A DNA stretch of 64,000 nt, taken from contig NZ_CP144374.1 in assembly GCF_040451425.1 (NCBI RefSeq), forward strand, positions 496,001 to 560,000, read 5' to 3'. The stretch is from Thermodesulfovibrio sp. 3462-1. GTDB lineage: Bacteria > Nitrospirota > Thermodesulfovibrionia > Thermodesulfovibrionales > Thermodesulfovibrionaceae. Positions 1 through 64,000 of this stretch are shown one piece after another (the first letter of the stretch is position 1; each line of letters begins with the position of its first letter). Under the pieces are notes generated by a model, which searched no databases, was not told the DNA's origin, and saw only the letters and a program-made list of their open reading frames with translations. A program made the translations under genes and the position numbers.

Positions 1-741
1 GATGTTCTTTTCATCGTAAACCCACAGGATTTAGAAGACTTTAAAAATCTTTTTTCAGATGGTTCTCATCTTGGTATGAGAATAGATTACAAAATTCAGG
101 AAAAACCTAACGGTCTTGCTGAGGGCTTAATCCTTGCTGAAGATTATTTAAAAGGTGATAAAGTGCTTTACCTTCTTGGAGATAACATATTCTTTGGCCA
201 TGATTTGGTAAAGATTTTAAAAGACGCCATGTTAGAAGTTGAAACAAAAGGAGGAGCTTACGTTTTTGGTTACTATGTAAAAGACCCAGAAAGGTTTGGA
301 ATAGTTGAGTTTGATGAAAATGGAAAGGTTTTATCTATAGAAGAAAAACCAAAGAAGCCTAAGTCTCACTATGCAGTTGTAGGAGCATACTTTTTTGATG
401 AAAATGCTTCCCAGATAGCGAGAAACGTAAAACCTTCAGACAGGGGAGAGCTTGAGATTACATCAGTTTTAGAAGAATACTTAAAAAGGGAAGCTTTGAA
501 GGTTAAACTTCTTGGTAGAGGTTTTGCATGGTTTGATGCAGGAACCCACGATAGCTTTTTGGAAGCTGGAGAGTTTGTAGCCACCATAGAAAAAAGAACG
601 GGCCTTATGATCGGATGTATAGAGGAGATAGCCTATCGGAACAGATGGATAACAAAAGAAGAGCTTTTGGAGTTAGCAAAACCGTTAAGTAAAACAGATT
701 ACGGTAGATACTTGGAAGCAATTGCAGAGGAAAATCCATGA
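1..741 (+). CDS. rfbA: Glucose-1-phosphate thymidylyltransferase, 5' end outside window
   Basis: Makes dTDP-glucose from glucose-1-phosphate and dTTP, the first step of dTDP-L-rhamnose synthesis in the cytoplasm. The reading frame is open from base 1, so the N-terminus with the nucleotide-binding GGxGTRL loop lies upstream of the window. Visible family features are the [11 protein letters not shown] stretch, [11 protein letters not shown], a [21 protein letters not shown] segment, YFFDENA and [10 protein letters not shown]. The gene overlaps rfbC by 4 nt (ATGA), the first link of an rfbACBD operon. The order and the motifs make the assignment firm. Only the missing start limits it. Confidence 0.93.
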
Positions 742-1304
742 ACTTTGAATTTATAAGGTTAGAAATTCCAGATGTAATCCTTGTAAAGCCTAAAATCTTC
801 AAAGACCAAAGAGGTTTTTTCTTAGAATTTTACAAATCATCTGTGTTTAAAGAAAACGGTATAGACGTTTCTTTTGTGCAGGACAATCACTCAGGCTCTG
901 TAAAAGGTGTTTTAAGAGGTCTTCATTACCAGAAAAAACCAAAAGCTCAGGGAAAGCTTGTAAGATGTGTAAAAGGAAAGATATTCGACGTTGCCGTTGA
1001 TATCAGAAAAAACAGTCCTACATTTGGGAAATGGGTGGCAGTTTACCTTTCCGAGGAAGACCAGAATATGCTTTGGATTCCAGAAGGTTTTGCCCACGGA
1101 TTTTTAGTCGTTTCCGATTATGCTGAAGTTGTCTACAAAGTCTCCGGTGCTGAATACTCACCTCAACACGACGCAGGAATAAGATGGGACGACCCGGATA
1201 TAGGAATAAAATGGCCGTTAGAAGGCATAGAAAATGTAATTCTTTCAGATAAAGACAGTAAACTCCCATATTTAAAAGATTTAAAAGAGGAGGATTTACT
1301 TTGA
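738..1304 (+). CDS. rfbC: dTDP-4-dehydrorhamnose 3,5-epimerase
   Basis: Epimerises C3 and C5 of dTDP-4-keto-6-deoxyglucose. The 188-residue length is normal for RmlC. The cupin core shows RGLHYQ with the probable catalytic His63, then [19 protein letters not shown] and [12 protein letters not shown]. Its ATG overlaps the rfbA stop codon and its TGA overlaps the TTG start of rfbB, so translation is probably coupled along the rhamnose operon. No damage is visible. Confidence 0.95.
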
Positions 1305-2293
1305 AAATTTTAGTGACAGGTGGAGCTGGTTTTATTGGAAGTGAGTTCGTAAGACAGGCAGTAAAGCAAAACCATAACGTCTGCGTTGTAGATGCCCTAA
1401 CTTACGCTGGAGATACAGAAAGATTAAAAGAAGTAGAACACTATATAACATTTTACCATGCTGATATAAGAGATTACGAAGAGATGGATAGTATCTTTGC
1501 CAAAGAAAAACCAGAAGCTGTTGTGCATTTCGCTGCAGAAAGCCATGTAGATAGAAGCATTTTAGAACCAAGGGGATTTTTACAAACAAACATAGAAGGA
1601 ACGTTCAACCTTTTAGAGCTCTCAAAGAAATACGGTGTCGAGAGGTTTATAAACATATCTACGGACGAAGTTTACGGAGAACTTGGAGAAGAAGGAAAAT
1701 TTACAGAAGAAACACCTTTAAAACCAAACTCCCCATACTCAGTCAGTAAAGCCTCACAGGATATGTTAGGAAGAGCCTATTACAGAACCTACGGTTTACC
1801 GGTAATTACTGTAAGGCCATCGAACAACTACGGACCTTGGCAGTATCCAGAAAAGCTTATACCAGTAGTAATAGTTAAGGCTTTAAAAAACCAGCCTATA
1901 CCAGTTTACGGCACTGGAAAAAACGTAAGAGAGTGGCTTTATGTATCGGACTGTGCCGAAGCGGTCTTAACTATTTTAGAAAAAGGGAAAATCGGTGAAG
2001 TATACAACGTGTCCAGCAGTGAAGAAAGAAGGAATATAGAAGTGGTAAAAGCAATACTTGATATACTGGGAAAACCTCACAACCTGATAGAGTTTGTAAA
2101 AGATAGACCCGGACACGATTACAGATACTCTACAGACTCTCAAAAAATATACAGAGAGCTTGGTTGGAAGGCAAAAACAAAGTTTGAAGAAGGCTTAGAA
2201 AAGACCGTTAAATGGTATTTAGACCATCAAGACTGGCTTGAAAAGAAAGTTAAAGATTTAGAAGAATTTTGGCAGAAGGTTTACAGAAAATGA
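1301..2293 (+). CDS. rfbB: dTDP-glucose 4,6-dehydratase
   Basis: NAD-dependent extended SDR that converts dTDP-glucose to dTDP-4-keto-6-deoxyglucose. The 330 residues begin with a Rossmann motif GGAGFIGSE, followed by STDEVYG (catalytic Thr/Asp/Glu region) and the YSVSK active-site motif near residue 150. The start is TTG at 1301. It is chosen because an AGAGGAGG ribosome-binding site lies at 1286-1293 and the protein then starts [13 protein letters not shown], as expected. The gene overlaps both neighbours by 4 nt. Confidence 0.95.
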   Translation: MKILVTGGAGFIGSEFVRQAVKQNHNVCVVDALTYAGDTERLKEVEHYITFYHADIRDYEEMDSIFAKEKPEAVVHFAAESHVDRSILEPRGFLQTNIEGTFNLLELSKKYGVERFINISTDEVYGELGEEGKFTEETPLKPNSPYSVSKASQDMLGRAYYRTYGLPVITVRPSNNYGPWQYPEKLIPVVIVKALKNQPIPVYGTGKNVREWLYVSDCAEAVLTILEKGKIGEVYNVSSSEERRNIEVVKAILDILGKPHNLIEFVKDRPGHDYRYSTDSQKIYRELGWKAKTKFEEGLEKTVKWYLDHQDWLEKKVKDLEEFWQKVYRK

Positions 2294-3126
2294 GATATCT
2301 TATAACAGGTGCAAAAGGGCAACTTGCAACTGAGTTTATAAAACACTTTCAACAACAGTCCGTAGAATACTTTGCATTTTCCAAAGAAGAACTTGACATT
2401 ACAAACTTTGATACAGTTTACAAAACATTAAAAGAGATAAAACCAGATGTAGTTATAAACTGCGCCGCTTACAACCTTGTAGACAACGCAGAAAAAGAGC
2501 CAGAAAAAGCTTACTCTATAAATGCTGTAGGTCCTTACAACCTTGCTTTGGCATCTAAAGAAATAAAAGCTAAGTTTATACATTACTCAACAGACTACGT
2601 CTTCGATGGAACAAAAGAAGGTCTATACACCGAAGAAGACACTCCAAATCCTTTAAACGAATATGGAAAAAGTAAACTTTTAGGTGAAAATCTGGCTAAA
2701 ATTAACGAAAATAGCTTAATATTCAGAGTTAGCTGGATATACGGTGAAGGAAAACAAAACTTTCTTTACAAGCTCTTGAGTTGGGCTAAAGATAATGAAG
2801 TTTTGAAAGTAGCTATAAATGAGTTTTCAGTACCAACTTCTACTTCCTTCATAGTAGATAAAACACTCAAAGCTATAAACAAAGAACTTAGAGGGCTTTA
2901 CCATCTTGTTCCTAACGGATATGCTTCTCGCTACGAATGGGCAAAGCTCATCTTAAAGAACTATGGTATAAAAAAGATTATAATACCCGTAAGTAAAGAA
3001 ACATTTAACTTGGTGGCAAAAAGACCAAGCTTTTCGGTCCTTGACAGTGATAAAATACAAAAAGGGTTAAATGAAGTCTTTGAAGAATGGGATGAGATAT
3101 TTATCAGATGGTGTAGAACTCAGTAA
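2290..3126 (+). CDS. rfbD: dTDP-4-dehydrorhamnose reductase
   Basis: Last step of dTDP-L-rhamnose synthesis. The 278-residue SDR has [12 protein letters not shown] at the N-terminus, [10 protein letters not shown], and YGKSK as the YxxxK catalytic pair. I start it at ATG 2290, which overlaps the rfbB stop as ATGA. An upstream TTG at 2269 would only add seven unlikely residues. Its TAA shares a base with the ATG of the next gene, a flippase fragment, so that fragment was once the fifth gene of the operon. Confidence 0.95.
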
Positions 3127-3377
3127 TGAATAAGAAAAGGTTTATAGAAAATATTCTTTCTTTATATCTTTTACAGGTTGTAAATTACATCTTACCTTTG
3201 ATAACTTTACCTTATCTTGTAAGAGTTTTGGGACCTGAAAAGTATGGTCTCATTTCTTTTGCGCAGGCATTTTGTGGATATTTTCAAATTCTGACCGACT
3301 ATGGTTTCAATCTTTCAGCAACAAGGGAGATTTCTATACACAGGGAGGATAAAAATTTAGGGTATTTAAAAACCTGA
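3126..3377 (+). pseudogene. N-terminal fragment of a Wzx-type O-antigen flippase
   Basis: Only 83 codons remain of a polysaccharide flippase that is normally about 400-480 residues. The retained part matches the start of the family: two membrane-spanning stretches, [25 protein letters not shown] and [13 protein letters not shown]. The frame ends in a TGA within AT-rich DNA (3378-3525) that shows no other coding signal. Its position, directly coupled to rfbD, suggests the rhamnose operon once continued into its own export gene and was cut by a rearrangement at about 3370. Confidence 0.8.
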
Positions 3378-3525
3378 GCATTAATTCAAGGAGAATTGAT
3401 AAAAATATAAAAAATAAAAATAGGTTAAATAAGTTTTTTGATAATATCCTCATTTACATAAGCATAACATTATATAATTATATAATTTGTTAAGATTGCG
3501 AATAGATAAACAAAGCAATTTAGTA

Positions 3526-5082
3526 ATGAATAAGACTGCTCAAATCCGTGGAAGTCTTCTATCTCGTAACACACTCCTGAACTTCATAGGTCAGGCAGTT
3601 CATATGCTTGCGAGCATAATTACTATCCCTTTCATTGTTCGTGGGCTCGGGATTGAACGGTTTGGACTTCTGTCATTAGTGTGGGTGATTTTTGGATATT
3701 TTGCTATATTTGATTTAGGTATAGGTAGAGCAACTACTAAATTTGTAGCGGAAGCTTTGGGGAAAGGGGAAGAAAATGAAATTCCGCACCTTGTCTGGAT
3801 AGCGGTTACGATCCAAGTCATATTGGGTATTGTTGGTGCCCTTGCTTTGATTGGAATTACACCTTTGCTTGTTGAGCGTATCCTTAAAATTCCTTCAGAC
3901 CTTATAGGTGAAGCAAAAGCCACTTTTTACGTTCTTGCCTTGTCATTGCCAGTGGTTTTTATCTCAGGCTCCTTTAGGGGTCTTCTTGAGGCAGTCCAAC
4001 GTTTTGATTTAGTCAATGCCGTAACAGTTCCAGCTAGTGTATTGAACTATATTCTTACTTTAATAGGGATAGGATTAAGTTTAAAATTACCTGGTATAGT
4101 GGCTTTAATACTATTTTCAAGGTTTGGGGTATTAGCCGCTTTTGTGATGCTTAACCTTCGCATTATGCCATGGCTGAGGAAATATTCAGTATCTTTCTCT
4201 CTTTTTTCTCTTTTTCCTCGCCTCTTTTCCTTCGGTGGATGGGTTACGGTTTCGGGCATTGTAGGACCGATTTTAGTATATTTAGATCGATTTCTTATTG
4301 GGGCACTTATCTCAATGTCTGCGGTAGCATATTACACAGCTTCATATGAAGCTGTTACTCGTCTTTGGATTATTCCAAGTAGCTTAGTTATGGCATTATT
4401 TCCTGCTTTTAGTGCTTTAGAAGGAATGAGAGATAGGGAGAGACTTCAATTTTTCTTTATTCGTTCTGTTAAATATATCTTTCTGACATTAGGATTAGTT
4501 GTTTTAATTATATCGCTATTCGCTAAAGAAATCTTACAAATATGGCTGGGGGTTGACTTTGCAATGAAAAGTGAGGCAGTTCTTCAAATCCTTGCCCTTG
4601 CTGTGTTGATTAACTCCCTTGCTCATTTTCCTTTTGCACTTCTTCAGGGTATAGGACGCCCTGATCTTCTTGCTAAGTTTCATCTGCTCGAACTTCCTAT
4701 TTACGTCGGCATGGCAGGTGGACTGGTTAAAGTTTGGGGAATTACTGGAGCAGCGTTGGCATGGACCCTATGAGTAGCACTTGATGCTCTTTTGCTGTTC
4801 GTTGCTACATTTAAAGTTTGCAGTTTCTCGTCTCGTGTGTTTACAGTTAGTAGCATAACGCTCGCAGGAGTTACCATTTTGTTACTTGTAAGCATGACTG
4901 TGGGATTAAAATTCTTGGTTGGTGTTCTCTCCTTTTTTGCTAAGCTTATGCTCTTTGTAGTTCTTCTTAGCTTTTTTACCTATTTTATCTGGATAAAGCT
5001 TTTACTTTTAGATACTTCAGATAAAAGAATAGTTCTGAAAGAATGGATAAATTTATGGCGAAGAATCAAAAACATATTATAA
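3526..5082 (+). pseudogene. Wzx-type polysaccharide flippase with an in-frame nonsense codon
   Basis: Multispanning flippase expected to move lipid-linked oligosaccharide across the inner membrane. From ATG 3526 (an alternative TTG start lies at 3487) the frame runs to a TGA at 4771-4773. It then continues in the same frame to 5082 with good hydrophobic protein (VALDALLLFVATFKV and further membrane segments). The codon before the break and the one after it fit family sequence, so a single CGA-to-TGA change is the simplest history. The protein is about 415 residues to the stop and 519 if read through. The last 100 residues, including the final helices, would be lost, so function is doubtful. 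The next gene starts 40 nt inside its 3' end. Confidence 0.8.
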
Positions 5083-6106
5083 TAAATCAAGGCATACGTG
5101 TTTGGGATATTAGAACGTGGCTGCTGTGCGGTGATGAGGGGGTACTTCTTTACCAAGGACTTAAAGATCGCCTTTTTGGGGCACCGGGTATTTGGACGCT
5201 TATGCGATGTTTGAGGTGTGACCTTGTGTGGTTGAATCCACGTCCTATTCCCACCGATATCCATAAACTCTATTCAGAATACTACACACATCAGTTAGAG
5301 AACTCACCAAAGGAAAGCTTTGCGAGTCTGCGTAGGGCTATCAAAAACAATATTTTGCGACGATATGGTTATTCAGTAGATATAAAGGGAGGATTACTTG
5401 ACTTACTGGGACGAATCTTTTCTTGTATAGGTCCTCTCAAGGAAATCGTTGGTGGAAATATCATGTATCTTAAGGCAATTGATGGAGGCAGGCTTTTGGA
5501 TGTCGGCTGTGGAAGTGGAAATTTCTAGGCTCAGATGAAAGGATTGGGATGGAAAGTTGTTGGAGTTGACCCTGATTCAAAAGCTGTGCAAATTGCAAGG
5601 GAGGAGTTCGACCTTGAGGTTTTTCAGGGTACATTGGAGGAAGCTAAATTTCCCGATAATAGCTTTGATGTTATTACTATGAATCATGTTATTGAGCATG
5701 TTCCAGACCCGATTGTGCTTCTTACTGAGTGCCGTAGAGTTCTCAAGCCAGAGGGAAAGTTGATGGTAGTTACACCGAATATCGGCAGTTTAGGACGACG
5801 CTTATTCGGTGAATATTGGCTACATTGGGATCCTCCACGTCATCTGTTCCTATTCTCACCTAAATCGCTACGGACATGTGCTGAGCGGGCAGGATTGATT
5901 GTTCGGGCTATTTGGACTACTTCTAAGGGAGCACGTTTTCTATGGGAGGCAAGCTATTTGATCAAGCGAGATGGGAATCTACCCGGGGTTCACCTCAAAG
6001 ACAGGACACGCGATTGAAATTGGAAGGTTTAGTTTTCTGGGCGATAGAATACATTCTTAACTATGTGGGGGTTGGCGAAGAAATAGTGCTTGAAGCGACT
6101 AAATAG
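5043..6106 (+). pseudogene. Class I SAM-dependent methyltransferase, broken twice
   Basis: The N-terminal half (MDKFMAKNQK... with a CLRCDLVWLNPRP segment) leads into the SAM-binding motif LLDVGCGSGNF, where a TAG at 5526-5528 interrupts the frame. The same frame resumes with AQMKGLGWKVVGVDPDS, the expected next strand, and continues through ITMNHVIEHVPDP and HWDPPRHLFLFSPKSL. A second lesion, apparent loss of one G from a G run at 5985-5988, shifts the frame. In the other frame the protein continues GSPQRQDTRLKLEGLVFWAIEYILNYVGVGEEI to a TAG at 6104-6106. The restored protein would be about 354 residues. It probably once methylated a sugar of the surface polymer, but the substrate is unknown. 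Confidence 0.78.
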
Positions 6107-6188
6107 GTGGAGTGATAGAACTAGTGCATAAAAAAGATGTATGCTGTAAGCGAGCAAGACCCCGTTCTAAGTTTGCATGAAACCTTAA

Positions 6189-6329
6189 CTAATAGAGAAA
6201 ATAAAAGATTGCTTCGAAAATTTTGAAGAAAGGTATAAAGACTTTGATTATTACAGGCAAGTTATAAAAAACGAACCTCAAAAGTTTGTAGAGGATTTGA
6301 AAAAAATTTTTGTTAAAGTAGAGAAGTAA
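6189..6329 (+). pseudogene. C-terminal remnant of an unidentified protein
   Basis: An open stretch of about 46 codons without a start codon, reading IEKIKDCFENFEERYKDFD... and ending in KKIFVKVEK and TAA. It is lysine- and glutamate-rich and looks like the tail of a longer cytoplasmic protein whose front was deleted. It lies between the broken methyltransferase and the sulfotransferase. I do not recognise the family. The DNA at 6107-6188 shows nothing convincing. Confidence 0.35.
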
Positions 6330-6337
6330 AATAATAA

Positions 6338-7123
6338 ATGATTGACATAAGTAATACCAAAATAATGAAAACAAATAAAATTCCAAATTTTTTTATTGTT
6401 GGAGCACAGAAAGCGGGGACAACTTCTCTTTACGAGTATCTCAAAGAACACCCTGAAATATATATGTCTCCCGTAAAAGAACCTCATTACTTTGCAAAAG
6501 ACCTTGACTATGAAAACATGAGACGAGATATGAAAAGAACTACGATTTTTATAAGAACTCTTGAAGAGTATCTTGAACTTTTCAATGGTGTAAAAAATGA
6601 AAAAGCAATAGGTGAAGCATCTCCGTCTTACCTTTACTCAAAGGTTGCAGCTTATGAGATAAAAAAGTTCAATCCAGATGCAAAAGTAATAATGATTTTG
6701 AGAGACCCGGTCGAAAGGGCTTACTCTCATTACCTTATGAACTTAAGAGATGGTTTGACTTCTGAGAAAGATTTTATAAAAGAAGTTTTGTCTGATTTGA
6801 AAAAACCTAAAAAAGGATGGGGTATTTCACATCTCTATATTGAGTTGGGGTTATATTATGAGCAAGTGAAAAGGTATTTAGATACATTTCCGAAAGACAA
6901 TGTGAAGATTCTTCTCTACGAAGATTTTAAATTAAACACTTATGAGGTTATCAAAGATATTTTCAGTTTTCTCGGGGTTGAAAATAATTTCTACTCACCT
7001 AAGTTTGAGCATATTTTCATGGAAGGAGTTACGGTGAAGTATCCGAAATTGAACAAATTGCTAAAGATGATATACTCAGATTACAAGAACTATACTGACC
7101 CCCATAGGGAGTGGACACGGTAA
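6338..7123 (+). pseudogene. Sulfotransferase truncated at its 3' end by an IS element
   Basis: PAPS-dependent sulfotransferase of the carbohydrate/heparan type. The 5'-phosphosulfate loop VGAQKAGTTSL lies near residues 20-30 and the 3'-phosphate motif LRDPVERAYSHYL near residue 127, with the downstream YYEQVKRYLDTFP region also present. Native sequence stops near residue 251. The last ten or so codons (YTDPHREWTR) are the left end of the IS that begins at 7090. Members are usually about 280-310 residues, so a C-terminal piece is lost. ATG 6365 is an alternative start. It belongs functionally with cysC and cysQ at 9-10.6 kb, which make PAPS and remove PAP. Confidence 0.8.
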
Positions 7124-8346
7124 ATGTGTAGAGCCAGGCATTCTCACTCCCTCTTCTGACTGGACAGCCGAGGGTTGAAGAGCTGCAGACTTTCTGCATA
7201 AGCAGAGGGAAATAACCTATCAAGGAGGTAAAAAGAATGAAACAGAGGAAATGGACAGTAGATGAAAAATTGGCAATAGTCCTTGAGGGGCTAAAGGAAA
7301 AGGGGGCTTATCAATGGCTCATATGATGATAATCATTACAGGGCAGAGATAGAGAGGCTTCAGAAGGCCATCGGCAAGCAGGCCATACAGATAGAGATTT
7401 TAAAAAAACGGAAGAGCTAATGGGAACAAGGTAGAGGCGGTGCAGTGGCTTAAGGGTTCAGGATACACCATAAAAGATGCCTGTAAAGCTCTGGGGATAT
7501 CAAGGAGCAGCTATTATAGTGCTGCCAGGGGGAAAGGTGTTAATGAGAGGGAAGTATCTCTTAAGGGATAACGAGCTTGTTGAAAAGATAAAGACAGGGC
7601 ATCCCTTTTGGGGATACAGGAGAGTGACTGCCTGGCTAAGGCATAGAGAAGGCTTAAAGGTGAATCACAAGAGGGTTCAGGGGATCATGAAGAAACATGG
7701 GCTGCTTACACCGAGACAGTTCATAAGGCAAAGAGGAGTTCTCAGAGGAGCAAACCCAGGGCTGAAAGACCGAGGCAGTATTGGGGAATAGATATGACGG
7801 AATTCATGGTATCTTCTATTGGATGGGTATATCTGGTAATAGTGCTTGACTGGTATACGAAGAAGATAGTGGGCTGGAATCTCACATTAAGGAGCAGGGC
7901 AGGAGAATGGGAGGAGGCACTGGAGATGGCAGTAGAGAAGGAATTTCCAGATGGTGTAAGAGGGCAAAGGCTAAAACTTATAAGTGACAATGGTTCGCAG
8001 CCGACAGCTACCTCATTTATGAGGGATATGGCAACACTCGGTATTGAGCAGATATTCACCAGTTATGATAATCCAAAGGGCAATGCAGATACCAGAGAGG
8101 ATGATGAGGACAATAAAAGAGGAGGTAATCTGGCTTAATGAGTTTGGGAGTTTTGAGGAGGCAAGGGAAAGGATAGGAAGATGGATAGAGGTTGATTATA
8201 ACAAACTATACGTGCACAGTGGGCTGGGCTATATAAGTCCAGAATAATTTGAGGCTGAGTATAAGAGAGAATATTTCCTGGAGGCAGCATGACATCTACA
8301 TCTTTAGGGCATAAAAAATGTCTTGACAAATGGGGCTGCAGCACAG
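7090..8346 (+). mobile_element. IS3-family insertion sequence, copy 1 (defective)
   Basis: A 1257-bp element repeated almost identically at 27121-28377. The ends are imperfect inverted repeats. The left begins CTATACTGACCCCC, and the right, read on the opposite strand, begins CTGTGCTGCAGCCCC. The boundaries are set where the two copies stop matching. The transposase genes inside are broken. No target-site duplication is visible: the left flank is sulfotransferase sequence ending ACAAGAA and the right flank begins TATACTTC. A TTGACA box near the right end points outward. Confidence 0.88.
7237..8292 (+). pseudogene. IS3-family transposase OrfA/OrfB, degraded (copy 1)
   Basis: OrfA starts at ATG 7237 behind AAGGAGG and reads MKQRKWTVDEKLAIVLEGLK, the family's helix-turn-helix start, but stops after 29 codons. 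Remains of its leucine-zipper part (YRAEIERLQKAIGKQ) follow in another frame. OrfB is recognisable in pieces: KDACKALGISRSSYY, GHPFWGYRRVTAWLRH, WGIDMTEFM (first Asp), LISDNGSQ (second Asp) and TIKEEVIWLNEF. It carries single-base shifts near 7560, 7715 and 8095, and a TAA at about 8246 inside its last 20 codons. It cannot produce an active enzyme. Confidence 0.82.
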
Positions 8347-8352
8347 TATACT
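8323..8352 (+). promoter_or_regulatory. Hybrid promoter: IS-borne -35 plus flanking -10
   Basis: TTGACA at 8323-8328 lies inside the right terminal repeat of the IS. After 18 nt comes TATACT at 8347-8352, the first bases outside the element. A perfect -35 and a near-perfect -10 facing the HicB-like gene 50 nt downstream form a classic IS-created hybrid promoter. Copy 2 has the same -35 but only AAATAT at the equivalent place. Confidence 0.6.
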
Positions 8353-8403
8353 TCTGTAGAACTTCAACATAAAGTTCTTGAATGGTGGTGGTGGGGGATT
8401 AAT

Positions 8404-8628
8404 ATGGCGGAGGTGAAAAGATTGTCAAAGAAAAAGTTCTTTGACTATATAGAATGGGATCCAGTAACTAAACTATATGTTGGTATTATTCCATATGTTC
8501 CTGGAGCCCGCTCTCAAGGGAAAACCTTAGAAGAACTAAACCAGAATCTTAAAGAAGTTTTGGAATTATGTTTAGAAGAAATGGAAGATATTGAAGAAAG
8601 TTATATATCACATTACCAACAGGGGTAA
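8404..8628 (+). CDS. HicB-family antitoxin-like protein (no HicA neighbour)
   Basis: A 74-residue protein beginning MAEVKRLSKKKFFDYIEWDP. The segment LYVGIIPYVPGARSQGKTLEELNQNLKEVLELCLEEME matches the partial RNase-H-fold N-domain of HicB antitoxins (G-x-x-P-x-x-P-G followed by TLEEL and an ELCLEE helix). I start it at ATG 8404, where homology begins. The open frame extends upstream to a TTG inside the IS. No HicA toxin is visible on either side, and no DNA-binding tail is evident, so it is either an orphan or the survivor of a pair cut by the IS. The gap 8629-8722 holds nothing I can name. Confidence 0.65.
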   Translation: MAEVKRLSKKKFFDYIEWDPVTKLYVGIIPYVPGARSQGKTLEELNQNLKEVLELCLEEMEDIEESYISHYQQG

Positions 8629-8722
8629 CGGAGGGCAGGAAGTTTTTCACAGGGATTATGAAGTCTGAATCCTCTTAAAACAGAAGGGATTAAACTGCGG
8701 TGAAAGGTGAAGGGATAGTTAG

Positions 8723-9121
8723 ATGATAGTGAAAAATACATTTTATAGCACTATAAATGCGTTTTTAAGGTTTTCATCCACAGCTCTACTTTACATAATC
8801 CTTGCTCGTGCTTTGGGAGTTGAGGAGTTTGGGCGGTTTGCTTTTGCTTTATCTTTTAGCGGCACATTTCTAACATTTATTGATTATGGGTTCAATCTTT
8901 TAGTTGTTAAAGAAGTATCCCAGAATCCAGAAAAGATATCAGATTTAGTAAAGTCAATTATAAATGCAAAGATACTGTTATCTTTATTCTTTACATTAAT
9001 TTTATTTTTAACCCTTAAAATATTAAATTATCCGAAGGAAACTGTAATTATAGTTGCCATATTGTGGTTATCAGTCATCTTTTATTCTTTTGGTTTTTTC
9101 TTTAATTTGGAGGCAGCATGA
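8723..9121 (+). pseudogene. N-terminal fragment of a third Wzx-type flippase
   Basis: About 129 codons of a polysaccharide flippase: STALLYIILARALGVEEFGRFAFALSF, DYGFNLLVVKEVSQNPEKISDLV and two further hydrophobic helices. Homology ends at FFFN. The final residues LEAA and the stop come from a leftover IS right end that starts at about 9108. Intact relatives have 400 or more residues, so at least two thirds is missing. It begins with ATG at 8723, behind a GAAGGG-type ribosome-binding site. Confidence 0.8.
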
Positions 9122-9177
9122 CCTCTACAACTTTAGGGCATAAAAAAGTCTTGACAAATGGGGTGGGGTGCAGCACA
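9108..9177 (+). mobile_element. Solo right end of the same IS3-family element
   Basis: The sequence TGGAGGCAGCATGACC and the following bases, through the TTGACAAATGGGG box to GCAGCACA, match the last 70 bp of the two full IS copies with small differences. The left part of the element and the 3' part of the flippase are absent. This is what remains after an IS-adjacent deletion or recombination between copies. Confidence 0.8.
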
Positions 9178-9224
9178 CCCAGAAGGCTATGGCTTAAGAG
9201 GATAAAGGTGGGAGGGGTGGTCTT

Positions 9225-10070
9225 GTGAGAGAAGGTTTAGTAAATATACACAGATTTTTAGACCATGCAATAAAGCTTTCTCTTGAAGCTGGCAGAGAGA
9301 TATTAAAGATCTATAACAGCGATATCGTCTCTTCTTCCACCAAGTCTGACAGCTCACCCCTTACAAGTGCAGACCTTACCGCCCACAGATTACTTTCTGA
9401 AGGTTTATCATCTACTGACCTGCCTGTCCTCAGTGAGGAAGGAAGGGATCTTTCCTTTGATATTCGTAGACAGTGGTATTATTTATGGCTGATAGACCCT
9501 CTTGATGGCACAAAGGAATTTTTGAATAAAAACGGAGAGTTCACAGTAAATATAGCCCTTATCAAAGAAAACTCTCCTGTTATTAGGAGTAATATACGCA
9601 CCTGCAAAAACATCCTCTATTATGCCTTAAAAAATCAGGGAGCTTGGAAGGTGAAAGGAGAGATAAAAAAGAGACTTCCTGAGTATAGAAGGGGCGAGAG
9701 CGAACCTTTAGTTATTACAGGAAGCAGGTCTCATCATACTGAGGAATCCAATAAATTTATAGAAAGATTGAAATCCCTTTATGAACAGATTGAATTTGTG
9801 CAGGCAGGAAGTGCTCTGAAATTTTGCCTTGTCGCTGAGGGAGTTGCGGATATATATCCAAGATTCGGTCCAACCATGGAATGGGATAGTGCAGCAGGAC
9901 AGCTCATCGTGGAAGAAGCAGGTGGTAAGGTTCTTGATGCCAGAAACAGCACACCCCTGGTGTATAATAAAAAGATTTTAAAAAATCCGCACTTTGTTGC
10001 ATTAAATAATCATCGGCTTAAAGAGGTTTCATGGATAGCGTCTATAGCAGGGTCGCAGAAAACAATGTAG
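9225..10070 (+). CDS. cysQ: 3'(2'),5'-bisphosphate nucleotidase CysQ
   Basis: Hydrolyses PAP, the product left by sulfotransferases and PAPS reductase, to AMP and phosphate. The FIG/inositol-monophosphatase fold is seen in SSPLTSADL, VLSEEGRD, WLIDPLDGTKEF (Mg2+-binding Asp residues) and MEWDSAAGQLIVEEAGG. The start is GTG 9225 behind GGGAGGGG. Residues about 119-129 (IRSNIRTCK) do not fit the family, while the +1 frame at the same place gives LGVIYAPAK, the usual sequence. One base gained near 9581 and one A lost near 9611 would explain it. The 281-residue length is slightly long. It overlaps cysC by 40 nt. Confidence 0.88.
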   Translation: MREGLVNIHRFLDHAIKLSLEAGREILKIYNSDIVSSSTKSDSSPLTSADLTAHRLLSEGLSSTDLPVLSEEGRDLSFDIRRQWYYLWLIDPLDGTKEFLNKNGEFTVNIALIKENSPVIRSNIRTCKNILYYALKNQGAWKVKGEIKKRLPEYRRGESEPLVITGSRSHHTEESNKFIERLKSLYEQIEFVQAGSALKFCLVAEGVADIYPRFGPTMEWDSAAGQLIVEEAGGKVLDARNSTPLVYNKKILKNPHFVALNNHRLKEVSWIASIAGSQKTM

Positions 10071-10651
10071 TATGGCACAATGGCTTCGTGAACCGAGTAG
10101 ATAGAAACGAAGCCTATGGCCATAAAAGCGGTCTCATCTGGTTTACAGGATTATCCTCCTCAGGAAAGTCAACGATTGCCCATGCCTTTGAAAAGAGACT
10201 CTTTGAAGAAGGTATAAAGTGTTATGTCCTTGACGGAGACAATATCAGACACGGCCTTAATGCTGATCTCGGGTTCTCTGAGAACGACAAGAGAGAAAAC
10301 CTAAGGCGCACAGTAGAGGTAGCGCGACTTATGGTTGATGCCGGGCTTATAGTCCTTGCTGCCTTTGTATCACCCTTCAGAAGAGACAGGCAATATATCA
10401 GGGAGCGTTTTAAGAATGATAATTTCCTTGAGGTTTATGTGAGATGTTCTGTTGATGAGTGTGCAAGGCGTGTTCCAAAGGGCTATTATGAAAAGACAAG
10501 GGCTGGTATCATAAAAGGTTACACAGGGGTTGATTCTCCCTATGAAGAGCCAGAAAACCCTGATCTGATACTGGATACAGAGAAGATGGACAAAGAAAGT
10601 TCCATATCGCTTTTATATGAAACCCTGATGAACAGAGGCTGGATTGGATGA
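10031..10651 (+). CDS. cysC: Adenylylsulfate (APS) kinase
   Basis: Phosphorylates APS to PAPS, the sulfate donor for sulfotransferases. The P-loop GLSSSGKST is at about residues 40-48. It is followed by LDGDNIRHGLNADLGFS, the FVSPFRRDR substrate loop and GYTGVDSPYEEP. At 206 residues it is a standalone kinase of normal length. It sits between cysQ and a flippase, overlapping both (40 nt and ATGA), so sulfate activation appears dedicated to this polysaccharide locus. The only sulfotransferase in the window is truncated, so sulfation may no longer happen from here. Confidence 0.95.
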   Translation: MDSVYSRVAENNVVWHNGFVNRVDRNEAYGHKSGLIWFTGLSSSGKSTIAHAFEKRLFEEGIKCYVLDGDNIRHGLNADLGFSENDKRENLRRTVEVARLMVDAGLIVLAAFVSPFRRDRQYIRERFKNDNFLEVYVRCSVDECARRVPKGYYEKTRAGIIKGYTGVDSPYEEPENPDLILDTEKMDKESSISLLYETLMNRGWIG

Positions 10652-12000
10652 TAGCTATGATGGGTGCAATAAGCAGGTTATTAAACCTATCCTCAAGAGA
10701 TAGCCACCTTTCAGAGATACTGAAGGGAGGAGGTATCTCCTTTTTGATGAGCATCATTACTATTGCCTTTGGATATCTCTTCACTCTTATTGTAAGCCGT
10801 GCTTATGGAGCAGAGGCGATGGGCATTCTGTCCCTATGCGTCACCTTTATTGGTGTGGCTACACTCATTGGTCAGCTCGGTTTTGAAACATCACTTGTGA
10901 GATTTGTGGCTCAGTATAATTCAAATGGTCAGCGTTCACTCATAAAGGAAGTCTACGCAAAGGTGCTAAAAATAGTAATACCGTTGTCAATCTTAGTGTC
11001 TGTGCTCATATTTATAAATGCAGACATTATTTCTCAAAAGGTCTTTAATAAACCGCACCTTGAAACATACTTCCGGATAGCCGCCTTGGCAATAGTTCCG
11101 ATGGTGCTCCTGAACATCAATAAACAGGCCCTGAGGGGACTGAAGAGGATTGGAGAATTCGGTCTTCTCGATGGGGTGATAAATTACTTCTTTGCTCTTA
11201 TGTTTCTAATTTTATTTAGTCTTTTGCTTGAAAGAAAAACTATATACCCTGTAGTAGCTTATATTGTAGGTATTATTTTTGCAACAGTTCTAAGCAGCGC
11301 ACTATGGTTTAGACAGATAGAGATACGAAGCCCTTCTGTGGCAATAAACGAGATCAAATACCGTAAGCTCTTAAGCGTCTCTATTTCCATGTTTTTCATC
11401 GCGTCAATGCATATGATAATGCAATGGATAGATACCATTATGCTCGGCATCTTCAGGACAGAGGCAGAGGTTGGGATATATAATGTTGCACTGAGGTTAG
11501 CCAATCTTACCGCAATAAGCCTTTTTGCCATTAACTCTATTGTAGCACCAAAGTTTGCAGAACTCTATGCGATCAAAGATATGGAAGGTCTTAAACAAAC
11601 AATTCAGCATTCCACAAGGCTTATATTCTGGTTTTCAGCTCCTGTGCTTTTAGCCTTTATTCTATTGCCGGGCTTTTTCCTCGGATTCTTTGGTGATGAA
11701 TTCAAAAGAGGAGCTATGGCACTTATAATATTATCCATAGGTCAGTTTGTAAACTCTATATCAGGCTCGGTGGGATATTTTATGAATATGACAGGAAGGG
11801 AGAGGGCATGCCAGAACATCCTAACTATTGCCACATTGATTAATATTTTGTTAAACTATTTATTAATACCAGTATTTGGAATGATAGGGGCTTCGATTGC
11901 TACGATGATCAGTATTGTCTTTTGGAATCTCGCCTCTGTAGTCTATATTAAATATGATACAGGTATTTTAACCTTATATATTCCTAAGCTTTTGTTATAA
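10648..12000 (+). CDS. Wzx-type polysaccharide flippase (the only intact one here)
   Basis: A 450-residue polytopic protein of the MATE/MVF-like polysaccharide exporter superfamily, with about 12-14 hydrophobic helices. The typical opening GGGISFLMSIITIAFGYLFTLIVSRAYGAEAMGILSL, the MQWIDTIMLGIFRTEAEVGIYNVALRLA segment, and the late NILLNYLLIPVFGMIGASIATM stretch are present. It presumably moves the finished lipid-linked repeat unit to the periplasm for the Wzy-like protein at 14978. The start overlaps the cysC stop. Four flippase genes or remnants lie in this window and only this one is complete. Confidence 0.9.
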   Translation: MIAMMGAISRLLNLSSRDSHLSEILKGGGISFLMSIITIAFGYLFTLIVSRAYGAEAMGILSLCVTFIGVATLIGQLGFETSLVRFVAQYNSNGQRSLIKEVYAKVLKIVIPLSILVSVLIFINADIISQKVFNKPHLETYFRIAALAIVPMVLLNINKQALRGLKRIGEFGLLDGVINYFFALMFLILFSLLLERKTIYPVVAYIVGIIFATVLSSALWFRQIEIRSPSVAINEIKYRKLLSVSISMFFIASMHMIMQWIDTIMLGIFRTEAEVGIYNVALRLANLTAISLFAINSIVAPKFAELYAIKDMEGLKQTIQHSTRLIFWFSAPVLLAFILLPGFFLGFFGDEFKRGAMALIILSIGQFVNSISGSVGYFMNMTGRERACQNILTIATLINILLNYLLIPVFGMIGASIATMISIVFWNLASVVYIKYDTGILTLYIPKLLL

Positions 12001-12053
12001 GTTTCTGTTAACGAGACAATTGAAATATACTGCTAAACAAGGAGGTATGTTAA

Positions 12054-12740
12054 ATGGACAAAGTTCTTATTGAAAAGCCCCTGGAAGAGAAGGAATTATA
12101 CAGTAAGAAGGTGGTTCAGGAGACCTATGAAAGATATGGCAGAGATGTGGGAGTTGCCTTTAGCGGAGGAAAGGACTCCACAGTCCTTCTTCATCTTGTA
12201 AGATCTGTGTTCGATGGCAGGATCCCATGGAAGGTTTTTACACTTGACACAAGTGCAGAATTTAAAGAGATCAAGGATTTTGTCCATAAAGTTACCGATG
12301 AATGGAATCTTGAGTTAATAGTTCTTAAAAATGAGGAAGCCATAAAAAAAATAGAGATCGCAAAAGACAAGGTTGAGTGTTGTTACCTTCTTAAGGTAGT
12401 TCCGATAAATAACGCTATCAAAGATTATGGGCTTAAAGCCCTTTTGACGGCGGTTCGATGGGACGAACAGGAGGCAAGGATTAATGAAGAATTCTTCACC
12501 CAAAGGGAAAATCCACCGCACATGAGGGTTCAACCGATATTACATTTCAGGGAAATTGATATCTGGTCATATATAAAAAAATATAACATTCCTTACTGCG
12601 AGCTTTATAAAAAGGGTTACCGGTCAATTGACTGTGAACCATGCACAAGGCTTTGTGGAACTGACTGGACTGAAAGGAGTGGGAGAGCACCCGAAAAAGA
12701 GAAAGTTATGAAGCGATTAAAAGAAATGGGATATTTCTAA
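12054..12740 (+). CDS. PAPS reductase/ATP sulfurylase small-subunit family protein (CysD/CysH-like)
   Basis: A 228-residue adenine-nucleotide alpha-hydrolase fold protein. The PP-loop SGGKDS lies at residues 37-42. The middle reads VRWDEQEAR and PILHFREIDIWSYIKKYNIPYCELY, as in CysD and CysH relatives. The C-terminus carries CEPCTRLC (Cys194, Cys197, Cys201), reminiscent of the cysteine motif of APS reductases but not the complete form. It has a strong AAGGAGG ribosome-binding site. Next to cysC and cysQ it could make APS (as CysD, though no CysN is visible) or act on PAPS or APS. The sequence does not decide between these. Confidence 0.75.
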   Translation: MDKVLIEKPLEEKELYSKKVVQETYERYGRDVGVAFSGGKDSTVLLHLVRSVFDGRIPWKVFTLDTSAEFKEIKDFVHKVTDEWNLELIVLKNEEAIKKIEIAKDKVECCYLLKVVPINNAIKDYGLKALLTAVRWDEQEARINEEFFTQRENPPHMRVQPILHFREIDIWSYIKKYNIPYCELYKKGYRSIDCEPCTRLCGTDWTERSGRAPEKEKVMKRLKEMGYF

Positions 12741-12774
12741 AATTATTGACATTACCAAGAAAGGAGAAATTTTT

Positions 12775-13590
12775 ATGGATAATGTTTTACTCAACAAGGA
12801 GTATAGAAGGTATGTAGGTCCTGTTGAATTTTATGATATAGTTAGTGGATTACAATTTATAATTTTATTTTTATTGGGTCTAAGGGAAGAACATTTTCTT
12901 TTAGACATTGGATGTGGCTCTTTGAGGGGGGGGAAGCTTTTAATCCCTTATCTACTGCCAAATAGGTATTATGGAATAGAACCAAATGAGTGGCTAATTA
13001 AAGAAGGGATAAATAATGAAATAGGAAACGATATGATCAATATAAAAAAACCTTCTTTTAGTAAAGTTAGTGATTTTACATTAAGTGTGTTTAATTTAAA
13101 ATTTGACTTTATATTAGCTCAATCTATTTTTTCTCACGCAGCACCAACACAAATTCGTAAATGTTTATCAGAGGCAAAGAAGGTTATGAAGCCTACATCA
13201 CTTTTTGTAGCCACTTTTATGGAGGGTAATGACGATTATAAAGGTAACAAATGGGTTTACCCTGGGTGTGTTACATATACACTTAATACAATTTATAAGA
13301 TGTGTGGAGAATATGGTTTAAATTGTAAGAAAATTGATTACCCCCATCCAAATGGACAAACATGGATAGTGATACATTTTCCAGAGAATGAATCATCTAT
13401 ATTATCTATATTGTATAAAGATAAATTGAAGGAAATATTTAATATGAAGGCATTGGAAGATTCACTTCATACATGTAAAGAAAGGCTCTCAAGATTGGAG
13501 TCCCATCCCTATGTTAAAGTCGGACTAAAAATAAGAAGGTTTTTTCTTAAATTTAAACAGCATTTTGATAAAATTTATAATAAAAAATGA
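12775..13590 (+). CDS. Class I SAM-dependent methyltransferase
   Basis: A 271-residue protein with the SAM-binding motif LLDIGCGSLRGGK near residues 42-54, an acidic YGIEPNEW strand end, and FILAQSIFSHAAPTQIRKCLSEAKKVMKP typical of the fold. A lysine-rich tail of about 60 residues with coiled-coil character (CKERLSRLESH) follows. The substrate is unknown, but the location points to methylation of a sugar or glycan end. Its stop overlaps the next start (ATGA). It is preceded by AAAGGAG. Confidence 0.8.
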   Translation: MDNVLLNKEYRRYVGPVEFYDIVSGLQFIILFLLGLREEHFLLDIGCGSLRGGKLLIPYLLPNRYYGIEPNEWLIKEGINNEIGNDMINIKKPSFSKVSDFTLSVFNLKFDFILAQSIFSHAAPTQIRKCLSEAKKVMKPTSLFVATFMEGNDDYKGNKWVYPGCVTYTLNTIYKMCGEYGLNCKKIDYPHPNGQTWIVIHFPENESSILSILYKDKLKEIFNMKALEDSLHTCKERLSRLESHPYVKVGLKIRRFFLKFKQHFDKIYNKK

Positions 13591-14981
13591 AAAAGCGATT
13601 CCCAAATATAGTTTTGATAGTATGTGATACATTAGGTGCTAAACATATGTCCTTATATGGATATTGGAGAAAAACAACACCAATGCTGGAGAAAATGGTA
13701 GAAAAAGATAATTTTGCAATCTATACAAGATGTTTTTCTCCAGCACCATGGACTGTACCAGCACATGTTTCTCTTTTTACAGGTTTATATCCATCTGAGC
13801 ACCTCACGGATGGAGATAAACTTTTTTTAAGTAAAAATTTTTATACTTTACCTGAAATAGTTAAAAATGCAGGTTTTACCACAATTGGAATAACAAATAA
13901 TGCTCTTGTGTCTCGTTTATTTGGTTATGCTCGAGGTTTTGATAAATTTTATGAAGTATGGAATATATTTGAAGAAAAAGATAACGAGAAAGCTATTGTC
14001 AGCAATTTTTTAAAAAAAACTGATTTAGAGAAAATTAAATTTCTATTGAAATCATCAAGCCGGTTTCCTTTAAAAGTATTATTCAAAGTAGTAGTTAATG
14101 GAGTCTACAAAAAATTAAGACCCTTATCTAAAGATGCTTCTTCTTTTACTCTTAAGTCATTTAAAATATATAAAAAAATCTTAAAAGAATGTAGGCAACC
14201 TTTTTTTATATTCATAAACTTGATGCAAACGCATGATAAATATAATCCTCCGCAAAAATACCGGAATATTTTTATTAAAGATAACCCTAAACTTGAGCAT
14301 AGACACCGTAAGGAAACAGAGTATTTGCATTATGCAATAAAACCTTTTGAAAAAAATTATTTAGAATACATGGAGGGATTATATGATGAAGAAATACTTT
14401 TTTTGGATGAGATACTTTTCAGGATGTATGAAGAAATTAAAAAATTAAAAATACAAGATAATACTTTATTTATTATTACGGCCGACCATGGTGAGTTATT
14501 TGGTGAACATGGACATGTTCATCATTTATTTACTACATACAACGAACTAATTCATATCCCTTTGATTATAAGTTATCCAAAAGAATATGGGATAAAAGGC
14601 GAGATTAATAATCTTGTTCAACTTCATGATTTATTTGCAACTATTCACAGTATAGTAGAATCACCATTGCCTGCTCCTAACAGTTCAATTGCTCTCATGG
14701 GGAATGAAAAAAGGGATTTTGCATGTTCCCAGTTATTAGATGTAGGATTTAAAATAGATGCTTGCAAAGAAAAAAATCCTGATTTTGATCCTGATAATTT
14801 TAGTTTTAATTGTAAAGAAATTGCTTTGATAAATAAAGATTTATATAAATTAATAAAAAGAAGTAATGGACAGCAAGAGTTATATAATTTGCAAAAAGAC
14901 CTGTATGAAACTCAAGATCTGATGAAACTGCGAAATATGAATATTCCAGAAATCAATTTCCCAAAATTTGAACTATTATGA
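13587..14981 (+). CDS. Alkaline-phosphatase-superfamily hydrolase/transferase (annotated sulfatase fold)
   Basis: A 464-residue protein with the sulfatase/phosphotransferase fold. NIVLIVCDTLGAKHMSLYGY holds the first metal ligand (Asp14). The nucleophile region is SPAPWTVPAHVSLFTG, and ITADHGELFGEHGHVHH carries Asp300/His301. True sulfatases need Cys or Ser as C/S-x-P-x-R for conversion to formylglycine. Here the place is Thr56 in T-x-P-x-H, which cannot be converted, so a phospho-transfer or phosphodiester activity is more likely than sulfate removal. No signal peptide is visible, which suggests a cytoplasmic protein. It is coupled to both neighbours by 4-nt overlaps. Confidence 0.78.
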   Translation: MKKRFPNIVLIVCDTLGAKHMSLYGYWRKTTPMLEKMVEKDNFAIYTRCFSPAPWTVPAHVSLFTGLYPSEHLTDGDKLFLSKNFYTLPEIVKNAGFTTIGITNNALVSRLFGYARGFDKFYEVWNIFEEKDNEKAIVSNFLKKTDLEKIKFLLKSSSRFPLKVLFKVVVNGVYKKLRPLSKDASSFTLKSFKIYKKILKECRQPFFIFINLMQTHDKYNPPQKYRNIFIKDNPKLEHRHRKETEYLHYAIKPFEKNYLEYMEGLYDEEILFLDEILFRMYEEIKKLKIQDNTLFIITADHGELFGEHGHVHHLFTTYNELIHIPLIISYPKEYGIKGEINNLVQLHDLFATIHSIVESPLPAPNSSIALMGNEKRDFACSQLLDVGFKIDACKEKNPDFDPDNFSFNCKEIALINKDLYKLIKRSNGQQELYNLQKDLYETQDLMKLRNMNIPEINFPKFELL

Positions 14982-16279
14982 GTGAAAATTCTACCATTTT
15001 TTTAATCAGTCTTTTGCTACTCCTTTTTGCATTGTATTGCAGAATTACAATGAAGAGCTGGTTTGCTCCTGGTGCTTTTTTTGCATTAATCTGGACAGTT
15101 TACACTTTATTGCCCATTCTACTAACACAATATGATATGAAACCTTTAGGAGTATTGTGGATATTTTTTATGGTTTTTGTAGTATATTTGGGAAGTGCTG
15201 TTGTTACAACCGGGATAGGCATTAATAAATCAGTTAGTTACCCAACAATTAATATGCATAAATATTTTTTGAATAATCTAAGATTTTTAAATGTGTTAAT
15301 AATATTATTTAGTATATTAGGACTGGGAGGTGTTGTTATTTTAATTATTTCTTTAGGAAAGGAACTAACCGTATTTTTTTCTTTAGCTTCTCTTTCGAAA
15401 GTCGCCAATGAGTACTCTGTTTTAAGATATTCAGATCCATCTTATAGAGAACCTGGAATGGCTATTTTACTATCTTCTTTCGTATATGCAAGTAGTTTTC
15501 TGGGAGGCATACATTATGTAATTTCACTAAAAAGATATCAAAAATTCATCGCATTATTCCCTTTGATAATAGGGGTAGGATATTCATTAATTTTAAGCAC
15601 TCGAGCGAGTTTTTATTTTCCTTGCATATTATGGATAAGTTCTTACATTTCTATAAAGATTTTTCTTATTAAAACAAAGTTTCCACTTTTTACAGTTCGT
15701 AATATGATTTTACTCGGTTTACTAATAACAATAATTACAATATCTTACATCTTTTTACAAATATTAAGATGGGGTGCAAGCGAAATTAACATGGAGTATG
15801 TTTATAGCGCTTCTCCTTTCCTAAAAAGTGCTTTTTTAGGAAGTCCTGTATTATTTTCACAATGGTTTTCAGAACATTGGTCTGATGATATTATTCCAAC
15901 TCTCGGAGCCTATACCAATCCATTTTATAAATTCTTCGGGGGTCAAATAATGCGTTATGAGTCAACGCCGCTTTCTGATGAGTTAGGTTCTGAATCAACT
16001 GTTTTTACATTATTTCGTGATACTATAGAAGACTACACAATTTTCGGTTCCATTTTTATTTTCTTACTTTATGGAATATTTTGGGGTTATAGTTATAAAA
16101 AAGTTATACAAGGTAAAATCACATATTTACCATTTTTGAGTGCTTTTTATAGTATTGCTGTGGCAAGTATTACCAAATTTATATTTGGATTTACTACAAT
16201 ACTGTTTGCATGGGTTATGTTCTTCATTATTTGGTGTTTGGTTAATAAAAAATGGAAGATAGAAAAATGCAAATTTTAA
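14978..16279 (+). CDS. Wzy-like O-antigen/oligosaccharide repeat-unit polymerase
   Basis: A 433-residue membrane protein with about 10-11 hydrophobic helices, no soluble domain and one long periplasmic loop (about residues 265-345, HWSDDIIPTLGAYTNPFYKFFGGQIMRYE). This architecture, ILSTRASFYFPCILW, and the position between flippase and glycosyltransferases are typical of Wzy polymerases, which share little sequence. It probably joins lipid-linked repeats in the periplasm. It could also be a WaaL-type ligase, but the WaaL signature loop is not evident. Confidence 0.72.
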   Translation: MSENSTIFLISLLLLLFALYCRITMKSWFAPGAFFALIWTVYTLLPILLTQYDMKPLGVLWIFFMVFVVYLGSAVVTTGIGINKSVSYPTINMHKYFLNNLRFLNVLIILFSILGLGGVVILIISLGKELTVFFSLASLSKVANEYSVLRYSDPSYREPGMAILLSSFVYASSFLGGIHYVISLKRYQKFIALFPLIIGVGYSLILSTRASFYFPCILWISSYISIKIFLIKTKFPLFTVRNMILLGLLITIITISYIFLQILRWGASEINMEYVYSASPFLKSAFLGSPVLFSQWFSEHWSDDIIPTLGAYTNPFYKFFGGQIMRYESTPLSDELGSESTVFTLFRDTIEDYTIFGSIFIFLLYGIFWGYSYKKVIQGKITYLPFLSAFYSIAVASITKFIFGFTTILFAWVMFFIIWCLVNKKWKIEKCKF

Positions 16280-17100
16280 TTATTTGTATTAATTATAATA
16301 ACGATGAAGAAACTTTTTCTTTTATAAAAGAAACACTAAGGATAAGTAGAGACCGCAGGCTGAAAATAATGGTAGTTGATAATAGCGAAAAAGACAAATT
16401 AAAAGACAAAATAAAAGAGGTAAAACAAGTTTTGTATTATCACACTAATAAAAATCTTGGATATTTTGGAGGAGCATGGTTCGGATTAATTCAATATTTA
16501 AAAGAAAATCCTTTGCCTGAATGGGTCATTGTATGTAATACTGATATCCAATTTGAAGAAAATTTTTTTAAAAAATTAATCGAATATTATCAGAACAGTA
16601 TTTACGCAATAATTGCGCCAGATATTATACTTGAAACATCAAAACTACCTTCTTCTCGTAAGCATCAGAATCCACATTTTATTACTCGTCCATCAAAATT
16701 TAGAATGTATTTTTATAAATGGATTTTTAAATATTATCCTTTGTATCTTTTTTGGGAGCTTATTTCAGGCATAAGATATGAAATAATAAATCATTTGTCT
16801 AAACAGAAAAATAAAAACATAAAACCACAAGAAATATATGCACCTTTTGGTGCCTGTATAATTTTCCATAGAAACTACTTTGAAGCAGGGGGAACATTGA
16901 ATACAGAATGTTTTCTTTTTGGAGAAGAGATATTTGTTGCAGAAACCGCTCGCAAATTAAATCTTCGCATTCTTTATGACCCTGAGCTTAAAGTTATACA
17001 TCATGAACATTCTTCAATCTCTATTCTCAAATCTAAACAGAAGGCATTTTATGCATATCAGTCTATTAAATACTATATTGATAAATTTTTCAAAGGGTAA
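16267..17100 (+). CDS. Family 2 glycosyltransferase (rhamnosyltransferase-like)
   Basis: GT-A fold enzyme: IICINYNNDEET, VVDNS, TNKNLGYFGGAWFGL, the VCNTDIQFEENFF region (DxD-like metal site reading NTD) and PFGACIIFHRNYFEAGG, ending in GEEIFVAETARKL. This order matches the GT2 subfamily that adds rhamnose or similar sugars to lipid-linked oligosaccharide. I prefer ATG 16267 because a GGAAGA lies 8 nt before it. ATG 16252 adds five residues. The gene overlaps the Wzy-like gene by 13 nt. Confidence 0.85.
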   Translation: MQILIICINYNNDEETFSFIKETLRISRDRRLKIMVVDNSEKDKLKDKIKEVKQVLYYHTNKNLGYFGGAWFGLIQYLKENPLPEWVIVCNTDIQFEENFFKKLIEYYQNSIYAIIAPDIILETSKLPSSRKHQNPHFITRPSKFRMYFYKWIFKYYPLYLFWELISGIRYEIINHLSKQKNKNIKPQEIYAPFGACIIFHRNYFEAGGTLNTECFLFGEEIFVAETARKLNLRILYDPELKVIHHEHSSISILKSKQKAFYAYQSIKYYIDKFFKG

Positions 17101-17109
17101 AGATTAACC

Positions 17110-18960
17110 ATGTGTGGAATTTTTGGAGCTGTAAATCTAAAAGGAAGTTTTTCAAATAATGATTTTGATAAGTTTGTCTTTTTAACGGATATGGTAGCTT
17201 ACAGAGGTCCTAATGCATCCGGCTACATTGCTATAAATCTGAAAGAAAAATCCGAAAATAAAGATAAATTTGAAATTTTTCTTGGTCATAGAAGGCTTTC
17301 AATAATAGATCTTTCTGAAAATGCTAATCAACCTCTAAGTGATGGTGAAGGATTATGTATAATATATAATGGTGAAATTTTTAACTACTTAGAATTAAAA
17401 CAGGAATTAAAACAAGAGGGTTTTATATTTAAGACAAATTCTGATACTGAAGTTATATTGAAAATTTATAAAAAATATGGAGAAGATGGATTTAGTAAAT
17501 TAAACGGGATGTGGGCCTTTGCTATATTGGATATACCTAATAGAAAAATAATTCTTAGTAGAGACAGATTTTCTATTAAACCCTTGTATTATATACAAGA
17601 CCGAGGCAGATTTTATTTCGCCAGTGAAATTAAACAACTTCTCCCACTTTTACCAAAAAAGGAGCTTAATCATACCGTTATGTTTAAATATATTGAACAA
17701 GGACTTGTAGATTATGACGATGAGAGTTTTTTCAAGAATGTATATAAAGTAAAACCAAAACACAATTTTGTTATCCATCTTGATACTGGAGAAATTAAAA
17801 TCAGCAAATATTGGGATTATCAAATTGAAGAAATGCCAAATTTAACACTTAATGAAGCAGCAGAAAATTTTCGCCAGCTTTTTATAGACAGCGTTAAAAT
17901 CAGGTTGAGAAGTGATGTAAAAGTTGGAGCCTTACTAAGCGGTGGCTTAGATTCATCGTCAATCTCAATAATAGCAAACAAATTACAAGACAAGTTTTGC
18001 ACTTATTCTGTTATCTCAAAAGAAAAAAAATATAGTGAGGAAAGGTATATTGATATTATTACGCAAAAAGCAAAAATCGAAAATCATAAAATTTTATTCA
18101 AATTCAATGATGAAAAGATATTCTTAAAATATATAGACAAAGTCATTTATCACAATGATGAACCTTTTTGTGGTTTTAGCGCTGTGGCGCAGTATATGGT
18201 ATTAGAGACATTGAGAAAAAATAGTGATATTGTAGTTGTTCTAAGTGGGCAGGGAGGAGACGAAATATTAATGGGTTATTTAAAATATTTTTTCTTCAAC
18301 ATTAGAAATTTAATTAAAACAAGTGCTTTCAAAGAGGCATTGACTCAGCTAATGAACTCCTTTATCAAAAGAACTATGGTTTGGCAATTCAAATTAAGTG
18401 AAGCAAGAAGATACCTCCCTTTTCTTATTAGGAAAACTCCTAAGTCTTTTTTAAAAATTAATGATACCCTTGAACCTATATGGGAGGCTAATAATTTAAA
18501 AGAAAGACAAATCCTTGACATTGATAAATATTCGGTTCCTGCACTCACTCACTACGAAGATAGAAATTCTATGGCACATTCTTTAGAGATAAGGCTGCCT
18601 TTTTTAGATCATAGATTAGTAAATTATGTTTTAAATCTACCAATTGCTTTTAAACTGAATAGTGGATGGAGTAAGTATATTCTCAGGAAAGCTATTTATG
18701 AGTTGCCCCACCAAATAAGATGGAGAAGAGATAAACAAGGATTTATTATACCTGAAAAATTATGGCTTATGAAAGAATTTTCATCGTTAATAAATAAAAT
18801 TTTTACTAAAAGTATATTAGAAGAAATGGGAATTATAGATAGCAAGTTGTTTTTGGAATACTATCATAAATTTCAGAGAGGTAAAAAAGATATCTGGTAT
18901 ACAGATATTTCAAGAGCTCTAATTGCTGAAATGTGGACAAGAAAATTTTTTATGAATTAA
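17110..18960 (+). CDS. asnB: Asparagine synthetase, glutamine-hydrolysing (AsnB-type)
   Basis: Two domains in 616 residues. The N-terminal Ntn glutaminase begins MCGIFGAVN, with Cys2 exposed after Met removal. The C-terminal synthetase carries the PP-loop SGGLDSSS at about residues 277-284. YNGEIFNY, SDTEVILKIY and EDRNSMAHSLEIRLPFLDHRLV are also present. AsnB paralogues are common in O-antigen clusters, where they may amidate uronic acids or other carboxylated sugars instead of aspartate. That role is inference here. It starts 9 nt after the preceding gene. Confidence 0.88.
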   Translation: MCGIFGAVNLKGSFSNNDFDKFVFLTDMVAYRGPNASGYIAINLKEKSENKDKFEIFLGHRRLSIIDLSENANQPLSDGEGLCIIYNGEIFNYLELKQELKQEGFIFKTNSDTEVILKIYKKYGEDGFSKLNGMWAFAILDIPNRKIILSRDRFSIKPLYYIQDRGRFYFASEIKQLLPLLPKKELNHTVMFKYIEQGLVDYDDESFFKNVYKVKPKHNFVIHLDTGEIKISKYWDYQIEEMPNLTLNEAAENFRQLFIDSVKIRLRSDVKVGALLSGGLDSSSISIIANKLQDKFCTYSVISKEKKYSEERYIDIITQKAKIENHKILFKFNDEKIFLKYIDKVIYHNDEPFCGFSAVAQYMVLETLRKNSDIVVVLSGQGGDEILMGYLKYFFFNIRNLIKTSAFKEALTQLMNSFIKRTMVWQFKLSEARRYLPFLIRKTPKSFLKINDTLEPIWEANNLKERQILDIDKYSVPALTHYEDRNSMAHSLEIRLPFLDHRLVNYVLNLPIAFKLNSGWSKYILRKAIYELPHQIRWRRDKQGFIIPEKLWLMKEFSSLINKIFTKSILEEMGIIDSKLFLEYYHKFQRGKKDIWYTDISRALIAEMWTRKFFMN

Positions 18961-18969
18961 AGGGTTAAA

Positions 18970-20220
18970 ATGAACATATGGCTTATTCAAACAGGTGAAC
19001 CTTTGCCTATTGATAATAGCATCAAAAAGATGAGGACTGCTATTTTAGCAGACAAACTCGTTGAAAGAGGGCATTCTGTTTTATGGTGGGCAAGTGCTTT
19101 TGACCATTTTAAAAAGAAGTGGATATTTAAAAAAGATACACAGTTTGAAATCCAAAAGAATTATAAGATTTTTGCTTTAAAAGGCATTGGATATAAGAAA
19201 AACCTCTCCCTTTCTCGCTATATTGACCACAGGATTATTGCATGGAAATTTAAAAGACAGGCTTCTGTAATACCGAAGCCAGATGTAATAGTTGCATCCA
19301 TGCCGCCACATGATTTAGCGTACCAAGCAGTTATGTTTGCAAAAAAGAATAATATTCCCGTATTGGTAGATATACGGGACCCATGGCCTGATATATTTCT
19401 TGAGCATATTCCTAAGCCACTACAAGGAATCGCCCGTAAATTGCTTGTTATAGATTTTCAAATGATAAGAAAAACTATGCAAATGGCAGATGGGCTAATT
19501 GCGGTAACAAATACTTTTCTTGAATGGGGGTTGAAGTATGCAACACGTGAAAAAACGCTCACGGATAAGATATTGCCTATTGGATATAAAAGACAAAAGA
19601 CCCTCAACGATTCTAAAACTGCTAAATTTACGCATTTAATTGAAGAACTCAAGGATAAATTTATAATATTCTTTGTCGGAACAATGTCAAGAAAATATCA
19701 TAATCCCTCTATACTTTTAGAAGTGGCGGAAAAGCTAAAAAATGAAAACATTCATTTTGTTATTGCAGGAACCGGAGAACTATTTGATGAATTAAAAATC
19801 GCATCAAAAAATCTTAACAATGTAACTTTGACTGGGTGGCTTAATCACGATGAAATAGAATTTTGGTTAAAGCACGCAAAAGTCGGTGTGTGCCCTGTTG
19901 CAAGAAATGCAAGTTTGCTTACAAATAAGAGTTATGCTTACCTTTCAGCTGGGCTTCCTGTTATATCTGCTTTTCAGGGAGACCTAAAAGAAATCATTGA
20001 GAAATATCAGATTGGATTTTATTATCCACCAAATGATGTTGAAGCACTAACAGATTTTATTAAAAAACTTTACAATGACAAAGCTCTTTATGCTAAAATG
20101 TCAGAAAATGCTCGCAAGCTCTTTGACGAAATGTTTGATGCTGATAAGATATATGAGGAGTATGTAAAACATATAGAAACGGTTTATAAGAGGCATAAAG
20201 AATGGGCTACTATGAAATAA
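18970..20220 (+). CDS. Family 4 glycosyltransferase
   Basis: A 416-residue GT-B fold enzyme. The N-terminal domain has MNIWLIQTGEPLPID, PDVIVASMPPHDLAYQA and VDIRDPWPDIF, as in WbuB-like GT4 enzymes. The C-terminal nucleotide-sugar domain has FVGTMSRKYHNPSILLEVAE, VIAGTGELFDEL, LTGWLNHDEIEFWL and AGLPVISAFQGDLKEIIEKYQIGFYYPP. It probably adds a HexNAc-type residue to the lipid-linked glycan on the cytoplasmic face. The donor and acceptor cannot be read from sequence. Confidence 0.87.
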   Translation: MNIWLIQTGEPLPIDNSIKKMRTAILADKLVERGHSVLWWASAFDHFKKKWIFKKDTQFEIQKNYKIFALKGIGYKKNLSLSRYIDHRIIAWKFKRQASVIPKPDVIVASMPPHDLAYQAVMFAKKNNIPVLVDIRDPWPDIFLEHIPKPLQGIARKLLVIDFQMIRKTMQMADGLIAVTNTFLEWGLKYATREKTLTDKILPIGYKRQKTLNDSKTAKFTHLIEELKDKFIIFFVGTMSRKYHNPSILLEVAEKLKNENIHFVIAGTGELFDELKIASKNLNNVTLTGWLNHDEIEFWLKHAKVGVCPVARNASLLTNKSYAYLSAGLPVISAFQGDLKEIIEKYQIGFYYPPNDVEALTDFIKKLYNDKALYAKMSENARKLFDEMFDADKIYEEYVKHIETVYKRHKEWATMK

Positions 20221-20978
20221 CAGAAACGCCAGGGCTGAAAGCAACACAGGAGCAGATAGAAAGGCTATATCATAGATATCACTTTGCTCATCAGTTTGCT
20301 GAAGGGAAGGATGTTTTAGAGGTTGCTTGTGGTGCTGGCATAGGACTTGGTTATCTTGCAAAGGTTGCAAAGAATGTAATAGGCGGTGATATTGATGAGA
20401 ATAATGTTAGCATTGCTAAGAAATACTATGGCGATAAAATAAAAGATAAAATAAAAATAGAGATAATGGATGCTCATAACCTTCCCTTTTCAGAAGAAAC
20501 CTTTGACTTAGTTTTACTTTTTGAAGCTATATACTACTTAAAAGAACCTCAAAAATTTATACAAGAAGCCAAAAGAGTTTTAAGAGAAGAAGGAATTCTT
20601 ATTATATGTACAGTTAACAAAGAGTGGGAAGATTTTCATCCATCTCCATATTCTGTTAAATATTTTTCTGTTCCTGAATTATACGAAGCATTAAGAAATG
20701 AATTTAAGGAAGTTAAGCTATTCGGAGCATTTAAAGTAGAAAAACATGGAATAAAGAACAGAGTAGTTTCTTTTATAAAGAAAATGGCTGTAAAGTTAAA
20801 TTTAATTCCAGGAAGTCTGAAGGCAAGAGCATATCTTAAAAGAATATTTATGGGAAAGCAAAGGCCTCTCCCTTACGAGATAAAAGAGGGGATGGCAAAT
20901 TATACAGAACCTGTTTCAATACCTGTGGATAAACCTAATAAAGAATTCAAAATAATTTATGCAGTTGCAAAGAAATAA
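20202..20978 (+). CDS. Class I SAM-dependent methyltransferase
   Basis: A 258-residue protein with DVLEVACGAGIGLGYLAKVAKNVIGGDID (SAM-binding strand-loop and acidic residue), MDAHNLPFSEETFDLVLLFEAIYYL and AKRVLREEGILIICTVN, all in type-11 methyltransferase order. The C-terminal 80 residues are lysine-rich. Its start lies 19 nt inside the GT4 gene, so translation is coupled. It is likely a sugar methyltransferase for the glycan. Confidence 0.83.
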   Translation: MGYYEITETPGLKATQEQIERLYHRYHFAHQFAEGKDVLEVACGAGIGLGYLAKVAKNVIGGDIDENNVSIAKKYYGDKIKDKIKIEIMDAHNLPFSEETFDLVLLFEAIYYLKEPQKFIQEAKRVLREEGILIICTVNKEWEDFHPSPYSVKYFSVPELYEALRNEFKEVKLFGAFKVEKHGIKNRVVSFIKKMAVKLNLIPGSLKARAYLKRIFMGKQRPLPYEIKEGMANYTEPVSIPVDKPNKEFKIIYAVAKK

Positions 20979-20994
20979 AATATAAGGAGTAAAG

Positions 20995-22119
20995 ATGGGT
21001 GAAATAAGAAATGTTCCATTTTTCAATTATCCATATGTATTTACTTCTAATGAAGAAAAGTTTTTATCCATTATAAGAGATGTTGGAAGGCGTGGTGCAT
21101 TTATATTGCAGAAGGATTTGGAGGAGTTTGAAAATAATATTGCCAAATATGTAGGAGCAAAATATGCAGTCGGAGTTGGTAATGCAACTGATGGGCTTCA
21201 TCTTGCCTTAAGAGCAGCAGGGATAGGACCAGGTGATGAGGTAATTTTCTGTTCTCATACAATGGTGGCAACAGCTTCAGCTATATATTTTACAGGAGCT
21301 ACTCCTATTCCTGTTGAATGTGGGAGGGATCATCTCATTGATCATCAATCTGTAGAAAAGGCTATTACTTCACGCACAAAAGCCATTATGCCAACCCAGT
21401 TGAATGGAAGAACAGCTAACATGGATGAGTTACAATCAATAGCTGATAAAAATAATTTAATTATTGTTGAAGATGCTGCTCAGGCACTGGGCTCTAAATT
21501 TAAAGGAAGATGTGCAGGAACTTTTGGTCTTGCTGGGGTTGTGAGTTTTTATCCTGCTAAAACACTTGGATGTCTCGGAGATGGAGGTGTAGTTTTTACA
21601 AATGATGAAAAAATATATAAAAAACTCAGAATGCTTAGAGACCATGGAAGGGATGAAACAGGTGAAGTTATAATATGGGGATTCAATTCTCGTCTAGATA
21701 ACATACAAGCAGCTATTCTCAATTATAAACTTTCTTTCTATGAGCAAGAGATTTCCAGACGCAGAGAAATAGCAGGTCTTTATCAGAGCCTGCTCGGAGA
21801 TGTAAAAGAGATAGGTCTTCCTCCTGCGCCTAACAGTGATCCTGAGCATTTTGACATATATCAAAACTATGAAATAGAAGCCGAACGAAGGGATGAACTT
21901 AAAGAATATTTAAGTAAAAATGGGATCGGAACAATAATCCAGTGGGGTGGCAAAGCAGTTCATCAATGGGAAAAACTTGGGTTTAATGTAAAACTTCCAT
22001 TTACAGAAAAAATGTTCCAAAGATGTCTTCTTTTGCCCATGAATACATCTTTAACTGACGATGATGTTTACTATGTAGCAAATAAAATTCGAGAGTTTTA
22101 CGGATATGGTAGCAAGTAG
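20995..22119 (+). CDS. DegT/DnrJ/EryC1/StrS-family sugar aminotransferase
   Basis: PLP-dependent enzyme that aminates a nucleotide-linked keto-sugar. The 374 residues include GVGNATDGLHLALRAAGIGPGDEV, VEDAAQALGSKFKGRCAGTFG and the PLP lysine in FYPAKTLGCLGDGG (Lys189). The TAFL-type C-terminus (KLPFTEKMFQRCLLLPMN) is intact. A keto-sugar substrate could come from the dehydratase at 24702. It precedes the initiating sugar-phosphate transferase, an arrangement known from bacillosamine-type pathways. Confidence 0.92.
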   Translation: MGEIRNVPFFNYPYVFTSNEEKFLSIIRDVGRRGAFILQKDLEEFENNIAKYVGAKYAVGVGNATDGLHLALRAAGIGPGDEVIFCSHTMVATASAIYFTGATPIPVECGRDHLIDHQSVEKAITSRTKAIMPTQLNGRTANMDELQSIADKNNLIIVEDAAQALGSKFKGRCAGTFGLAGVVSFYPAKTLGCLGDGGVVFTNDEKIYKKLRMLRDHGRDETGEVIIWGFNSRLDNIQAAILNYKLSFYEQEISRRREIAGLYQSLLGDVKEIGLPPAPNSDPEHFDIYQNYEIEAERRDELKEYLSKNGIGTIIQWGGKAVHQWEKLGFNVKLPFTEKMFQRCLLLPMNTSLTDDDVYYVANKIREFYGYGSK

Positions 22120-22127
22120 GATCAAGT

Positions 22128-22745
22128 ATGCTTAAAAGAGCTTTTGATATAATAGTTTCAAGTATCGGATTAATTTTTCTAACCCCTCTTTTTTTAGTAA
22201 TCGCCTATTTAATTAAAAAGGAAGATAGCGGGCCTATTTTTTACCGTGGGATAAGAGTTGGTAAATATGGGAAGCCTTTCAGGATATATAAGTTTAGAAC
22301 AATGATTGTAGATGCTGAAAAGATTGGAGGTCCTTCTACAGCTGATGATGACCCACGAATAACAAAAATTGGAAGATTTCTCAGAAAATATAAGATTGAT
22401 GAACTGCCACAGTTAATAAATGTCTTGAAAGGAGAGATGAGCATTGTGGGTCCTCGCCCTGAAGTTCCATTTTATGTTAATATGTTTACTGAAGAAGAAA
22501 AGAAGATATTAACAGTAAAGCCTGGAATAACAGATTGGGCATCTCTGTGGAATCCTGATGAAGGAGCAATTTTAGCTGGTTCTCCTGATCCAGAAAAAAC
22601 ATATATGGAAAAGATAAGACCTACTAAAATAAAGCTACAGTTAAAATATGTTAATGAGCATTCTTTTTTAACAGATTTAAAAATTATTTTTTTGACTGTT
22701 TTAACAGTTATAACAAAGAAAAAATATATTAATGAGGAAAAATGA
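22128..22745 (+). CDS. Undecaprenyl-phosphate sugar-1-phosphate transferase (PglC/WcaJ family)
   Basis: Initiates the repeat unit by moving a sugar-1-phosphate to undecaprenyl phosphate. At 205 residues it is the short, monotopic form. It has one N-terminal membrane helix (residues about 8-27), then KFRTMIVDAEKIGGPSTADDDPRITKIGRFLRKYKIDELPQLINVLKGEMSIVGPRPE, the conserved catalytic core of the family. It has no large N-terminal Rossmann/TM domain as in WbaP. The stop overlaps the E1 alpha start as ATGA. Confidence 0.92.
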   Translation: MLKRAFDIIVSSIGLIFLTPLFLVIAYLIKKEDSGPIFYRGIRVGKYGKPFRIYKFRTMIVDAEKIGGPSTADDDPRITKIGRFLRKYKIDELPQLINVLKGEMSIVGPRPEVPFYVNMFTEEEKKILTVKPGITDWASLWNPDEGAILAGSPDPEKTYMEKIRPTKIKLQLKYVNEHSFLTDLKIIFLTVLTVITKKKYINEEK

Positions 22746-23722
22746 AATATTCTAAAAAATTTTTATTGGATTTATACGAAACTATGCTAAAAATAAGAAT
22801 TGCTGAGGAGAGCCTTGTTGAGCCAATCTTAGAAGGCATAATAAAAACACCGTGTCATCTTTATTCTGGTGAGGAAGCAATAGCTGTAGGTATATGTGCA
22901 GCCCTTAAAAAGGAAGACTACATTTTTGGAAATCATAGATCACATGGTCATTACATTGCAAAAGGTGGTAGCCTAAATGAAATGATTGCTGAAATATATT
23001 GTAAAGAGACAGGATGTTCAAGAGGTAGAGGAGGTTCAATGCATCTTATTTGTCCTGAAGTTGGACTTCTTGGAGCTGCACCAATTGTTGCTGGAACTAT
23101 TTCTCTGGCAGTAGGTTCTGCTTTAGCCTCTAAAATAAAAGGAGAAGATAGAGTAACAGTAAGCTTTTTTGGTGATGGTGCAGCAGGAGAGGGAGTTTTA
23201 CATGAATGTCTAAATTTTGCAGCCCTAAAAAAACTACCTATCATTTTTGTTTGTGAAAATAATCTCTATTCCACTCATATGCCAATTAGAGAATGTAGGG
23301 TTAATCCATATATTTATAGACTTGCTATACCATTTGAAATTAAAAGCTTTAGAATTGATGGGAATAATGTTTTAAAAGTTTATGAAACTGCTAAAAAAGC
23401 AGTTGAATTATGCAGGTCTAAAAATGGGCCTGTATTTATAGAATGCATTACTTATAGACTTAGAGGTCATGTAGGCCCTGATGATAATATTCAGGGAGTT
23501 CATACAGATATCAGATCAAAAGAAGAAGTTGAAAAATGGAGGAAAAGAGATCCAATTGTAAGATTTGAGAGATTTCTTATTAAGAATAAAATAATCACAA
23601 ATAAAGAGATAGAAGAAATAAAAAGAAAGATAGAGGAAGAAGTAAAAAAGGCTCATATTTTTTCTAATAATAGCCCGAATCCAAAAAAAGAAGAGGTGAA
23701 TAAATATGTCTTCAAAGAATAG
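22742..23722 (+). CDS. Thiamine-diphosphate-dependent 2-oxoacid dehydrogenase E1, alpha subunit
   Basis: A 326-residue alpha subunit of the pyruvate/acetoin/branched-chain E1 type. The thiamine-binding stretch SFFGDGAAGEGVLHECLNFAALKKLPIIFVCENN is complete (GDG to NN). FGNHRSHGHYIAKGG and RLRGHVGPDD hold the usual His and phosphate-binding residues. The beta subunit follows with a 17-nt overlap. No lipoyl E2 or E3 is nearby, and the genes sit inside a glycan operon, so the pair may decarboxylate a 2-oxoacid for sugar branching or acylation. The true substrate is unknown. Confidence 0.85.
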   Translation: MKYSKKFLLDLYETMLKIRIAEESLVEPILEGIIKTPCHLYSGEEAIAVGICAALKKEDYIFGNHRSHGHYIAKGGSLNEMIAEIYCKETGCSRGRGGSMHLICPEVGLLGAAPIVAGTISLAVGSALASKIKGEDRVTVSFFGDGAAGEGVLHECLNFAALKKLPIIFVCENNLYSTHMPIRECRVNPYIYRLAIPFEIKSFRIDGNNVLKVYETAKKAVELCRSKNGPVFIECITYRLRGHVGPDDNIQGVHTDIRSKEEVEKWRKRDPIVRFERFLIKNKIITNKEIEEIKRKIEEEVKKAHIFSNNSPNPKKEEVNKYVFKE

Positions 23723-24698
23723 AAAACTTCAGTATAGTTTGGCAATAAATGAATCTCTTCATCAATTGATGGAATCAGATGAGTCTGTTTTTATTATAGG
23801 ACAGGGAGTTAAAAGCCCTTGGTATGTTGGGAATACTTGTAGAGGTCTTCTTGAGAAGTTCGGTTCTGAGAGAGTTATAGATACACCTGTATCTGAAAAT
23901 GCTGTAACCGGAGCAGCTGTTGGTGCGGCTATCGCAGGAATGAAACCAATTGTTGTGCATCCAAGAATGGACTTTATGCTTTTTGCCATGGATCCAATTA
24001 TTAACCAGGCAGCAAATTGGCATTATATGTTTGGAGGTAAATTAAATGTTCCTGTGGTAATATGGGGAATAATAAATAGAGGCGGTGAACAGGCAGCACA
24101 GCATTCTCAGGCTCTTCATAATTTTTTTGTCCATGTTCCAGGCTTAAAAGTTGTGATGCCCTCAACCCCATATGATGCAAAAGGATTGATGATTTCAGCG
24201 GTTCAGGATCCAAATCCTGTTGTCTATATAGACGATAGATGGCTTTACAGAATTGAAGGTGTGGTTCCAGAAAATACGTATTCTGTTCCAATAGGTAAAG
24301 GAGTTATAAGAAAAACTGGCAAAGACATAACCATTATTAGTATTTCTTATATGGTTTTAGAATCATTAAAAGCAGCAGATCATTTAGGAAGAGAACACAA
24401 CATAGATGCAGAAGTGATAGATTTGAGAAGTCTTAAACCATATGATACTGAAATAATTTTACAATCTATAAAAAAAACAGGAAAAGTTGTTATAGCAGAT
24501 GTAGGTTGGAAGACAGGAGGTTTTTCGGCAGAAATATTAGCATTTATATCGGAGAATCTTTTTGATTATCTTCATTCACCACCAAGAAGAGTCGCTTTAC
24601 CAGATGCTCCTGCACCAGCAAATAGAGTTTTAGAAGAAGCTTATTATCCAAATTACAGAGATATTATGGAAGCAGTAATGAAAGTTATGAAAAAGTAA
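23706..24698 (+). CDS. Thiamine-diphosphate-dependent 2-oxoacid dehydrogenase E1, beta subunit
   Basis: A 330-residue partner of the preceding alpha subunit. The transketolase pyrimidine-binding domain shows TPVSENAVTGAAVGAAIAGMKPIV, where Glu of SEN activates the cofactor. HSQALHNFFVHVPGLKVVMPSTPYDAKGL and the C-terminal DLRSLKPYDTEIILQSIKKTGKVVIADVGWKTGGFSAEI follow. It is preceded by AAGAAGAGGTG. The genes are intact and of normal length, which suggests selection has kept them despite the lack of E2 and E3. Confidence 0.85.
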   Translation: MSSKNRKLQYSLAINESLHQLMESDESVFIIGQGVKSPWYVGNTCRGLLEKFGSERVIDTPVSENAVTGAAVGAAIAGMKPIVVHPRMDFMLFAMDPIINQAANWHYMFGGKLNVPVVIWGIINRGGEQAAQHSQALHNFFVHVPGLKVVMPSTPYDAKGLMISAVQDPNPVVYIDDRWLYRIEGVVPENTYSVPIGKGVIRKTGKDITIISISYMVLESLKAADHLGREHNIDAEVIDLRSLKPYDTEIILQSIKKTGKVVIADVGWKTGGFSAEILAFISENLFDYLHSPPRRVALPDAPAPANRVLEEAYYPNYRDIMEAVMKVMKK

Positions 24699-24701
24699 TA
24701 A

Positions 24702-26618
24702 ATGGACGGAATAAAAAACTTTCTTAAAAATCTTTTAAAACCAACATCTTTTAAACGAACAGTTTTCTTTTTAGTATCAGATATTTTAATTGCCATATTT
24801 TCTCTTTATTTTGCCTTCTTAATTCGTTTTGATTTTAGTCTTCCACCCCAGTATGTTAGATTGTTTGTAATAGCTTTCCCATTTTTTATTTTCATTAAGA
24901 TTGCTCTTTTTTATATTTTTAATCTTTACAAAATCTCATGGAGGTATGTTTCTCTCTTAGAGCTTTTAAAAATTGGCAATTCTACATTAATTGCTACACT
25001 TGTTTTAGTATCCAGTGTTTTTGCTTTAAGAAATTATACCCCTTTTTCAAAAATCCTACCATTAAAGTTTTACAGGGCTTTTTCATCTATTCCAATAAGT
25101 GTAGTTTTTATTGATAGCTTGCTTTTCTTTATTGCTACTTCTACTTTGAGAATATCAAAAAGATTTTATCTTGAAATAATCAAAGGAAGGCAAATTAAAA
25201 AAGGGTTAAGGACAATAATAGTTGGTGCTGGAAATGTTGGGGAGATGGTTTTAAGAGATATAAAAAGACAAAATTACACTGAGTTTTATCCAATTGGTTT
25301 CTTAGACGACGATAAAAGAAAAATCGGAGCGTATATCCATAATATTAAAGTTCTGGATAGCATTGAAAATCTTGAAAAGATTGTCAAAGATTACAATGTA
25401 GAAGCTATTATAATATCAATCAATTCACTTAGTCATAAAAAACTTACAAAGATTTATATTGAAGCGAAAAACTGCGGGGTAAAGACAATTAAAATAATAC
25501 CCAAAATATACGATTTTGAGAAACCTGAAATCACTCTAAAAAAGCTTGAAGATATAAAGATTGAAGACCTTTTAGCAAGGCAGGCTGTTAGAACAGATTT
25601 TAAAAAGGTTGAATCTTTTCTTAAGGGAAAAAGAATTCTTACCACAGGAGCAGGAGGGTCAATCGGAAGTGAAATTGTTATGCACGCACTACAGTTCAAC
25701 CCCTCAGAGCTTATTCTTCTTGACATTGATGAGACAGAACTATTCAATATGGAAGTAAAAATAAGTAAAATTCCTTACAGCGGAAAATTACATTTTATTG
25801 TTGGAGATATAAGGGATTTTGAAAAAATGAACAAAGTTTTTGAGAGATTTAAACCTGATATAGTTTTTCATGCAGCAGCCTATAAACATGTGCCAATGAT
25901 GGAGTATAATCCTGATGAAGCAGTTAAAGTTAACATCTTTGGAACTTATAATTTAGCAAAGCTATCTACACAGTACAATGTAGAAAGATTTGTCCTTATT
26001 TCTACAGATAAAGCAGTAAAACCGAAAAGTGTTATGGGAGCAACAAAAAGAGTGGCTGAATACATATGTAAGGCATTTAATGATTCCTGTAAAACAGAAT
26101 TTATCTCTGTAAGATTTGGCAATGTTATTGGTAGCAGAGGGAGTGTTTTACCAGTGTGGTTAGAACAATTAAAACAGGGTGGTCCACTTACAGTAACTCA
26201 TCCAGATATGAAAAGATACTTTATGACTATCCCTGAGGCTGTTTCATTAGTTCTCTTAGCTTCAGCAGTAGGCAAGGGTGGAGAAATTATGGTTCTTGAT
26301 ATGGGAGAACCAGTGAGGATAATTGATCTTGCTGAAACTTTTATAAGAATTCATGGCTTAGAGCCTTATAAAGATATTGATATAAAATTCACAGGAATAA
26401 GACCAGGTGAAAATCTTTTTGAGGATATTTTGACTGCAGAAGAAGGTACTATAGCAACAAAGTATGAAAAAATCTTCATTGCAAAAGAAAATAAAAATTT
26501 GTCCATTAATGAAATTGAAAATTTTTTAGATAATATAGGAAAAATAATGATTAATGGTAACTCAGATCTCCTGATAAAAAAGATTTTACAAGATTTTTGT
26601 AAGAAAATAACTAGTTAG
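24702..26618 (+). CDS. Membrane-bound UDP-sugar 4,6-dehydratase (PglF/WbpM/CapD family)
   Basis: A 638-residue protein. Four membrane helices fill about residues 15-155, then comes a first Rossmann domain with VGAGNVGEMVLRDIKRQ, then the catalytic SDR domain with TTGAGGSIGSEI (about 312-322). Further on, FHAAAYKHVPMMEYNPDEAVKVN, STDKAVKPKSVMGATKR (Met in place of the usual Tyr, as in this family) and IGSRGSVLPVWLEQLKQGGPLTVTHPDMKRYFMTIPEA are textbook. It converts UDP-GlcNAc to a 4-keto-6-deoxy sugar. With the DegT enzyme it could supply a bacillosamine-like amino sugar. The needed acetyltransferase is only a stub at 26712. Confidence 0.92.
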   Translation: MDGIKNFLKNLLKPTSFKRTVFFLVSDILIAIFSLYFAFLIRFDFSLPPQYVRLFVIAFPFFIFIKIALFYIFNLYKISWRYVSLLELLKIGNSTLIATLVLVSSVFALRNYTPFSKILPLKFYRAFSSIPISVVFIDSLLFFIATSTLRISKRFYLEIIKGRQIKKGLRTIIVGAGNVGEMVLRDIKRQNYTEFYPIGFLDDDKRKIGAYIHNIKVLDSIENLEKIVKDYNVEAIIISINSLSHKKLTKIYIEAKNCGVKTIKIIPKIYDFEKPEITLKKLEDIKIEDLLARQAVRTDFKKVESFLKGKRILTTGAGGSIGSEIVMHALQFNPSELILLDIDETELFNMEVKISKIPYSGKLHFIVGDIRDFEKMNKVFERFKPDIVFHAAAYKHVPMMEYNPDEAVKVNIFGTYNLAKLSTQYNVERFVLISTDKAVKPKSVMGATKRVAEYICKAFNDSCKTEFISVRFGNVIGSRGSVLPVWLEQLKQGGPLTVTHPDMKRYFMTIPEAVSLVLLASAVGKGGEIMVLDMGEPVRIIDLAETFIRIHGLEPYKDIDIKFTGIRPGENLFEDILTAEEGTIATKYEKIFIAKENKNLSINEIENFLDNIGKIMINGNSDLLIKKILQDFCKKITS

Positions 26619-26711
26619 TTCATGGTCAAGTCAATACTGACTCTCCACAGTTTATTATGACAAGTGTTTTGGTTTTATGGATAGTTTTTAGAGAACAGAT
26701 GGCACATACAA

Positions 26712-26807
26712 ACAATAGTTATCAAAGATGTTCCACCCTACACTATCGTCGCTGGTGTTCCAGCGAGGGTAATTAGAACAATTGCTGAAGATAAAAACAG
26801 CAGATAA
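26712..26807 (+). pseudogene. C-terminal stub of a hexapeptide-repeat acyltransferase
   Basis: About 31 codons reading TIVIKDVPPYTIVAGVPARVIRTIAED then KNSR and TAA. The VAGVPARVI ending is the typical last coil of left-handed beta-helix sugar acetyltransferases (PglD, NeuD, WbbJ types). No start and no preceding repeats are present, so it is a deletion remnant. The DNA at 26619-26711 shows no other coding remains. It sits just after the dehydratase, where an acetyltransferase for an amino sugar would be expected. Confidence 0.65.
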
Positions 26808-26855
26808 TGATAAAAGGTGACCCGAACGCTTATTGAAAATTGAGAAAAATTTGAT

Positions 26856-27209
26856 TTGGCGTCGGCTATATGGAAAATTATCATACTTGTTTTAATCTTT
26901 CTTTTCTTCGCTTGTTCTCCCAACAAACCGTCGGGGAAAACGCTCGCCGGAAAGGTGTTCCTCAGCGACACAGCTGATTTTTCGGGCATTAAAGTTTCCC
27001 TCTACAACCTCCCTCAAATTGACACTTCAATCTTAAACCCTGCGACAAAATTTAAACTTTCCCCAGCGGACCTTCATATCTTCTTTTTTGACCACAGGTA
27101 TCAAAAGCCGTTTGCACAGACTATACTGACCCCCATAGGGAGTGGACACGGTAAATGTGTAGAGCCAGGCATTCTCACTCCCTCTTCTGACTGGACAGCC
27201 GAGGGTTGA
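26856..27209 (+). pseudogene. N-terminal fragment of an exported lipoprotein, cut by IS copy 2
   Basis: From TTG 26856 the frame reads MASAIWKIIILVLIFLFFACSPN, a signal peptide with a plausible lipobox (FFAC). LAGKVFLSDTADFSGIKVSLYNLP follows, similar in style to carboxypeptidase-regulatory-like beta domains. Native sequence ends at about 27120 and the rest of the frame is IS sequence. The start codon is uncertain. The stretch 26920-26990 is richer in CG steps (CCGTCGGGG, CGCTCGCCGG) than its surroundings, so it may have come from elsewhere. The function is unknown. Confidence 0.55.
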
Positions 27210-28377
27210 AGAGCTGCAGACTTTCTGCATAAGCAGAGGGAAATAACCTATCAAGGAGGTAAAAAGAATGAAACAGAGGAAATGGACAGTAGATGAAAAA
27301 TTGGCAATAGTCCTTGAGGGGCTAAAGGAAAAGGGGGCTTATAAATGGCTCATATGATGATAATCATTACAGGGCAGAGATAGAGAGGCTTCAGAAGATA
27401 ATGGTAAGCAGGCCATACAGATAGAGATTTTAAAAAAAACGGAAGAGCTAATGGGAACAAGGTAGAGGCGGTGCAGTGGCTTAAGGGTTCAGGATACACC
27501 ATAAAAGATGCCTGTAAAGCTCTGGGGATATCAAGGAGCAGCTATTATAGTGCTGCCAGGGGGAAAGGTGTTAATGAGAGGGAAGTATCTCTTAAGGGAT
27601 AACGAGCTTGTCGAAAAGATAAAGACAGGGCATCCCTTTTGGGGATACAGGAGAGTGACTGCCTGGCTAAGGCATAGAGAAGGCTTAAAGGTGAATCACA
27701 AGAGGGTTCAGGGGATCATGAAGAAACATGGGCTACTTACACCGAGACAGTTCATAAGGCAAAGAGGAGTTCTCAGAGGAGCAAACCCAGGGCTGAAAGA
27801 CCGAAGCAGTATTGGGGAATAGATATGACGGAATTCATGGTATCTTCTATTGGATGGGTATATCTGGTAATAGTGCTTGACTGGTATACGAAGAAGATAG
27901 TGGGCTGGAATCTCACATTAAGGAGCAGGGCAGGAGAATGGGAGGAGGCACTGGAGATGGCAGTAGAGAAGGAATTTCCAGATGGTGTAAGAGGGCAAGG
28001 GCTAAAACTTATAAGTGACAATGGTTCGCAGCCGACAGCTACCTCATTTATGAGGAATATGGCAACACTCGGTATTGAGCAGATATTCACCAGTTATGAT
28101 AATCCAAAGGGCAATGCAGATACCAGAGAGGATGATGAGGACAATAAAAGAGGAGGTAATCTGGCTTAATGAGTTTGGGAGTTTTGAGGAGGCAAGGGAA
28201 AGGATAGGAAGATGGATAGAGGTTGATTATAACAAACTATACGTGCACAGTGGGCTGGGCTATATAAGTCCAGAATAATTTGAGGCTGAGTATAAGAGAG
28301 AATATTTCCTGGAGGCAGCATGACCTCTACAACTTTAGGGCATAAAAAATGTCTTGACAAATGGGGCTGCAGTACAG
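27121..28377 (+). mobile_element. IS3-family insertion sequence, copy 2 (defective)
   Basis: Same 1257-bp length as copy 1 and about 99% identical by eye. Differences include Q/K in OrfA, a short variant patch near 27399, one extra A in the A run near 27430, and scattered single bases. The ends are the same imperfect inverted repeats. The left flank is the cut lipoprotein and the right flank a wecG gene missing its start. Neither flank shows a duplicated target site. All disabling lesions of copy 1 are also here. Confidence 0.88.
27268..28323 (+). pseudogene. IS3-family transposase OrfA/OrfB, degraded (copy 2)
   Basis: OrfA begins at ATG 27268 behind AAGGAGG and stops after 29 codons, as in copy 1. 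The OrfB pieces (GHPFWGYRRVTAWLRH, WGIDMTEFM, LISDNGSQ, TIKEEVIWLNEF) sit in the same alternating frames. The TAA after GYISPE is at the equivalent place. The shared lesions mean that the element was already broken when it was copied, or that the two copies have been homogenised. Confidence 0.82.
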
Positions 28378-29045
28378 AAATATTTCGTATGTGCCAATCC
28401 TCATTCTTTGGAAGTTGCAAGAACTGATTCCCTATTCCGCGAAGCGATAGAGAAAGCTGATCTTGTAGTGCCTGATGGTATAGGTATTGTATTAGCATCT
28501 AAGATACTTGAAGGTAATATCCGTCGTCGTATTACTGGATATGACATTTTTTATGGTGTAAGCAAGGAATTGAACAAGAAAAAATCATATTTTTATTTTT
28601 TTCTTGGTTCTACAGAGAAGGCATTGCAAAAAATAAGAGAAAGGATGGAAAAGGATTTTCCCAATATAAGGATTATAGGAACTTATTCTCCTCCTTTTAA
28701 ATCCGAGTTCAGTGAGGAAGAAAATCGTTTAATTTTAGAAATGATAAACAAAGTAAAACCAGATGTTTTAGGATGACAGCTCCTAAGCAGGAAAAGTGGA
28801 TTTATAAGAATAAAGACAAATTAGATGTAAAGTTTTTAGGACCAATCAGTGCTGTTTTTGATTTTTATGCAGGAATTAAAAAGAGACCACATCCTATTTT
28901 TCAAAAAATGGGATTAGAATGGTTTGTAAGATTTTTAATGGAACCTTACAGATTGTGGAGGAGGAATATAGTTTCTAATCCTAAATTTCTTTTAAGAATT
29001 ATTCATCAATATTTTAGTCAAAGTGAGGTTCGGAGGAAAGAGTAA
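28378..29045 (+). pseudogene. WecG/TagA/CpsF-family glycosyltransferase, truncated and frameshifted
   Basis: Homology starts at the IS edge with KYFVCANPHSLEVARTDSLFREAIEKADLVVPDGIGIVLASKIL, so the first 20-30 residues of the enzyme are gone. The frame ends at PDVLG (TGA 28774-28776). The next frame continues MTAPKQEKWIYKNKDKLDVKFLGPISAVFDFYAGIKKRPHP to 29045. Family members read PDVL-W-V-G-x-TAPKQEK, so about seven bases are missing at 28768-28775. The intact enzyme would transfer a HexNAc or ManNAcA to a lipid-linked sugar. This copy cannot work. Confidence 0.85.
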
Positions 29046-29136
29046 TAAAAATTTGATTAATTTTGTTCGGACGTGGTAATTTATGTTAGTATTAATCTTT
29101 CGTTGGTTTTTATTAAAAATAAGAGAGGTATACATC

Positions 29137-30029
29137 ATGAAAGCTGTTATTTTGGCAGGTGGTAGCGGAACAAGGCTCTTTCCTTTGTCGAGGAAGAACT
29201 TTCCTAAACAGTTTTTGAGTATAGATTCAAGTAAAAGCCTTTTTCAAAAGACAGTTGAAAGATGTTTAAAGGCTGTTGAAAACGTAAACGATATAGTCAT
29301 CATAACTAACAACGAATACCAGTTCCATGAAAAAACCATATTTAAAGACCGCTCAAAAGTACATAATGTCAGGTAATTACTACTGGAACAGTGGAATGTT
29401 TGCATTTTCTATCAAAACAATATTTGAAGAGTTTGAAAAACACTCTGTTTGGTCTGATATTGGGTCTTGGGATAGTGTTTATGAAGTCCTTGATAAAGAC
29501 GAGAATAAAAATGTAAAATTCGGAAAGGTTGTAGATATAGATACAAAAAACTCATTAATTCTTGGAAACGAAAGAATTATTGCCACAGTTGGAGTGGAAG
29601 ACCTTATGATTATAGAAACACCGGATGTAATAGTTGTCGCCAAAAAAGGTGAAGGACAGAAGATAAAAGATTTAGTGTCCATATTAAAAGAAAACCCAGA
29701 AACAAAAAAAAATAACAGAGTTTTATAAAACAGTTTATAGACCTTGGGCAAGTTATACTGAGCTTGAAAAAAGGGAAAGGTACAGAATAAAAAGAAGTGA
29801 ACACTGGGTAGTGGTAAAAGGAACTGCAAAAGTTATCTTAGAAGATTCAGAAGGAAACAGAAAAGAGATTTTTGTACACGAAAATGAAAATGTATTTGTC
29901 CCTAAGACTGCAAAACACAGACTCGTAAATCCAGGTAAAATCCCACTTGAGATAATAGAGGTTCAAGTTGGTGAATACGTAAAAAAAGACGATATTGTAA
30001 GATTTGAAGACAGATATAAACGAGGTTAA
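29137..30029 (+). pseudogene. Mannose-1-phosphate guanylyltransferase/mannose-6-phosphate isomerase, multiply deleted
   Basis: ATG 29137 (behind GAGAGGT) starts MKAVILAGGSGTRLFPLSRKNFPKQF, the nucleotidyltransferase signature. At about 29328 the text jumps from NNEYQFH into EKPYLKTAQKYIMSGNYYWNSGMF in another frame, an internal loss of roughly 150 residues. A second, in-frame loss joins FEKHS to VWSDIGSWDS. A +1 A in the run at 29705-29712 shifts the frame before FYKTVYRPWASYTELE. A third loss joins YRIKR directly to SEHWVVVKGTAKVILED, removing the usual cupin lead-in. What remains is about 300 of some 470 residues. It once made GDP-mannose. Confidence 0.82.
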
Positions 30030-30032
30030 AAA

Positions 30033-31063
30033 ATGATTAAGTTTGTAGCTATAGCTTTTTTTGTCAATCTTTTAATTATTATTTTAGCTAAAAAATATAG
30101 AGCTTTTCTTAGTGATTATTTTCATATCGGACCTTCGACTTTTCATACTCACCCTACTCCAAGAGTCGGTGGGCTTGCTGTATTTTCAGGAATTACTTTA
30201 GCATTGCTTTTAGCAAATTTTCCTCTCTTGGTTCTATTTTCTTTACCTGTCTTTTTAGCAGGTCTCTTAGAAAGACCTTTCAGGAAAACTTTCCCCTAAA
30301 ATTAGAATAATTTTTCTTATAATTTCAGCACTTTTAGTTTTTAAATTTCTTGAAGTAAAAATTATAAGAGTTGATCTTCCTTTTTTTGATCCCCTTTTGA
30401 AAATTGAGATAATTTCACTTTTGTTTACAGCCTTTGCTATTGTTGGAATAGTTAATGCTATAAATATAATTGATGGATTTAACGGGCTTGCAAGCATGGT
30501 TTCCATAATGATTTTTATGGCTATTGCTTTTGTTGCCTATAAACTTGGAGATTATGAGATAACAAGTATATGTGTAATAGCCTCTTTTTCTCTTCTTGGT
30601 TTTTTTTCTTTTGAACTATCCCTTTGGCTTTGTCTTTCTCGGTGATGGAGGTGCATATTTTACGGGGTTTTTAATAGGGATTTGTAGTATCCTTCTTGTA
30701 AAAAAACATCCTCAAGTTTCTGCCTGGTTTGTGTTTATGGTAAATCTTTATCCGATTTACGAAACCCTCTTTTCTATTTATAGAAAATGCATTTTAAGAA
30801 AAAGATCAGCTATGAGCCCAGATGGACTTCATCTTCATATGATAATTTATAAAATTTTTATAAAACGCTTTTTAAATCTTTATGCTCCAGATGTTAGGAA
30901 TCCTTTAACTTCTGTTTTTCTCTGGATTATTAATGCATTTGCAATTGTTCCTGCTCTTTTATTCTGGGATAATACAAAAATTCTTATTGTCTGTTGAATT
31001 TTTTTCTGTATATTTTATACTTACCTTTACTGGAAGATTTTAAAGCTCAGGCTTAGGGAATAA
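30033..31063 (+). pseudogene. WecA/MraY-family undecaprenyl-phosphate GlcNAc-1-phosphate transferase, broken
   Basis: Multispanning enzyme that would start a lipid-linked glycan. Pieces in order are PRVGGLAVFSGI (first frame, stopping at 30299), VGIVNAINIIDGFNGLASM (catalytic aspartate region, another frame) and FLGDGGAYFTGFLIGICSILL plus DGLHLHMIIYK (third). An extra A at 30270-30274 and an extra T in the eight-T run at 30600-30607 account for the shifts. A TGA at 30995-30997 is followed in frame by IFFCIFYTYLYWKILKLRLRE and TAA at 31061. Three lesions mean it is dead. The initiating role may now lie with the enzyme at 22128. Confidence 0.85.
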
Positions 31064-31105
31064 GCAACAGTTTTTCAAAATCTTTTTTTTATGTTATACT
31101 TAACT

Positions 31106-31489
31106 ATGCCTGTGACAGAGATAGAAATTTATGATGCATTAAGAAACAAGATTGGAGAGGAATCTGCAAAAACTCTTCTTGAATTCATTGATTTAAGAGT
31201 AGAGAAAGAGTTTGAAAGAAAAAAGGATTTGCTTGCTACAAAACAGGATATTGTTGAATTAAGAAGTGCAACAAAGCAAGATATTGCTGAGTTAAGGAAT
31301 GCTACAAAGCAAGACATTGCTGAGCTTCGGGCTGAAGTAAAGCAAGACATTGCTGAGCTAAAAGCTGAGCTTGAAGTAAAAATAGAAAAAGTAAAGACTA
31401 CGCTTATAAAGTGGATGTTTATATTCTGGGCAGGGCAGGTTGGTGTTCTTGTTGCAATCTTAACGCTGTTTTTCAGGGTTTTAAAGTAA
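31106..31489 (+). CDS. Coiled-coil protein with C-terminal membrane anchor (DUF1640-like)
   Basis: A 127-residue protein starting MPVTEIEIYDALRNKIGEESAKTLLEFID. A run of 11-residue repeats of the type TKQDIAELRNA follows, then a single membrane helix (WMFIFWAGQVGVLVAILTLFF) at the end. The layout matches the DUF1640/CCDC90-like group of small anchored coiled coils, whose function is unknown. I start at 31106 because a TATACT at 31095-31100 with TTTTCA 17 nt upstream puts transcription at the ATG. The alternative ATG at 31091 would overlap that box. Confidence 0.72.
   Translation: MPVTEIEIYDALRNKIGEESAKTLLEFIDLRVEKEFERKKDLLATKQDIVELRSATKQDIAELRNATKQDIAELRAEVKQDIAELKAELEVKIEKVKTTLIKWMFIFWAGQVGVLVAILTLFFRVLK
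31238..31369 (+). repeat. Four tandem 33-nt units encoding a hendecad coiled coil
   Basis: Units begin at 31238, 31271, 31304 and 31337, each encoding a version of TKQDIAELRNA (the last VKQDIAELKAE). Units two to four share runs such as AAGCAAGACATTGCTGAGC. Eleven-residue periodicity suits a right-handed coiled-coil stalk. Near-identical DNA units could expand or contract by slippage. Confidence 0.8.
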
Positions 31490-31583
31490 GAGCTTCTCAA
31501 CAGACAAGGGCATAAAAATTTTCTGAATACTCTACAAATGTTTTATTAACTCTCTCATTAAATTCAGGTGTCAATACAAAAAT

Positions 31584-31612
31584 TTGAAACTTTTAATCTT
31601 TTATTTTATAAT
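31584..31612 (+). promoter_or_regulatory. Sigma-70-type promoter for the acyl-CoA synthetase
   Basis: TTGAAA at 31584-31589 and TATAAT at 31607-31612 are separated by exactly 17 nt. A GGAGGG ribosome-binding site follows at 31636-31641, before ATG 31646. This shows a conventional leader of about 27 nt for this gene and decides the start codon. Confidence 0.7.
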
Positions 31613-31645
31613 TTTAGATTATGCAAATTACTAATGGAGGGTACT

Positions 31646-33259
31646 ATGCAAGAAACTATGAAAAATTACTATGAAGAAGTCAAAAACTTTAGACTCAATG
31701 TTCCCGAGAAATTTTCTTTTCCTCTGGATGTTTTTGACAAATGGAATGACAAAACAGCATTAATCTGGACAGATGGACATGAATTAAAAAAATTCAGTTT
31801 CCGCGACTTAACCATACTTTCAAGCAAACTCGCTGGAGGATTCAAAAAATTAGGAATAAATAAAGGTGACAAAGTTTTAATACTACTTCCAAACAAACCT
31901 GAATGGTGGATAGCTGTTCTTGCAACTATGAGAATTAATGCTGTTGCCATACCTGGGACAACACTTCTTACAGCAAAAGATATTGAATACAGACTTAAAG
32001 CAGCTGATGTGAAAGCTGTTGTTTCAGACAGTGAAAATGCCCCAAAAATTGAAGAAGCTGTTAATAAATACGGTAAGGATGTGATTTTAATCAATACTGA
32101 AAATCAATCTGGATGGCATAAATATGAAGAACTGCTAAAAAGCGAAGCATTTCTGGGTGAGAAAACCTTTTCCAATGACCCAGCATTTATATTTTTTACA
32201 TCAGGGACAACAGGGCTACCTAAGATGGTTCTTCATACTCAGGTGAGTTATCCTCTTGCTCATATAATAACTGGGAAATTCTGGCTTGATTTAAAGCCTG
32301 ATGAAATTCATTGGAATATTTCTGACACAGGATGGGCAAAAGCTGCATGGTCAAGCTTTTTTGGACCATGGAATATGGGAACAACGGTTTTTACATATTA
32401 TAGAAAAGGAAAGTTTTCACCTTCGTTGATTGTGGAAACATTAAAAAAATATGAAATAAATACTCTCTGTGGACCTCCTACTGCTTATAGAATGATTGTC
32501 AAAGAAATTCCTTTGAGTGAATTAAAATTTAAAACAGTAAGACACTTTGTTGCAGCAGGTGAGCCTCTAAATCCTGAAATAATTAACCTGTGGAAAGAAG
32601 CTACTGGACAATACATCTACAACGGATATGGGCAAACAGAAACAGTAAATACTCTTGCTATGTTCAGATTTGTTCCGATGAAGTCAGGAGCAACAGGACT
32701 TCCAACCCCTGGTTTTGAAATAGATATTGTTGACGATGAAGGAAAACCCCTTCCTCCTGATACAGAGGGAAACATTGCAATTAAAATAAATCCTCAAAGA
32801 CCTGTCGGACTTTTTCAGGAATACATTGGCGACAAATTAGAGATGGCTGCTGCCTTCAGAGGCGAATGGTATTTTACCCGTGACAGAGGGTATAAAGATG
32901 AGGAAGGATATTTCTGGTTTGTTGGCAGAGAAGACGATGTCATAATAAGTGCTGGATATCGTATTGGTCCATTTGAAGTTGAAAGTGCTCTTATTAAGCA
33001 TCCTGCTGTTAAGGAAGCTGCTGTGGTAGCAAGTCCTGATGAAGTTAGAGGAGAAGTTGTTAAAGCATTTATTGTTCTTGCCCAGGATTATGAGCCTTCT
33101 GAAAGTCTTGTTAAGGAAATTCAAGAATTTGTGAAAAAAGAGACAGCACCATACAAATATCCAAGAAAAATAGAATTTGTTGAAGAACTTCCAAAAACAA
33201 TAAGTGGTAAGATAAAAAGAAAGGAACTCAAACTTAAAGAGTTTGGTAAATTAAAATAA
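31646..33259 (+). CDS. AMP-forming acyl-CoA synthetase
   Basis: A 538-residue ANL-superfamily ligase. The ATP-binding P-loop is FFTSGTTGLPKMVLHT, then come YNGYGQTETV and YFTRDRGYKDEEGYFWFVGREDDVI. The C-terminal lysine loop is PKTISGKIKRKELK. The overall form is like medium-chain or acetyl-type synthetases (ACSM-like), and the substrate chain length cannot be read. The start is ATG 31646 behind GGAGGG. gpsA follows after one base, so the two are probably cotranscribed, a pairing that suits lipid metabolism. Confidence 0.88.
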   Translation: MQETMKNYYEEVKNFRLNVPEKFSFPLDVFDKWNDKTALIWTDGHELKKFSFRDLTILSSKLAGGFKKLGINKGDKVLILLPNKPEWWIAVLATMRINAVAIPGTTLLTAKDIEYRLKAADVKAVVSDSENAPKIEEAVNKYGKDVILINTENQSGWHKYEELLKSEAFLGEKTFSNDPAFIFFTSGTTGLPKMVLHTQVSYPLAHIITGKFWLDLKPDEIHWNISDTGWAKAAWSSFFGPWNMGTTVFTYYRKGKFSPSLIVETLKKYEINTLCGPPTAYRMIVKEIPLSELKFKTVRHFVAAGEPLNPEIINLWKEATGQYIYNGYGQTETVNTLAMFRFVPMKSGATGLPTPGFEIDIVDDEGKPLPPDTEGNIAIKINPQRPVGLFQEYIGDKLEMAAAFRGEWYFTRDRGYKDEEGYFWFVGREDDVIISAGYRIGPFEVESALIKHPAVKEAAVVASPDEVRGEVVKAFIVLAQDYEPSESLVKEIQEFVKKETAPYKYPRKIEFVEELPKTISGKIKRKELKLKEFGKLK

Positions 33260-33260
33260 T

Positions 33261-34253
33261 ATGTCATATATAGCAGTAATAGGAGCAGGAAGCTGGGGAA
33301 CAACCCTGGCTTCCTTACTTTCAAAAAAAGGATTTGATGTAATAGTCTGGGCAAGAAAAAAAGAGATTGCTGATGCTATTAATTTTAAAAAAGAGAATCC
33401 CTTATACTTACCTAACATTAAACTACCAGATAATTTAATTGCCACTGATGATATATTTGAAGCAATTAAAAAAGCAAGATTTATTATAAATGTTGTTCCA
33501 ACTCAGCATATCCGGAGTGTTTTTATTTCCCTGAGGGGTAAATTAAATGATGAAAATATAATTGTAAGTGTCTCAAAGGGCATAGAAAAAGAAACTCTAG
33601 AAACACCTTCAATGATTCTTGAAGAAATACTAAATAAAAAGGCTTATGTGCTTTCAGGTCCTTCTTTTGCAATTGAAGTTGCTCAAGAAAAACCAACAGC
33701 TGTAACAATATCTGGTGCTGAAAAAACACAGAGACTGCTTTTACAGGAAATCTTTAACACTCCATATTTCCGCGTATATGAACACGATGATCCTCTGGGA
33801 GCTGAAATCGGAGGAGCTGTAAAAAATGTTATTGCAATTGCCGCTGGTATTTGTGATGCTCTTGAGCTTGGCAATAATGCAAAAGCAGCACTCATTACAA
33901 GGGGATTACATGAAATCATAAGGCTTGGTAAAAAAATGGGAGCAAAAGAGATAACCTTTTCAGGATTAAGTGGACTTGGGGATCTTTTTCTCACATGCAC
34001 ATCAAAGCTCTCAAGAAATTTCACTGTTGGATACAGGCTTGGCAGAGGTGAATCATTAGAAGAGATTTCAAAAAGCATGCGAGGAGTTGCAGAAGGGGTT
34101 GAGACAAGTTTTTCTTTGATGCAACTTTCAAAAAAACTTGATGTGGAAATGCCAATTACATCTGAAGTTTATCAGGTTATTTATGAAGGTAAATCACCTC
34201 GACAGGCAGCATGGGATTTAATGAATAGAACTTTAAAGCCCGAGTTTTATTAA
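33261..34253 (+). CDS. gpsA: Glycerol-3-phosphate dehydrogenase [NAD(P)+]
   Basis: Reduces dihydroxyacetone phosphate to sn-glycerol-3-phosphate for phospholipids. The 330 residues have the nucleotide-binding GAGSWGTTLASLLSKKG, VVPTQHIRSV, VSVSKGIEKETL, LSGPSFAIEVA and the catalytic EIGGAVKNVIAIAAGICDALELGNNAKAALITRGL. Length and motifs are complete. Its stop codon overlaps that of the convergent rimI gene, so no terminator separates them. Confidence 0.96.
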   Translation: MSYIAVIGAGSWGTTLASLLSKKGFDVIVWARKKEIADAINFKKENPLYLPNIKLPDNLIATDDIFEAIKKARFIINVVPTQHIRSVFISLRGKLNDENIIVSVSKGIEKETLETPSMILEEILNKKAYVLSGPSFAIEVAQEKPTAVTISGAEKTQRLLLQEIFNTPYFRVYEHDDPLGAEIGGAVKNVIAIAAGICDALELGNNAKAALITRGLHEIIRLGKKMGAKEITFSGLSGLGDLFLTCTSKLSRNFTVGYRLGRGESLEEISKSMRGVAEGVETSFSLMQLSKKLDVEMPITSEVYQVIYEGKSPRQAAWDLMNRTLKPEFY

Positions 34254-34690
34254 TTTAAATCAAGTTTCATAATAATCCCATCTTCTTCAGGTAAAAGATA
34301 ATATTTTTTTCGCATTCCCACTTTTTTAAATCCCATCTTTTCATAAAAACTGATTGCCTGTGTATTTGATACCCTTACTTCAAGAAAACAGGATTTTACA
34401 GAGTTTTTTATCTCATCCAGAAGATTTCTCATAAGTTCTGTTGCAATTCCCTTTCTTCTCAGTGCAGGTTTTACAGCAATTGAAAGCAGTTCTGCTTCAT
34501 CCAGTATTTTTCGCAAAACTATATAACCAGCAATTTCTCCATTAAATTCAGCAACTTTGAGAATGGATTGAGGATTTAAAAGCTCCTCTCTGAAGGATTT
34601 TAATGACCAGGGCATAGAAAAACTCTGTTTTGCAATCTCTAAAACCGCTAAAAGGTCTTCTTCTTTAAGCTTTCTTATAATTAAATTCAT
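34250..34690 (-). CDS. rimI: Ribosomal-protein-alanine N-acetyltransferase family protein
   Basis: A 146-residue GNAT enzyme: LSIAVKPALRRKGIATELM gives the acetyl-CoA-binding R/Q-x-x-G-x-G/A loop, and VRVSNTQAISFYEKMGFKKVGMRKKYY is characteristic of RimI. It is the last gene of the mnmG-rsmG-tsaB-rimI operon and overlaps tsaB by 4 nt. The tsaB-rimI pairing is common in bacteria and supports the name, although the precise protein substrate is unproven. Confidence 0.9.
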   Translation of the reverse strand: MNLIIRKLKEEDLLAVLEIAKQSFSMPWSLKSFREELLNPQSILKVAEFNGEIAGYIVLRKILDEAELLSIAVKPALRRKGIATELMRNLLDEIKNSVKSCFLEVRVSNTQAISFYEKMGFKKVGMRKKYYLLPEEDGIIMKLDLN

Positions 34691-35361
34691 CCAAATTTTA
34701 TTTCTGCTTCTGATTTCCTCAGATAAACAGGCTTTAAATCTTTTGCATGAATTGCTTCTTTTAATCTTTGTAATGCAACAAAGGCTACAATGGCTGGATC
34801 TGGCAGTGAATATACCTGAGGTAATAGTATAGCTTTATTACCAAGCTTTTCAATCAGTTTTTCTTTATAAAGTTCTGCACCACTTCCAATAAATACTGTT
34901 TTTTCTTTAATCCACTGGATCAAAGCTTCAAGATTAATTACAGAATCCTCCTTAATTCGCTGAATTTGTGTTTCTGTCCATTTAAACAAAGCAGCAAAAA
35001 CTTCACTTTTTCTTGCATCCAGAATCGGACATATTTGATATTTACAATAAGGAAAACTCCAGGCAATAACTTCAAGAGTTGAAACAGGAATAACTTTTTT
35101 TTGTGTCATAAAACAGAATCCTTTCACTGTGCTTACTCCAACTCTTAAGCCTGTGAATGAACCTGGTCCAGCAGTAATTGCATAATAATCAATTGTTTCA
35201 ATGGGAATTTTCATAATCTCAAGAACATGAGCAATCTCTGGAAGAAGTTTTTCAGAATGTCCTGCCATAAATTGCATTGTAGATTGAGCAATTAATTTTC
35301 CATCTTCTAATACTGCTATACCTGCAAATTTTGTTGAAGTATCAATTCCTAAGATTCGCAT
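34687..35361 (-). CDS. tsaB: tRNA threonylcarbamoyladenosine biosynthesis protein TsaB
   Basis: Partner of TsaD in making t6A37 in tRNAs that read ANN codons. The 224 residues start MRILGIDTSTKFAGIAVLEDG (ASKHA phosphate-1 motif), with ITAGPGSFTGLRVGVSTVKGF typical of YeaZ/TsaB. It overlaps rsmG by 13 nt and rimI by 4 nt. No damage is seen. Confidence 0.93.
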   Translation of the reverse strand: MRILGIDTSTKFAGIAVLEDGKLIAQSTMQFMAGHSEKLLPEIAHVLEIMKIPIETIDYYAITAGPGSFTGLRVGVSTVKGFCFMTQKKVIPVSTLEVIAWSFPYCKYQICPILDARKSEVFAALFKWTETQIQRIKEDSVINLEALIQWIKEKTVFIGSGAELYKEKLIEKLGNKAILLPQVYSLPDPAIVAFVALQRLKEAIHAKDLKPVYLRKSEAEIKFG

Positions 35362-35966
35362 TTTTCTATTTTAACAATATATCTTTTACCATTTACATAA
35401 GGAAGGTTGAACTCTTTTATCTCTGTCCTGTATTGTTGTGGCAACTGTTTCATCTCCTCGTGAAGTTTAAAGGATTTACTTATTAAAAAATATCCGCTGT
35501 CTTTTAGTAAATGCTCACATTTTTCAACAAATTCTTTCAGGCTCCATAATGCTCTTGAAACAACAATATCAAATTTTTCCTCAACTTCTTCAGCTCTGCT
35601 CTGATAAACTTTAATGTTAGAAAGATTAAGCTTTGTCTTTAAATTTTTCAAAAAGGCACATTTTTTCCATGAAGGTTCTACTAATGCTATTTTTAAATCA
35701 TTTCTTACAGTTGCAAGTGGCACACCAGGAAAACCAGCACCGCTTCCAATGTCTGCAATGCTCAATGGTTTCTGAGGAATAAAAGATAGATACAAAAGAG
35801 AGTCTAAAAAATGTTTTACTACTATTTCTTTTTCATCTTCAATGGAAGTTAGATTGTAAACTTTGCTCCATTTCTTTAACTCAGCAAGATAAATCAAAAA
35901 TTTATCAACCGTTGCTTCATCGTTGAGATTTAAACATTCTTTTAGAAAAGTTTTTAAATCTTTCAT
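35349..35966 (-). CDS. rsmG: 16S rRNA (guanine527-N7)-methyltransferase
   Basis: A 205-residue SAM methyltransferase. IADIGSGAGFPGVPLATVRNDLKIALVEPSWKKCAFLKNL contains the SAM-binding motif and the family's EPSWKK stretch, and VVSRALWSLKEFVEKCEHLL follows. It lies 4 nt after mnmG, the classic gidA-gidB pair. Confidence 0.95.
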   Translation of the reverse strand: MKDLKTFLKECLNLNDEATVDKFLIYLAELKKWSKVYNLTSIEDEKEIVVKHFLDSLLYLSFIPQKPLSIADIGSGAGFPGVPLATVRNDLKIALVEPSWKKCAFLKNLKTKLNLSNIKVYQSRAEEVEEKFDIVVSRALWSLKEFVEKCEHLLKDSGYFLISKSFKLHEEMKQLPQQYRTEIKEFNLPYVNGKRYIVKIEKCES

Positions 35967-35970
35967 AAAT

Positions 35971-37845
35971 TTATTTTTTACTGCCTGCGCCCTTTTGGAC
36001 AGCTACCATAAGTATTGATATTGCTGCAGGGGTAACTCCAGGAATTCTCATTGCCTGACCTATTGTTCTTGGTCTAACTTCATTAAGTTTCTGAATCACT
36101 TCTTTTGAAAGCCCTGGCAGATTAAAATCAAAATCTGCTGGGATAACTTTTTCCTCAAACTGCTTCATCCTTTCAACCTGCTCCAGCTGTTTGGCAATAT
36201 AGCCTTCATATTTAATATGAATTTCAACAAGTTCTTCAATTTCCCTTGTAAGATTTTCCTGAGAGGGGGCGAATTTTTTTATAAATTCATAAGTGACTTC
36301 AGGTCTTTTAAGAATTTTATCAAGGGATATGGCTTCCTCTATGGGAGTTGTTCCAACTTCAGTCAAAGCTTTATTGAGTTGCTCTGAAGGTTTTATAATT
36401 GTGGTTTTCAGTCTTTTGATTTCCTTCTCAAGAGCTTGTTTTTTCTTTAAAAATTTCTCATAGGTTTCCTCATCAACTAATCCAATACGGTATCCATATT
36501 CTCTGAGCCTGAGGTCTGCATTGTCATGTCTGAGAAGAAGTCTAAATTCTGCACGGGATGTAAACATTCTGTAAGGCTCCTGCGTGCCTTTTGTAACGAG
36601 ATCATCAATTAAAACTCCTATATATGCCTCATCTCTGCCAAGAATAAGAGGTGCCTTTCCTTTTATCTTTAACGCAGCATTAATTCCTGCCATCAATCCC
36701 TGTGCAGCAGCCTCTTCATATCCGCTTGTTCCATTTATTTGACCTGCAAGATAAAGTCCTTCAATTCCTTTAACCTCCAGGGTATGATTTATTTGTGTTG
36801 GATAAACAAAATCGTATTCAATAGCATACCCAGGTCTCATAATTTCTGCCTCTTCAAGTCCTGGAATGGTTCTTACAAAGGCAATCTGAACATCGTAAGG
36901 CAAGGATGTAGGGATTCCATTGGCATAGTATTCTTTTCTGCTTAATCCTTCTGGTTCAAGAAAAATTTGATGTCTTGGCTTTTCCCTGAATTTTACAACT
37001 TTATCTTCAATGGAAGGGCAGTATCTTGGTCCAATTCCTTTAATTTTTCCACTATAAAGAGGTGAACGGTCAAGATTGTTAAGTATAATTTCGTGAGTTC
37101 TTTCATTTGTGTAAGTGATATAACAGGGGACCTGTGGATTTGTAATTTCCTCTGTTGAATATGAAAATGCTGGAGGAGGAAAATCACCCCATTGTTCCTC
37201 TGTTTTTGAAAAATCAATTGTCTTTGCATCAATTCTTGGTGGTGTTCCTGTTTTAAGTCTGCCAATTTTTAATCCAAGCTTTTTAAGGGATTCTGATAGC
37301 CTCTTAGAGGGAAACTCTCCTGCTCTTCCTGCTTCAAAAGAATCAAGCCCTATATGAATCAATCCATTTAAAAATGTTCCTGGAGTAACTATTACAGCCT
37401 TTGCTCCGTAAAAAACACCTAAGGATGTAATTACTCCTTTAACCCTGCCATTTTCAACAACAATCTCCTCAACCATTGCCTGCTTTATTGCAAGATTTTC
37501 AGTTGCTTCAAGAAGTTTTCTCATGTGTACATTGTAAAGAATCCTGTCAGCCTGGGCACGCAAAGACCAAACAGCAGGTCCCTTTGAACGATTGAGCATT
37601 CTGAATTGAATACCTGACATATCTGTTACCTTTGCCATGATGCCACCCAGAGCATCAATTTCTCTTACAAGATGACCCTTTGCAAGTCCGCCAATGGCAG
37701 GATTACAGCTTAGCTGTGCGATTGTGTCAAGATAAATGGTAAAAAGAGCTGTGCTGAGACCCATTTTTGCACAGGCTGTAGCTGCTTCACAGCCTGCATG
37801 ACCTGCTCCAACAACAATTATGTCAAAATCTTTTTCTTTATACAT
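35971..37845 (-). CDS. mnmG: tRNA uridine-5-carboxymethylaminomethyl modification enzyme MnmG
   Basis: FAD-dependent partner of MnmE in modifying U34 of tRNA. The 624-residue length is normal. The N-terminal dinucleotide motif is VVGAGHAGCEAATACAKMG, with SCNPAIGGLAKGHLVREIDALGG, RLKTGTPPR (family signature) and the C-terminal EAAAQGLMAGINAALK and RPRTIGQAMRIPGVTPAAIS. It begins the four-gene minus-strand operon. The 150-bp divergent space to 37996 holds the promoters, with the plus-strand one well defined. Confidence 0.96.
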   Translation of the reverse strand: MYKEKDFDIIVVGAGHAGCEAATACAKMGLSTALFTIYLDTIAQLSCNPAIGGLAKGHLVREIDALGGIMAKVTDMSGIQFRMLNRSKGPAVWSLRAQADRILYNVHMRKLLEATENLAIKQAMVEEIVVENGRVKGVITSLGVFYGAKAVIVTPGTFLNGLIHIGLDSFEAGRAGEFPSKRLSESLKKLGLKIGRLKTGTPPRIDAKTIDFSKTEEQWGDFPPPAFSYSTEEITNPQVPCYITYTNERTHEIILNNLDRSPLYSGKIKGIGPRYCPSIEDKVVKFREKPRHQIFLEPEGLSRKEYYANGIPTSLPYDVQIAFVRTIPGLEEAEIMRPGYAIEYDFVYPTQINHTLEVKGIEGLYLAGQINGTSGYEEAAAQGLMAGINAALKIKGKAPLILGRDEAYIGVLIDDLVTKGTQEPYRMFTSRAEFRLLLRHDNADLRLREYGYRIGLVDEETYEKFLKKKQALEKEIKRLKTTIIKPSEQLNKALTEVGTTPIEEAISLDKILKRPEVTYEFIKKFAPSQENLTREIEELVEIHIKYEGYIAKQLEQVERMKQFEEKVIPADFDFNLPGLSKEVIQKLNEVRPRTIGQAMRIPGVTPAAISILMVAVQKGAGSKK

Positions 37846-37959
37846 TTTTTAATACTTTATTTAAAAATTTGGATGCAATAGATTTCAATGGATTCATTAT
37901 TCCTAAACAAAATCATCTTAACTGTTATCTTAAAATACTGTCAATTTTCTTCCTTTATA

Positions 37960-37988
37960 TTGCGGTAAATATAGTTTTTTATTATAAT
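37960..37988 (+). promoter_or_regulatory. Promoter of the HDOD/AAA gene, -10 box 7 nt from ATG
   Basis: TTGCGG at 37960-37965 and TATAAT at 37983-37988 are 17 nt apart. Only seven bases separate the -10 from ATG 37996 and there is no Shine-Dalgarno sequence, so the transcript probably starts at or within a base or two of the start codon. Confidence 0.6.
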
Positions 37989-37995
37989 AAATGAG

Positions 37996-39558
37996 ATGAG
38001 TTTTCCTGTATTCAGGCATACAATTTCCAGATTTAGAGAGCTTTTGGAAGAAGGAGACCAAAAAATTTCTCAATTAATAAAATACGACCCTGTCATTGCC
38101 TATCTTATATTTCAGGAAGTTAACAAACCCTGCGGAAAAATAGAAATAACAAACTTTTCTCAGATGATAAACTATCTTGGTATAAAAAAAATTGAAGAAA
38201 TAATAATTCAAAGAGAACTTTTTCTTGAAAATGAAGACTTGTATATATGGATATATGGAATTTTGAGTGCTGAGATCTCAGCTTTGATATCAGAAAAATT
38301 TTCTCATATTCATCGTGATGAAGCATTTTTTACAGGATTGTTTCCCTGTCTTGGATTGCTTTTTATGACCAATGAATTTCCTAAATACAGAAGGATAATT
38401 CATTTTCTCATAAAACTTCCCTTAGAAGACAGGGTTTTTCTTGAAGAAAAAGTTTTTGGAACAAATCATATTGAAACTCTTAAAAGAAACATTATATGCC
38501 CTCCCTTTAAAGAAGTAGTGAATATTTTGAATAAAATGTTTCCGAAAGATGGAGTAAAAGATATAAAAACTCCTGTTCCACCTAAAGGCTCCACACTGCA
38601 AAGTTGCTATGATTTAGCATTACTTGCAGATCTTTCTGCATATGGTGCTCAGGCTTTGATGTTTCCTTCAGTTGTTGACAACAGGGAGTTATTCCTTGAG
38701 CTTGCGAAAAGATACTTCCGTATAAAGGAGTCTGATTCTCTTGAAATTCTTCAGAGTGTAATGGATAGATTCCTTTCCATTGCAAAGGAATTTAATGTAA
38801 TGGAAGAGCTCCAATTCTCCACTGAAACATTTTATCAGCTTAAACAATTCAGGTTTGAATCAAAGAACGCTGTTTTTGCTAATATGTTGAAAAATTTATT
38901 TGAAGAAAACGCTAAAGACAGGAACATATTTATTTATGGAGGACCAGCAGTGGGTAAAAGACTTCTTGCAGCAGCACTTTATACAGCTCAGGATAATCCT
39001 CGCAGAGAAAAACCATTTGTAATGATTTTTTGTGATATAGAAGAAGAAACTCTTGAAGAAGAATTTTTTGGAATAAAAGAAGGATATCTTGGAAAAAAGG
39101 GTAAAAGGGGAGTGCTAAAAAATGCAGAAGGAGGAACTCTTGTAATAAAAGAATTTGATCGAATGCCGATAAATTTTCAGAATAAACTTGAAAAAGCAAT
39201 TAGTTCTGGTAGGTTTTACAGAGTTGGTGACATAAACCCTGTTGAATTTCCTGATGTAAAATTTATCCTAATAGGGAAGGAAGATATAAGGGTGAAAGCA
39301 GCGCAGGGGGAATTTTCAAGCTCTCTTATTAAACTCATTAATCCTGTGTTTATTAGAATCCCTTCATTGAAAGAAAGAAGAGAGGATGTGTTTTACATAG
39401 CTGGTGAAATTGTTAAAAAATATAATCTCAATATTGAAGACAAACTTACACAACCAGAAATAGTTGAAAAATTTAAAACTGATCCATTCCCGAACAATCT
39501 GAGAGATTTAAAAAGATTTTTATTTCTTCTTTATATCCAGCGTCTTCTTAAATTTTAA
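37996..39558 (+). CDS. HDOD-domain protein with degenerate sigma-54-activator-like AAA domain
   Basis: A 520-residue protein. Residues about 10-190 resemble the HDOD signalling domain (LIKYDPVIAYLIFQEVN, ITNFSQMINYLGIKKIEEI, HRDEAFFTGLFPCLGLLFM). Residues about 295-515 align with NtrC-type AAA domains but are damaged. Walker A reads YGGPAVGKR, Walker B reads GGTLVIKEFDRMP (Lys in place of the catalytic Asp), and the GAFTGA loop that touches sigma-54 is replaced by GYLGKKGKRG. The sensor region IPSLKERREDVFYIA is still clear. No C-terminal helix-turn-helix is seen. It therefore probably does not activate sigma-54, and a scaffold or signalling role is more likely. Its last 39 nt overlap the convergent gene. 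Confidence 0.8.
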   Translation: MSFPVFRHTISRFRELLEEGDQKISQLIKYDPVIAYLIFQEVNKPCGKIEITNFSQMINYLGIKKIEEIIIQRELFLENEDLYIWIYGILSAEISALISEKFSHIHRDEAFFTGLFPCLGLLFMTNEFPKYRRIIHFLIKLPLEDRVFLEEKVFGTNHIETLKRNIICPPFKEVVNILNKMFPKDGVKDIKTPVPPKGSTLQSCYDLALLADLSAYGAQALMFPSVVDNRELFLELAKRYFRIKESDSLEILQSVMDRFLSIAKEFNVMEELQFSTETFYQLKQFRFESKNAVFANMLKNLFEENAKDRNIFIYGGPAVGKRLLAAALYTAQDNPRREKPFVMIFCDIEEETLEEEFFGIKEGYLGKKGKRGVLKNAEGGTLVIKEFDRMPINFQNKLEKAISSGRFYRVGDINPVEFPDVKFILIGKEDIRVKAAQGEFSSSLIKLINPVFIRIPSLKERREDVFYIAGEIVKKYNLNIEDKLTQPEIVEKFKTDPFPNNLRDLKRFLFLLYIQRLLKF

Positions 39559-40410
39559 ATATTCAACCCCACCAACTAAAGAAGCAAAAACCTGAGACAT
39601 AAACCATAGCAATGATACTGCCACAACTTGAGCTTTACCGAAGGATTTTCCGAAAAATATAATAAAACACCATTCTCTTACTCCAATACCGGAGACTGAA
39701 ATTGGAAGCATTGAAATCAGTATTATAATTGGCAGGAATATGCATACTTCAATAAAAGACACTGAAATGTCAATTCCGAGAAAAATTACATAAACTGAAA
39801 CAATTATAGTAAACTGAACGAGGAAAGAGTAAAAAATCGCCTGCAAAATCTGTTTTCTCGTGAAGCTTAAAACATAATCATGGAATTCTTTGAAAAATTT
39901 AATCTTTCCAAGCAGTAATAAAAAAAGGCTTGCTAAAATAAATGATAAAAAACTTAAAGGCACACTCCACATAAGCCTGTGCTGTGGAAGATTTTTATAA
40001 AACAAACAGAAAAATGCAAAACCTATCAATAATAAAGCAAAAAGCCCTGTGTATCTCTCCATAAAAACTGATGCTAAAGCCTTTTTAAGTCCTGCTTTTT
40101 CCTTGATCATAAAAATTTTTATTAAATCGCCTCCAATTATTCCAGGCAAAACATTATTAAAAAATGAACCAATAAGATAAAGTGAGAAAAGCTCTGAAAC
40201 CTTTAAATGCTGCTGAGGTAGAAAAATTTTCCACCTGAGCGTTGATATGTAAGAAGAAAGAATGTATAAAAACGAGGCAGATAAAAAAATTAACGGATTT
40301 ATCAGAAAAAGGGTGTTTAAAACATGGGTGATATCAATTTTTTTAAAAAGATACAAAATCAATAAAACAGTTACAGCAAAACGAATGAAGAATTTTATAT
40401 ATTTTTTCAA
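39520..40410 (-). CDS. YbhN/UPF0104-type membrane protein (lysyl-PG synthase TM-domain family)
   Basis: A 296-residue integral membrane protein with about eight helices, containing YIGSFFNNVLPGIIGGDLIK-like text (LYLIGSFFNNVLPGIIGGDL) and PISVSGIGVREWCFI, both signatures of the family. Relatives next to lipid-linked sugar genes are thought to act in lipid or sugar-lipid movement, which is unproven. It overlaps the upstream GT2 gene by 4 nt and is the last gene of a three-gene minus-strand unit. Its 3' end overlaps the HDOD gene's end. Confidence 0.85.
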   Translation of the reverse strand: MKKYIKFFIRFAVTVLLILYLFKKIDITHVLNTLFLINPLIFLSASFLYILSSYISTLRWKIFLPQQHLKVSELFSLYLIGSFFNNVLPGIIGGDLIKIFMIKEKAGLKKALASVFMERYTGLFALLLIGFAFFCLFYKNLPQHRLMWSVPLSFLSFILASLFLLLLGKIKFFKEFHDYVLSFTRKQILQAIFYSFLVQFTIIVSVYVIFLGIDISVSFIEVCIFLPIIILISMLPISVSGIGVREWCFIIFFGKSFGKAQVVAVSLLWFMSQVFASLVGGVEYLKFKKTLDIKKK

Positions 40411-41351
40411 TCTCCGGGTCCCAGAATTTTCTTTAAAATGTAGATTGGTTTTTTCTGAGCTTCGTGATAAACTCTGACAATCATCTCACCAAGAAGTCCC
40501 ATACCAATAAAGTTAAGGCCTATCAAAACAGAAAAGAATCCACCAAGAAGAAGGGGTCTTCCACCAATTGATATGCCTTTAAATATCTTAAGAAAGACAA
40601 GATATCCAACAATCACTGCACCAAGAACCATGAATAAAACTCCAATTGGACCAAAAAACTGAATTGGTTTTGTTGAAAAGCTATGTAAAAACTTTACAGT
40701 AACAAGGTCTAAGAGTACTTTAACAGTTCTTCCAATTCCATATTTTGACTTTCCTTTGTATCTTGGATGATGTTGTACCTCAATCTCTTTTATTTTAACT
40801 CCGTACCAGCTTGCAAGGGCTGGGATAAATCTATGCATCTCACCATAAAGCTTGAGATTTTTAACCACTTCCCTGCGATAGGCTTTTAAAGAACATCCGT
40901 AGTCATGAATTCTCACTCCTGTAACCTTTCCAATAAGCCAGTTGGCAACTATGGAAGGAAGTCTTCTTGACAGGAATGGGTCTTTTCTTTTTTTTCTCCA
41001 TCCACTTACCAAATCAGCATCCTTTATTGCTTCAAGAAACTTTGGAATATCAGCAGGATCATTCTGCAGATCTCCATCCATTGTAATAACCACATCTGCA
41101 CGAGCAAAGTCAAATCCTGCAGCAAAGGCTGCTGTTTGTCCAAAATTTCTGCGGAAACTTAAAACCACCACATGTGGATCACTTTGTTGAATCTCTTCAA
41201 GATATTTCAATGTACTGTCAGTACTTCCATCGTCAACATAAATTATTTCGTAAGTAATTGGCAATTTAGTTAGAATTTCTGTGAGCTTTTTATGAAGCTC
41301 TTTTATATTTTCTTCTTCATTGTAAAGCGGAATTACAACTGATAAATCCAT
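40407..41351 (-). CDS. Polyprenyl-phosphate glycosyltransferase, GT2 (DPM1/ArnC-like)
   Basis: A 314-residue enzyme with a GT-A domain: VVIPLYNEEENIKELH, IIYVDDGSTDSTL, FRRNFGQTAAFAAGFD, ITMDGDLQNDP (metal-binding DxD) and the HRFIPALASWYGVKIKEIEVQHHPR stretch. Two membrane helices follow at the C-terminus (about 230-305). Such enzymes transfer a sugar to undecaprenyl phosphate for later use by an ArnT-type transferase, and that enzyme is next door. The start has a strong GGAGG. Confidence 0.92.
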   Translation of the reverse strand: MDLSVVIPLYNEEENIKELHKKLTEILTKLPITYEIIYVDDGSTDSTLKYLEEIQQSDPHVVVLSFRRNFGQTAAFAAGFDFARADVVITMDGDLQNDPADIPKFLEAIKDADLVSGWRKKRKDPFLSRRLPSIVANWLIGKVTGVRIHDYGCSLKAYRREVVKNLKLYGEMHRFIPALASWYGVKIKEIEVQHHPRYKGKSKYGIGRTVKVLLDLVTVKFLHSFSTKPIQFFGPIGVLFMVLGAVIVGYLVFLKIFKGISIGGRPLLLGGFFSVLIGLNFIGMGLLGEMIVRVYHEAQKKPIYILKKILGPGD

Positions 41352-41365
41352 CCTTTTTGCCTCCT

Positions 41366-43360
41366 TCAGTAGGTTTCTGGTACTTTTAACTGCATACCTT
41401 TAAAATTGTAGCATCTAAAAATCGTATAATCTCTAATTTTAACTCTTTTTTTATAAACTGTAAAATACTCTGGAACACATCTTTCAAAAGCAGAAGAAAC
41501 CTGAGGTTCTGGTGAATCTTTCTGACCATAAACAACATAAATTCCATGAATTTTGCCATGGAGTTCACTATTTATTGACTGCCACAGGTCATACTGATTC
41601 ATTCTTCTGCCAAGATTTATGCAGTAAACACGTGGGTTTCCTTCTACATAAAAAGCAAGCTCACTTGAAATCTGATATCTATCAGAGAAAATGATTACTT
41701 TACCAGAATTCTCAAGTGATTTTTTTACTTCTGAAACTTTTATTCCTAGTTCTTTCCATCCTTTAAGCCTCGCTGAAGGATCTATTTTTTCAGGTAGATT
41801 TAAATATGCAATTGCATAGTTTATGAAAGTAAAACACACAGCAATAATCACTGTCAGAAATGTGAGTTTTTGAAAAATTTTTCTTTCCCAGCAATAGGCA
41901 ATAATAATTACGAACACAACATAGGCTGGCATTGCCCAGTTTGCCTGAACCTTTCCCTGAAGGCTTTTAAGTAAAAAGAAAATAAGAATAGGCGTTGAAA
42001 AACAGATAAGAAACCATTTTATATCAGGCTTAAGGCTTAAGGCTGAAGGTCTCAGAATTAAATACAATCCAAAAATAAATGCTCCCGGAGTGACAACCGC
42101 AAGTTGGCTTCCAAAAAATTCGGCAAAATACTTTAAAGAAATTTTAAATCCCTCATAAACATGTGCCTGCCCTGCAGTGTGTTTAAGTGTAACCCAGTCA
42201 TGCTGGGCATTCCAGATCATTACAGGAGAAAAAACGATGATGGAAATTATTAAAGATGCATAAAGCCATGGATTTTTTAAGTTCTTGCATAACCCTTTCT
42301 TCAAGAAATAAAGGAACATACAAAAATAGAAAAAAGCCATTGTATACTTTGTAAGAAGTCCAAGCCCTATTAATAAACCAACAAGCAACCAGTAATTCAT
42401 CTTCCCCTCTGCTGCAAGAATGAAAAAATACATTGAAACAATCCAGAATAAAATAAAGGGGCTGTCAATTGTAAAAAGCACACCAAATGTTGAAAATAAA
42501 GGAATTAATTGAAAAAGAACTCCACTTATGTATCCTGCTTTCTCATCAAAAAGTTTTTTGCCAATCTTATAAACAAAAAAGCTGCTCAAAAATGAGCAAA
42601 CTACAGCAAAAATTCTCACTCCAAAAGGATTATCACCAAAGAGCCATGTTGAAAAAGCAATTGCATAGGCAATCATTGGACCCTTGGAGTAATAGCTTAA
42701 ATCAAGTCTTCTTGACCATTCCCAGTAATGAGCTTCATCAGGGCTGAGATCTACTGGTCCATGAATGATAAAATAAATTCTGAAAAGGCTCAGAATTATA
42801 AGGAAAAAGTAAAAAAATCTTTTCATGTTTACCACTGATAAAGTAGCTTTAAAAACTCCGTAACCGATAATTAATCCCAGCAAAGCACCACCAAGCACAT
42901 CCGTTAGCCAGTGAACACCAAGATAAAGCCTTGACACACCTATAAGCATGGCTACTGAAATAACGTAGATTGAAATCAACCTGGATTTCCATAATCTTTT
43001 ACCAAAAAGAATTAAAACAGTAGCCACTGTTAAAGCATTTGTTGCATGATTTGAAGGGAAACTGTAAGAAGCTGTGCATCCAACAACTGCCCTAAAATAC
43101 TCTGTATGACATGGACGAACCCGCTGAACAAGATTTTTAATTTCAAGAGAAAACCAATCAGAAATAAATACGCCGACTGTAATAGCTGTAACTAAATATA
43201 CAATTTCTATGTAATTTTTTGTTTTGAAGTATCTGTATATCATGAAAAGAAATACCGGAAGCCATAAAATATAGCCCCGCTGTGTAAAAAAAACCATTAA
43301 AAAGTCCAGGAAACTGTTTGACAGGGTCTTATGAAAAAATAAAAATATTTCCTTTTCCAT
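41366..43360 (-). CDS. Fusion of PAP2 phosphatase and ArnT/GT39-type glycosyltransferase
   Basis: A 664-residue membrane protein. Residues 1-175 are a PAP2 lipid phosphatase with all three motifs: KNLVQRVRP (75-83), PSNH (102-105), and SRLYLGVHWLTD with His150 and Asp154. Residues about 180-660 are a PMT/ArnT-like GT-C transferase, with DLSPDEAHYWEWSRRLDLSYYSKGPM giving the acidic catalytic loop. I start at ATG 43360, since the upstream 52 codons lie in the promoter and the opposite gene. With the GT2 and UPF0104 genes it forms a lipid-linked sugar module. ArnT enzymes release undecaprenyl phosphate, so the phosphatase may instead act on lipid A. Confidence 0.88.
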   Translation of the reverse strand: MEKEIFLFFHKTLSNSFLDFLMVFFTQRGYILWLPVFLFMIYRYFKTKNYIEIVYLVTAITVGVFISDWFSLEIKNLVQRVRPCHTEYFRAVVGCTASYSFPSNHATNALTVATVLILFGKRLWKSRLISIYVISVAMLIGVSRLYLGVHWLTDVLGGALLGLIIGYGVFKATLSVVNMKRFFYFFLIILSLFRIYFIIHGPVDLSPDEAHYWEWSRRLDLSYYSKGPMIAYAIAFSTWLFGDNPFGVRIFAVVCSFLSSFFVYKIGKKLFDEKAGYISGVLFQLIPLFSTFGVLFTIDSPFILFWIVSMYFFILAAEGKMNYWLLVGLLIGLGLLTKYTMAFFYFCMFLYFLKKGLCKNLKNPWLYASLIISIIVFSPVMIWNAQHDWVTLKHTAGQAHVYEGFKISLKYFAEFFGSQLAVVTPGAFIFGLYLILRPSALSLKPDIKWFLICFSTPILIFFLLKSLQGKVQANWAMPAYVVFVIIIAYCWERKIFQKLTFLTVIIAVCFTFINYAIAYLNLPEKIDPSARLKGWKELGIKVSEVKKSLENSGKVIIFSDRYQISSELAFYVEGNPRVYCINLGRRMNQYDLWQSINSELHGKIHGIYVVYGQKDSPEPQVSSAFERCVPEYFTVYKKRVKIRDYTIFRCYNFKGMQLKVPETY

Positions 43361-43371
43361 TTTCAGTTTGA

Positions 43372-43391
43372 AATTATAACATGTTATAATT
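43372..43391. promoter_or_regulatory. Perfect 20-bp palindrome with divergent -10 boxes
   Basis: AATTATAACATGTTATAATT is its own reverse complement. It contains TATAAT on the plus strand (43385-43390, six bases before ATG 43397) and TATAAT on the minus strand (43378-43373, 12 bases before ATG 43360). It probably serves both divergent genes. Whether it is only a double -10 region or also an operator is not shown by sequence. Confidence 0.6.
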
Positions 43392-43396
43392 CCATT

Positions 43397-43792
43397 ATGC
43401 CTGTTTTCGTAAAAGATAGTGAAAAATGTGTTGGATGCCTCATTTGCATGTTTGCCTGTGCTCGGGCACATCAAGCAGTAGGGCTTGAGAGTTCCTGCAT
43501 AAAGGTTCGTTCTCATGGTGGAATATCAAGAGGTTTTTTAGTGTCCGTATGTCGTGGATGTGAAGACCCGCCCTGTGCAAGGGCCTGTCCAGAGGATGCT
43601 CTGATTGTGAGAAAAAGCGGTGGTATATTATTAAATGAAGCTAAATGCAGTGGTTGTGGATATTGTGTTAAAGCCTGCATACTTGATGCAATAGGATGGA
43701 ATGGTTCAATCAATAAACCAGTAGTATGCCTTCAATGTGGAGAATGTGCAAAAAGCTGTCCATACAAAGTATTGGAGTTTGTAAGAAAATGA
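43397..43792 (+). CDS. Polyferredoxin subunit of aldehyde oxidoreductase
   Basis: A 131-residue iron-sulfur protein with sixteen cysteines in four groups: CVGCLICMFAC, CRGCEDPPCARACP, CSGCGYCVKAC and CLQCGECAKSCP. This layout binds up to four [4Fe-4S] clusters, as in the HycB/AOR electron-transfer subunits. It overlaps the AOR gene as ATGA, so it is very probably that enzyme's electron carrier. No Shine-Dalgarno is visible, and the -10 box lies six bases before the ATG. Confidence 0.92.
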   Translation: MPVFVKDSEKCVGCLICMFACARAHQAVGLESSCIKVRSHGGISRGFLVSVCRGCEDPPCARACPEDALIVRKSGGILLNEAKCSGCGYCVKACILDAIGWNGSINKPVVCLQCGECAKSCPYKVLEFVRK

Positions 43793-45543
43793 TTAAAGAA
43801 GACATTTTAAAAAGAGTTTTATACATTGACCTTACAAAGAAAAGATTCTGGATTGAGGAAAGACCTGAACTTTTCTCAAAATACATTGGTGGTACAGGAG
43901 TTGCAGTAAAACTTCTTGAAGAAAACTGTCCACATGATCTTGAACCATTTTCTCCTGATAATCCAATTATTTTTGCAGTAGGACCTTTAAACGGTCTTTT
44001 CCCGATAGCATCCAAAACTATTGCAATGTTTAAGTCTCCCCATACTGGAAATCTTGGTGAATCCCATGCAGGTGGAAGAAGCGCAATTGCTATCAGAATG
44101 GCAGGATATGGAGCAATTGTTATAAAAGGAAGAAGTGAAAGACCATGTTATGTTGCAATTCATGGAGATAAAGTTTTTTTCAGAGATGCTACAACACTGT
44201 GGGCACTGGAAGAATCAGCAGGAAGAATAATAAGAGCACATGAGCCTGGTGCTGGATTAAGAACAATAATGAGAATTGGACCAGCAGGAGAAAGACTTGT
44301 AAGCTTTGCCTGTGTAACTTTGGAAACTTACAGACATTTTGGAAGACTTGGACTTGGTGCAGTATTCGGAAGTAAAAATCTTAAAGCTATTGTAATATCC
44401 GGCAAAAGAAACCTTCCAGTTACTCATTTTGCAGAATATAAAAGCCTCTATGGTAAGCTCCTAAAAGAGCTTTTAGAATCTGAAAAAATGAAAAAATATC
44501 ACGAACTTGGCACACCTGCAAATGTGCTACCACTAAGTTTTTCAAAAGGAATTCCAATAAAAAACTTGCTTACAAATGAATTAACAGGTATTGAAACTCT
44601 GTCTGGTGAAGCCTTTGCTCAGAAACATCTTGGAAGGAGAGTTGCCTGTGCTCACTGTCCAGTTGCATGCATTCATCTTGCAGCATTAAGAAAACCATAT
44701 GAAGATGAACCTTATTTTTATAGAACGGTTTATCTGTCTTATGATTATGAGCTTATCTATGCTCTTGGTTCAATGTTAGCAATTACTAACTCTGAGGATG
44801 TTTTAAAACTAATCGAAGTAATTGAAGATATTGGAGTTGACGCAATCTCTGCAGGAGTTATCCTTGCATGGGTTACAGAAGCTTTTCAGAAAGGAATAAT
44901 AAATGAGAAACAAACTGAAGGAATTATTCCTGAATGGGGACATGCTGATACTTATGTTGAATTAATAAGAAAAATTGTTTATGGAGAAAGCGAATTTTAT
45001 AGAGACATTGCCAGAGGAATTGATTACGCTTCTTCAAAATATGGAGGAAGGCAGTTTGCTTTAACATATGGGAAAAATGAAATGCCTGGTTATCATACAG
45101 GATTAGGTGCTCATCTTGGATATTTATTTGGTGCAAGACACAGCCATCTTGACTCTGCTGGATATGCCATTGACAGAGAAGCAATGACAAAGCCTGTATC
45201 GCCAGAACAATTAGTTGAAAAAATTCTTAATGAAGAGCAGTGGAGACAGATTCTTTCAAGCCTTGTTATATGCTTTTTTGCCAGGGAGATTTATACTCCT
45301 GAGGTTGTAGTTAAATGTTTAAAACTTGCAGGATTTGATTTAACTGAACAAGAGCTTTTAAAAACAGGCAGAGAAATCTATGCAAACAAGTATCGCTTTA
45401 AAGTTCAATGTGGCTTTGATATTGAAAATTTAACTCTGCCAGAAAGAGTTTTTGAAACTCCTTCAAGCATGGGATTGATAGACAGGGAGTTTTCAGACAG
45501 AGCAATTGCATTACTAAAAGAAAATATCAAAAGTTTGTTATAA
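43789..45543 (+). CDS. Aldehyde:ferredoxin oxidoreductase (tungsten-dependent type)
   Basis: A 584-residue member of the AOR family that oxidises aldehydes to acids using bis-tungstopterin. The N-terminal domain has YIGGTGVAVKLL, PIIFAVGPLNGLFPIASKTIAMFKSPHTGNLGESHAGG and GYGAIVIKGRSE. Cluster ligands are in RVACAHCPVACIHLA, with a likely fourth Cys in SSLVICFFA. FGRLGLGAVFGSKNLKAIVISG is typical. ATG 43789 is chosen because it overlaps the ferredoxin stop and matches the family start (LKRVLYIDLT). The likely substrate is unknown. Confidence 0.92.
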   Translation: MIKEDILKRVLYIDLTKKRFWIEERPELFSKYIGGTGVAVKLLEENCPHDLEPFSPDNPIIFAVGPLNGLFPIASKTIAMFKSPHTGNLGESHAGGRSAIAIRMAGYGAIVIKGRSERPCYVAIHGDKVFFRDATTLWALEESAGRIIRAHEPGAGLRTIMRIGPAGERLVSFACVTLETYRHFGRLGLGAVFGSKNLKAIVISGKRNLPVTHFAEYKSLYGKLLKELLESEKMKKYHELGTPANVLPLSFSKGIPIKNLLTNELTGIETLSGEAFAQKHLGRRVACAHCPVACIHLAALRKPYEDEPYFYRTVYLSYDYELIYALGSMLAITNSEDVLKLIEVIEDIGVDAISAGVILAWVTEAFQKGIINEKQTEGIIPEWGHADTYVELIRKIVYGESEFYRDIARGIDYASSKYGGRQFALTYGKNEMPGYHTGLGAHLGYLFGARHSHLDSAGYAIDREAMTKPVSPEQLVEKILNEEQWRQILSSLVICFFAREIYTPEVVVKCLKLAGFDLTEQELLKTGREIYANKYRFKVQCGFDIENLTLPERVFETPSSMGLIDREFSDRAIALLKENIKSLL

Positions 45544-45549
45544 TTTCTC

Positions 45550-46831
45550 ATGCGAGAAAAAATTAAATACTGCATCTTTTTTCTTTTTATAGCGTTTTGT
45601 TTTACTAAACCAGCTTATGCAAAAGAGATTGTGGTTCTTACAGTAAATGGTATTATAAATCCGCCTCATGCTGAATACACAATAAAAGGCATTAAAAAGG
45701 CTCTGCAGATAAATGCAGAAGCAGTTATAATTCAGCTTGACACACCAGGAGGACTTGACTCATCAATGAGAAGCATAGTTAAAGAGATGCTGAACTCTCA
45801 AATCCCCATTGTTGTATATGTTTGTCCAAAAGGTGCTCGTGCTGCCAGTGCAGGTGCTTTTATAACAATTGCAGCTCATATTGCTGCAATGGCTCCGGGA
45901 ACTAATATTGGTGCTGCTCATCCTGTGGCAGTAGGTGAAAAAATGGACAAAACAATGGCAGAAAAGATAACAAATGACGCAGTTGCATATATTAAATCAA
46001 TTGCCAAACAAAGAGGAAGAAATATTGAATGGGCTGAACAGGCTGTAAGAAAAAGTATATCATCAACAGAAACAGAAGCATTAAAACTTAAAGTAATTGA
46101 TTTAATTGCAGAAGATATTGAAAGCCTCATAAAAGACATAGATGGATGGAAGGTAAAAACAGTGCGTGGAGAAGCAATTTTAAACACAAAGTCGGCAAAA
46201 ATACATAAAATTGAGATGAATTTCAGAGAAAGGCTTCTTAACTTCATAAGTGATCCAAACATTGCCTACATTCTTTTAATGATTGGCATTTACGGAATTA
46301 TTTTTGAACTAAGTAACCCTGGAAGCATTCTACCAGGTATAATTGGTGCGATTTCTTTAATTCTTGCCTTTTACAGTCTTCAGACACTTCCGATAAACTA
46401 TGCTGCTGCAGGATTAATTCTTCTTGGTGTTATTTTATTTATTCTTGAGCTTAAGATAGCTTCTCATGGATTGTTAACACTTGGTGGCATAATATGTTTT
46501 ATACTTGGTTCAATAATGCTTTTTGATACTGCGAATCCTTTATTTAAACTCTCTCTCTGTGATTATTCCTGTAACACTGGTAACAGCATTGTTTTTTGGT
46601 GTGCTTCTGAGGCTTGCATATAAAGCCCATAAAAGAAAACCTGTTACAGGAGTGGAAGAACTCATTGGTTTAGAAGGGATTGCAAAAACTGATATTGACA
46701 GCTCCTCAGGAATGGTTATGGTTCATGGAGAACTCTGGCAAGCTCGTTCAGATGAACCAATAAAAAAGGATGAAGAAATTGTAGTGCAAGACATAAAGGG
46801 ACTTACTCTTCGGGTGAGGAAAAAGAATTGA
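45550..46831 (+). pseudogene. NfeD-type membrane serine protease, frameshifted in a CT repeat
   Basis: The gene encodes a signal peptide (MREKIKYCIFFLFIAFCFTKPAYA), then a ClpP-class protease domain with probable catalytic Ser100 (RAASAGAF) and Lys149 (AVAYIKSIAKQ). Four membrane helices and a C-terminal OB-fold domain (GLEGIAKTDIDSSSGMVMVHGELWQARSD) follow. The frame ends at 46623 after a (CT)5 tract at 46549-46558. The continuing frame reads SVIIPVTLVTALFFGVLLRL and runs to 46831. One CT unit more would restore a 427-residue protein. The -10 TATAAT at 45539-45544 is five bases from the ATG and contains the AOR stop codon. Confidence 0.82.
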
Positions 46832-47790
46832 AGGCTCTTGTTACAGGTGGAACAGGTTTTATAGGAAGCCATCTTGTAGAGACTCTTTTAAAAGAAAATT
46901 ACGAGGTTTACTGCATAGTTAGAAATCCGTCCAGACTTCGTTTTCTTAAAGGGCTTAATGTAAAAATTATTAAGGCTGATCTTTCGGATAAAGAAAGCTT
47001 AAAAAAAATTGAATGGCATTTTGACTATGTGTTTAATCTTTCAGGAATAACAAAGGCAAGCCATCCAGAAGAGTTTTTTCAGTCAAACTACATTGGCACA
47101 AAAAATCTTGCTGAGGTAGTGGTTGAAAGAAACTTCGCTGTCAAAAGATTTATTCATGTAAGCAGTCTTGCAGCTGTAGGACCATGTCTGGATGGTATCC
47201 CTGTAACAGAAGATACAGAGCCATCTCCTGTATCTGAGTATGGAAGGAGCAAGCTTCTTGGAGAGCAGGCTGTTAAATTTTTCAAGGATAAAATACCCAT
47301 TACGATAATAAGACCTCCTGCGGTGTATGGTCCAAGAGACAGTGATTTTCTTACATTTTTTAAAATGATTAAGGCAGGAATTGTTTTATATCTTACGAAA
47401 GGCATCTATTCAATGATATATGTGGATGACCTTGTAAGAGGTATAATTAATGCATCAAAAATAGATAAAGCAACTGGAGAGACCTTTTTCATTGCAGATG
47501 CTCAACCATACAATACTGACGAAATAGTTGAAGCTATATCAAAAGCTTTAGGTAAAAAACCTGTTAAGATAAAAATTCCTCGGGCAATTGGCATGTTTTT
47601 CATAAGAGTCTTTCAAAAATTTGACAAAAAAAGTATAATAAATAGCGATAAACTTCAGGAGCTTATCCAGCCATGCTGGGTTTGCTCTACGAAAAAAGCC
47701 GAGCAGTTGCTCGGATTCAAAACAAAAACTAAGTTAAAGGAAGGGATGGAATGGACAGCAAAGTGGTACAGAATGAATCAATGGATATAA
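46828..47790 (+). CDS. NAD-dependent epimerase/dehydratase-family (extended SDR) oxidoreductase
   Basis: A 320-residue extended SDR. It has [58 protein letters not shown], and YGRSK as the YxxxK pair. The start is TTG 46828 with GAGGA upstream, overlapping the nfeD stop. The substrate is not evident. Relatives next to serine-palmitoyltransferase-like genes reduce 3-oxo-sphinganine-type compounds in some bacteria, and such a gene follows here with a 40-nt overlap. Confidence 0.85.
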
Positions 47791-48977
47791 GAAAAACGGA
47801 TCCTTTTGAGAAGTGTTTTAAATTTAAAGAACAACTCCAGAAGATCCAATCCATGGGTATTTATCCTTACTTCAGAATGATTGAATCTGCTCAAGGACCA
47901 GAAGTAATAATGAATGGCCGAAAAATGATTATGATTGGATCAAACAACTATCTTGGGCTTACAAATCATCCAAAGGTTAAAGAAGCTGCAATCAATGCAA
48001 TTAAAAAATATGGAACTGGATGTGCAGGCTCAAGATTTCTTAACGGAACTCTTGACATTCATGTAGAACTTGAAGAGAAACTGGCAAAATTTACAAGAAA
48101 GGAAGCTGCTCTTGTCTTTACCACTGGATTTCAAGTAAATCTTGGAGTAATTTCATCATTGATCGGGAAAGATGATGTTGTAATAATTGATAAAATGGAC
48201 CATGCGAGCATTGTTGACGGATGCCGTCTCTCCTTTGGTGAAGTAAAAAGATACAAGCATAATGACATGGAAGATCTTGAAAGAATTCTTAAGGAAACTG
48301 AAGGAAAATCTAAACTTGTTGTAGTTGACGGTGTATTTAGTATGGAAGGTGATATAGTGAAGCTTCCTGAAGTTGTAGCTTTATGCAAAAAATATGGTGC
48401 AAGGGTAATGGTTGATGATGCCCATGGAATTGGTGTTCTTGGTAAAACAGGGCGTGGAACCGTGGAACATTTTGAACTGGAAAAAGATGTTGACCTTATA
48501 ATGGGAACATACAGCAAGTCTCTTGCCTCAATTGGCGGATTTATAGCAGGCGATAAAGATGTTATAAACTATATCAAGCATTTTGCGAGAGCATTCATTT
48601 TTAGTGCAAGCCCTCCACCTGCATCAGTTGCTGCAGTTTCAGCAGCAATTGACATAATTGAAAACGAACCAGAAAGAAGAGAGCAACTCTGGAAAAACAC
48701 AAATAAAATGTTAAAAGGATTTAAAGAACTGGGTTTTGATATCGGAGTAGCAGAAACACCGATAATTCCTGTAATTGTAGGAGATGATGAGCTTGCATTC
48801 AAGTTTGTTATGATGCTTCAGCAAGAGGGAATTTTTGCAAATGTAGCAGTTTCTCCTGCTGTTCCACCTGGAAAAGCGCTCATAAGAACAAGTTATATGG
48901 CAACTCATACAGATGAACACCTTGATAAAGTTCTTGAGGCATTTCATAAGGTTGGAAAAGCATTGGGAGTAATTTAG
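47751..48977 (+). CDS. Alpha-oxoamine synthase (KBL/BioF/serine palmitoyltransferase family)
   Basis: PLP enzyme that condenses an amino acid with an acyl thioester, with loss of CO2. The 408 residues have [73 protein letters not shown], and the PLP lysine in [13 protein letters not shown] (Lys256). The NNYLGL/GIYPYFR style resembles bacterial serine palmitoyltransferases as much as glycine C-acetyltransferase or BioF. ATG 47781 is an alternative start. The overlap with the SDR gene suggests a shared pathway. Confidence 0.82.
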
Positions 48978-49023
48978 AGTTTTTGAAATTTATATTCACT
49001 GCGAAAAAATAGTATACTAAATT

Positions 49024-49830
49024 ATGCTATTCAGCAGTGAAATAATTGAAGAACTTGAAAAGCTTGATCCGCATATAAGGTCTGCTTTTCTGAAAATTCT
49101 TAAACTTATTGAAAAGGCAATAGGTGAAGTAGTAAAACGTGAAGATTTTCTTGAACTTAAAAAAGAAGTTGAAAGACTGGCAAACATTGTAACTGAACTT
49201 GCTGAAGCCCAAAGAAAATCCGAACAAAGACTTACCCGAATTGAACAAACTATTGCTGAACTTGCTGAAGCCCAAAAACGCACTGAAGAAAGACTTAACG
49301 AACTTGCTGAAGCCCAAACAAAATCCGAACAAAGACTTACCCGAATTGAACAAACTATTGCTGAACTTGCTGAAGCCCAAAAACGCACTGAAGAAGAACT
49401 GAGACAACTTATAGGTGAACACAAGAAAACAAGAGAGCAACTTGGAGGACTCACTCACACAGTAGGTTATGTTCTTGAAGACAGAGCATACAAAGGACTA
49501 CCTGAACTAATAAAAAGAGATTTTGCTCTGCAAACCATAGATTTTATTAAAAGAGACTACATTGAAATTTCACCAAACAGATACGAAGAGATAAACATCT
49601 TTGGCAAAGGTAGAACAGACGGTAAAGAAAAATGGATACTCGGAGAATGCAAAACCCAGCTTAAAAAGACAGACATAGACAGCTTTCTCAACAAAATCAA
49701 AAAAATTGAATCACTTCTCAAAGGAGAAAAAATACTCATAACAGTTACCTATCAGGCATCACCACCTGTGAGACAGTATGCTCAAGAAAAAGGCGTAAAA
49801 ATTTACTTCTCCTATGAAATGCCTCTATAA
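49024..49830 (+). CDS. Coiled-coil protein with C-terminal nuclease-like domain (DUF3782-like)
   Basis: A 268-residue protein. Residues 1-45 are helical (EIIEELEKLDPHIRSAFLKI). Residues about 46-140 form a repetitive coiled coil (ELAEAQRKSEQRLTRIEQTI). Residues about 150-268 look like a small alpha/beta fold with GRTDGKEKWILGECKTQLKK and ITVTYQASPPVRQYAQEKGVKIYFSYEM, which could be a PD-(D/E)xK core (D in GRTDG, ExK in GECK). Its function is unknown. TATACT at 49013-49018 lies five bases from the ATG and there is no ribosome-binding site. Confidence 0.7.
   Translation: MLFSSEIIEELEKLDPHIRSAFLKILKLIEKAIGEVVKREDFLELKKEVERLANIVTELAEAQRKSEQRLTRIEQTIAELAEAQKRTEERLNELAEAQTKSEQRLTRIEQTIAELAEAQKRTEEELRQLIGEHKKTREQLGGLTHTVGYVLEDRAYKGLPELIKRDFALQTIDFIKRDYIEISPNRYEEINIFGKGRTDGKEKWILGECKTQLKKTDIDSFLNKIKKIESLLKGEKILITVTYQASPPVRQYAQEKGVKIYFSYEMPL
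49195..49404 (+). repeat. Tandem 105-nt repeat (two units) in the coiled-coil gene
   Basis: Unit 1 begins with GAACTTGCTGAAGCCCAA at 49195 and unit 2 at 49300, nearly identical over about 100 nt. Each unit also contains an inner copy of the same 18 bases 63 nt downstream (49258 and 49363). The period of 35 residues is five heptads, so whole units can be gained or lost without breaking the coiled coil. Confidence 0.88.
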
Positions 49831-49837
49831 TTAAAAA

Positions 49838-50329
49838 TTATCTTGCATAAATAGCTTCAACTCTGGAACGAGTGTTTTCCGGTCCTTCTGCTTCTGAAAT
49901 TATAGTATAAATATAACCTTTGTAACCTGCGCCTGATTTTGAATAGGCAACTCCTGTTACTTCATATCCTGGTAAAGTTTTATATGCACTTAAACACACT
50001 GTAATTTTGTTTTTAAAAAGCCTATCACTTCCATAAAGTTTAAAATTAATCTCAATAGGCTGAGATGTGCACTCTCCAAGACTGTATTCATTAAATGAAC
50101 CTGATTGAATCATTATTACCGCAGAATGAACTCCTCCAGCTGCTGCATCTCTCACTGAAGCATATGTTTTTATTGTCTGAGATGAGCCAAGCAGTTTTAT
50201 AAGGGCAAAATAAAGTCCTGCCAGTGCTAACAATGCAAAAAGAGCTATAAGGATCGCAGAAAAAAGAGCCATTCCTCTATTGTTTATTGATAATTGTTTA
50301 ATGAAATATCTTGCTCTATAACCTTCCAT
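49838..50329 (-). CDS. PilX-like minor pilin component of type IV pili
   Basis: A 163-residue protein with a hydrophobic N-terminal helix after NNRGMALFSAILIALFALLALAGLYFAL, the PilX_N style. It lacks the Glu5 of true major pilins. The rest is a small extracellular domain with two cysteines (LGECTSQ, ITVCLSAY). It is the last gene of the minor pilin operon and starts 46 nt inside the PilW-like gene. The exact start codon is uncertain. Confidence 0.75.
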   Translation of the reverse strand: MEGYRARYFIKQLSINNRGMALFSAILIALFALLALAGLYFALIKLLGSSQTIKTYASVRDAAAGGVHSAVIMIQSGSFNEYSLGECTSQPIEINFKLYGSDRLFKNKITVCLSAYKTLPGYEVTGVAYSKSGAGYKGYIYTIISEAEGPENTRSRVEAIYAR

Positions 50330-51210
50330 CTATACCACCTCCCTGTATTATTCCACCATGTAGGATCTATATTAGGACCTCCTCCGCATAATGTACTAAA
50401 CCCTGGTTGAGCTGACGGAGTACTCTGAGCTGAACCAACCTGAAAAATCAGGCATATTCGAAATAACTTAAGATTATGATTTTGAATATCCGAAGAAGAA
50501 ACCGCATCTTGATAGTTAATTGAATTACCCCTCTGTATTCCTGCTTTGACTCTAAATCCATTGGGGAAAACGCAGGAGATAACTGGCTGTTTTGCCTGAT
50601 AACCAGGCTGCCCTTGTGTTCCAAGAGTTTTAGTAAGATTCCATGTTCCACTGGCGCATTCCTTAGGTAAGTTTGTCTGCGTAAGATTATAAATAACCAT
50701 AAAAGATTGAGGATATTTATAATCATCGTTTGTTGTAGCATAAAAAGCAATCCCACTCATACCTGTTAAATCACTGCATAAATAGTCAGAATTTGATGGA
50801 CATAAATTTGTTTTATTTACAGGATCAAGGACAATATACCATGCACTGGGAAACTCACAGTTCTGTCCTAAAAAATTCTTACTTTGTATTGTTAATGTAC
50901 CATTCTTCACTACTGCCCAGCATCCTGACCATCTTTCTGCCCTTGAAGCTAAAGAAGGAAATTGTAAAGTCCCTCCAGATATTGTTGTGTTAGATGCCAA
51001 TGTATTAGCATCAATTCCAAAGCCTGCGGACTCAACATCTTTTAAAAGTTGATTTACAAGCACAGCTACATCAGACTCCTGCTTTGCAAACAAGTGCCTT
51101 GTTACATTTTCCTTTGCTATAAAGCGATAAGCAGAAATAATCCCTCCAGCCAGAATCCCCATTATAGCAATAACAATAAGGATTTCAACAATTGAATACC
51201 CTTTTTTCAT
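50284..51210 (-). CDS. PilW-like minor pilin
   Basis: Type IV prepilin: MKKG|YSIVEILIVIAIMGILAGGII, with the PilD cleavage site after Gly4 and Glu5 of the mature protein present. The large extracellular part (308 residues in all) has the cysteine-rich, LLKDVESAGFG-containing form of PilW proteins, which prime pilus assembly with PilV, PilX, FimT and PilY1. It overlaps the PilV-like gene by 4 nt. Confidence 0.83.
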   Translation of the reverse strand: MKKGYSIVEILIVIAIMGILAGGIISAYRFIAKENVTRHLFAKQESDVAVLVNQLLKDVESAGFGIDANTLASNTTISGGTLQFPSLASRAERWSGCWAVVKNGTLTIQSKNFLGQNCEFPSAWYIVLDPVNKTNLCPSNSDYLCSDLTGMSGIAFYATTNDDYKYPQSFMVIYNLTQTNLPKECASGTWNLTKTLGTQGQPGYQAKQPVISCVFPNGFRVKAGIQRGNSINYQDAVSSSDIQNHNLKLFRICLIFQVGSAQSTPSAQPGFSTLCGGGPNIDPTWWNNTGRWYRWKVIEQDISLNNYQ

Positions 51211-51818
51211 TTCTTCTCCTTAATTACCAGAGTTGCCATTTTCTTAAGTTCATCTGTAAATGGCTCAAAATACCATACCATTACTGATGCTGCCTTGCCA
51301 GTTTCTCTTCCATAATCATCCACCATTCTTGCGATATTGACTGCTACATAAATTCGTCTTCCTGAAAATCCCTCATATGTGCATACTGGAAGTGTTGTAG
51401 GACAGTTGCCTCCTTTGCAAGAACATTGTGCGCCAGCATTGTTTGCTGATGGATAAAGCCTTAGATTGGAAGAAACATTAATTGGATTAGAAAGAGTTGG
51501 TGAGCCTATGTCGTAAAACTCTGGGTGTTGTTCAAAAAAAACGCATGATGTAGAGCTACATTGAACATTATTCCACTCAGATTTATTTGTATAAAGTATT
51601 GATGTAATACCACTTCCATCGCTTGCATAGGGAAGAGTCTCAATATAAGATGCAAATTGTCTTGATATCTCAGTTGCTCTGTCCTTCATTTTTGCTCTTG
51701 TAGTGAATTTTTCGTATTCAAGAATACCTTTTAAAAGCCCGAGCATGACAACTAAAACAATAATCGTTGCAATCAAAAGTTCAATCAATGTAAAGCCTTT
51801 GCTATTTAATCTGGACAT
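51207..51818 (-). CDS. PilV-like minor pilin
   Basis: Prepilin signal NSKG|FTLIELLIATIIVLVVMLGLLKGI, with mature Glu5. I start at ATG 51818 (MSRLNSKG) because a start further upstream at 51860 would add 14 charged residues inside the FimT-like gene. The mature domain has several cysteines (CSSTSC, CSCKGGNC). It lies between the FimT- and PilW-like genes, with overlaps on both sides. Confidence 0.82.
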   Translation of the reverse strand: MSRLNSKGFTLIELLIATIIVLVVMLGLLKGILEYEKFTTRAKMKDRATEISRQFASYIETLPYASDGSGITSILYTNKSEWNNVQCSSTSCVFFEQHPEFYDIGSPTLSNPINVSSNLRLYPSANNAGAQCSCKGGNCPTTLPVCTYEGFSGRRIYVAVNIARMVDDYGRETGKAASVMVWYFEPFTDELKKMATLVIKEKK

Positions 51819-52276
51819 TTCTCTGTCTCTACTCTTATTCTTCCATACCGAGAGATGCATATTAATCTTGTTGATCCTCTATCATTTCTGAGCGTAATAC
51901 TGCTACTACCAAGTCCACAGCTGGTATTATAACAATATCCTCTTCTGTCAAAAACCACAGTTAATGTATCTGCTGAAATCCCGGTTAAAAAATTATTTCT
52001 ACTGACAATAGTATCATTATCAGTTAATTGACAATCTCCATCATCTTTAAATATTATATAGTTTTTTACATCAATTTTTATTCCGTGAGGCTCTTTTGCT
52101 ATTGACTGTGACCTTATCCAGCTTATTTCATCTGCAAGCATGTTTGCCTGACGCACAAGCTCTCTTTCTGCTTTATATCTTGCATATTGAGAAATACCCA
52201 CATACATAAGAATTGACAGAATAGCAAAACTCACCAAAAGCTCAAAAAGGCTGAATCCTGCTATTTTTCTATCCAT
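51806..52276 (-). CDS. FimT/GspH-like minor pilin
   Basis: A 156-residue prepilin: MDRKIAG|FSLFELLVSFAILSILMYVGI, with Glu5. LADEISWIRSQSIAKEPHGIKID is the usual GspH/FimT helix and strand, and FDRRGYCYNTS and RYGRIRVE end the domain. It overlaps the pilY1 stop region by 16 nt. It is the first pilin after pilY1 in the operon. Confidence 0.82.
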   Translation of the reverse strand: MDRKIAGFSLFELLVSFAILSILMYVGISQYARYKAERELVRQANMLADEISWIRSQSIAKEPHGIKIDVKNYIIFKDDGDCQLTDNDTIVSRNNFLTGISADTLTVVFDRRGYCYNTSCGLGSSSITLRNDRGSTRLICISRYGRIRVETEKCPD

Positions 52277-55200
52277 GAGATGAACCTGCTTTCATATCCT
52301 GGGGCTACTTGTTGTCCTATCCTTAAAACAGCTCCTGTTGATACCTGCACAAACTTTGTATATTCTTTTGAACTTGTTCCCTGAGTAATCTGGAACGGAT
52401 TCCCAAACGGAGGAGCGCCGCTTCCAATAGGAATTTTTGCATAAACAGTTACAGTACCTTGTGTTCCACTGGTTGCAAGACTTGAAAGCACAGCAGGTCT
52501 TGGATTAGGAGTTCCTGTCTTGTAATATAACGCCATCAATTCAGTATTTCCTCCATAAGCGCAAATATCTTGTGGAGGAGCAAAAACAAGCACATCAACA
52601 TTTCCTCCAAACACAGCCGGCTGAGATATAATAGCCTCTCCAGGAAGTTGATAATACCATCCATGCTCAGGTTCAACTGCTGTAGTTACAGCAGTTGTAT
52701 CATAAACAACATCAACCTGACTACATCCAGAAGAATCACAGGAGCAGATCTTTTTTACCTCTGTTACTGTTGCCTGAATTTGAGTGCTGGTTGTATTTGC
52801 CATTCCTGAACTACCCAGAATATAACTACAACCGCTTTCCTTACATTCATCCTTAAATCCAATAAAGTAGTTTGTATATGAAATTGTTTTATCAGTATTA
52901 TTAAGATATCTTCCTGTGCCAAAAAATACCCATAGCTTGCCAAATTCATCAACAGTAAAATTCGCTGCTGCAAATACTGGCCTTGAAACTGAAACAGCTT
53001 TAGTAATATCACTATCTGAAAGTCCAGATACGGTCTTACCTTTTAAATAAATCCTGTAAAAATTTCCAGAGTTTGTGGTATATGTCCCAAAGTAAAGCAC
53101 ATCATCAGAGTAGTCAAAATCAAAATCAACAGGCATGATATCGCCAACTGCTGCTGTTACTGTCTGATTCCCGTCTTTTACTGTCAGAGTTTTTGTAAGG
53201 TAGCCATCAGCAAGTCTGAAAAAATATATTTTTGCAGTGGAAGAGCTTTCCCCTTTAGGATCATTCGGACCAGAGCCAATCACTAAATACCAATCATCAG
53301 CTTTCAACACAGCTGGAAAAGAAAGAGTGAGTGTATTATCAGGTAGACGGCTCTCCCACACAAGCTGAGGTGATGTAGGATCAGTAATATCAAGCACAAA
53401 TACACTTGATGAATATTGAGGATTTGTCTGTGGAATCGCCTTCCCTCCAAATCCCATTGCTCCAACAAGAAGAGTTCTCCACTGTCCGTTAATCTTAGCA
53501 TCAACAACAATGGTTCTATAATCAACTGTTGGAACATGGCAGTAATCAGATTTTCCATACCAGATTAAATATGGTATGGCATTTTTTGGTATAAATGCCC
53601 ATTCTTCTTGCCCGATTTTATCAGTTCCTGTATCATTAGGTGCATTCTGAATTTTTGTAGGGTGTTCAGGATCTCGCTGATTTACAGCTGTGCCCACTCT
53701 AAAGGCATGAAGCATTCCATCGTTTGCTCCAACAAACGCAATTGTTGGACGATTTCTATAGCTATTATTTCTAATAAATTCAGCATAGGAGCTATCTCCA
53801 TATTTTATGTGGTAAATATTTACAGGCTGATCAGAGACAACCGAAGGGGTTGAATTTATTATGTCTCCAAGCTTCCATGTTGCTGTCAGGTTTGCATTGC
53901 AAAAAGAACTTATCTTTAATTCTCTCGGTCTCTGCACATAGGGAAGACTCTTACATGTTGAATCATTTGATAAATCCTCACCTCTGAGATATCTTATTAT
54001 GCAGCCAGCCTTTGTTGAATCAATTGTTGAGTCAACTGTCTGCCAGATACTGGCAAGATATGATGCTTCAGAAGTGTTGAAATTTGTTAGAGTTCCGTCT
54101 TTGTTGTATTTTATTGTTCTTACTGATGCGGAGTTTTGTGCAAGCTGGCATCCACTGTCAAAAACTGCTTTAACCTGATTTAAGTCTTTAATATCTTCAA
54201 GTTGACATGCATTGTTTCCACTGTCAGTATCACCTACAAGAACCGCTATTTTTGTCTCGTCTTGAACTTTGATAAACTGAATAATTTTATCCCAGGTATT
54301 TTGTGCTATATCAAGAATTTTATTTACCACACTGTCTTCTCTTAAATTCTGTTTTAGGTCAACCCAGAAACTACGTAAAAATCCAAGCCAGCTTAGTTCT
54401 GTTCCATCATCTCTCTGATATTTTGGATAAAAATATGGCTGAATAACAAGACTTGATATTCCTGTCCTTGAAGCAAGGGTTGCCACAGTAGAACCAGAGG
54501 AAGCTCGTCTGAGTATGTCAAATAAAGCATTTTTTATTGCCTCTTTTATCTCAATTGCATTAGAAGCTGAATAAAAAGTATCAGGCTTGCCGTCTCCATC
54601 TTTATCCCAGTCAGAAGAAGATGGTGGAAGATTTGCACATGAGCTTCCTCTACCGCAGTTAGAATCATCACAACAATCATCAATTGGTCCACAGTATGAT
54701 TTAGGATAATCACTAAGACCGTCAGGCCATTGTTTGCTTCTATTAAAGGAGCCATACATGGCAACCTGTTTCAGTGATTTTTCTCCTGTTCCTCCAAGCC
54801 AGAGTCCTATGCCATAAATTGCCTCAACATAGGAAAAAATGTTTGTTTTTGAATTAGTGAATCCCTTTTTGTGAAGCCAATAAGCAGGAACAACAGGATC
54901 TGCTGAATTACGCTCATATCCTGTGTTTATACTGCATGTTCTTGTCACCGGCTTTCCACCATAATTCCACTGTCCATCAGTAAGAAGTATTACAAAGTTT
55001 TTAGCACATGCTACAAGCTTGAGCTCGCTTCCCTCACATACTCCATTATTATTTTCATCAAAACATTGATACATTGGATTACGCCACTGATCTCCTGCAC
55101 CTTGTTGGGGAGTAAAACCTCCATATTCAGGCGTATTCTGTGCAAAGTAGTTATATGCATCCCACAAAGCTGGAGCAGTAGGAGTTGAACCAGATGGGGA

Positions 55201-55980
55201 TTCATAGTTTATTGCAGCAATTAAATTTTTATATGGATTAACACTGTCAAAATTAGAACTTCCAGTAAAATCTCCAATGTATACTTTATTACTTCTTACA
55301 CCTGTGTCACTATAAAACATTACTCCCAATCTTGGTTGCAAACTTAAATTTCTAAATTGAAAGGTTAGACTATCCGTTATCCTTTGCCATGGAACTTTTA
55401 CTCTTTGTCCTGATTCTGATTTAAGAACACATCCATAACTATCACAGCTAAGCTGGGCAGAAGGCTGTCCGTAAAGTTCAGGATCACATCTTTTTGGATC
55501 ATTTGATGTGCATGAATCAAGGCGTCCTCCTGTTATTGCCCATCTTACAAGGTCAACCCTTTTCATATAGAGGAAATTAAGACAAGCACCTTGATATTTT
55601 TTAGATGTACTTATATCATTAGACCTGTTAGGACATGTAGAAGCAGTTCCTGTTGTTTCTTGCCAATAACCCGTCGAAGAATTATATTGATAAATTTTAT
55701 CCGGGCTAAAGTATCCCTCTTCATTTCCATTGTATGTCCATCCACATCCTGATGAGTTGAGACAGCAGCCGCTTTTAGAAGCGTCTGGATTATAAGCACA
55801 CCATGACATTGAACCACTTACATCTATTACAAATAGAACATTCGGAGAAGCACTTTGAGCTATTGATGGAGGACTATAACAGTAATTTCCCATATCAATT
55901 GAAGTTGACTGTACAGCTGGATTATCCTTAATTAGCAAACAAATCAGAAATAAAAAGACAAATAAAAAAAGCTTTCTCAT
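52261..55980 (-). CDS. PilY1-like pilus tip/adhesin protein
   Basis: A large exported protein (about 1239 residues). The signal peptide is MRKLFLFVFLFLICLLI. A von Willebrand A domain opens with VLFVIDVSGSMSW, whose DxSxS metal site is intact, and LLTDGQWNYGG follows. The C-terminal half is the PilY1 beta-propeller (IAFVGANDGMLHAFRVG, EEWAFIPKNAIPYLIW, LLVGAMGFGGKAI). Possible Ca2+ loops are FDENNNGVCEGSE, DKDGDGKPD and DFDFDYSDD. I take ATG 55980 over GTG 55989 because AGGTGAT precedes it. It promotes pilus extension and adhesion from the outer surface. Confidence 0.9.
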   Translation of the reverse strand: MRKLFLFVFLFLICLLIKDNPAVQSTSIDMGNYCYSPPSIAQSASPNVLFVIDVSGSMSWCAYNPDASKSGCCLNSSGCGWTYNGNEEGYFSPDKIYQYNSSTGYWQETTGTASTCPNRSNDISTSKKYQGACLNFLYMKRVDLVRWAITGGRLDSCTSNDPKRCDPELYGQPSAQLSCDSYGCVLKSESGQRVKVPWQRITDSLTFQFRNLSLQPRLGVMFYSDTGVRSNKVYIGDFTGSSNFDSVNPYKNLIAAINYESPSGSTPTAPALWDAYNYFAQNTPEYGGFTPQQGAGDQWRNPMYQCFDENNNGVCEGSELKLVACAKNFVILLTDGQWNYGGKPVTRTCSINTGYERNSADPVVPAYWLHKKGFTNSKTNIFSYVEAIYGIGLWLGGTGEKSLKQVAMYGSFNRSKQWPDGLSDYPKSYCGPIDDCCDDSNCGRGSSCANLPPSSSDWDKDGDGKPDTFYSASNAIEIKEAIKNALFDILRRASSGSTVATLASRTGISSLVIQPYFYPKYQRDDGTELSWLGFLRSFWVDLKQNLREDSVVNKILDIAQNTWDKIIQFIKVQDETKIAVLVGDTDSGNNACQLEDIKDLNQVKAVFDSGCQLAQNSASVRTIKYNKDGTLTNFNTSEASYLASIWQTVDSTIDSTKAGCIIRYLRGEDLSNDSTCKSLPYVQRPRELKISSFCNANLTATWKLGDIINSTPSVVSDQPVNIYHIKYGDSSYAEFIRNNSYRNRPTIAFVGANDGMLHAFRVGTAVNQRDPEHPTKIQNAPNDTGTDKIGQEEWAFIPKNAIPYLIWYGKSDYCHVPTVDYRTIVVDAKINGQWRTLLVGAMGFGGKAIPQTNPQYSSSVFVLDITDPTSPQLVWESRLPDNTLTLSFPAVLKADDWYLVIGSGPNDPKGESSSTAKIYFFRLADGYLTKTLTVKDGNQTVTAAVGDIMPVDFDFDYSDDVLYFGTYTTNSGNFYRIYLKGKTVSGLSDSDITKAVSVSRPVFAAANFTVDEFGKLWVFFGTGRYLNNTDKTISYTNYFIGFKDECKESGCSYILGSSGMANTTSTQIQATVTEVKKICSCDSSGCSQVDVVYDTTAVTTAVEPEHGWYYQLPGEAIISQPAVFGGNVDVLVFAPPQDICAYGGNTELMALYYKTGTPNPRPAVLSSLATSGTQGTVTVYAKIPIGSGAPPFGNPFQITQGTSSKEYTKFVQVSTGAVLRIGQQVAPGYESRFISWIEK

Positions 55981-55985
55981 ATAAA

Positions 55986-56279
55986 TCACCTTAAAAGAGG
56001 AGTTGTTATTCTATGAATTTTATGCTTATTGCAATCGGATGAATCAATTCCAAAATAAATCACTTTGTTAATAAGTAAATCCTTTGGAAGCCCTTTTTCA
56101 GTTAAAAATTCCCTCAGACCTGCACAGGAAGAACTTAAAACTTCAATTTTTATTTTACCAGTATCAGGTTCATATTGTATAACTTTTCCAGCAAGAAAAA
56201 GCTCATCAACAGAATTGCCGATAACTGGAACGACAATTATTGATAAAACTATTAAAATGGCAATAAAAGAGCCTCTCAC
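55986..56279 (-). CDS. Small exported protein at the head of the pilus operon
   Basis: A 97-residue protein with a signal peptide (MRGSFIAILIVLSIIVVPVIGNS) and a short beta-rich domain with two cysteines (SSSCAGLREF, SSDCNKHKI). The start is GTG 56279 with AGAGGTT upstream, and a TATAAT on the minus strand at 56313-56308 probably opens the operon. It lies 5 nt before pilY1. I do not recognise the family. Co-expression suggests a pilus-related periplasmic role. Confidence 0.65.
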   Translation of the reverse strand: MRGSFIAILIVLSIIVVPVIGNSVDELFLAGKVIQYEPDTGKIKIEVLSSSCAGLREFLTEKGLPKDLLINKVIYFGIDSSDCNKHKIHRITTPLLR

Positions 56280-56434
56280 TTTTAACCTCTATTTTTTTCT
56301 TATTTACATTATAGTTAGATGAATTAATAAAAATCGTGAAAGTTATGTGAAAGTTTTAAGAATTGCATAGGTGTATTTTTTCTTTTCTAAGACTGCCTCA
56401 GCCATAGTTTAATCTAAATTGAAATTGTTATTTG

Positions 56435-57328
56435 TCAATTAAAAATCAATACCGCTATAAAATGTTCACCCTTTGCCCTGTATTTCAGTTGAAGTTTGTT
56501 ACTTCTACAAAGATATTCTGCGATCTGTAAGCCCAGTCCAGAGCCTTTGACAATCTCTGTGAAATCGTTTCTAATAGCAACAGCATTCCTGAAAATTTTT
56601 ATGTGAATTTTGCTATGAGCATATCTAAAGGCATTGTCAAGTAATAAAAAGACTATGGTTTCCATTGCTTCTAAATTGTTATAAACATTAACTTCTTTCT
56701 TACTAAAAAGGATTTTTTTATCAGATGCAAATTTTGAATTTACATTTTTAATTAATTCTGTCAGATTAATTTTTTGTCTTGATCTGGCAGTTTTTGGCAG
56801 TTTTTTGATCGTCTCCATTGTTTTTTTTAACTCAGCACCAATAATATTACAGCTTGTTTGCATTCTTTCAAGAACTCTGCTTTCTGGGTTTAATCTTAAT
56901 ATTTCTATGTTTGTATTCAGAGTTGAGAGAAAATTACCGATTTTGTGTGACAAAACAAAAAAGAGAAATCTCAGAAATTCTTCTTCTTCCTGTTCTTTCC
57001 TGCTTATTATATTCAGAATTTTATAGAACAAATAGCTTAAAACCAGAATAAGTAAAACTTCCCATATCAATATGGTCTTAGAAAATCTCTGGAATCTATC
57101 AGTGATATAACTTTCTTCAAAAAACAATTCATTTTCATATGCTTTTATGTAATAAGGAAGCTGATAGTTTTTATTTTGTTTTAAGATTTCTCTATATAAA
57201 GAAAGGATTTCTTCTTCATATTTATGTTGCTGTTCTTTGAAAAAATTTATTGTTATGAAGTTTATAACAGAAAAAATAAGCACCACTGATATGGCAAAAG
57301 TGAGAAATATTTTTACTTGAAAATTCAA
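56435..57328 (-). CDS. Sensor histidine kinase
   Basis: A 297-residue kinase. Two membrane helices (about residues 7-29 and 83-105) flank a short periplasmic loop of about 55 residues. The dimerisation helix has FFVLSHKIGNFLSTLNTN with the phospho-accepting His. The ATPase part keeps the N-box (LLLDNAFRYAHSKIHI) and G2 box (GSGLGLQIAEYL), while the G1 box is poorly preserved. It follows the regulator gene by 4 nt, so the two form a pair. The signal is unknown. Confidence 0.85.
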   Translation of the reverse strand: MNFQVKIFLTFAISVVLIFSVINFITINFFKEQQHKYEEEILSLYREILKQNKNYQLPYYIKAYENELFFEESYITDRFQRFSKTILIWEVLLILVLSYLFYKILNIISRKEQEEEEFLRFLFFVLSHKIGNFLSTLNTNIEILRLNPESRVLERMQTSCNIIGAELKKTMETIKKLPKTARSRQKINLTELIKNVNSKFASDKKILFSKKEVNVYNNLEAMETIVFLLLDNAFRYAHSKIHIKIFRNAVAIRNDFTEIVKGSGLGLQIAEYLCRSNKLQLKYRAKGEHFIAVLIFN

Positions 57329-57332
57329 TACC

Positions 57333-57995
57333 TTAATTCTCCTTTATATTGTCTAACATGTATCCTCTTCCTTTGTATGTTTTAATACTGTCATGAGGCA
57401 GAATTTTTCTCAGCTCCTTAATGTAAGCTCTTACAACTTCATCTCCCACTGCTTTTCCACCCCAGACATAGTTTAGAATTGTTTCAGAGCTAACTATTTC
57501 TCCCTTTCTTTTTATCAATAGAGTTAATAAATCCCACGCTGTTTTTGAAAGTTTTATTTCTCTGTTATTTTTCCAAATTGTTTTTGCATCAATATTGATC
57601 GTAACATCTCCGATATTTAAAATACTTTCTATTTGAACTCTTTTGCTTAATGCCCTGACTCTCAGTAATAGCTCTTTTGGTTCAAAAGGCTTTGAGAGAT
57701 AATCATCGGCTCCTCTTAAAAAGCATTCTTCTTTGCTTGAAAGCTCGGTTTTGGCTGTAAGAATTAAAATCGGCGTATTTATTTTATTGCCTCTAATAAA
57801 TGTTATTAAATCTTCTCCATGGGAAAATTTTAACATAAGATCAAGGACAATCACATCAAATTCATAAACTTTAAGAAGATTTGGGAGTTTTCTCTCATCG
57901 TGAATCCATACTGTTTCGATGTTATGAAGTTTGAAATACTCCTGTATGCTTTCACCAAGAGCTTTGTCGTCTTCAATGAGAAGAATTTTCATCAA
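57333..57995 (-). CDS. OmpR-family response regulator
   Basis: A 220-residue DNA-binding regulator. The receiver has LLIEDDKALGESI, the phospho-acceptor Asp in VIVLDLMLK, LILTAKTE and SKPFEPKELLLRVRAL. The C-terminal winged helix has LSKTAWDLLTLLIKRKGEIVSSETILNYVWGG and VRAYIKELRKILPHDSIKTYKGRGYML. A TAATAT ends seven bases before the ATG on its strand. Its targets are unknown, and the adjacent pilus operon is a candidate by position only. Confidence 0.9.
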   Translation of the reverse strand: MMKILLIEDDKALGESIQEYFKLHNIETVWIHDERKLPNLLKVYEFDVIVLDLMLKFSHGEDLITFIRGNKINTPILILTAKTELSSKEECFLRGADDYLSKPFEPKELLLRVRALSKRVQIESILNIGDVTINIDAKTIWKNNREIKLSKTAWDLLTLLIKRKGEIVSSETILNYVWGGKAVGDEVVRAYIKELRKILPHDSIKTYKGRGYMLDNIKEN

Positions 57996-58034
57996 TTGAA
58001 TATTACATTAAATCAGAAGGTTTTTCAAGAAGAT

Positions 58035-58061
58035 AAGGAGCAGACATTGTGTCTGCTCCTT
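58035..58061 (-). terminator. Terminator hairpin after groEL
   Basis: AAGGAGCAGACA, a TTG loop and TGTCTGCTCCTT form a perfect 12-bp stem just past the groEL stop at 58070. On the minus strand it is followed by a T-rich stretch (TTATCTTCTT). It separates groESL from the two-component genes. Confidence 0.85.
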
Positions 58062-58069
58062 TATTGGAA

Positions 58070-59692
58070 TTAATACATATCAGGGGAAGGCATTGGAGGT
58101 TTCTTTTCTTCTTCTGGAATTTCAGATACTAAAACTTCAGTTGTAAGCATCAATCCTGCAACAGAAGCAGCATTCTGAAGAGCAGTTCTTGTAACTTTTG
58201 TAGGATCAATAATGCCTGCTTCCATCATGTCAACAAACTTTTCCTGATATGCGTCATATCCAAAATTGATGTTGCTGTTTTCTTTAACTTTTTCAACGAT
58301 TAGGGTGGCCTCAACTCCTGCATTTGCTATAATCTGTTTTATTGGTTCTTCAAGGGCTTTTTTAACAATCTCTATACCAAGTTGCTGATCATGATTGTCA
58401 GCTTTTAAATTCTCAAGAGCTTTCTGACATCTTAGCAGTGCTACTCCACCGCCAGGAACAATTCCTTCTTCAACAGCAGCCCTTGTTGCATTCAAAGCAT
58501 CCTCTACTCTTGCTTTCTTTTCTTTCATTTCAGCCTCAGTTGCTGCACCAACATTGATTCTTGCCACTCCACCTGCAAGTTTTGCAAGGCGTTCCTGAAG
58601 TTTTTCACGATCATAATCAGATGTTGTTTCCTCAATCTGAACTTTTATCTGTTTAATTCTTGCCTGAATCTTCTGAGGATCTCCTGCTCCTTCAACAATT
58701 GTGGTGTTGTCTTTGTCAACAATGATTTTCTTTGCTCTTCCGAGGTCATCAATCTTTACATTTTCAAGCTTAATTCCAAGATCCTCTGAAATTACTGTTC
58801 CGCCGGTAAGAATGGCAATATCCTCAAGCATTGCCTTTCTTCTCTCTCCAAATCCAGGTGCTTTTACTGCACAAACCTGAAGCACTCCTCTTAGCTTGTT
58901 TACAACCAATGTGGCAAGAGCTTCACCTTCAACATCTTCTGCAATAATTAAAAGGGGTTTGCCCATTCTTGCAATCTGCTCAAGAATTGGAAGGAGGTCC
59001 TTCATGCCTGAAATTTTCTTATCATGAATTAAAATAAAGGCATCCTCAAGAACACATTCAAGACGCTCAGGATCAGTTATAAAATATGGTGAGATATATC
59101 CACGGTCAAACTGCATTCCCTCAACTATGTCAAGAGTTGTTGCCATTCCTTTTGCTTCTTCAACAGTAATAACACCATCTTTCCCAACCTTGTCCATTGC
59201 CTCAGCAATAAGTTCACCAATTGAAGCATCATTATTAGCAGAAATTGTTCCTACCTGTGCTATCTCTTTTTTATCTGCAACAGGCTTTGAAATCTTTTTA
59301 AGTTCCTCAACAACTGCTTCAACAGCTTTATCAATTCCCCTCTTTAGATCCATTGAATTAGCACCAGCTGATACATATTTAAGACCTTCTTTGTAAATTG
59401 CATAGGCTAATACAGTTGCTGTGGTTGTTCCATCACCGGCAACATCAGAAGTTTTTGATGCAACTTCTCTTACAAGCTGTGCACCCATGTTTTCAAAGGG
59501 ATCTTTAAGGTCTATTTCTTTAGCAACTGTAACTCCATCTTTTGTTACATTGGGAGAACCAAATTTTCTCTCAATTACTACATTTCTTCCCCTTGGTCCT
59601 AATGTTGCTTTGACGGCATCTGTAAGAATTGTAACGCCTTTAAGAATTGCTTGTCTTGCTGAATCACCAAATATTAACTGCTTTGCTGCCAT
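58070..59692 (-). CDS. groL: 60-kDa chaperonin GroEL
   Basis: ATP-driven folding chamber subunit. The 540 residues carry [31 protein letters not shown], the nucleotide loop [13 protein letters not shown], the apical-domain text and [18 protein letters not shown]. The tail is PPMPSPDMY in place of the GGM repeats of many mesophiles. It lies 17 nt behind groES with a good GGAGGGG ribosome-binding site. It is controlled from the groES promoter and CIRCE. Confidence 0.97.
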
Positions 59693-59709
59693 ATCATCCC
59701 CTCCTTTTT

Positions 59710-59976
59710 TTATTTTTCTACTATTCCAAGAATTTCTTCTTCTTTAATAATTAAATACTCTACATCGTCAATTTTGATTTTTGAACCAGCATATTTGTCA
59801 AACAGAACTGTATCACCTACTTTTACCTCTTTTACCTCTGAACCAACTTCAATCACCGTGCCTTTCTGAGGTTTTTCTTTTGCCACATCCGGCACATAGA
59901 TTCCTCCAGGTGTTTTTTCAAGCTCTTCAGATGAAAACTTTACAACTACTCTGTCTTTAAGTGGCTTAATCTTCAT
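59710..59976 (-). CDS. groS: 10-kDa co-chaperonin GroES
   Basis: Lid of the GroEL chamber. The 88 residues start [45 protein letters not shown], with the mobile loop ([11 protein letters not shown]) and the usual C-terminal [29 protein letters not shown] precedes the ATG. It is the first gene of groESL. Confidence 0.97.
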
Positions 59977-60009
59977 ATCCTCCCTCCTTTTTATTTTATT
60001 GATGAATTA

Positions 60010-60036
60010 TTAGCAACTAACTTTATCGAGTGCTAA
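60010..60036 (-). promoter_or_regulatory. CIRCE operator (HrcA-type heat-shock control)
   Basis: Read on the plus strand, TTAGCAACT, then nine bases, then GAGTGCTAA. The consensus is TTAGCACTC-N9-GAGTGCTAA, so the right arm is perfect, the spacer exact, and the left arm carries a small change. It lies just after the -10 box of the groES promoter, where HrcA would block transcription. No hrcA gene lies in the window. Confidence 0.88.
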
Positions 60037-60064
60037 TATAACCTGAAATTGAGATTCCAGGCAA
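60036..60064 (-). promoter_or_regulatory. groESL promoter
   Basis: On the minus strand TTGCCT (60064-60059) and TTATAT (60041-60036) are spaced by exactly 17 nt, and the start of transcription would fall inside the CIRCE element. This gives a leader of roughly 50 nt to the groES ATG at 59976. Confidence 0.7.
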
Positions 60065-60384
60065 GGTTAAATAAAACAATTTATAGCCAGTTTTTAACTA
60101 TTTTTATACAATATTTTTGTTTTTTGTCATTTTTTACTGTCTTTCTTTAAAATACTTTCAATCCTAATTTGAGATAGACAAGCCCTGTTTCGTTTATTTA
60201 GAGATTCCTTGTATCCTGCGAATGTGCTCGAAGTGACTGTTTACTTGTTAAGAGGAATCTTGACATTTTCCCTGTCTGTAGTTTCTATCTAAAAATGTAG
60301 CTATCACGCAAGAAATGATTTTATATCGGCAAATTCAGTAAAATCATTTCAATGGCATCTGCTGTGTTATAATAGTTTCAATAA
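60065..60384. other. Intergenic region with an imperfect 119-bp palindrome
   Basis: This 320-bp gap between divergent groESL and the UbiB-like gene has no credible gene. At 60172-60290 two stems share one centre (60231): AGATAGA with TCTATCT outside, and AGATTCCT with AGGAATCT inside (60202-60209 and 60253-60260), with weaker pairing between them. TATAAT at 60368-60373 is the likely -10 of the next gene. It could be a decayed miniature element or a structured RNA. Confidence 0.45.
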
Positions 60385-62082
60385 ATGAATTTCTTTAGAA
60401 TAAAAAAAACCTATTATTCAGCAAGAAGGCTTCAGGAAATAATTAATGTCTTTATAAAACATGGATTCGGGCAGATAATTGATCAGATTCATCTGGGGAG
60501 ATTTATAGCTTTAAAGAAAAGAATAAGAAGTTTCGGAAGATGGCCATCCTATAAAGTCCCGAGTCTTGCTGAAAGACTGAGAATTGCCTTTGAGGAGCTT
60601 GGTCCTACTTTTATAAAACTTGGCCAACTTCTTTCATCACGACCAGACATTGTAAGCATTGCCTATGCAAAGGAATTTAAGAAACTTCAGGATAGGGTTC
60701 CTCCATTTGAAACAGAAAAAGTTTACGAAATCATTGAAAAAGAACTTGGAGTGAGCATTGAAAAAATTTTTGATAGCATTAATCCTGAGCCTCTTGGTTC
60801 TGCTTCAATTGCTCAGGTTCATGAAGCAGTACTAAAGGATGGTAAAGAGGTCATTGTAAAGGTGCGACGGCCAGGGATAAAACAACAGATTATGCTTGAC
60901 CTTATAATACTTAACAGTCTTGCAAAACTTATTGAAAAACATGTTCCTGAAAGTAAAATTTTTGATCCTGTCGGAATTGTTGATGAGTTTTCGCGATCTA
61001 TTACAAAGGAGCTTGATTTCAGAAGGGAAGCAAGAAATGCTATGATTTTCAGGGAAAATTTTAAAGATGACCCAGATGTTTATATCCCCTATGTCTTCAG
61101 AGAGTTTACTACAGAAAAAGTTCTTGTTATGGAAAAAGTTGAAGGACTAAGAATTGATGATGTAGATGCAATTAAAGAAAAAGGATTTGATATTGAAGTT
61201 CTTTTAAAAAAGCTAATTGAGATGTATTTTAAACAGATTTTTGATCACGGATTTTTCCACGGTGACCCACATCCTGGTAATATTCTTGTAACAGAAAACT
61301 TTCAGATAGCTCTTGTGGACTTTGGTATAGTTCAAAGAATTGATGAAAAATTCAAAGAAGCTTATGCAAATGTAGCACTGGCAATAATAAATCAGAACAC
61401 TGACAAATTAATAACAGAGTATCTCAAACTCGGTATTATTCCTGAAGAGATTGATAAAGAAAAACTTAAAGAAGAACTCAAGGAAGATATAGAAGAACTA
61501 CTTTTCCCAATTTATACCTACAGAATTGAGGAGATTAAAATATCAGAACTTATTGAATCAATCATGAAAGTAGCATTAAAGCACAGATTGAGATTTCTTC
61601 CTGAACTCTTATTGATTGACAAGGTTTTAATAATGCTTGAAGGATTGACAAGACAGCTTTGTCCAAAAATATCTATTATTGAATTACTGAAGCCCTATGC
61701 AAAAAAAATCATATCTAAGAGACTGCATCCAGAGTTTTATCTGAACAAAACTCTTAAAGGACTGAATGAATTTAAAGAGGCAGCTTTAAATATTCCTTTT
61801 CAATTGAAAACTCTTCTCAGGAAGGCAGTTAAAGATGAGATAACTGTTCGCATGTATCATGTTAATCTTCCTGAATTTATCAAAGATATTGATAAAGCAA
61901 GCAATAAAATTGCCTTTGCTCTTATTGTAAGTGCTATGATACTAAGTTCAGCAATAATGCATGCAACTGAGGTAAAACCTTTAATATATGGAATTTCTCT
62001 TTTTGGGCTTATTACAGGTGTTTTTGCATTTTTTCTTGGTTTGTGGTTGATCATATCAATAATCAGATCAGGGAAATTGTAA
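60385..62082 (+). CDS. ABC1/UbiB-family kinase-like protein
   Basis: A 565-residue atypical kinase. It has FEELGPTFIKLGQLLSSRPDIV (KxGQ motif), LGSASIAQVHEAVLKDGKEVIVKVRRPG (Ala-rich loop and Lys), ELDFRREARNA, FFHGDPHPGNILV and LVDFGIVQRI. Two membrane helices end the protein (about residues 505-560). Family members support ubiquinone or other isoprenoid-lipid metabolism through ATPase activity. In an anaerobe the partner may be menaquinone. A TATAAT ends 11 nt before the ATG. Confidence 0.88.
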   Translation: MNFFRIKKTYYSARRLQEIINVFIKHGFGQIIDQIHLGRFIALKKRIRSFGRWPSYKVPSLAERLRIAFEELGPTFIKLGQLLSSRPDIVSIAYAKEFKKLQDRVPPFETEKVYEIIEKELGVSIEKIFDSINPEPLGSASIAQVHEAVLKDGKEVIVKVRRPGIKQQIMLDLIILNSLAKLIEKHVPESKIFDPVGIVDEFSRSITKELDFRREARNAMIFRENFKDDPDVYIPYVFREFTTEKVLVMEKVEGLRIDDVDAIKEKGFDIEVLLKKLIEMYFKQIFDHGFFHGDPHPGNILVTENFQIALVDFGIVQRIDEKFKEAYANVALAIINQNTDKLITEYLKLGIIPEEIDKEKLKEELKEDIEELLFPIYTYRIEEIKISELIESIMKVALKHRLRFLPELLLIDKVLIMLEGLTRQLCPKISIIELLKPYAKKIISKRLHPEFYLNKTLKGLNEFKEAALNIPFQLKTLLRKAVKDEITVRMYHVNLPEFIKDIDKASNKIAFALIVSAMILSSAIMHATEVKPLIYGISLFGLITGVFAFFLGLWLIISIIRSGKL

Positions 62083-62096
62083 TGCAGGAAGTTGTT

Positions 62097-62126
62097 TTGC
62101 TGTTAGAAGAATTTTTTTGATATAAT
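62097..62126 (+). promoter_or_regulatory. Promoter of the lytic transglycosylase, -10 five bases from ATG
   Basis: TTGCTG at 62097-62102 and TATAAT at 62121-62126 are 18 nt apart. The ATG at 62132 follows the -10 by five bases and there is no Shine-Dalgarno, so a leaderless message is likely. Confidence 0.55.
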
Positions 62127-62131
62127 TTAAC

Positions 62132-62803
62132 ATGTTTATACTTTTGCAAATAGTGGTATTTTTAATGTTTGTAACCTGTAATGCCTTTGCTGATAGAATT
62201 TGTGTCAAGATAATTGATGGTGAAAGAGTCTATACAAATATATGTGAGAACAAAATATCTTTGAAAAAATCATACAAAATCAAAAAATTTTCTTCATCAA
62301 ACACAGTTTCAGCAATATCAAGACAGGAGCTTGAAAAGATTGTTGAGGAAAGATCAAGATTTTACGGAGTAGACCCAAGATTAATAAAAGAGATGATAAG
62401 GGAGGAAAGCGGCTGGAATCTCTATGCAGTTTCACCAAAGGGTGCAATGGGAGTAATGCAGCTTATGCCAGGTACAGCAATTCTTATGGGTGTAAAAGAT
62501 CCCTTTGATCCTGTGCAAAATATAGATGGTGGAATAAGATATATGAAATATCTTATTGAAAAATTTAATGGGAATTTTCAACTTGCCCTTGCTGCCTATA
62601 ATGCTGGACCCGGTCTTGTTGAAACTCTTGGAAGAATTCCAAATATTGCAGAAACAAAGAACTATGTAAGAAGAATATCTTTAAGATATTCTGGAAGTTC
62701 TTCCCGGTATAACATTAAAAGACCAATTAAAGCTGTTGTGCTTTCTGATGGAACTGTTATATACACAAACAGGGAGGATCTTTACATATGGACAACACAA
62801 TAA
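62132..62803 (+). CDS. Lytic murein transglycosylase (SLT domain)
   Basis: A 223-residue exported protein. The signal peptide ends near NAFA-D (residues 1-20), then comes a short DUF4124-like segment (ICVKIIDGERVYTNICEN), then the Slt70-type catalytic domain: MIREESGWNLYAVSPKGAMGVMQLMPGTA with catalytic Glu at about residue 92, and ALAAYNAGPGLVETLGRIPNIAETKNYVRRI. It cuts peptidoglycan glycan strands in the periplasm. Its 3' end overlaps nadA by 16 nt. Confidence 0.9.
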   Translation: MFILLQIVVFLMFVTCNAFADRICVKIIDGERVYTNICENKISLKKSYKIKKFSSSNTVSAISRQELEKIVEERSRFYGVDPRLIKEMIREESGWNLYAVSPKGAMGVMQLMPGTAILMGVKDPFDPVQNIDGGIRYMKYLIEKFNGNFQLALAAYNAGPGLVETLGRIPNIAETKNYVRRISLRYSGSSSRYNIKRPIKAVVLSDGTVIYTNREDLYIWTTQ

Positions 62804-63699
62804 TAGAAGAAATAAAAAGACTAAAAAAACAGAGGAATGCCATAATTCTTGCCCATAATTATCAGCGGGAGGAGATACAGGATATTGCCGATTTTGTTGG
62901 AGATTCTCTTGAATTAAGCAGACAGGCAGTTCAGGTTCAATGTGATGTTATTGTTTTCTGCGGAGTTCATTTTATGGCTGAAACTGCTGCAATACTTAAT
63001 CCTGATAAAACAGTTCTGCTTCCTGAAATTGAGGCTGGATGTCCTATGGCAGATACAGTAGATGTCAAAGAACTCAAAGAATGGATAAAAAAATATCCTT
63101 CATCACCTGTTATTTCTTATGTTAATACTACTGCTGAGGTCAAAGCATTAAGTTACGCATGCTGCACCTCTGCCAATGCTCCTCAGATTGTAAAAGTAGT
63201 TCCATTTGACTCAATTATCTTTGTTCCTGATAAAAACCTGGCAGACTGGGTAAAAAAACAGGTTCCATATAAGGAAATTATTGCATGGAATGGATTCTGT
63301 CCAACTCATCACATGATAAAAAAGGAAGATGTGATTCGTACTAAAAAAGTTCATCCAGATGCTCTGGTAGTTGTTCATCCTGAATGCCGTCCTGAAGTTA
63401 TTGAACTTGCAGATCATGTTGCCTCTACCAGTGGAATGGTAAGGTTTGCAAAAGCCTCACAGGCTAAAGAATTTATAATTGGCACAGAAATTGGACTTCT
63501 TTACAGGCTAAAAAAAGAAAATCCTGGGAAGAATTTTTATCCTCTTAAAAGCACAATGATATGCCCAAATATGAAATTCACAACTCTTGAGAGCGTTCTT
63601 TTAGCACTAAAAGAAAATCAATATGTAATTAAAGTTCCTGAAGACATAAGAATAAAAGCCTATGAAGCAGTTCAGAGAATGTTCACTCTTGTGTCTTGA
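62788..63699 (+). CDS. nadA: Quinolinate synthase A
   Basis: Condenses iminoaspartate with dihydroxyacetone phosphate to quinolinate for NAD synthesis. The 303 residues have AIILAHNYQREEIQDIADFVGDSLELSRQA, CGVHFMAETAAIL and the cluster cysteines in YACCTSANA, WNGFCPTHH and STMICPNMK, which bind an oxygen-sensitive [4Fe-4S] cluster. Length is normal for this form. It starts inside the transglycosylase gene, and its TGA overlaps the next ATG. Confidence 0.96.
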   Translation: MDNTIIEEIKRLKKQRNAIILAHNYQREEIQDIADFVGDSLELSRQAVQVQCDVIVFCGVHFMAETAAILNPDKTVLLPEIEAGCPMADTVDVKELKEWIKKYPSSPVISYVNTTAEVKALSYACCTSANAPQIVKVVPFDSIIFVPDKNLADWVKKQVPYKEIIAWNGFCPTHHMIKKEDVIRTKKVHPDALVVVHPECRPEVIELADHVASTSGMVRFAKASQAKEFIIGTEIGLLYRLKKENPGKNFYPLKSTMICPNMKFTTLESVLLALKENQYVIKVPEDIRIKAYEAVQRMFTLVS

Positions 63700-64000
63700 T
63701 GCTTAAGAAAATAATCATTGAAAAGATAAAAAAATGCGGTGCCATTTCCTTTGAAGATTTTATGGAAATGGCTCTTTATTTCCCGGAGCTTGGTTACTAC
63801 ACAAGAGCTGATATAAAAATTGGAAGGCAGGGAGATTTTTTTACAGCTTCTCATCTTAGTTCAGTATTTGGTTTTTTATTGAGTAAAGAGGTAGAAAATG
63901 TTTATCAAAATCTTAATTGTCCTCAGGATTTTACAGTGACTGAAATAGGTCCTGGAATGGGATATCTTGCAAAAGACATTCTTGATGAAATCTCAATTCC
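63699..64000 (+). CDS. MidA/NDUFAF7-family SAM-dependent methyltransferase, 3' end outside window
   Basis: The first 100 codons read MLKKIIIEKIKKCGAISFEDFMEMALYFPELGYYTRADIKIGRQGDFFTASHLSSVFGFLL, the N-terminal form of the family (ELGYY and GDFFTAS), then VTEIGPGMGYLAKDIL, the SAM-binding loop. It overlaps the nadA stop (TGATG). The mitochondrial relative methylates a complex I subunit, but the bacterial target is unknown. The rest lies beyond the window. Confidence 0.85.
   Translation, partial: MLKKIIIEKIKKCGAISFEDFMEMALYFPELGYYTRADIKIGRQGDFFTASHLSSVFGFLLSKEVENVYQNLNCPQDFTVTEIGPGMGYLAKDILDEISI

Follow-up and report, generated by a model that had tools for sequence, protein, structure and literature searches.

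Locus and gene organization

The window analysed here is a 64,000-nucleotide stretch of the complete 1.82 Mb genome of Thermodesulfovibrio sp. 3462-1. It carries a gene encoding an HDOD domain fused to a sigma-54-activator-type AAA+ domain, and the features of this gene and its upstream region are listed in Table 1.

Table 1. Features of the HDOD gene and its upstream region. Positions count from the first nucleotide of the window.
Feature	Position	Strand	Remarks
Palindrome TTATTATAATAA with -10-like TATAAT, 7 nt before the ATG	37979..37990	+	TATTATA kept in orthologues
Whole ORF, HDOD and pseudo-sigma-54-activator protein	37996..39558	+	520 aa, ATG start; orthologues found
HDOD-fold domain, residues 1-254	37996..38757	+	Pfam HDOD 31.9 bits (cut-off 22.9); fold match MmoQ 3p3q
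Low-confidence linker, residues 275-281	38818..38838	+	pLDDT under 50
AAA+ domain of sigma-54-activator type, residues 286-520, ending without a DNA-binding domain	38851..39555	+	FleQ 5exs fold; Sigma54_activat
Walker A GGPAVGKR, residues 315-322	38938..38961	+	Lys321 kept in 39/40, Arg322 in 40/40
Loop 1 GIKEGYLG, residues 359-366, shortened GAFTGA remnant	39070..39093	+	Alignment with 13 activators of the same genome
Walker B TLVIKE, residues 381-386	39136..39153	+	Lys385 replaces Asp in 39/40
Sensor I position, residues 426-428, IGK instead of ATN	39271..39279	+	Alignments with activators of the same genome and 40 orthologues
Arginine-finger helix, residues 440-447, FSSSLIKL instead of FREDLYYR, both Arg lost	39313..39336	+	Alignments
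Lid motif FPNNLRDLKR, residues 498-507, sensor II Arg present in this copy	39487..39516	+	Columns of 40 sequences

The gene lies between a divergent mnmG and a convergent gene for a flippase-like protein in nearly all members of its family; three members, all of one genus, are located elsewhere. In most members the neighbourhood consists of mnmG, a glycosyltransferase gene and the flippase-like gene, and offers no functional hint. At their 3' ends the ORF and the flippase-like gene share 39 bases (39520-39558 of the window).

Between the divergent mnmG and the HDOD gene lies TTATTATAATAA, a perfect palindrome that contains a -10-like TATAAT on either strand. Its TATTATA core recurs 13-19 nt ahead of the start codon in each of the 37 orthologues with the mnmG neighbourhood, within flanking sequence that differs. 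This spacing suggests a transcription start at or beside the ATG, and hence a leaderless message. Judged from these motifs, TTATTATAATAA is probably a leaderless promoter, and may possibly act in both directions.

Distribution and conservation

Orthologues were identified in 40 genomes: every one of the 16 in the genus, and 24 that belong to one sister family. Within the genus the orthologues are full-length and 63-87% identical to the copy in the window, and identity is 31-40% in the sister family. A family profile was searched against 396 genomes of the phylum. Full-length matches (below 1e-199) came from these two families only, and the next level of matches (1e-52) represents the AAA part alone in ordinary activators; no HDOD-activator architecture outside the family was retrieved from the 396 genomes. 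The wider spread is thus judged on one phylum, and one contig scan reached close relatives only. Several sister-family genomes have lost or lack the gene. In one of these (G080) nothing stands between its two usual neighbours. In another genome (G086; L100 3689-4867), an unrelated ATPase-like gene on the strand opposite to mnmG fills the slot between the flippase-like gene and mnmG.

Where measurable, dN/dS is about 0.04-0.21 in both domains, ratios that are rough because of large synonymous distances but indicate purifying selection. The low dN/dS and the open frame in 40 orthologues rule out a decaying pseudogene. A gene-calling artefact or misassembly is ruled out by the presence of the same fusion in 40 genomes with conserved neighbours. 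A mobile or plasmid gene was likewise rejected, with no plasmid record covering 80% of the query and a syntenic locus. The gene is old, single-copy and strongly conserved. Retention of the fusion under strong selection in two related families indicates a real protein, probably a non-catalytic regulator.

Domain architecture

Both domains were recognized by Pfam above the cut-off, HDOD at residues 9-159 (E 1.2e-7) and Sigma54_activat at residues 292-451 (E 3.5e-22), with a weak match to the lid in the 520-residue protein. The Sigma54_activat profile is present in all 40 family members, and the HDOD profile matches 37 of them at E 0.01 or better. An AlphaFold2 model built with the 40 orthologues reached a pLDDT of 88.6 and a pTM of 0.85. 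Modelled alone, the HDOD part is closest to MmoQ (3p3q; Z 20.1 over 233 residues, 19% identity), followed by Cj0248 (Z 15.7) and other HDOD structures at Z about 10, among them SadB (Z 9.4). The HDOD fold, at residues 1-254, reaches well past the Pfam match, leaving no unexplained middle domain. The best fold match of the AAA+ part (about residues 281-520; residues 282-519 in the comparison) is FleQ (5exs; Z 25.0, rmsd 2.0, 231 residues), and residues 1-254 of the full-length model again match MmoQ. Pfam, the model and the fold comparison together confirm the proposal of the initial annotation that an HDOD domain is joined to an AAA domain of the sigma-54-activator type. The protein is a new domain pairing inside known superfamilies, with a clear pseudo-enzyme signature.

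The HDOD domain has lost its HD dyad. The position of the dyad is occupied by Pro-Cys (117-118) in this copy and mostly by Pro plus a variable residue across the 40 orthologues, and three other HDOD proteins of the same genome have His-Asp at this position.

Residues lost, retained and newly fixed in the AAA+ domain

Residue columns from the alignment of the 40 orthologues were set against 13 further activators encoded in this genome, which keep nearly all of the catalytic residues missing in the orthologues. The P-loop is largely intact: Gly320 is invariant and Lys321 is replaced once, by Arg. The odd Walker A noted in the initial annotation holds for this copy, but the family form, GExxVGKR, is nearer to normal and keeps the Gly and Lys; the oddity common to all members is Arg322, which replaces Glu. 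The activators of the same genome have Glu there in 11 of 13 cases and otherwise Ser or Thr. In FleQ, the P-loop Lys K180 and E181, the Glu at this position, are involved in bond polarisation and metal coordination (PMC10723142). The second basic replacement, the reported Lys for the Walker B Asp, was found as Lys385 (activators of the same genome: Asp 12/13, Asn 1/13). The adjoining Walker B Glu is drifting and kept in 13/40.

Other catalytic positions have also changed. The sensor I Asn is replaced by Arg, Lys or Gln in every orthologue, and the switch Asn by Phe, His or Tyr in 39/40. Of the two arginine-finger positions, which are Arg in 13/13 activators of the same genome, one is Ser in 36/40 and the second is drifting, mostly Leu, Val or Ala. 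The hydrophobic frame of the finger helix is retained (F440 35/40, L444 40/40). The sensor II Arg is also drifting and present in 21/40. Loop 1, two residues shorter than the GAFTGA loop in this copy, reads G-[FY]-x-G without Thr, while GAFTGA or GAFSGA occurs in 13/13 activators of the same genome; the claimed absence of GAFTGA is borne out, with a shortened remnant persisting. No profile match to a helix-turn-helix (HTH) was obtained, and each of the 40 members ends within about 30 residues of the lid motif, in agreement with the missing HTH described before. Each defect listed initially was thus found; absent from that list were the losses of the HD dyad, of the Asn residues at the switch and sensor I positions, and of the two arginine fingers.

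In PspF, hydrolysis requires the arginine fingers R162 and R168, Walker B residues D107 and E108, and the switch residue N64 (PMC12054792). Since all of the required residues except a drifting Walker B Glu are lost, ATP hydrolysis by the protein is very unlikely. Activators without HTH exist, such as FlgR and CtcC (PMC7175178), so that HTH loss alone is not decisive, and the remaining G-[FY]-x-G loop might be taken as a sign of a still-active sigma-54 activator of this kind with changed residues. Given the loss of the Walker B Asp, arginine fingers, sensor I Asn, switch Asn and GAFTGA threonine, this reading is hardly credible.

An odd activator was also observed at L084 1075-2004 (G000:C1, near 1147702), with Walker A Lys changed to Thr and Walker B Asp to Asn. 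It retains GAFTGA, the arginine fingers and the HTH, and may be a decaying copy, as its open frame has no N-terminal receiver.

Relation to flagellar genes

Downstream of the orthologue in one genome (G063; L051 6001-11318), the same strand carries a gene for a receiver-SpoIIE-HATPase protein and then fliL, fliM and more flagellar genes. A cyclic-dinucleotide effector controlling motility would fit this position a few genes upstream of fliL and fliM, and also the closest AAA fold, FleQ, which binds c-di-GMP. Expression of flagellar genes is influenced by two HDOD proteins, SadB and GsmR (PMC6543031). The Arg after Walker A, R185 in FleQ, is however lost, with Ala in 23/40 and mostly hydrophobic residues otherwise. 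Gene content argues against the motility reading: a 100% complete genome (G068) carries the gene but neither FlhA nor FliD, and two others (G064 and G079) have FlhA and no copy of the gene. FlhA carries the weight in this comparison, because the FliD search is insensitive in some genomes that do have FlhA. The earlier hint of a motility phenotype is therefore unsupported, a strict flagellar partner is disfavoured by G068, and a motility effector is very unlikely. c-di-GMP could still act on a non-flagellar target.

Proposed function

Read from the alignments and the model, the gene product is a two-domain protein without the residues for ATP hydrolysis, for the push on sigma-54 or for DNA binding by an HTH. 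The best reading is the one suggested earlier, namely that an ATPase activator became a signalling or scaffold module and lost catalysis, given that 40 orthologues under purifying selection lack the catalytic and sigma-54-contact residues. We propose, with a probability of roughly 0.4, that the protein is a soluble pseudo-ATPase regulatory adaptor with a pocket for a phosphate-rich ligand without Mg2+ and with ligand-dependent partner contacts. The AAA+ domain descends from a sigma-54 activator and is tied to the HDOD domain by the flexible linker. Its pocket probably binds a phosphate-rich ligand such as a nucleotide, and the ligand state would alter how the protein presents itself to a partner. 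The adaptor would work by contacting other proteins, among which may be a genuine sigma-54 activator.

A metal-free phosphate ligand, or an acidic partner, appears likely because the P-loop Lys is kept and both acidic metal-site residues are now fixed as basic ones. Selection on the basic pocket itself is suggested by the contrast between Gly320, Lys321, Arg322 and Lys385, which are kept, and the drifting Walker B Glu, sensor II Arg and second arginine-finger position. The conserved basic residues could nevertheless serve folding or an acidic protein partner instead of a ligand. The AAA part might even be a pure scaffold, a folded docking surface whose P-loop residues persist for stability with no ligand, as might be expected where the catalytic residues are all lost or drifting and only 21/40 members retain even the sensor II Arg. 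We consider this unlikely, since orthologues of the two families are only 30-40% identical to each other and yet hardly vary in the glycine-rich loop or at Lys321, Arg322 and Lys385, a degree of conservation beyond what folding alone seems to need.

The partner of the proposed adaptor may, more tentatively, belong to the sigma-54 or cyclic-dinucleotide network, as other HDOD proteins work in the regulatory pathways of FleQ and similar activators. SadB, itself an HDOD protein, binds c-di-GMP and has its place upstream of FleQ (PMC6543031). In one genome (G062), the adjoining genes on the same strand encode a histidine kinase and a genuine regulator of the NtrC type, and nearly all member genomes scanned carry rpoN. 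Descent, the SadB precedent and the G062 neighbourhood weakly suggest a link to the sigma-54 network. An alternative is a subunit poison or anti-activator, in which the pseudo-AAA domain would enter or cap a genuine activator ring and block it, with the HDOD domain setting the timing. In its favour, the AAA domain closely resembles in fold the activators that form rings (Z up to 25), the finger helix keeps its hydrophobic frame without the arginines, 13 genuine activators and a single sigma-54 are encoded in the genome, and the gene in G062 stands beside an activator operon; such a neighbourhood was however found in a single genome only, and we regard a subunit poison as rather unlikely. It is quite improbable that the family forms a class of metal-independent nucleotide receptors derived from a sigma-54 activator, which would be steered by HDOD, join or cap genuine activator rings and tune the sigma-54 regulon.

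A non-catalytic adaptor of the proposed kind would show a route from an AAA+ activator to a non-catalytic regulator. The fixed charge reversal at the metal site is concrete and testable, and the function should be reachable by deletion because the gene is old, single-copy and strongly conserved. The covalent link is a further point of interest, as HDOD and activator-type domains elsewhere meet only in pathways.

Comparison with known systems

In agreement with the initial annotation, no described protein with the HDOD and activator pairing was retrieved from Pfam, NCBIfam, PDB or the open-access literature searched. Searches of the literature likewise yielded no account of HDOD together with sigma-54, NtrC or Thermodesulfovibrio, and the sources searched yielded none of pseudo-ATPase sigma-54 activators missing Walker B, arginine fingers, GAFTGA and HTH together.

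Known proteins resemble it in part. FleQ of Pseudomonas aeruginosa, a sigma-54 activator and c-di-GMP receptor, shares the AAA+ fold and the regulatory AAA domain. FleQ has Walker B, an arginine finger, ATPase activity, and REC and DNA-binding domains, whereas the protein described here has an HDOD domain and a Walker B with Lys, and possesses neither an arginine finger nor an HTH. MmoQ, an HDOD response regulator of Methylococcus capsulatus, is the closest solved fold of residues 1-254, but its solved structure has no AAA domain and its identity is only 19%. FlgR and CtcC likewise have an AAA activator domain without a DNA-binding domain. They are two-component regulators classed with active activators (PMC7175178), unlike this protein, which has neither the catalytic residues nor GAFTGA. 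SadB of Pseudomonas likewise has an HDOD domain and is non-catalytic, and it belongs to a pathway leading to a sigma-54 activator (PMC6543031). SadB has a YbaK-like domain and stands genetically upstream of FleQ, whereas here an inactive activator-type domain is part of the same chain.
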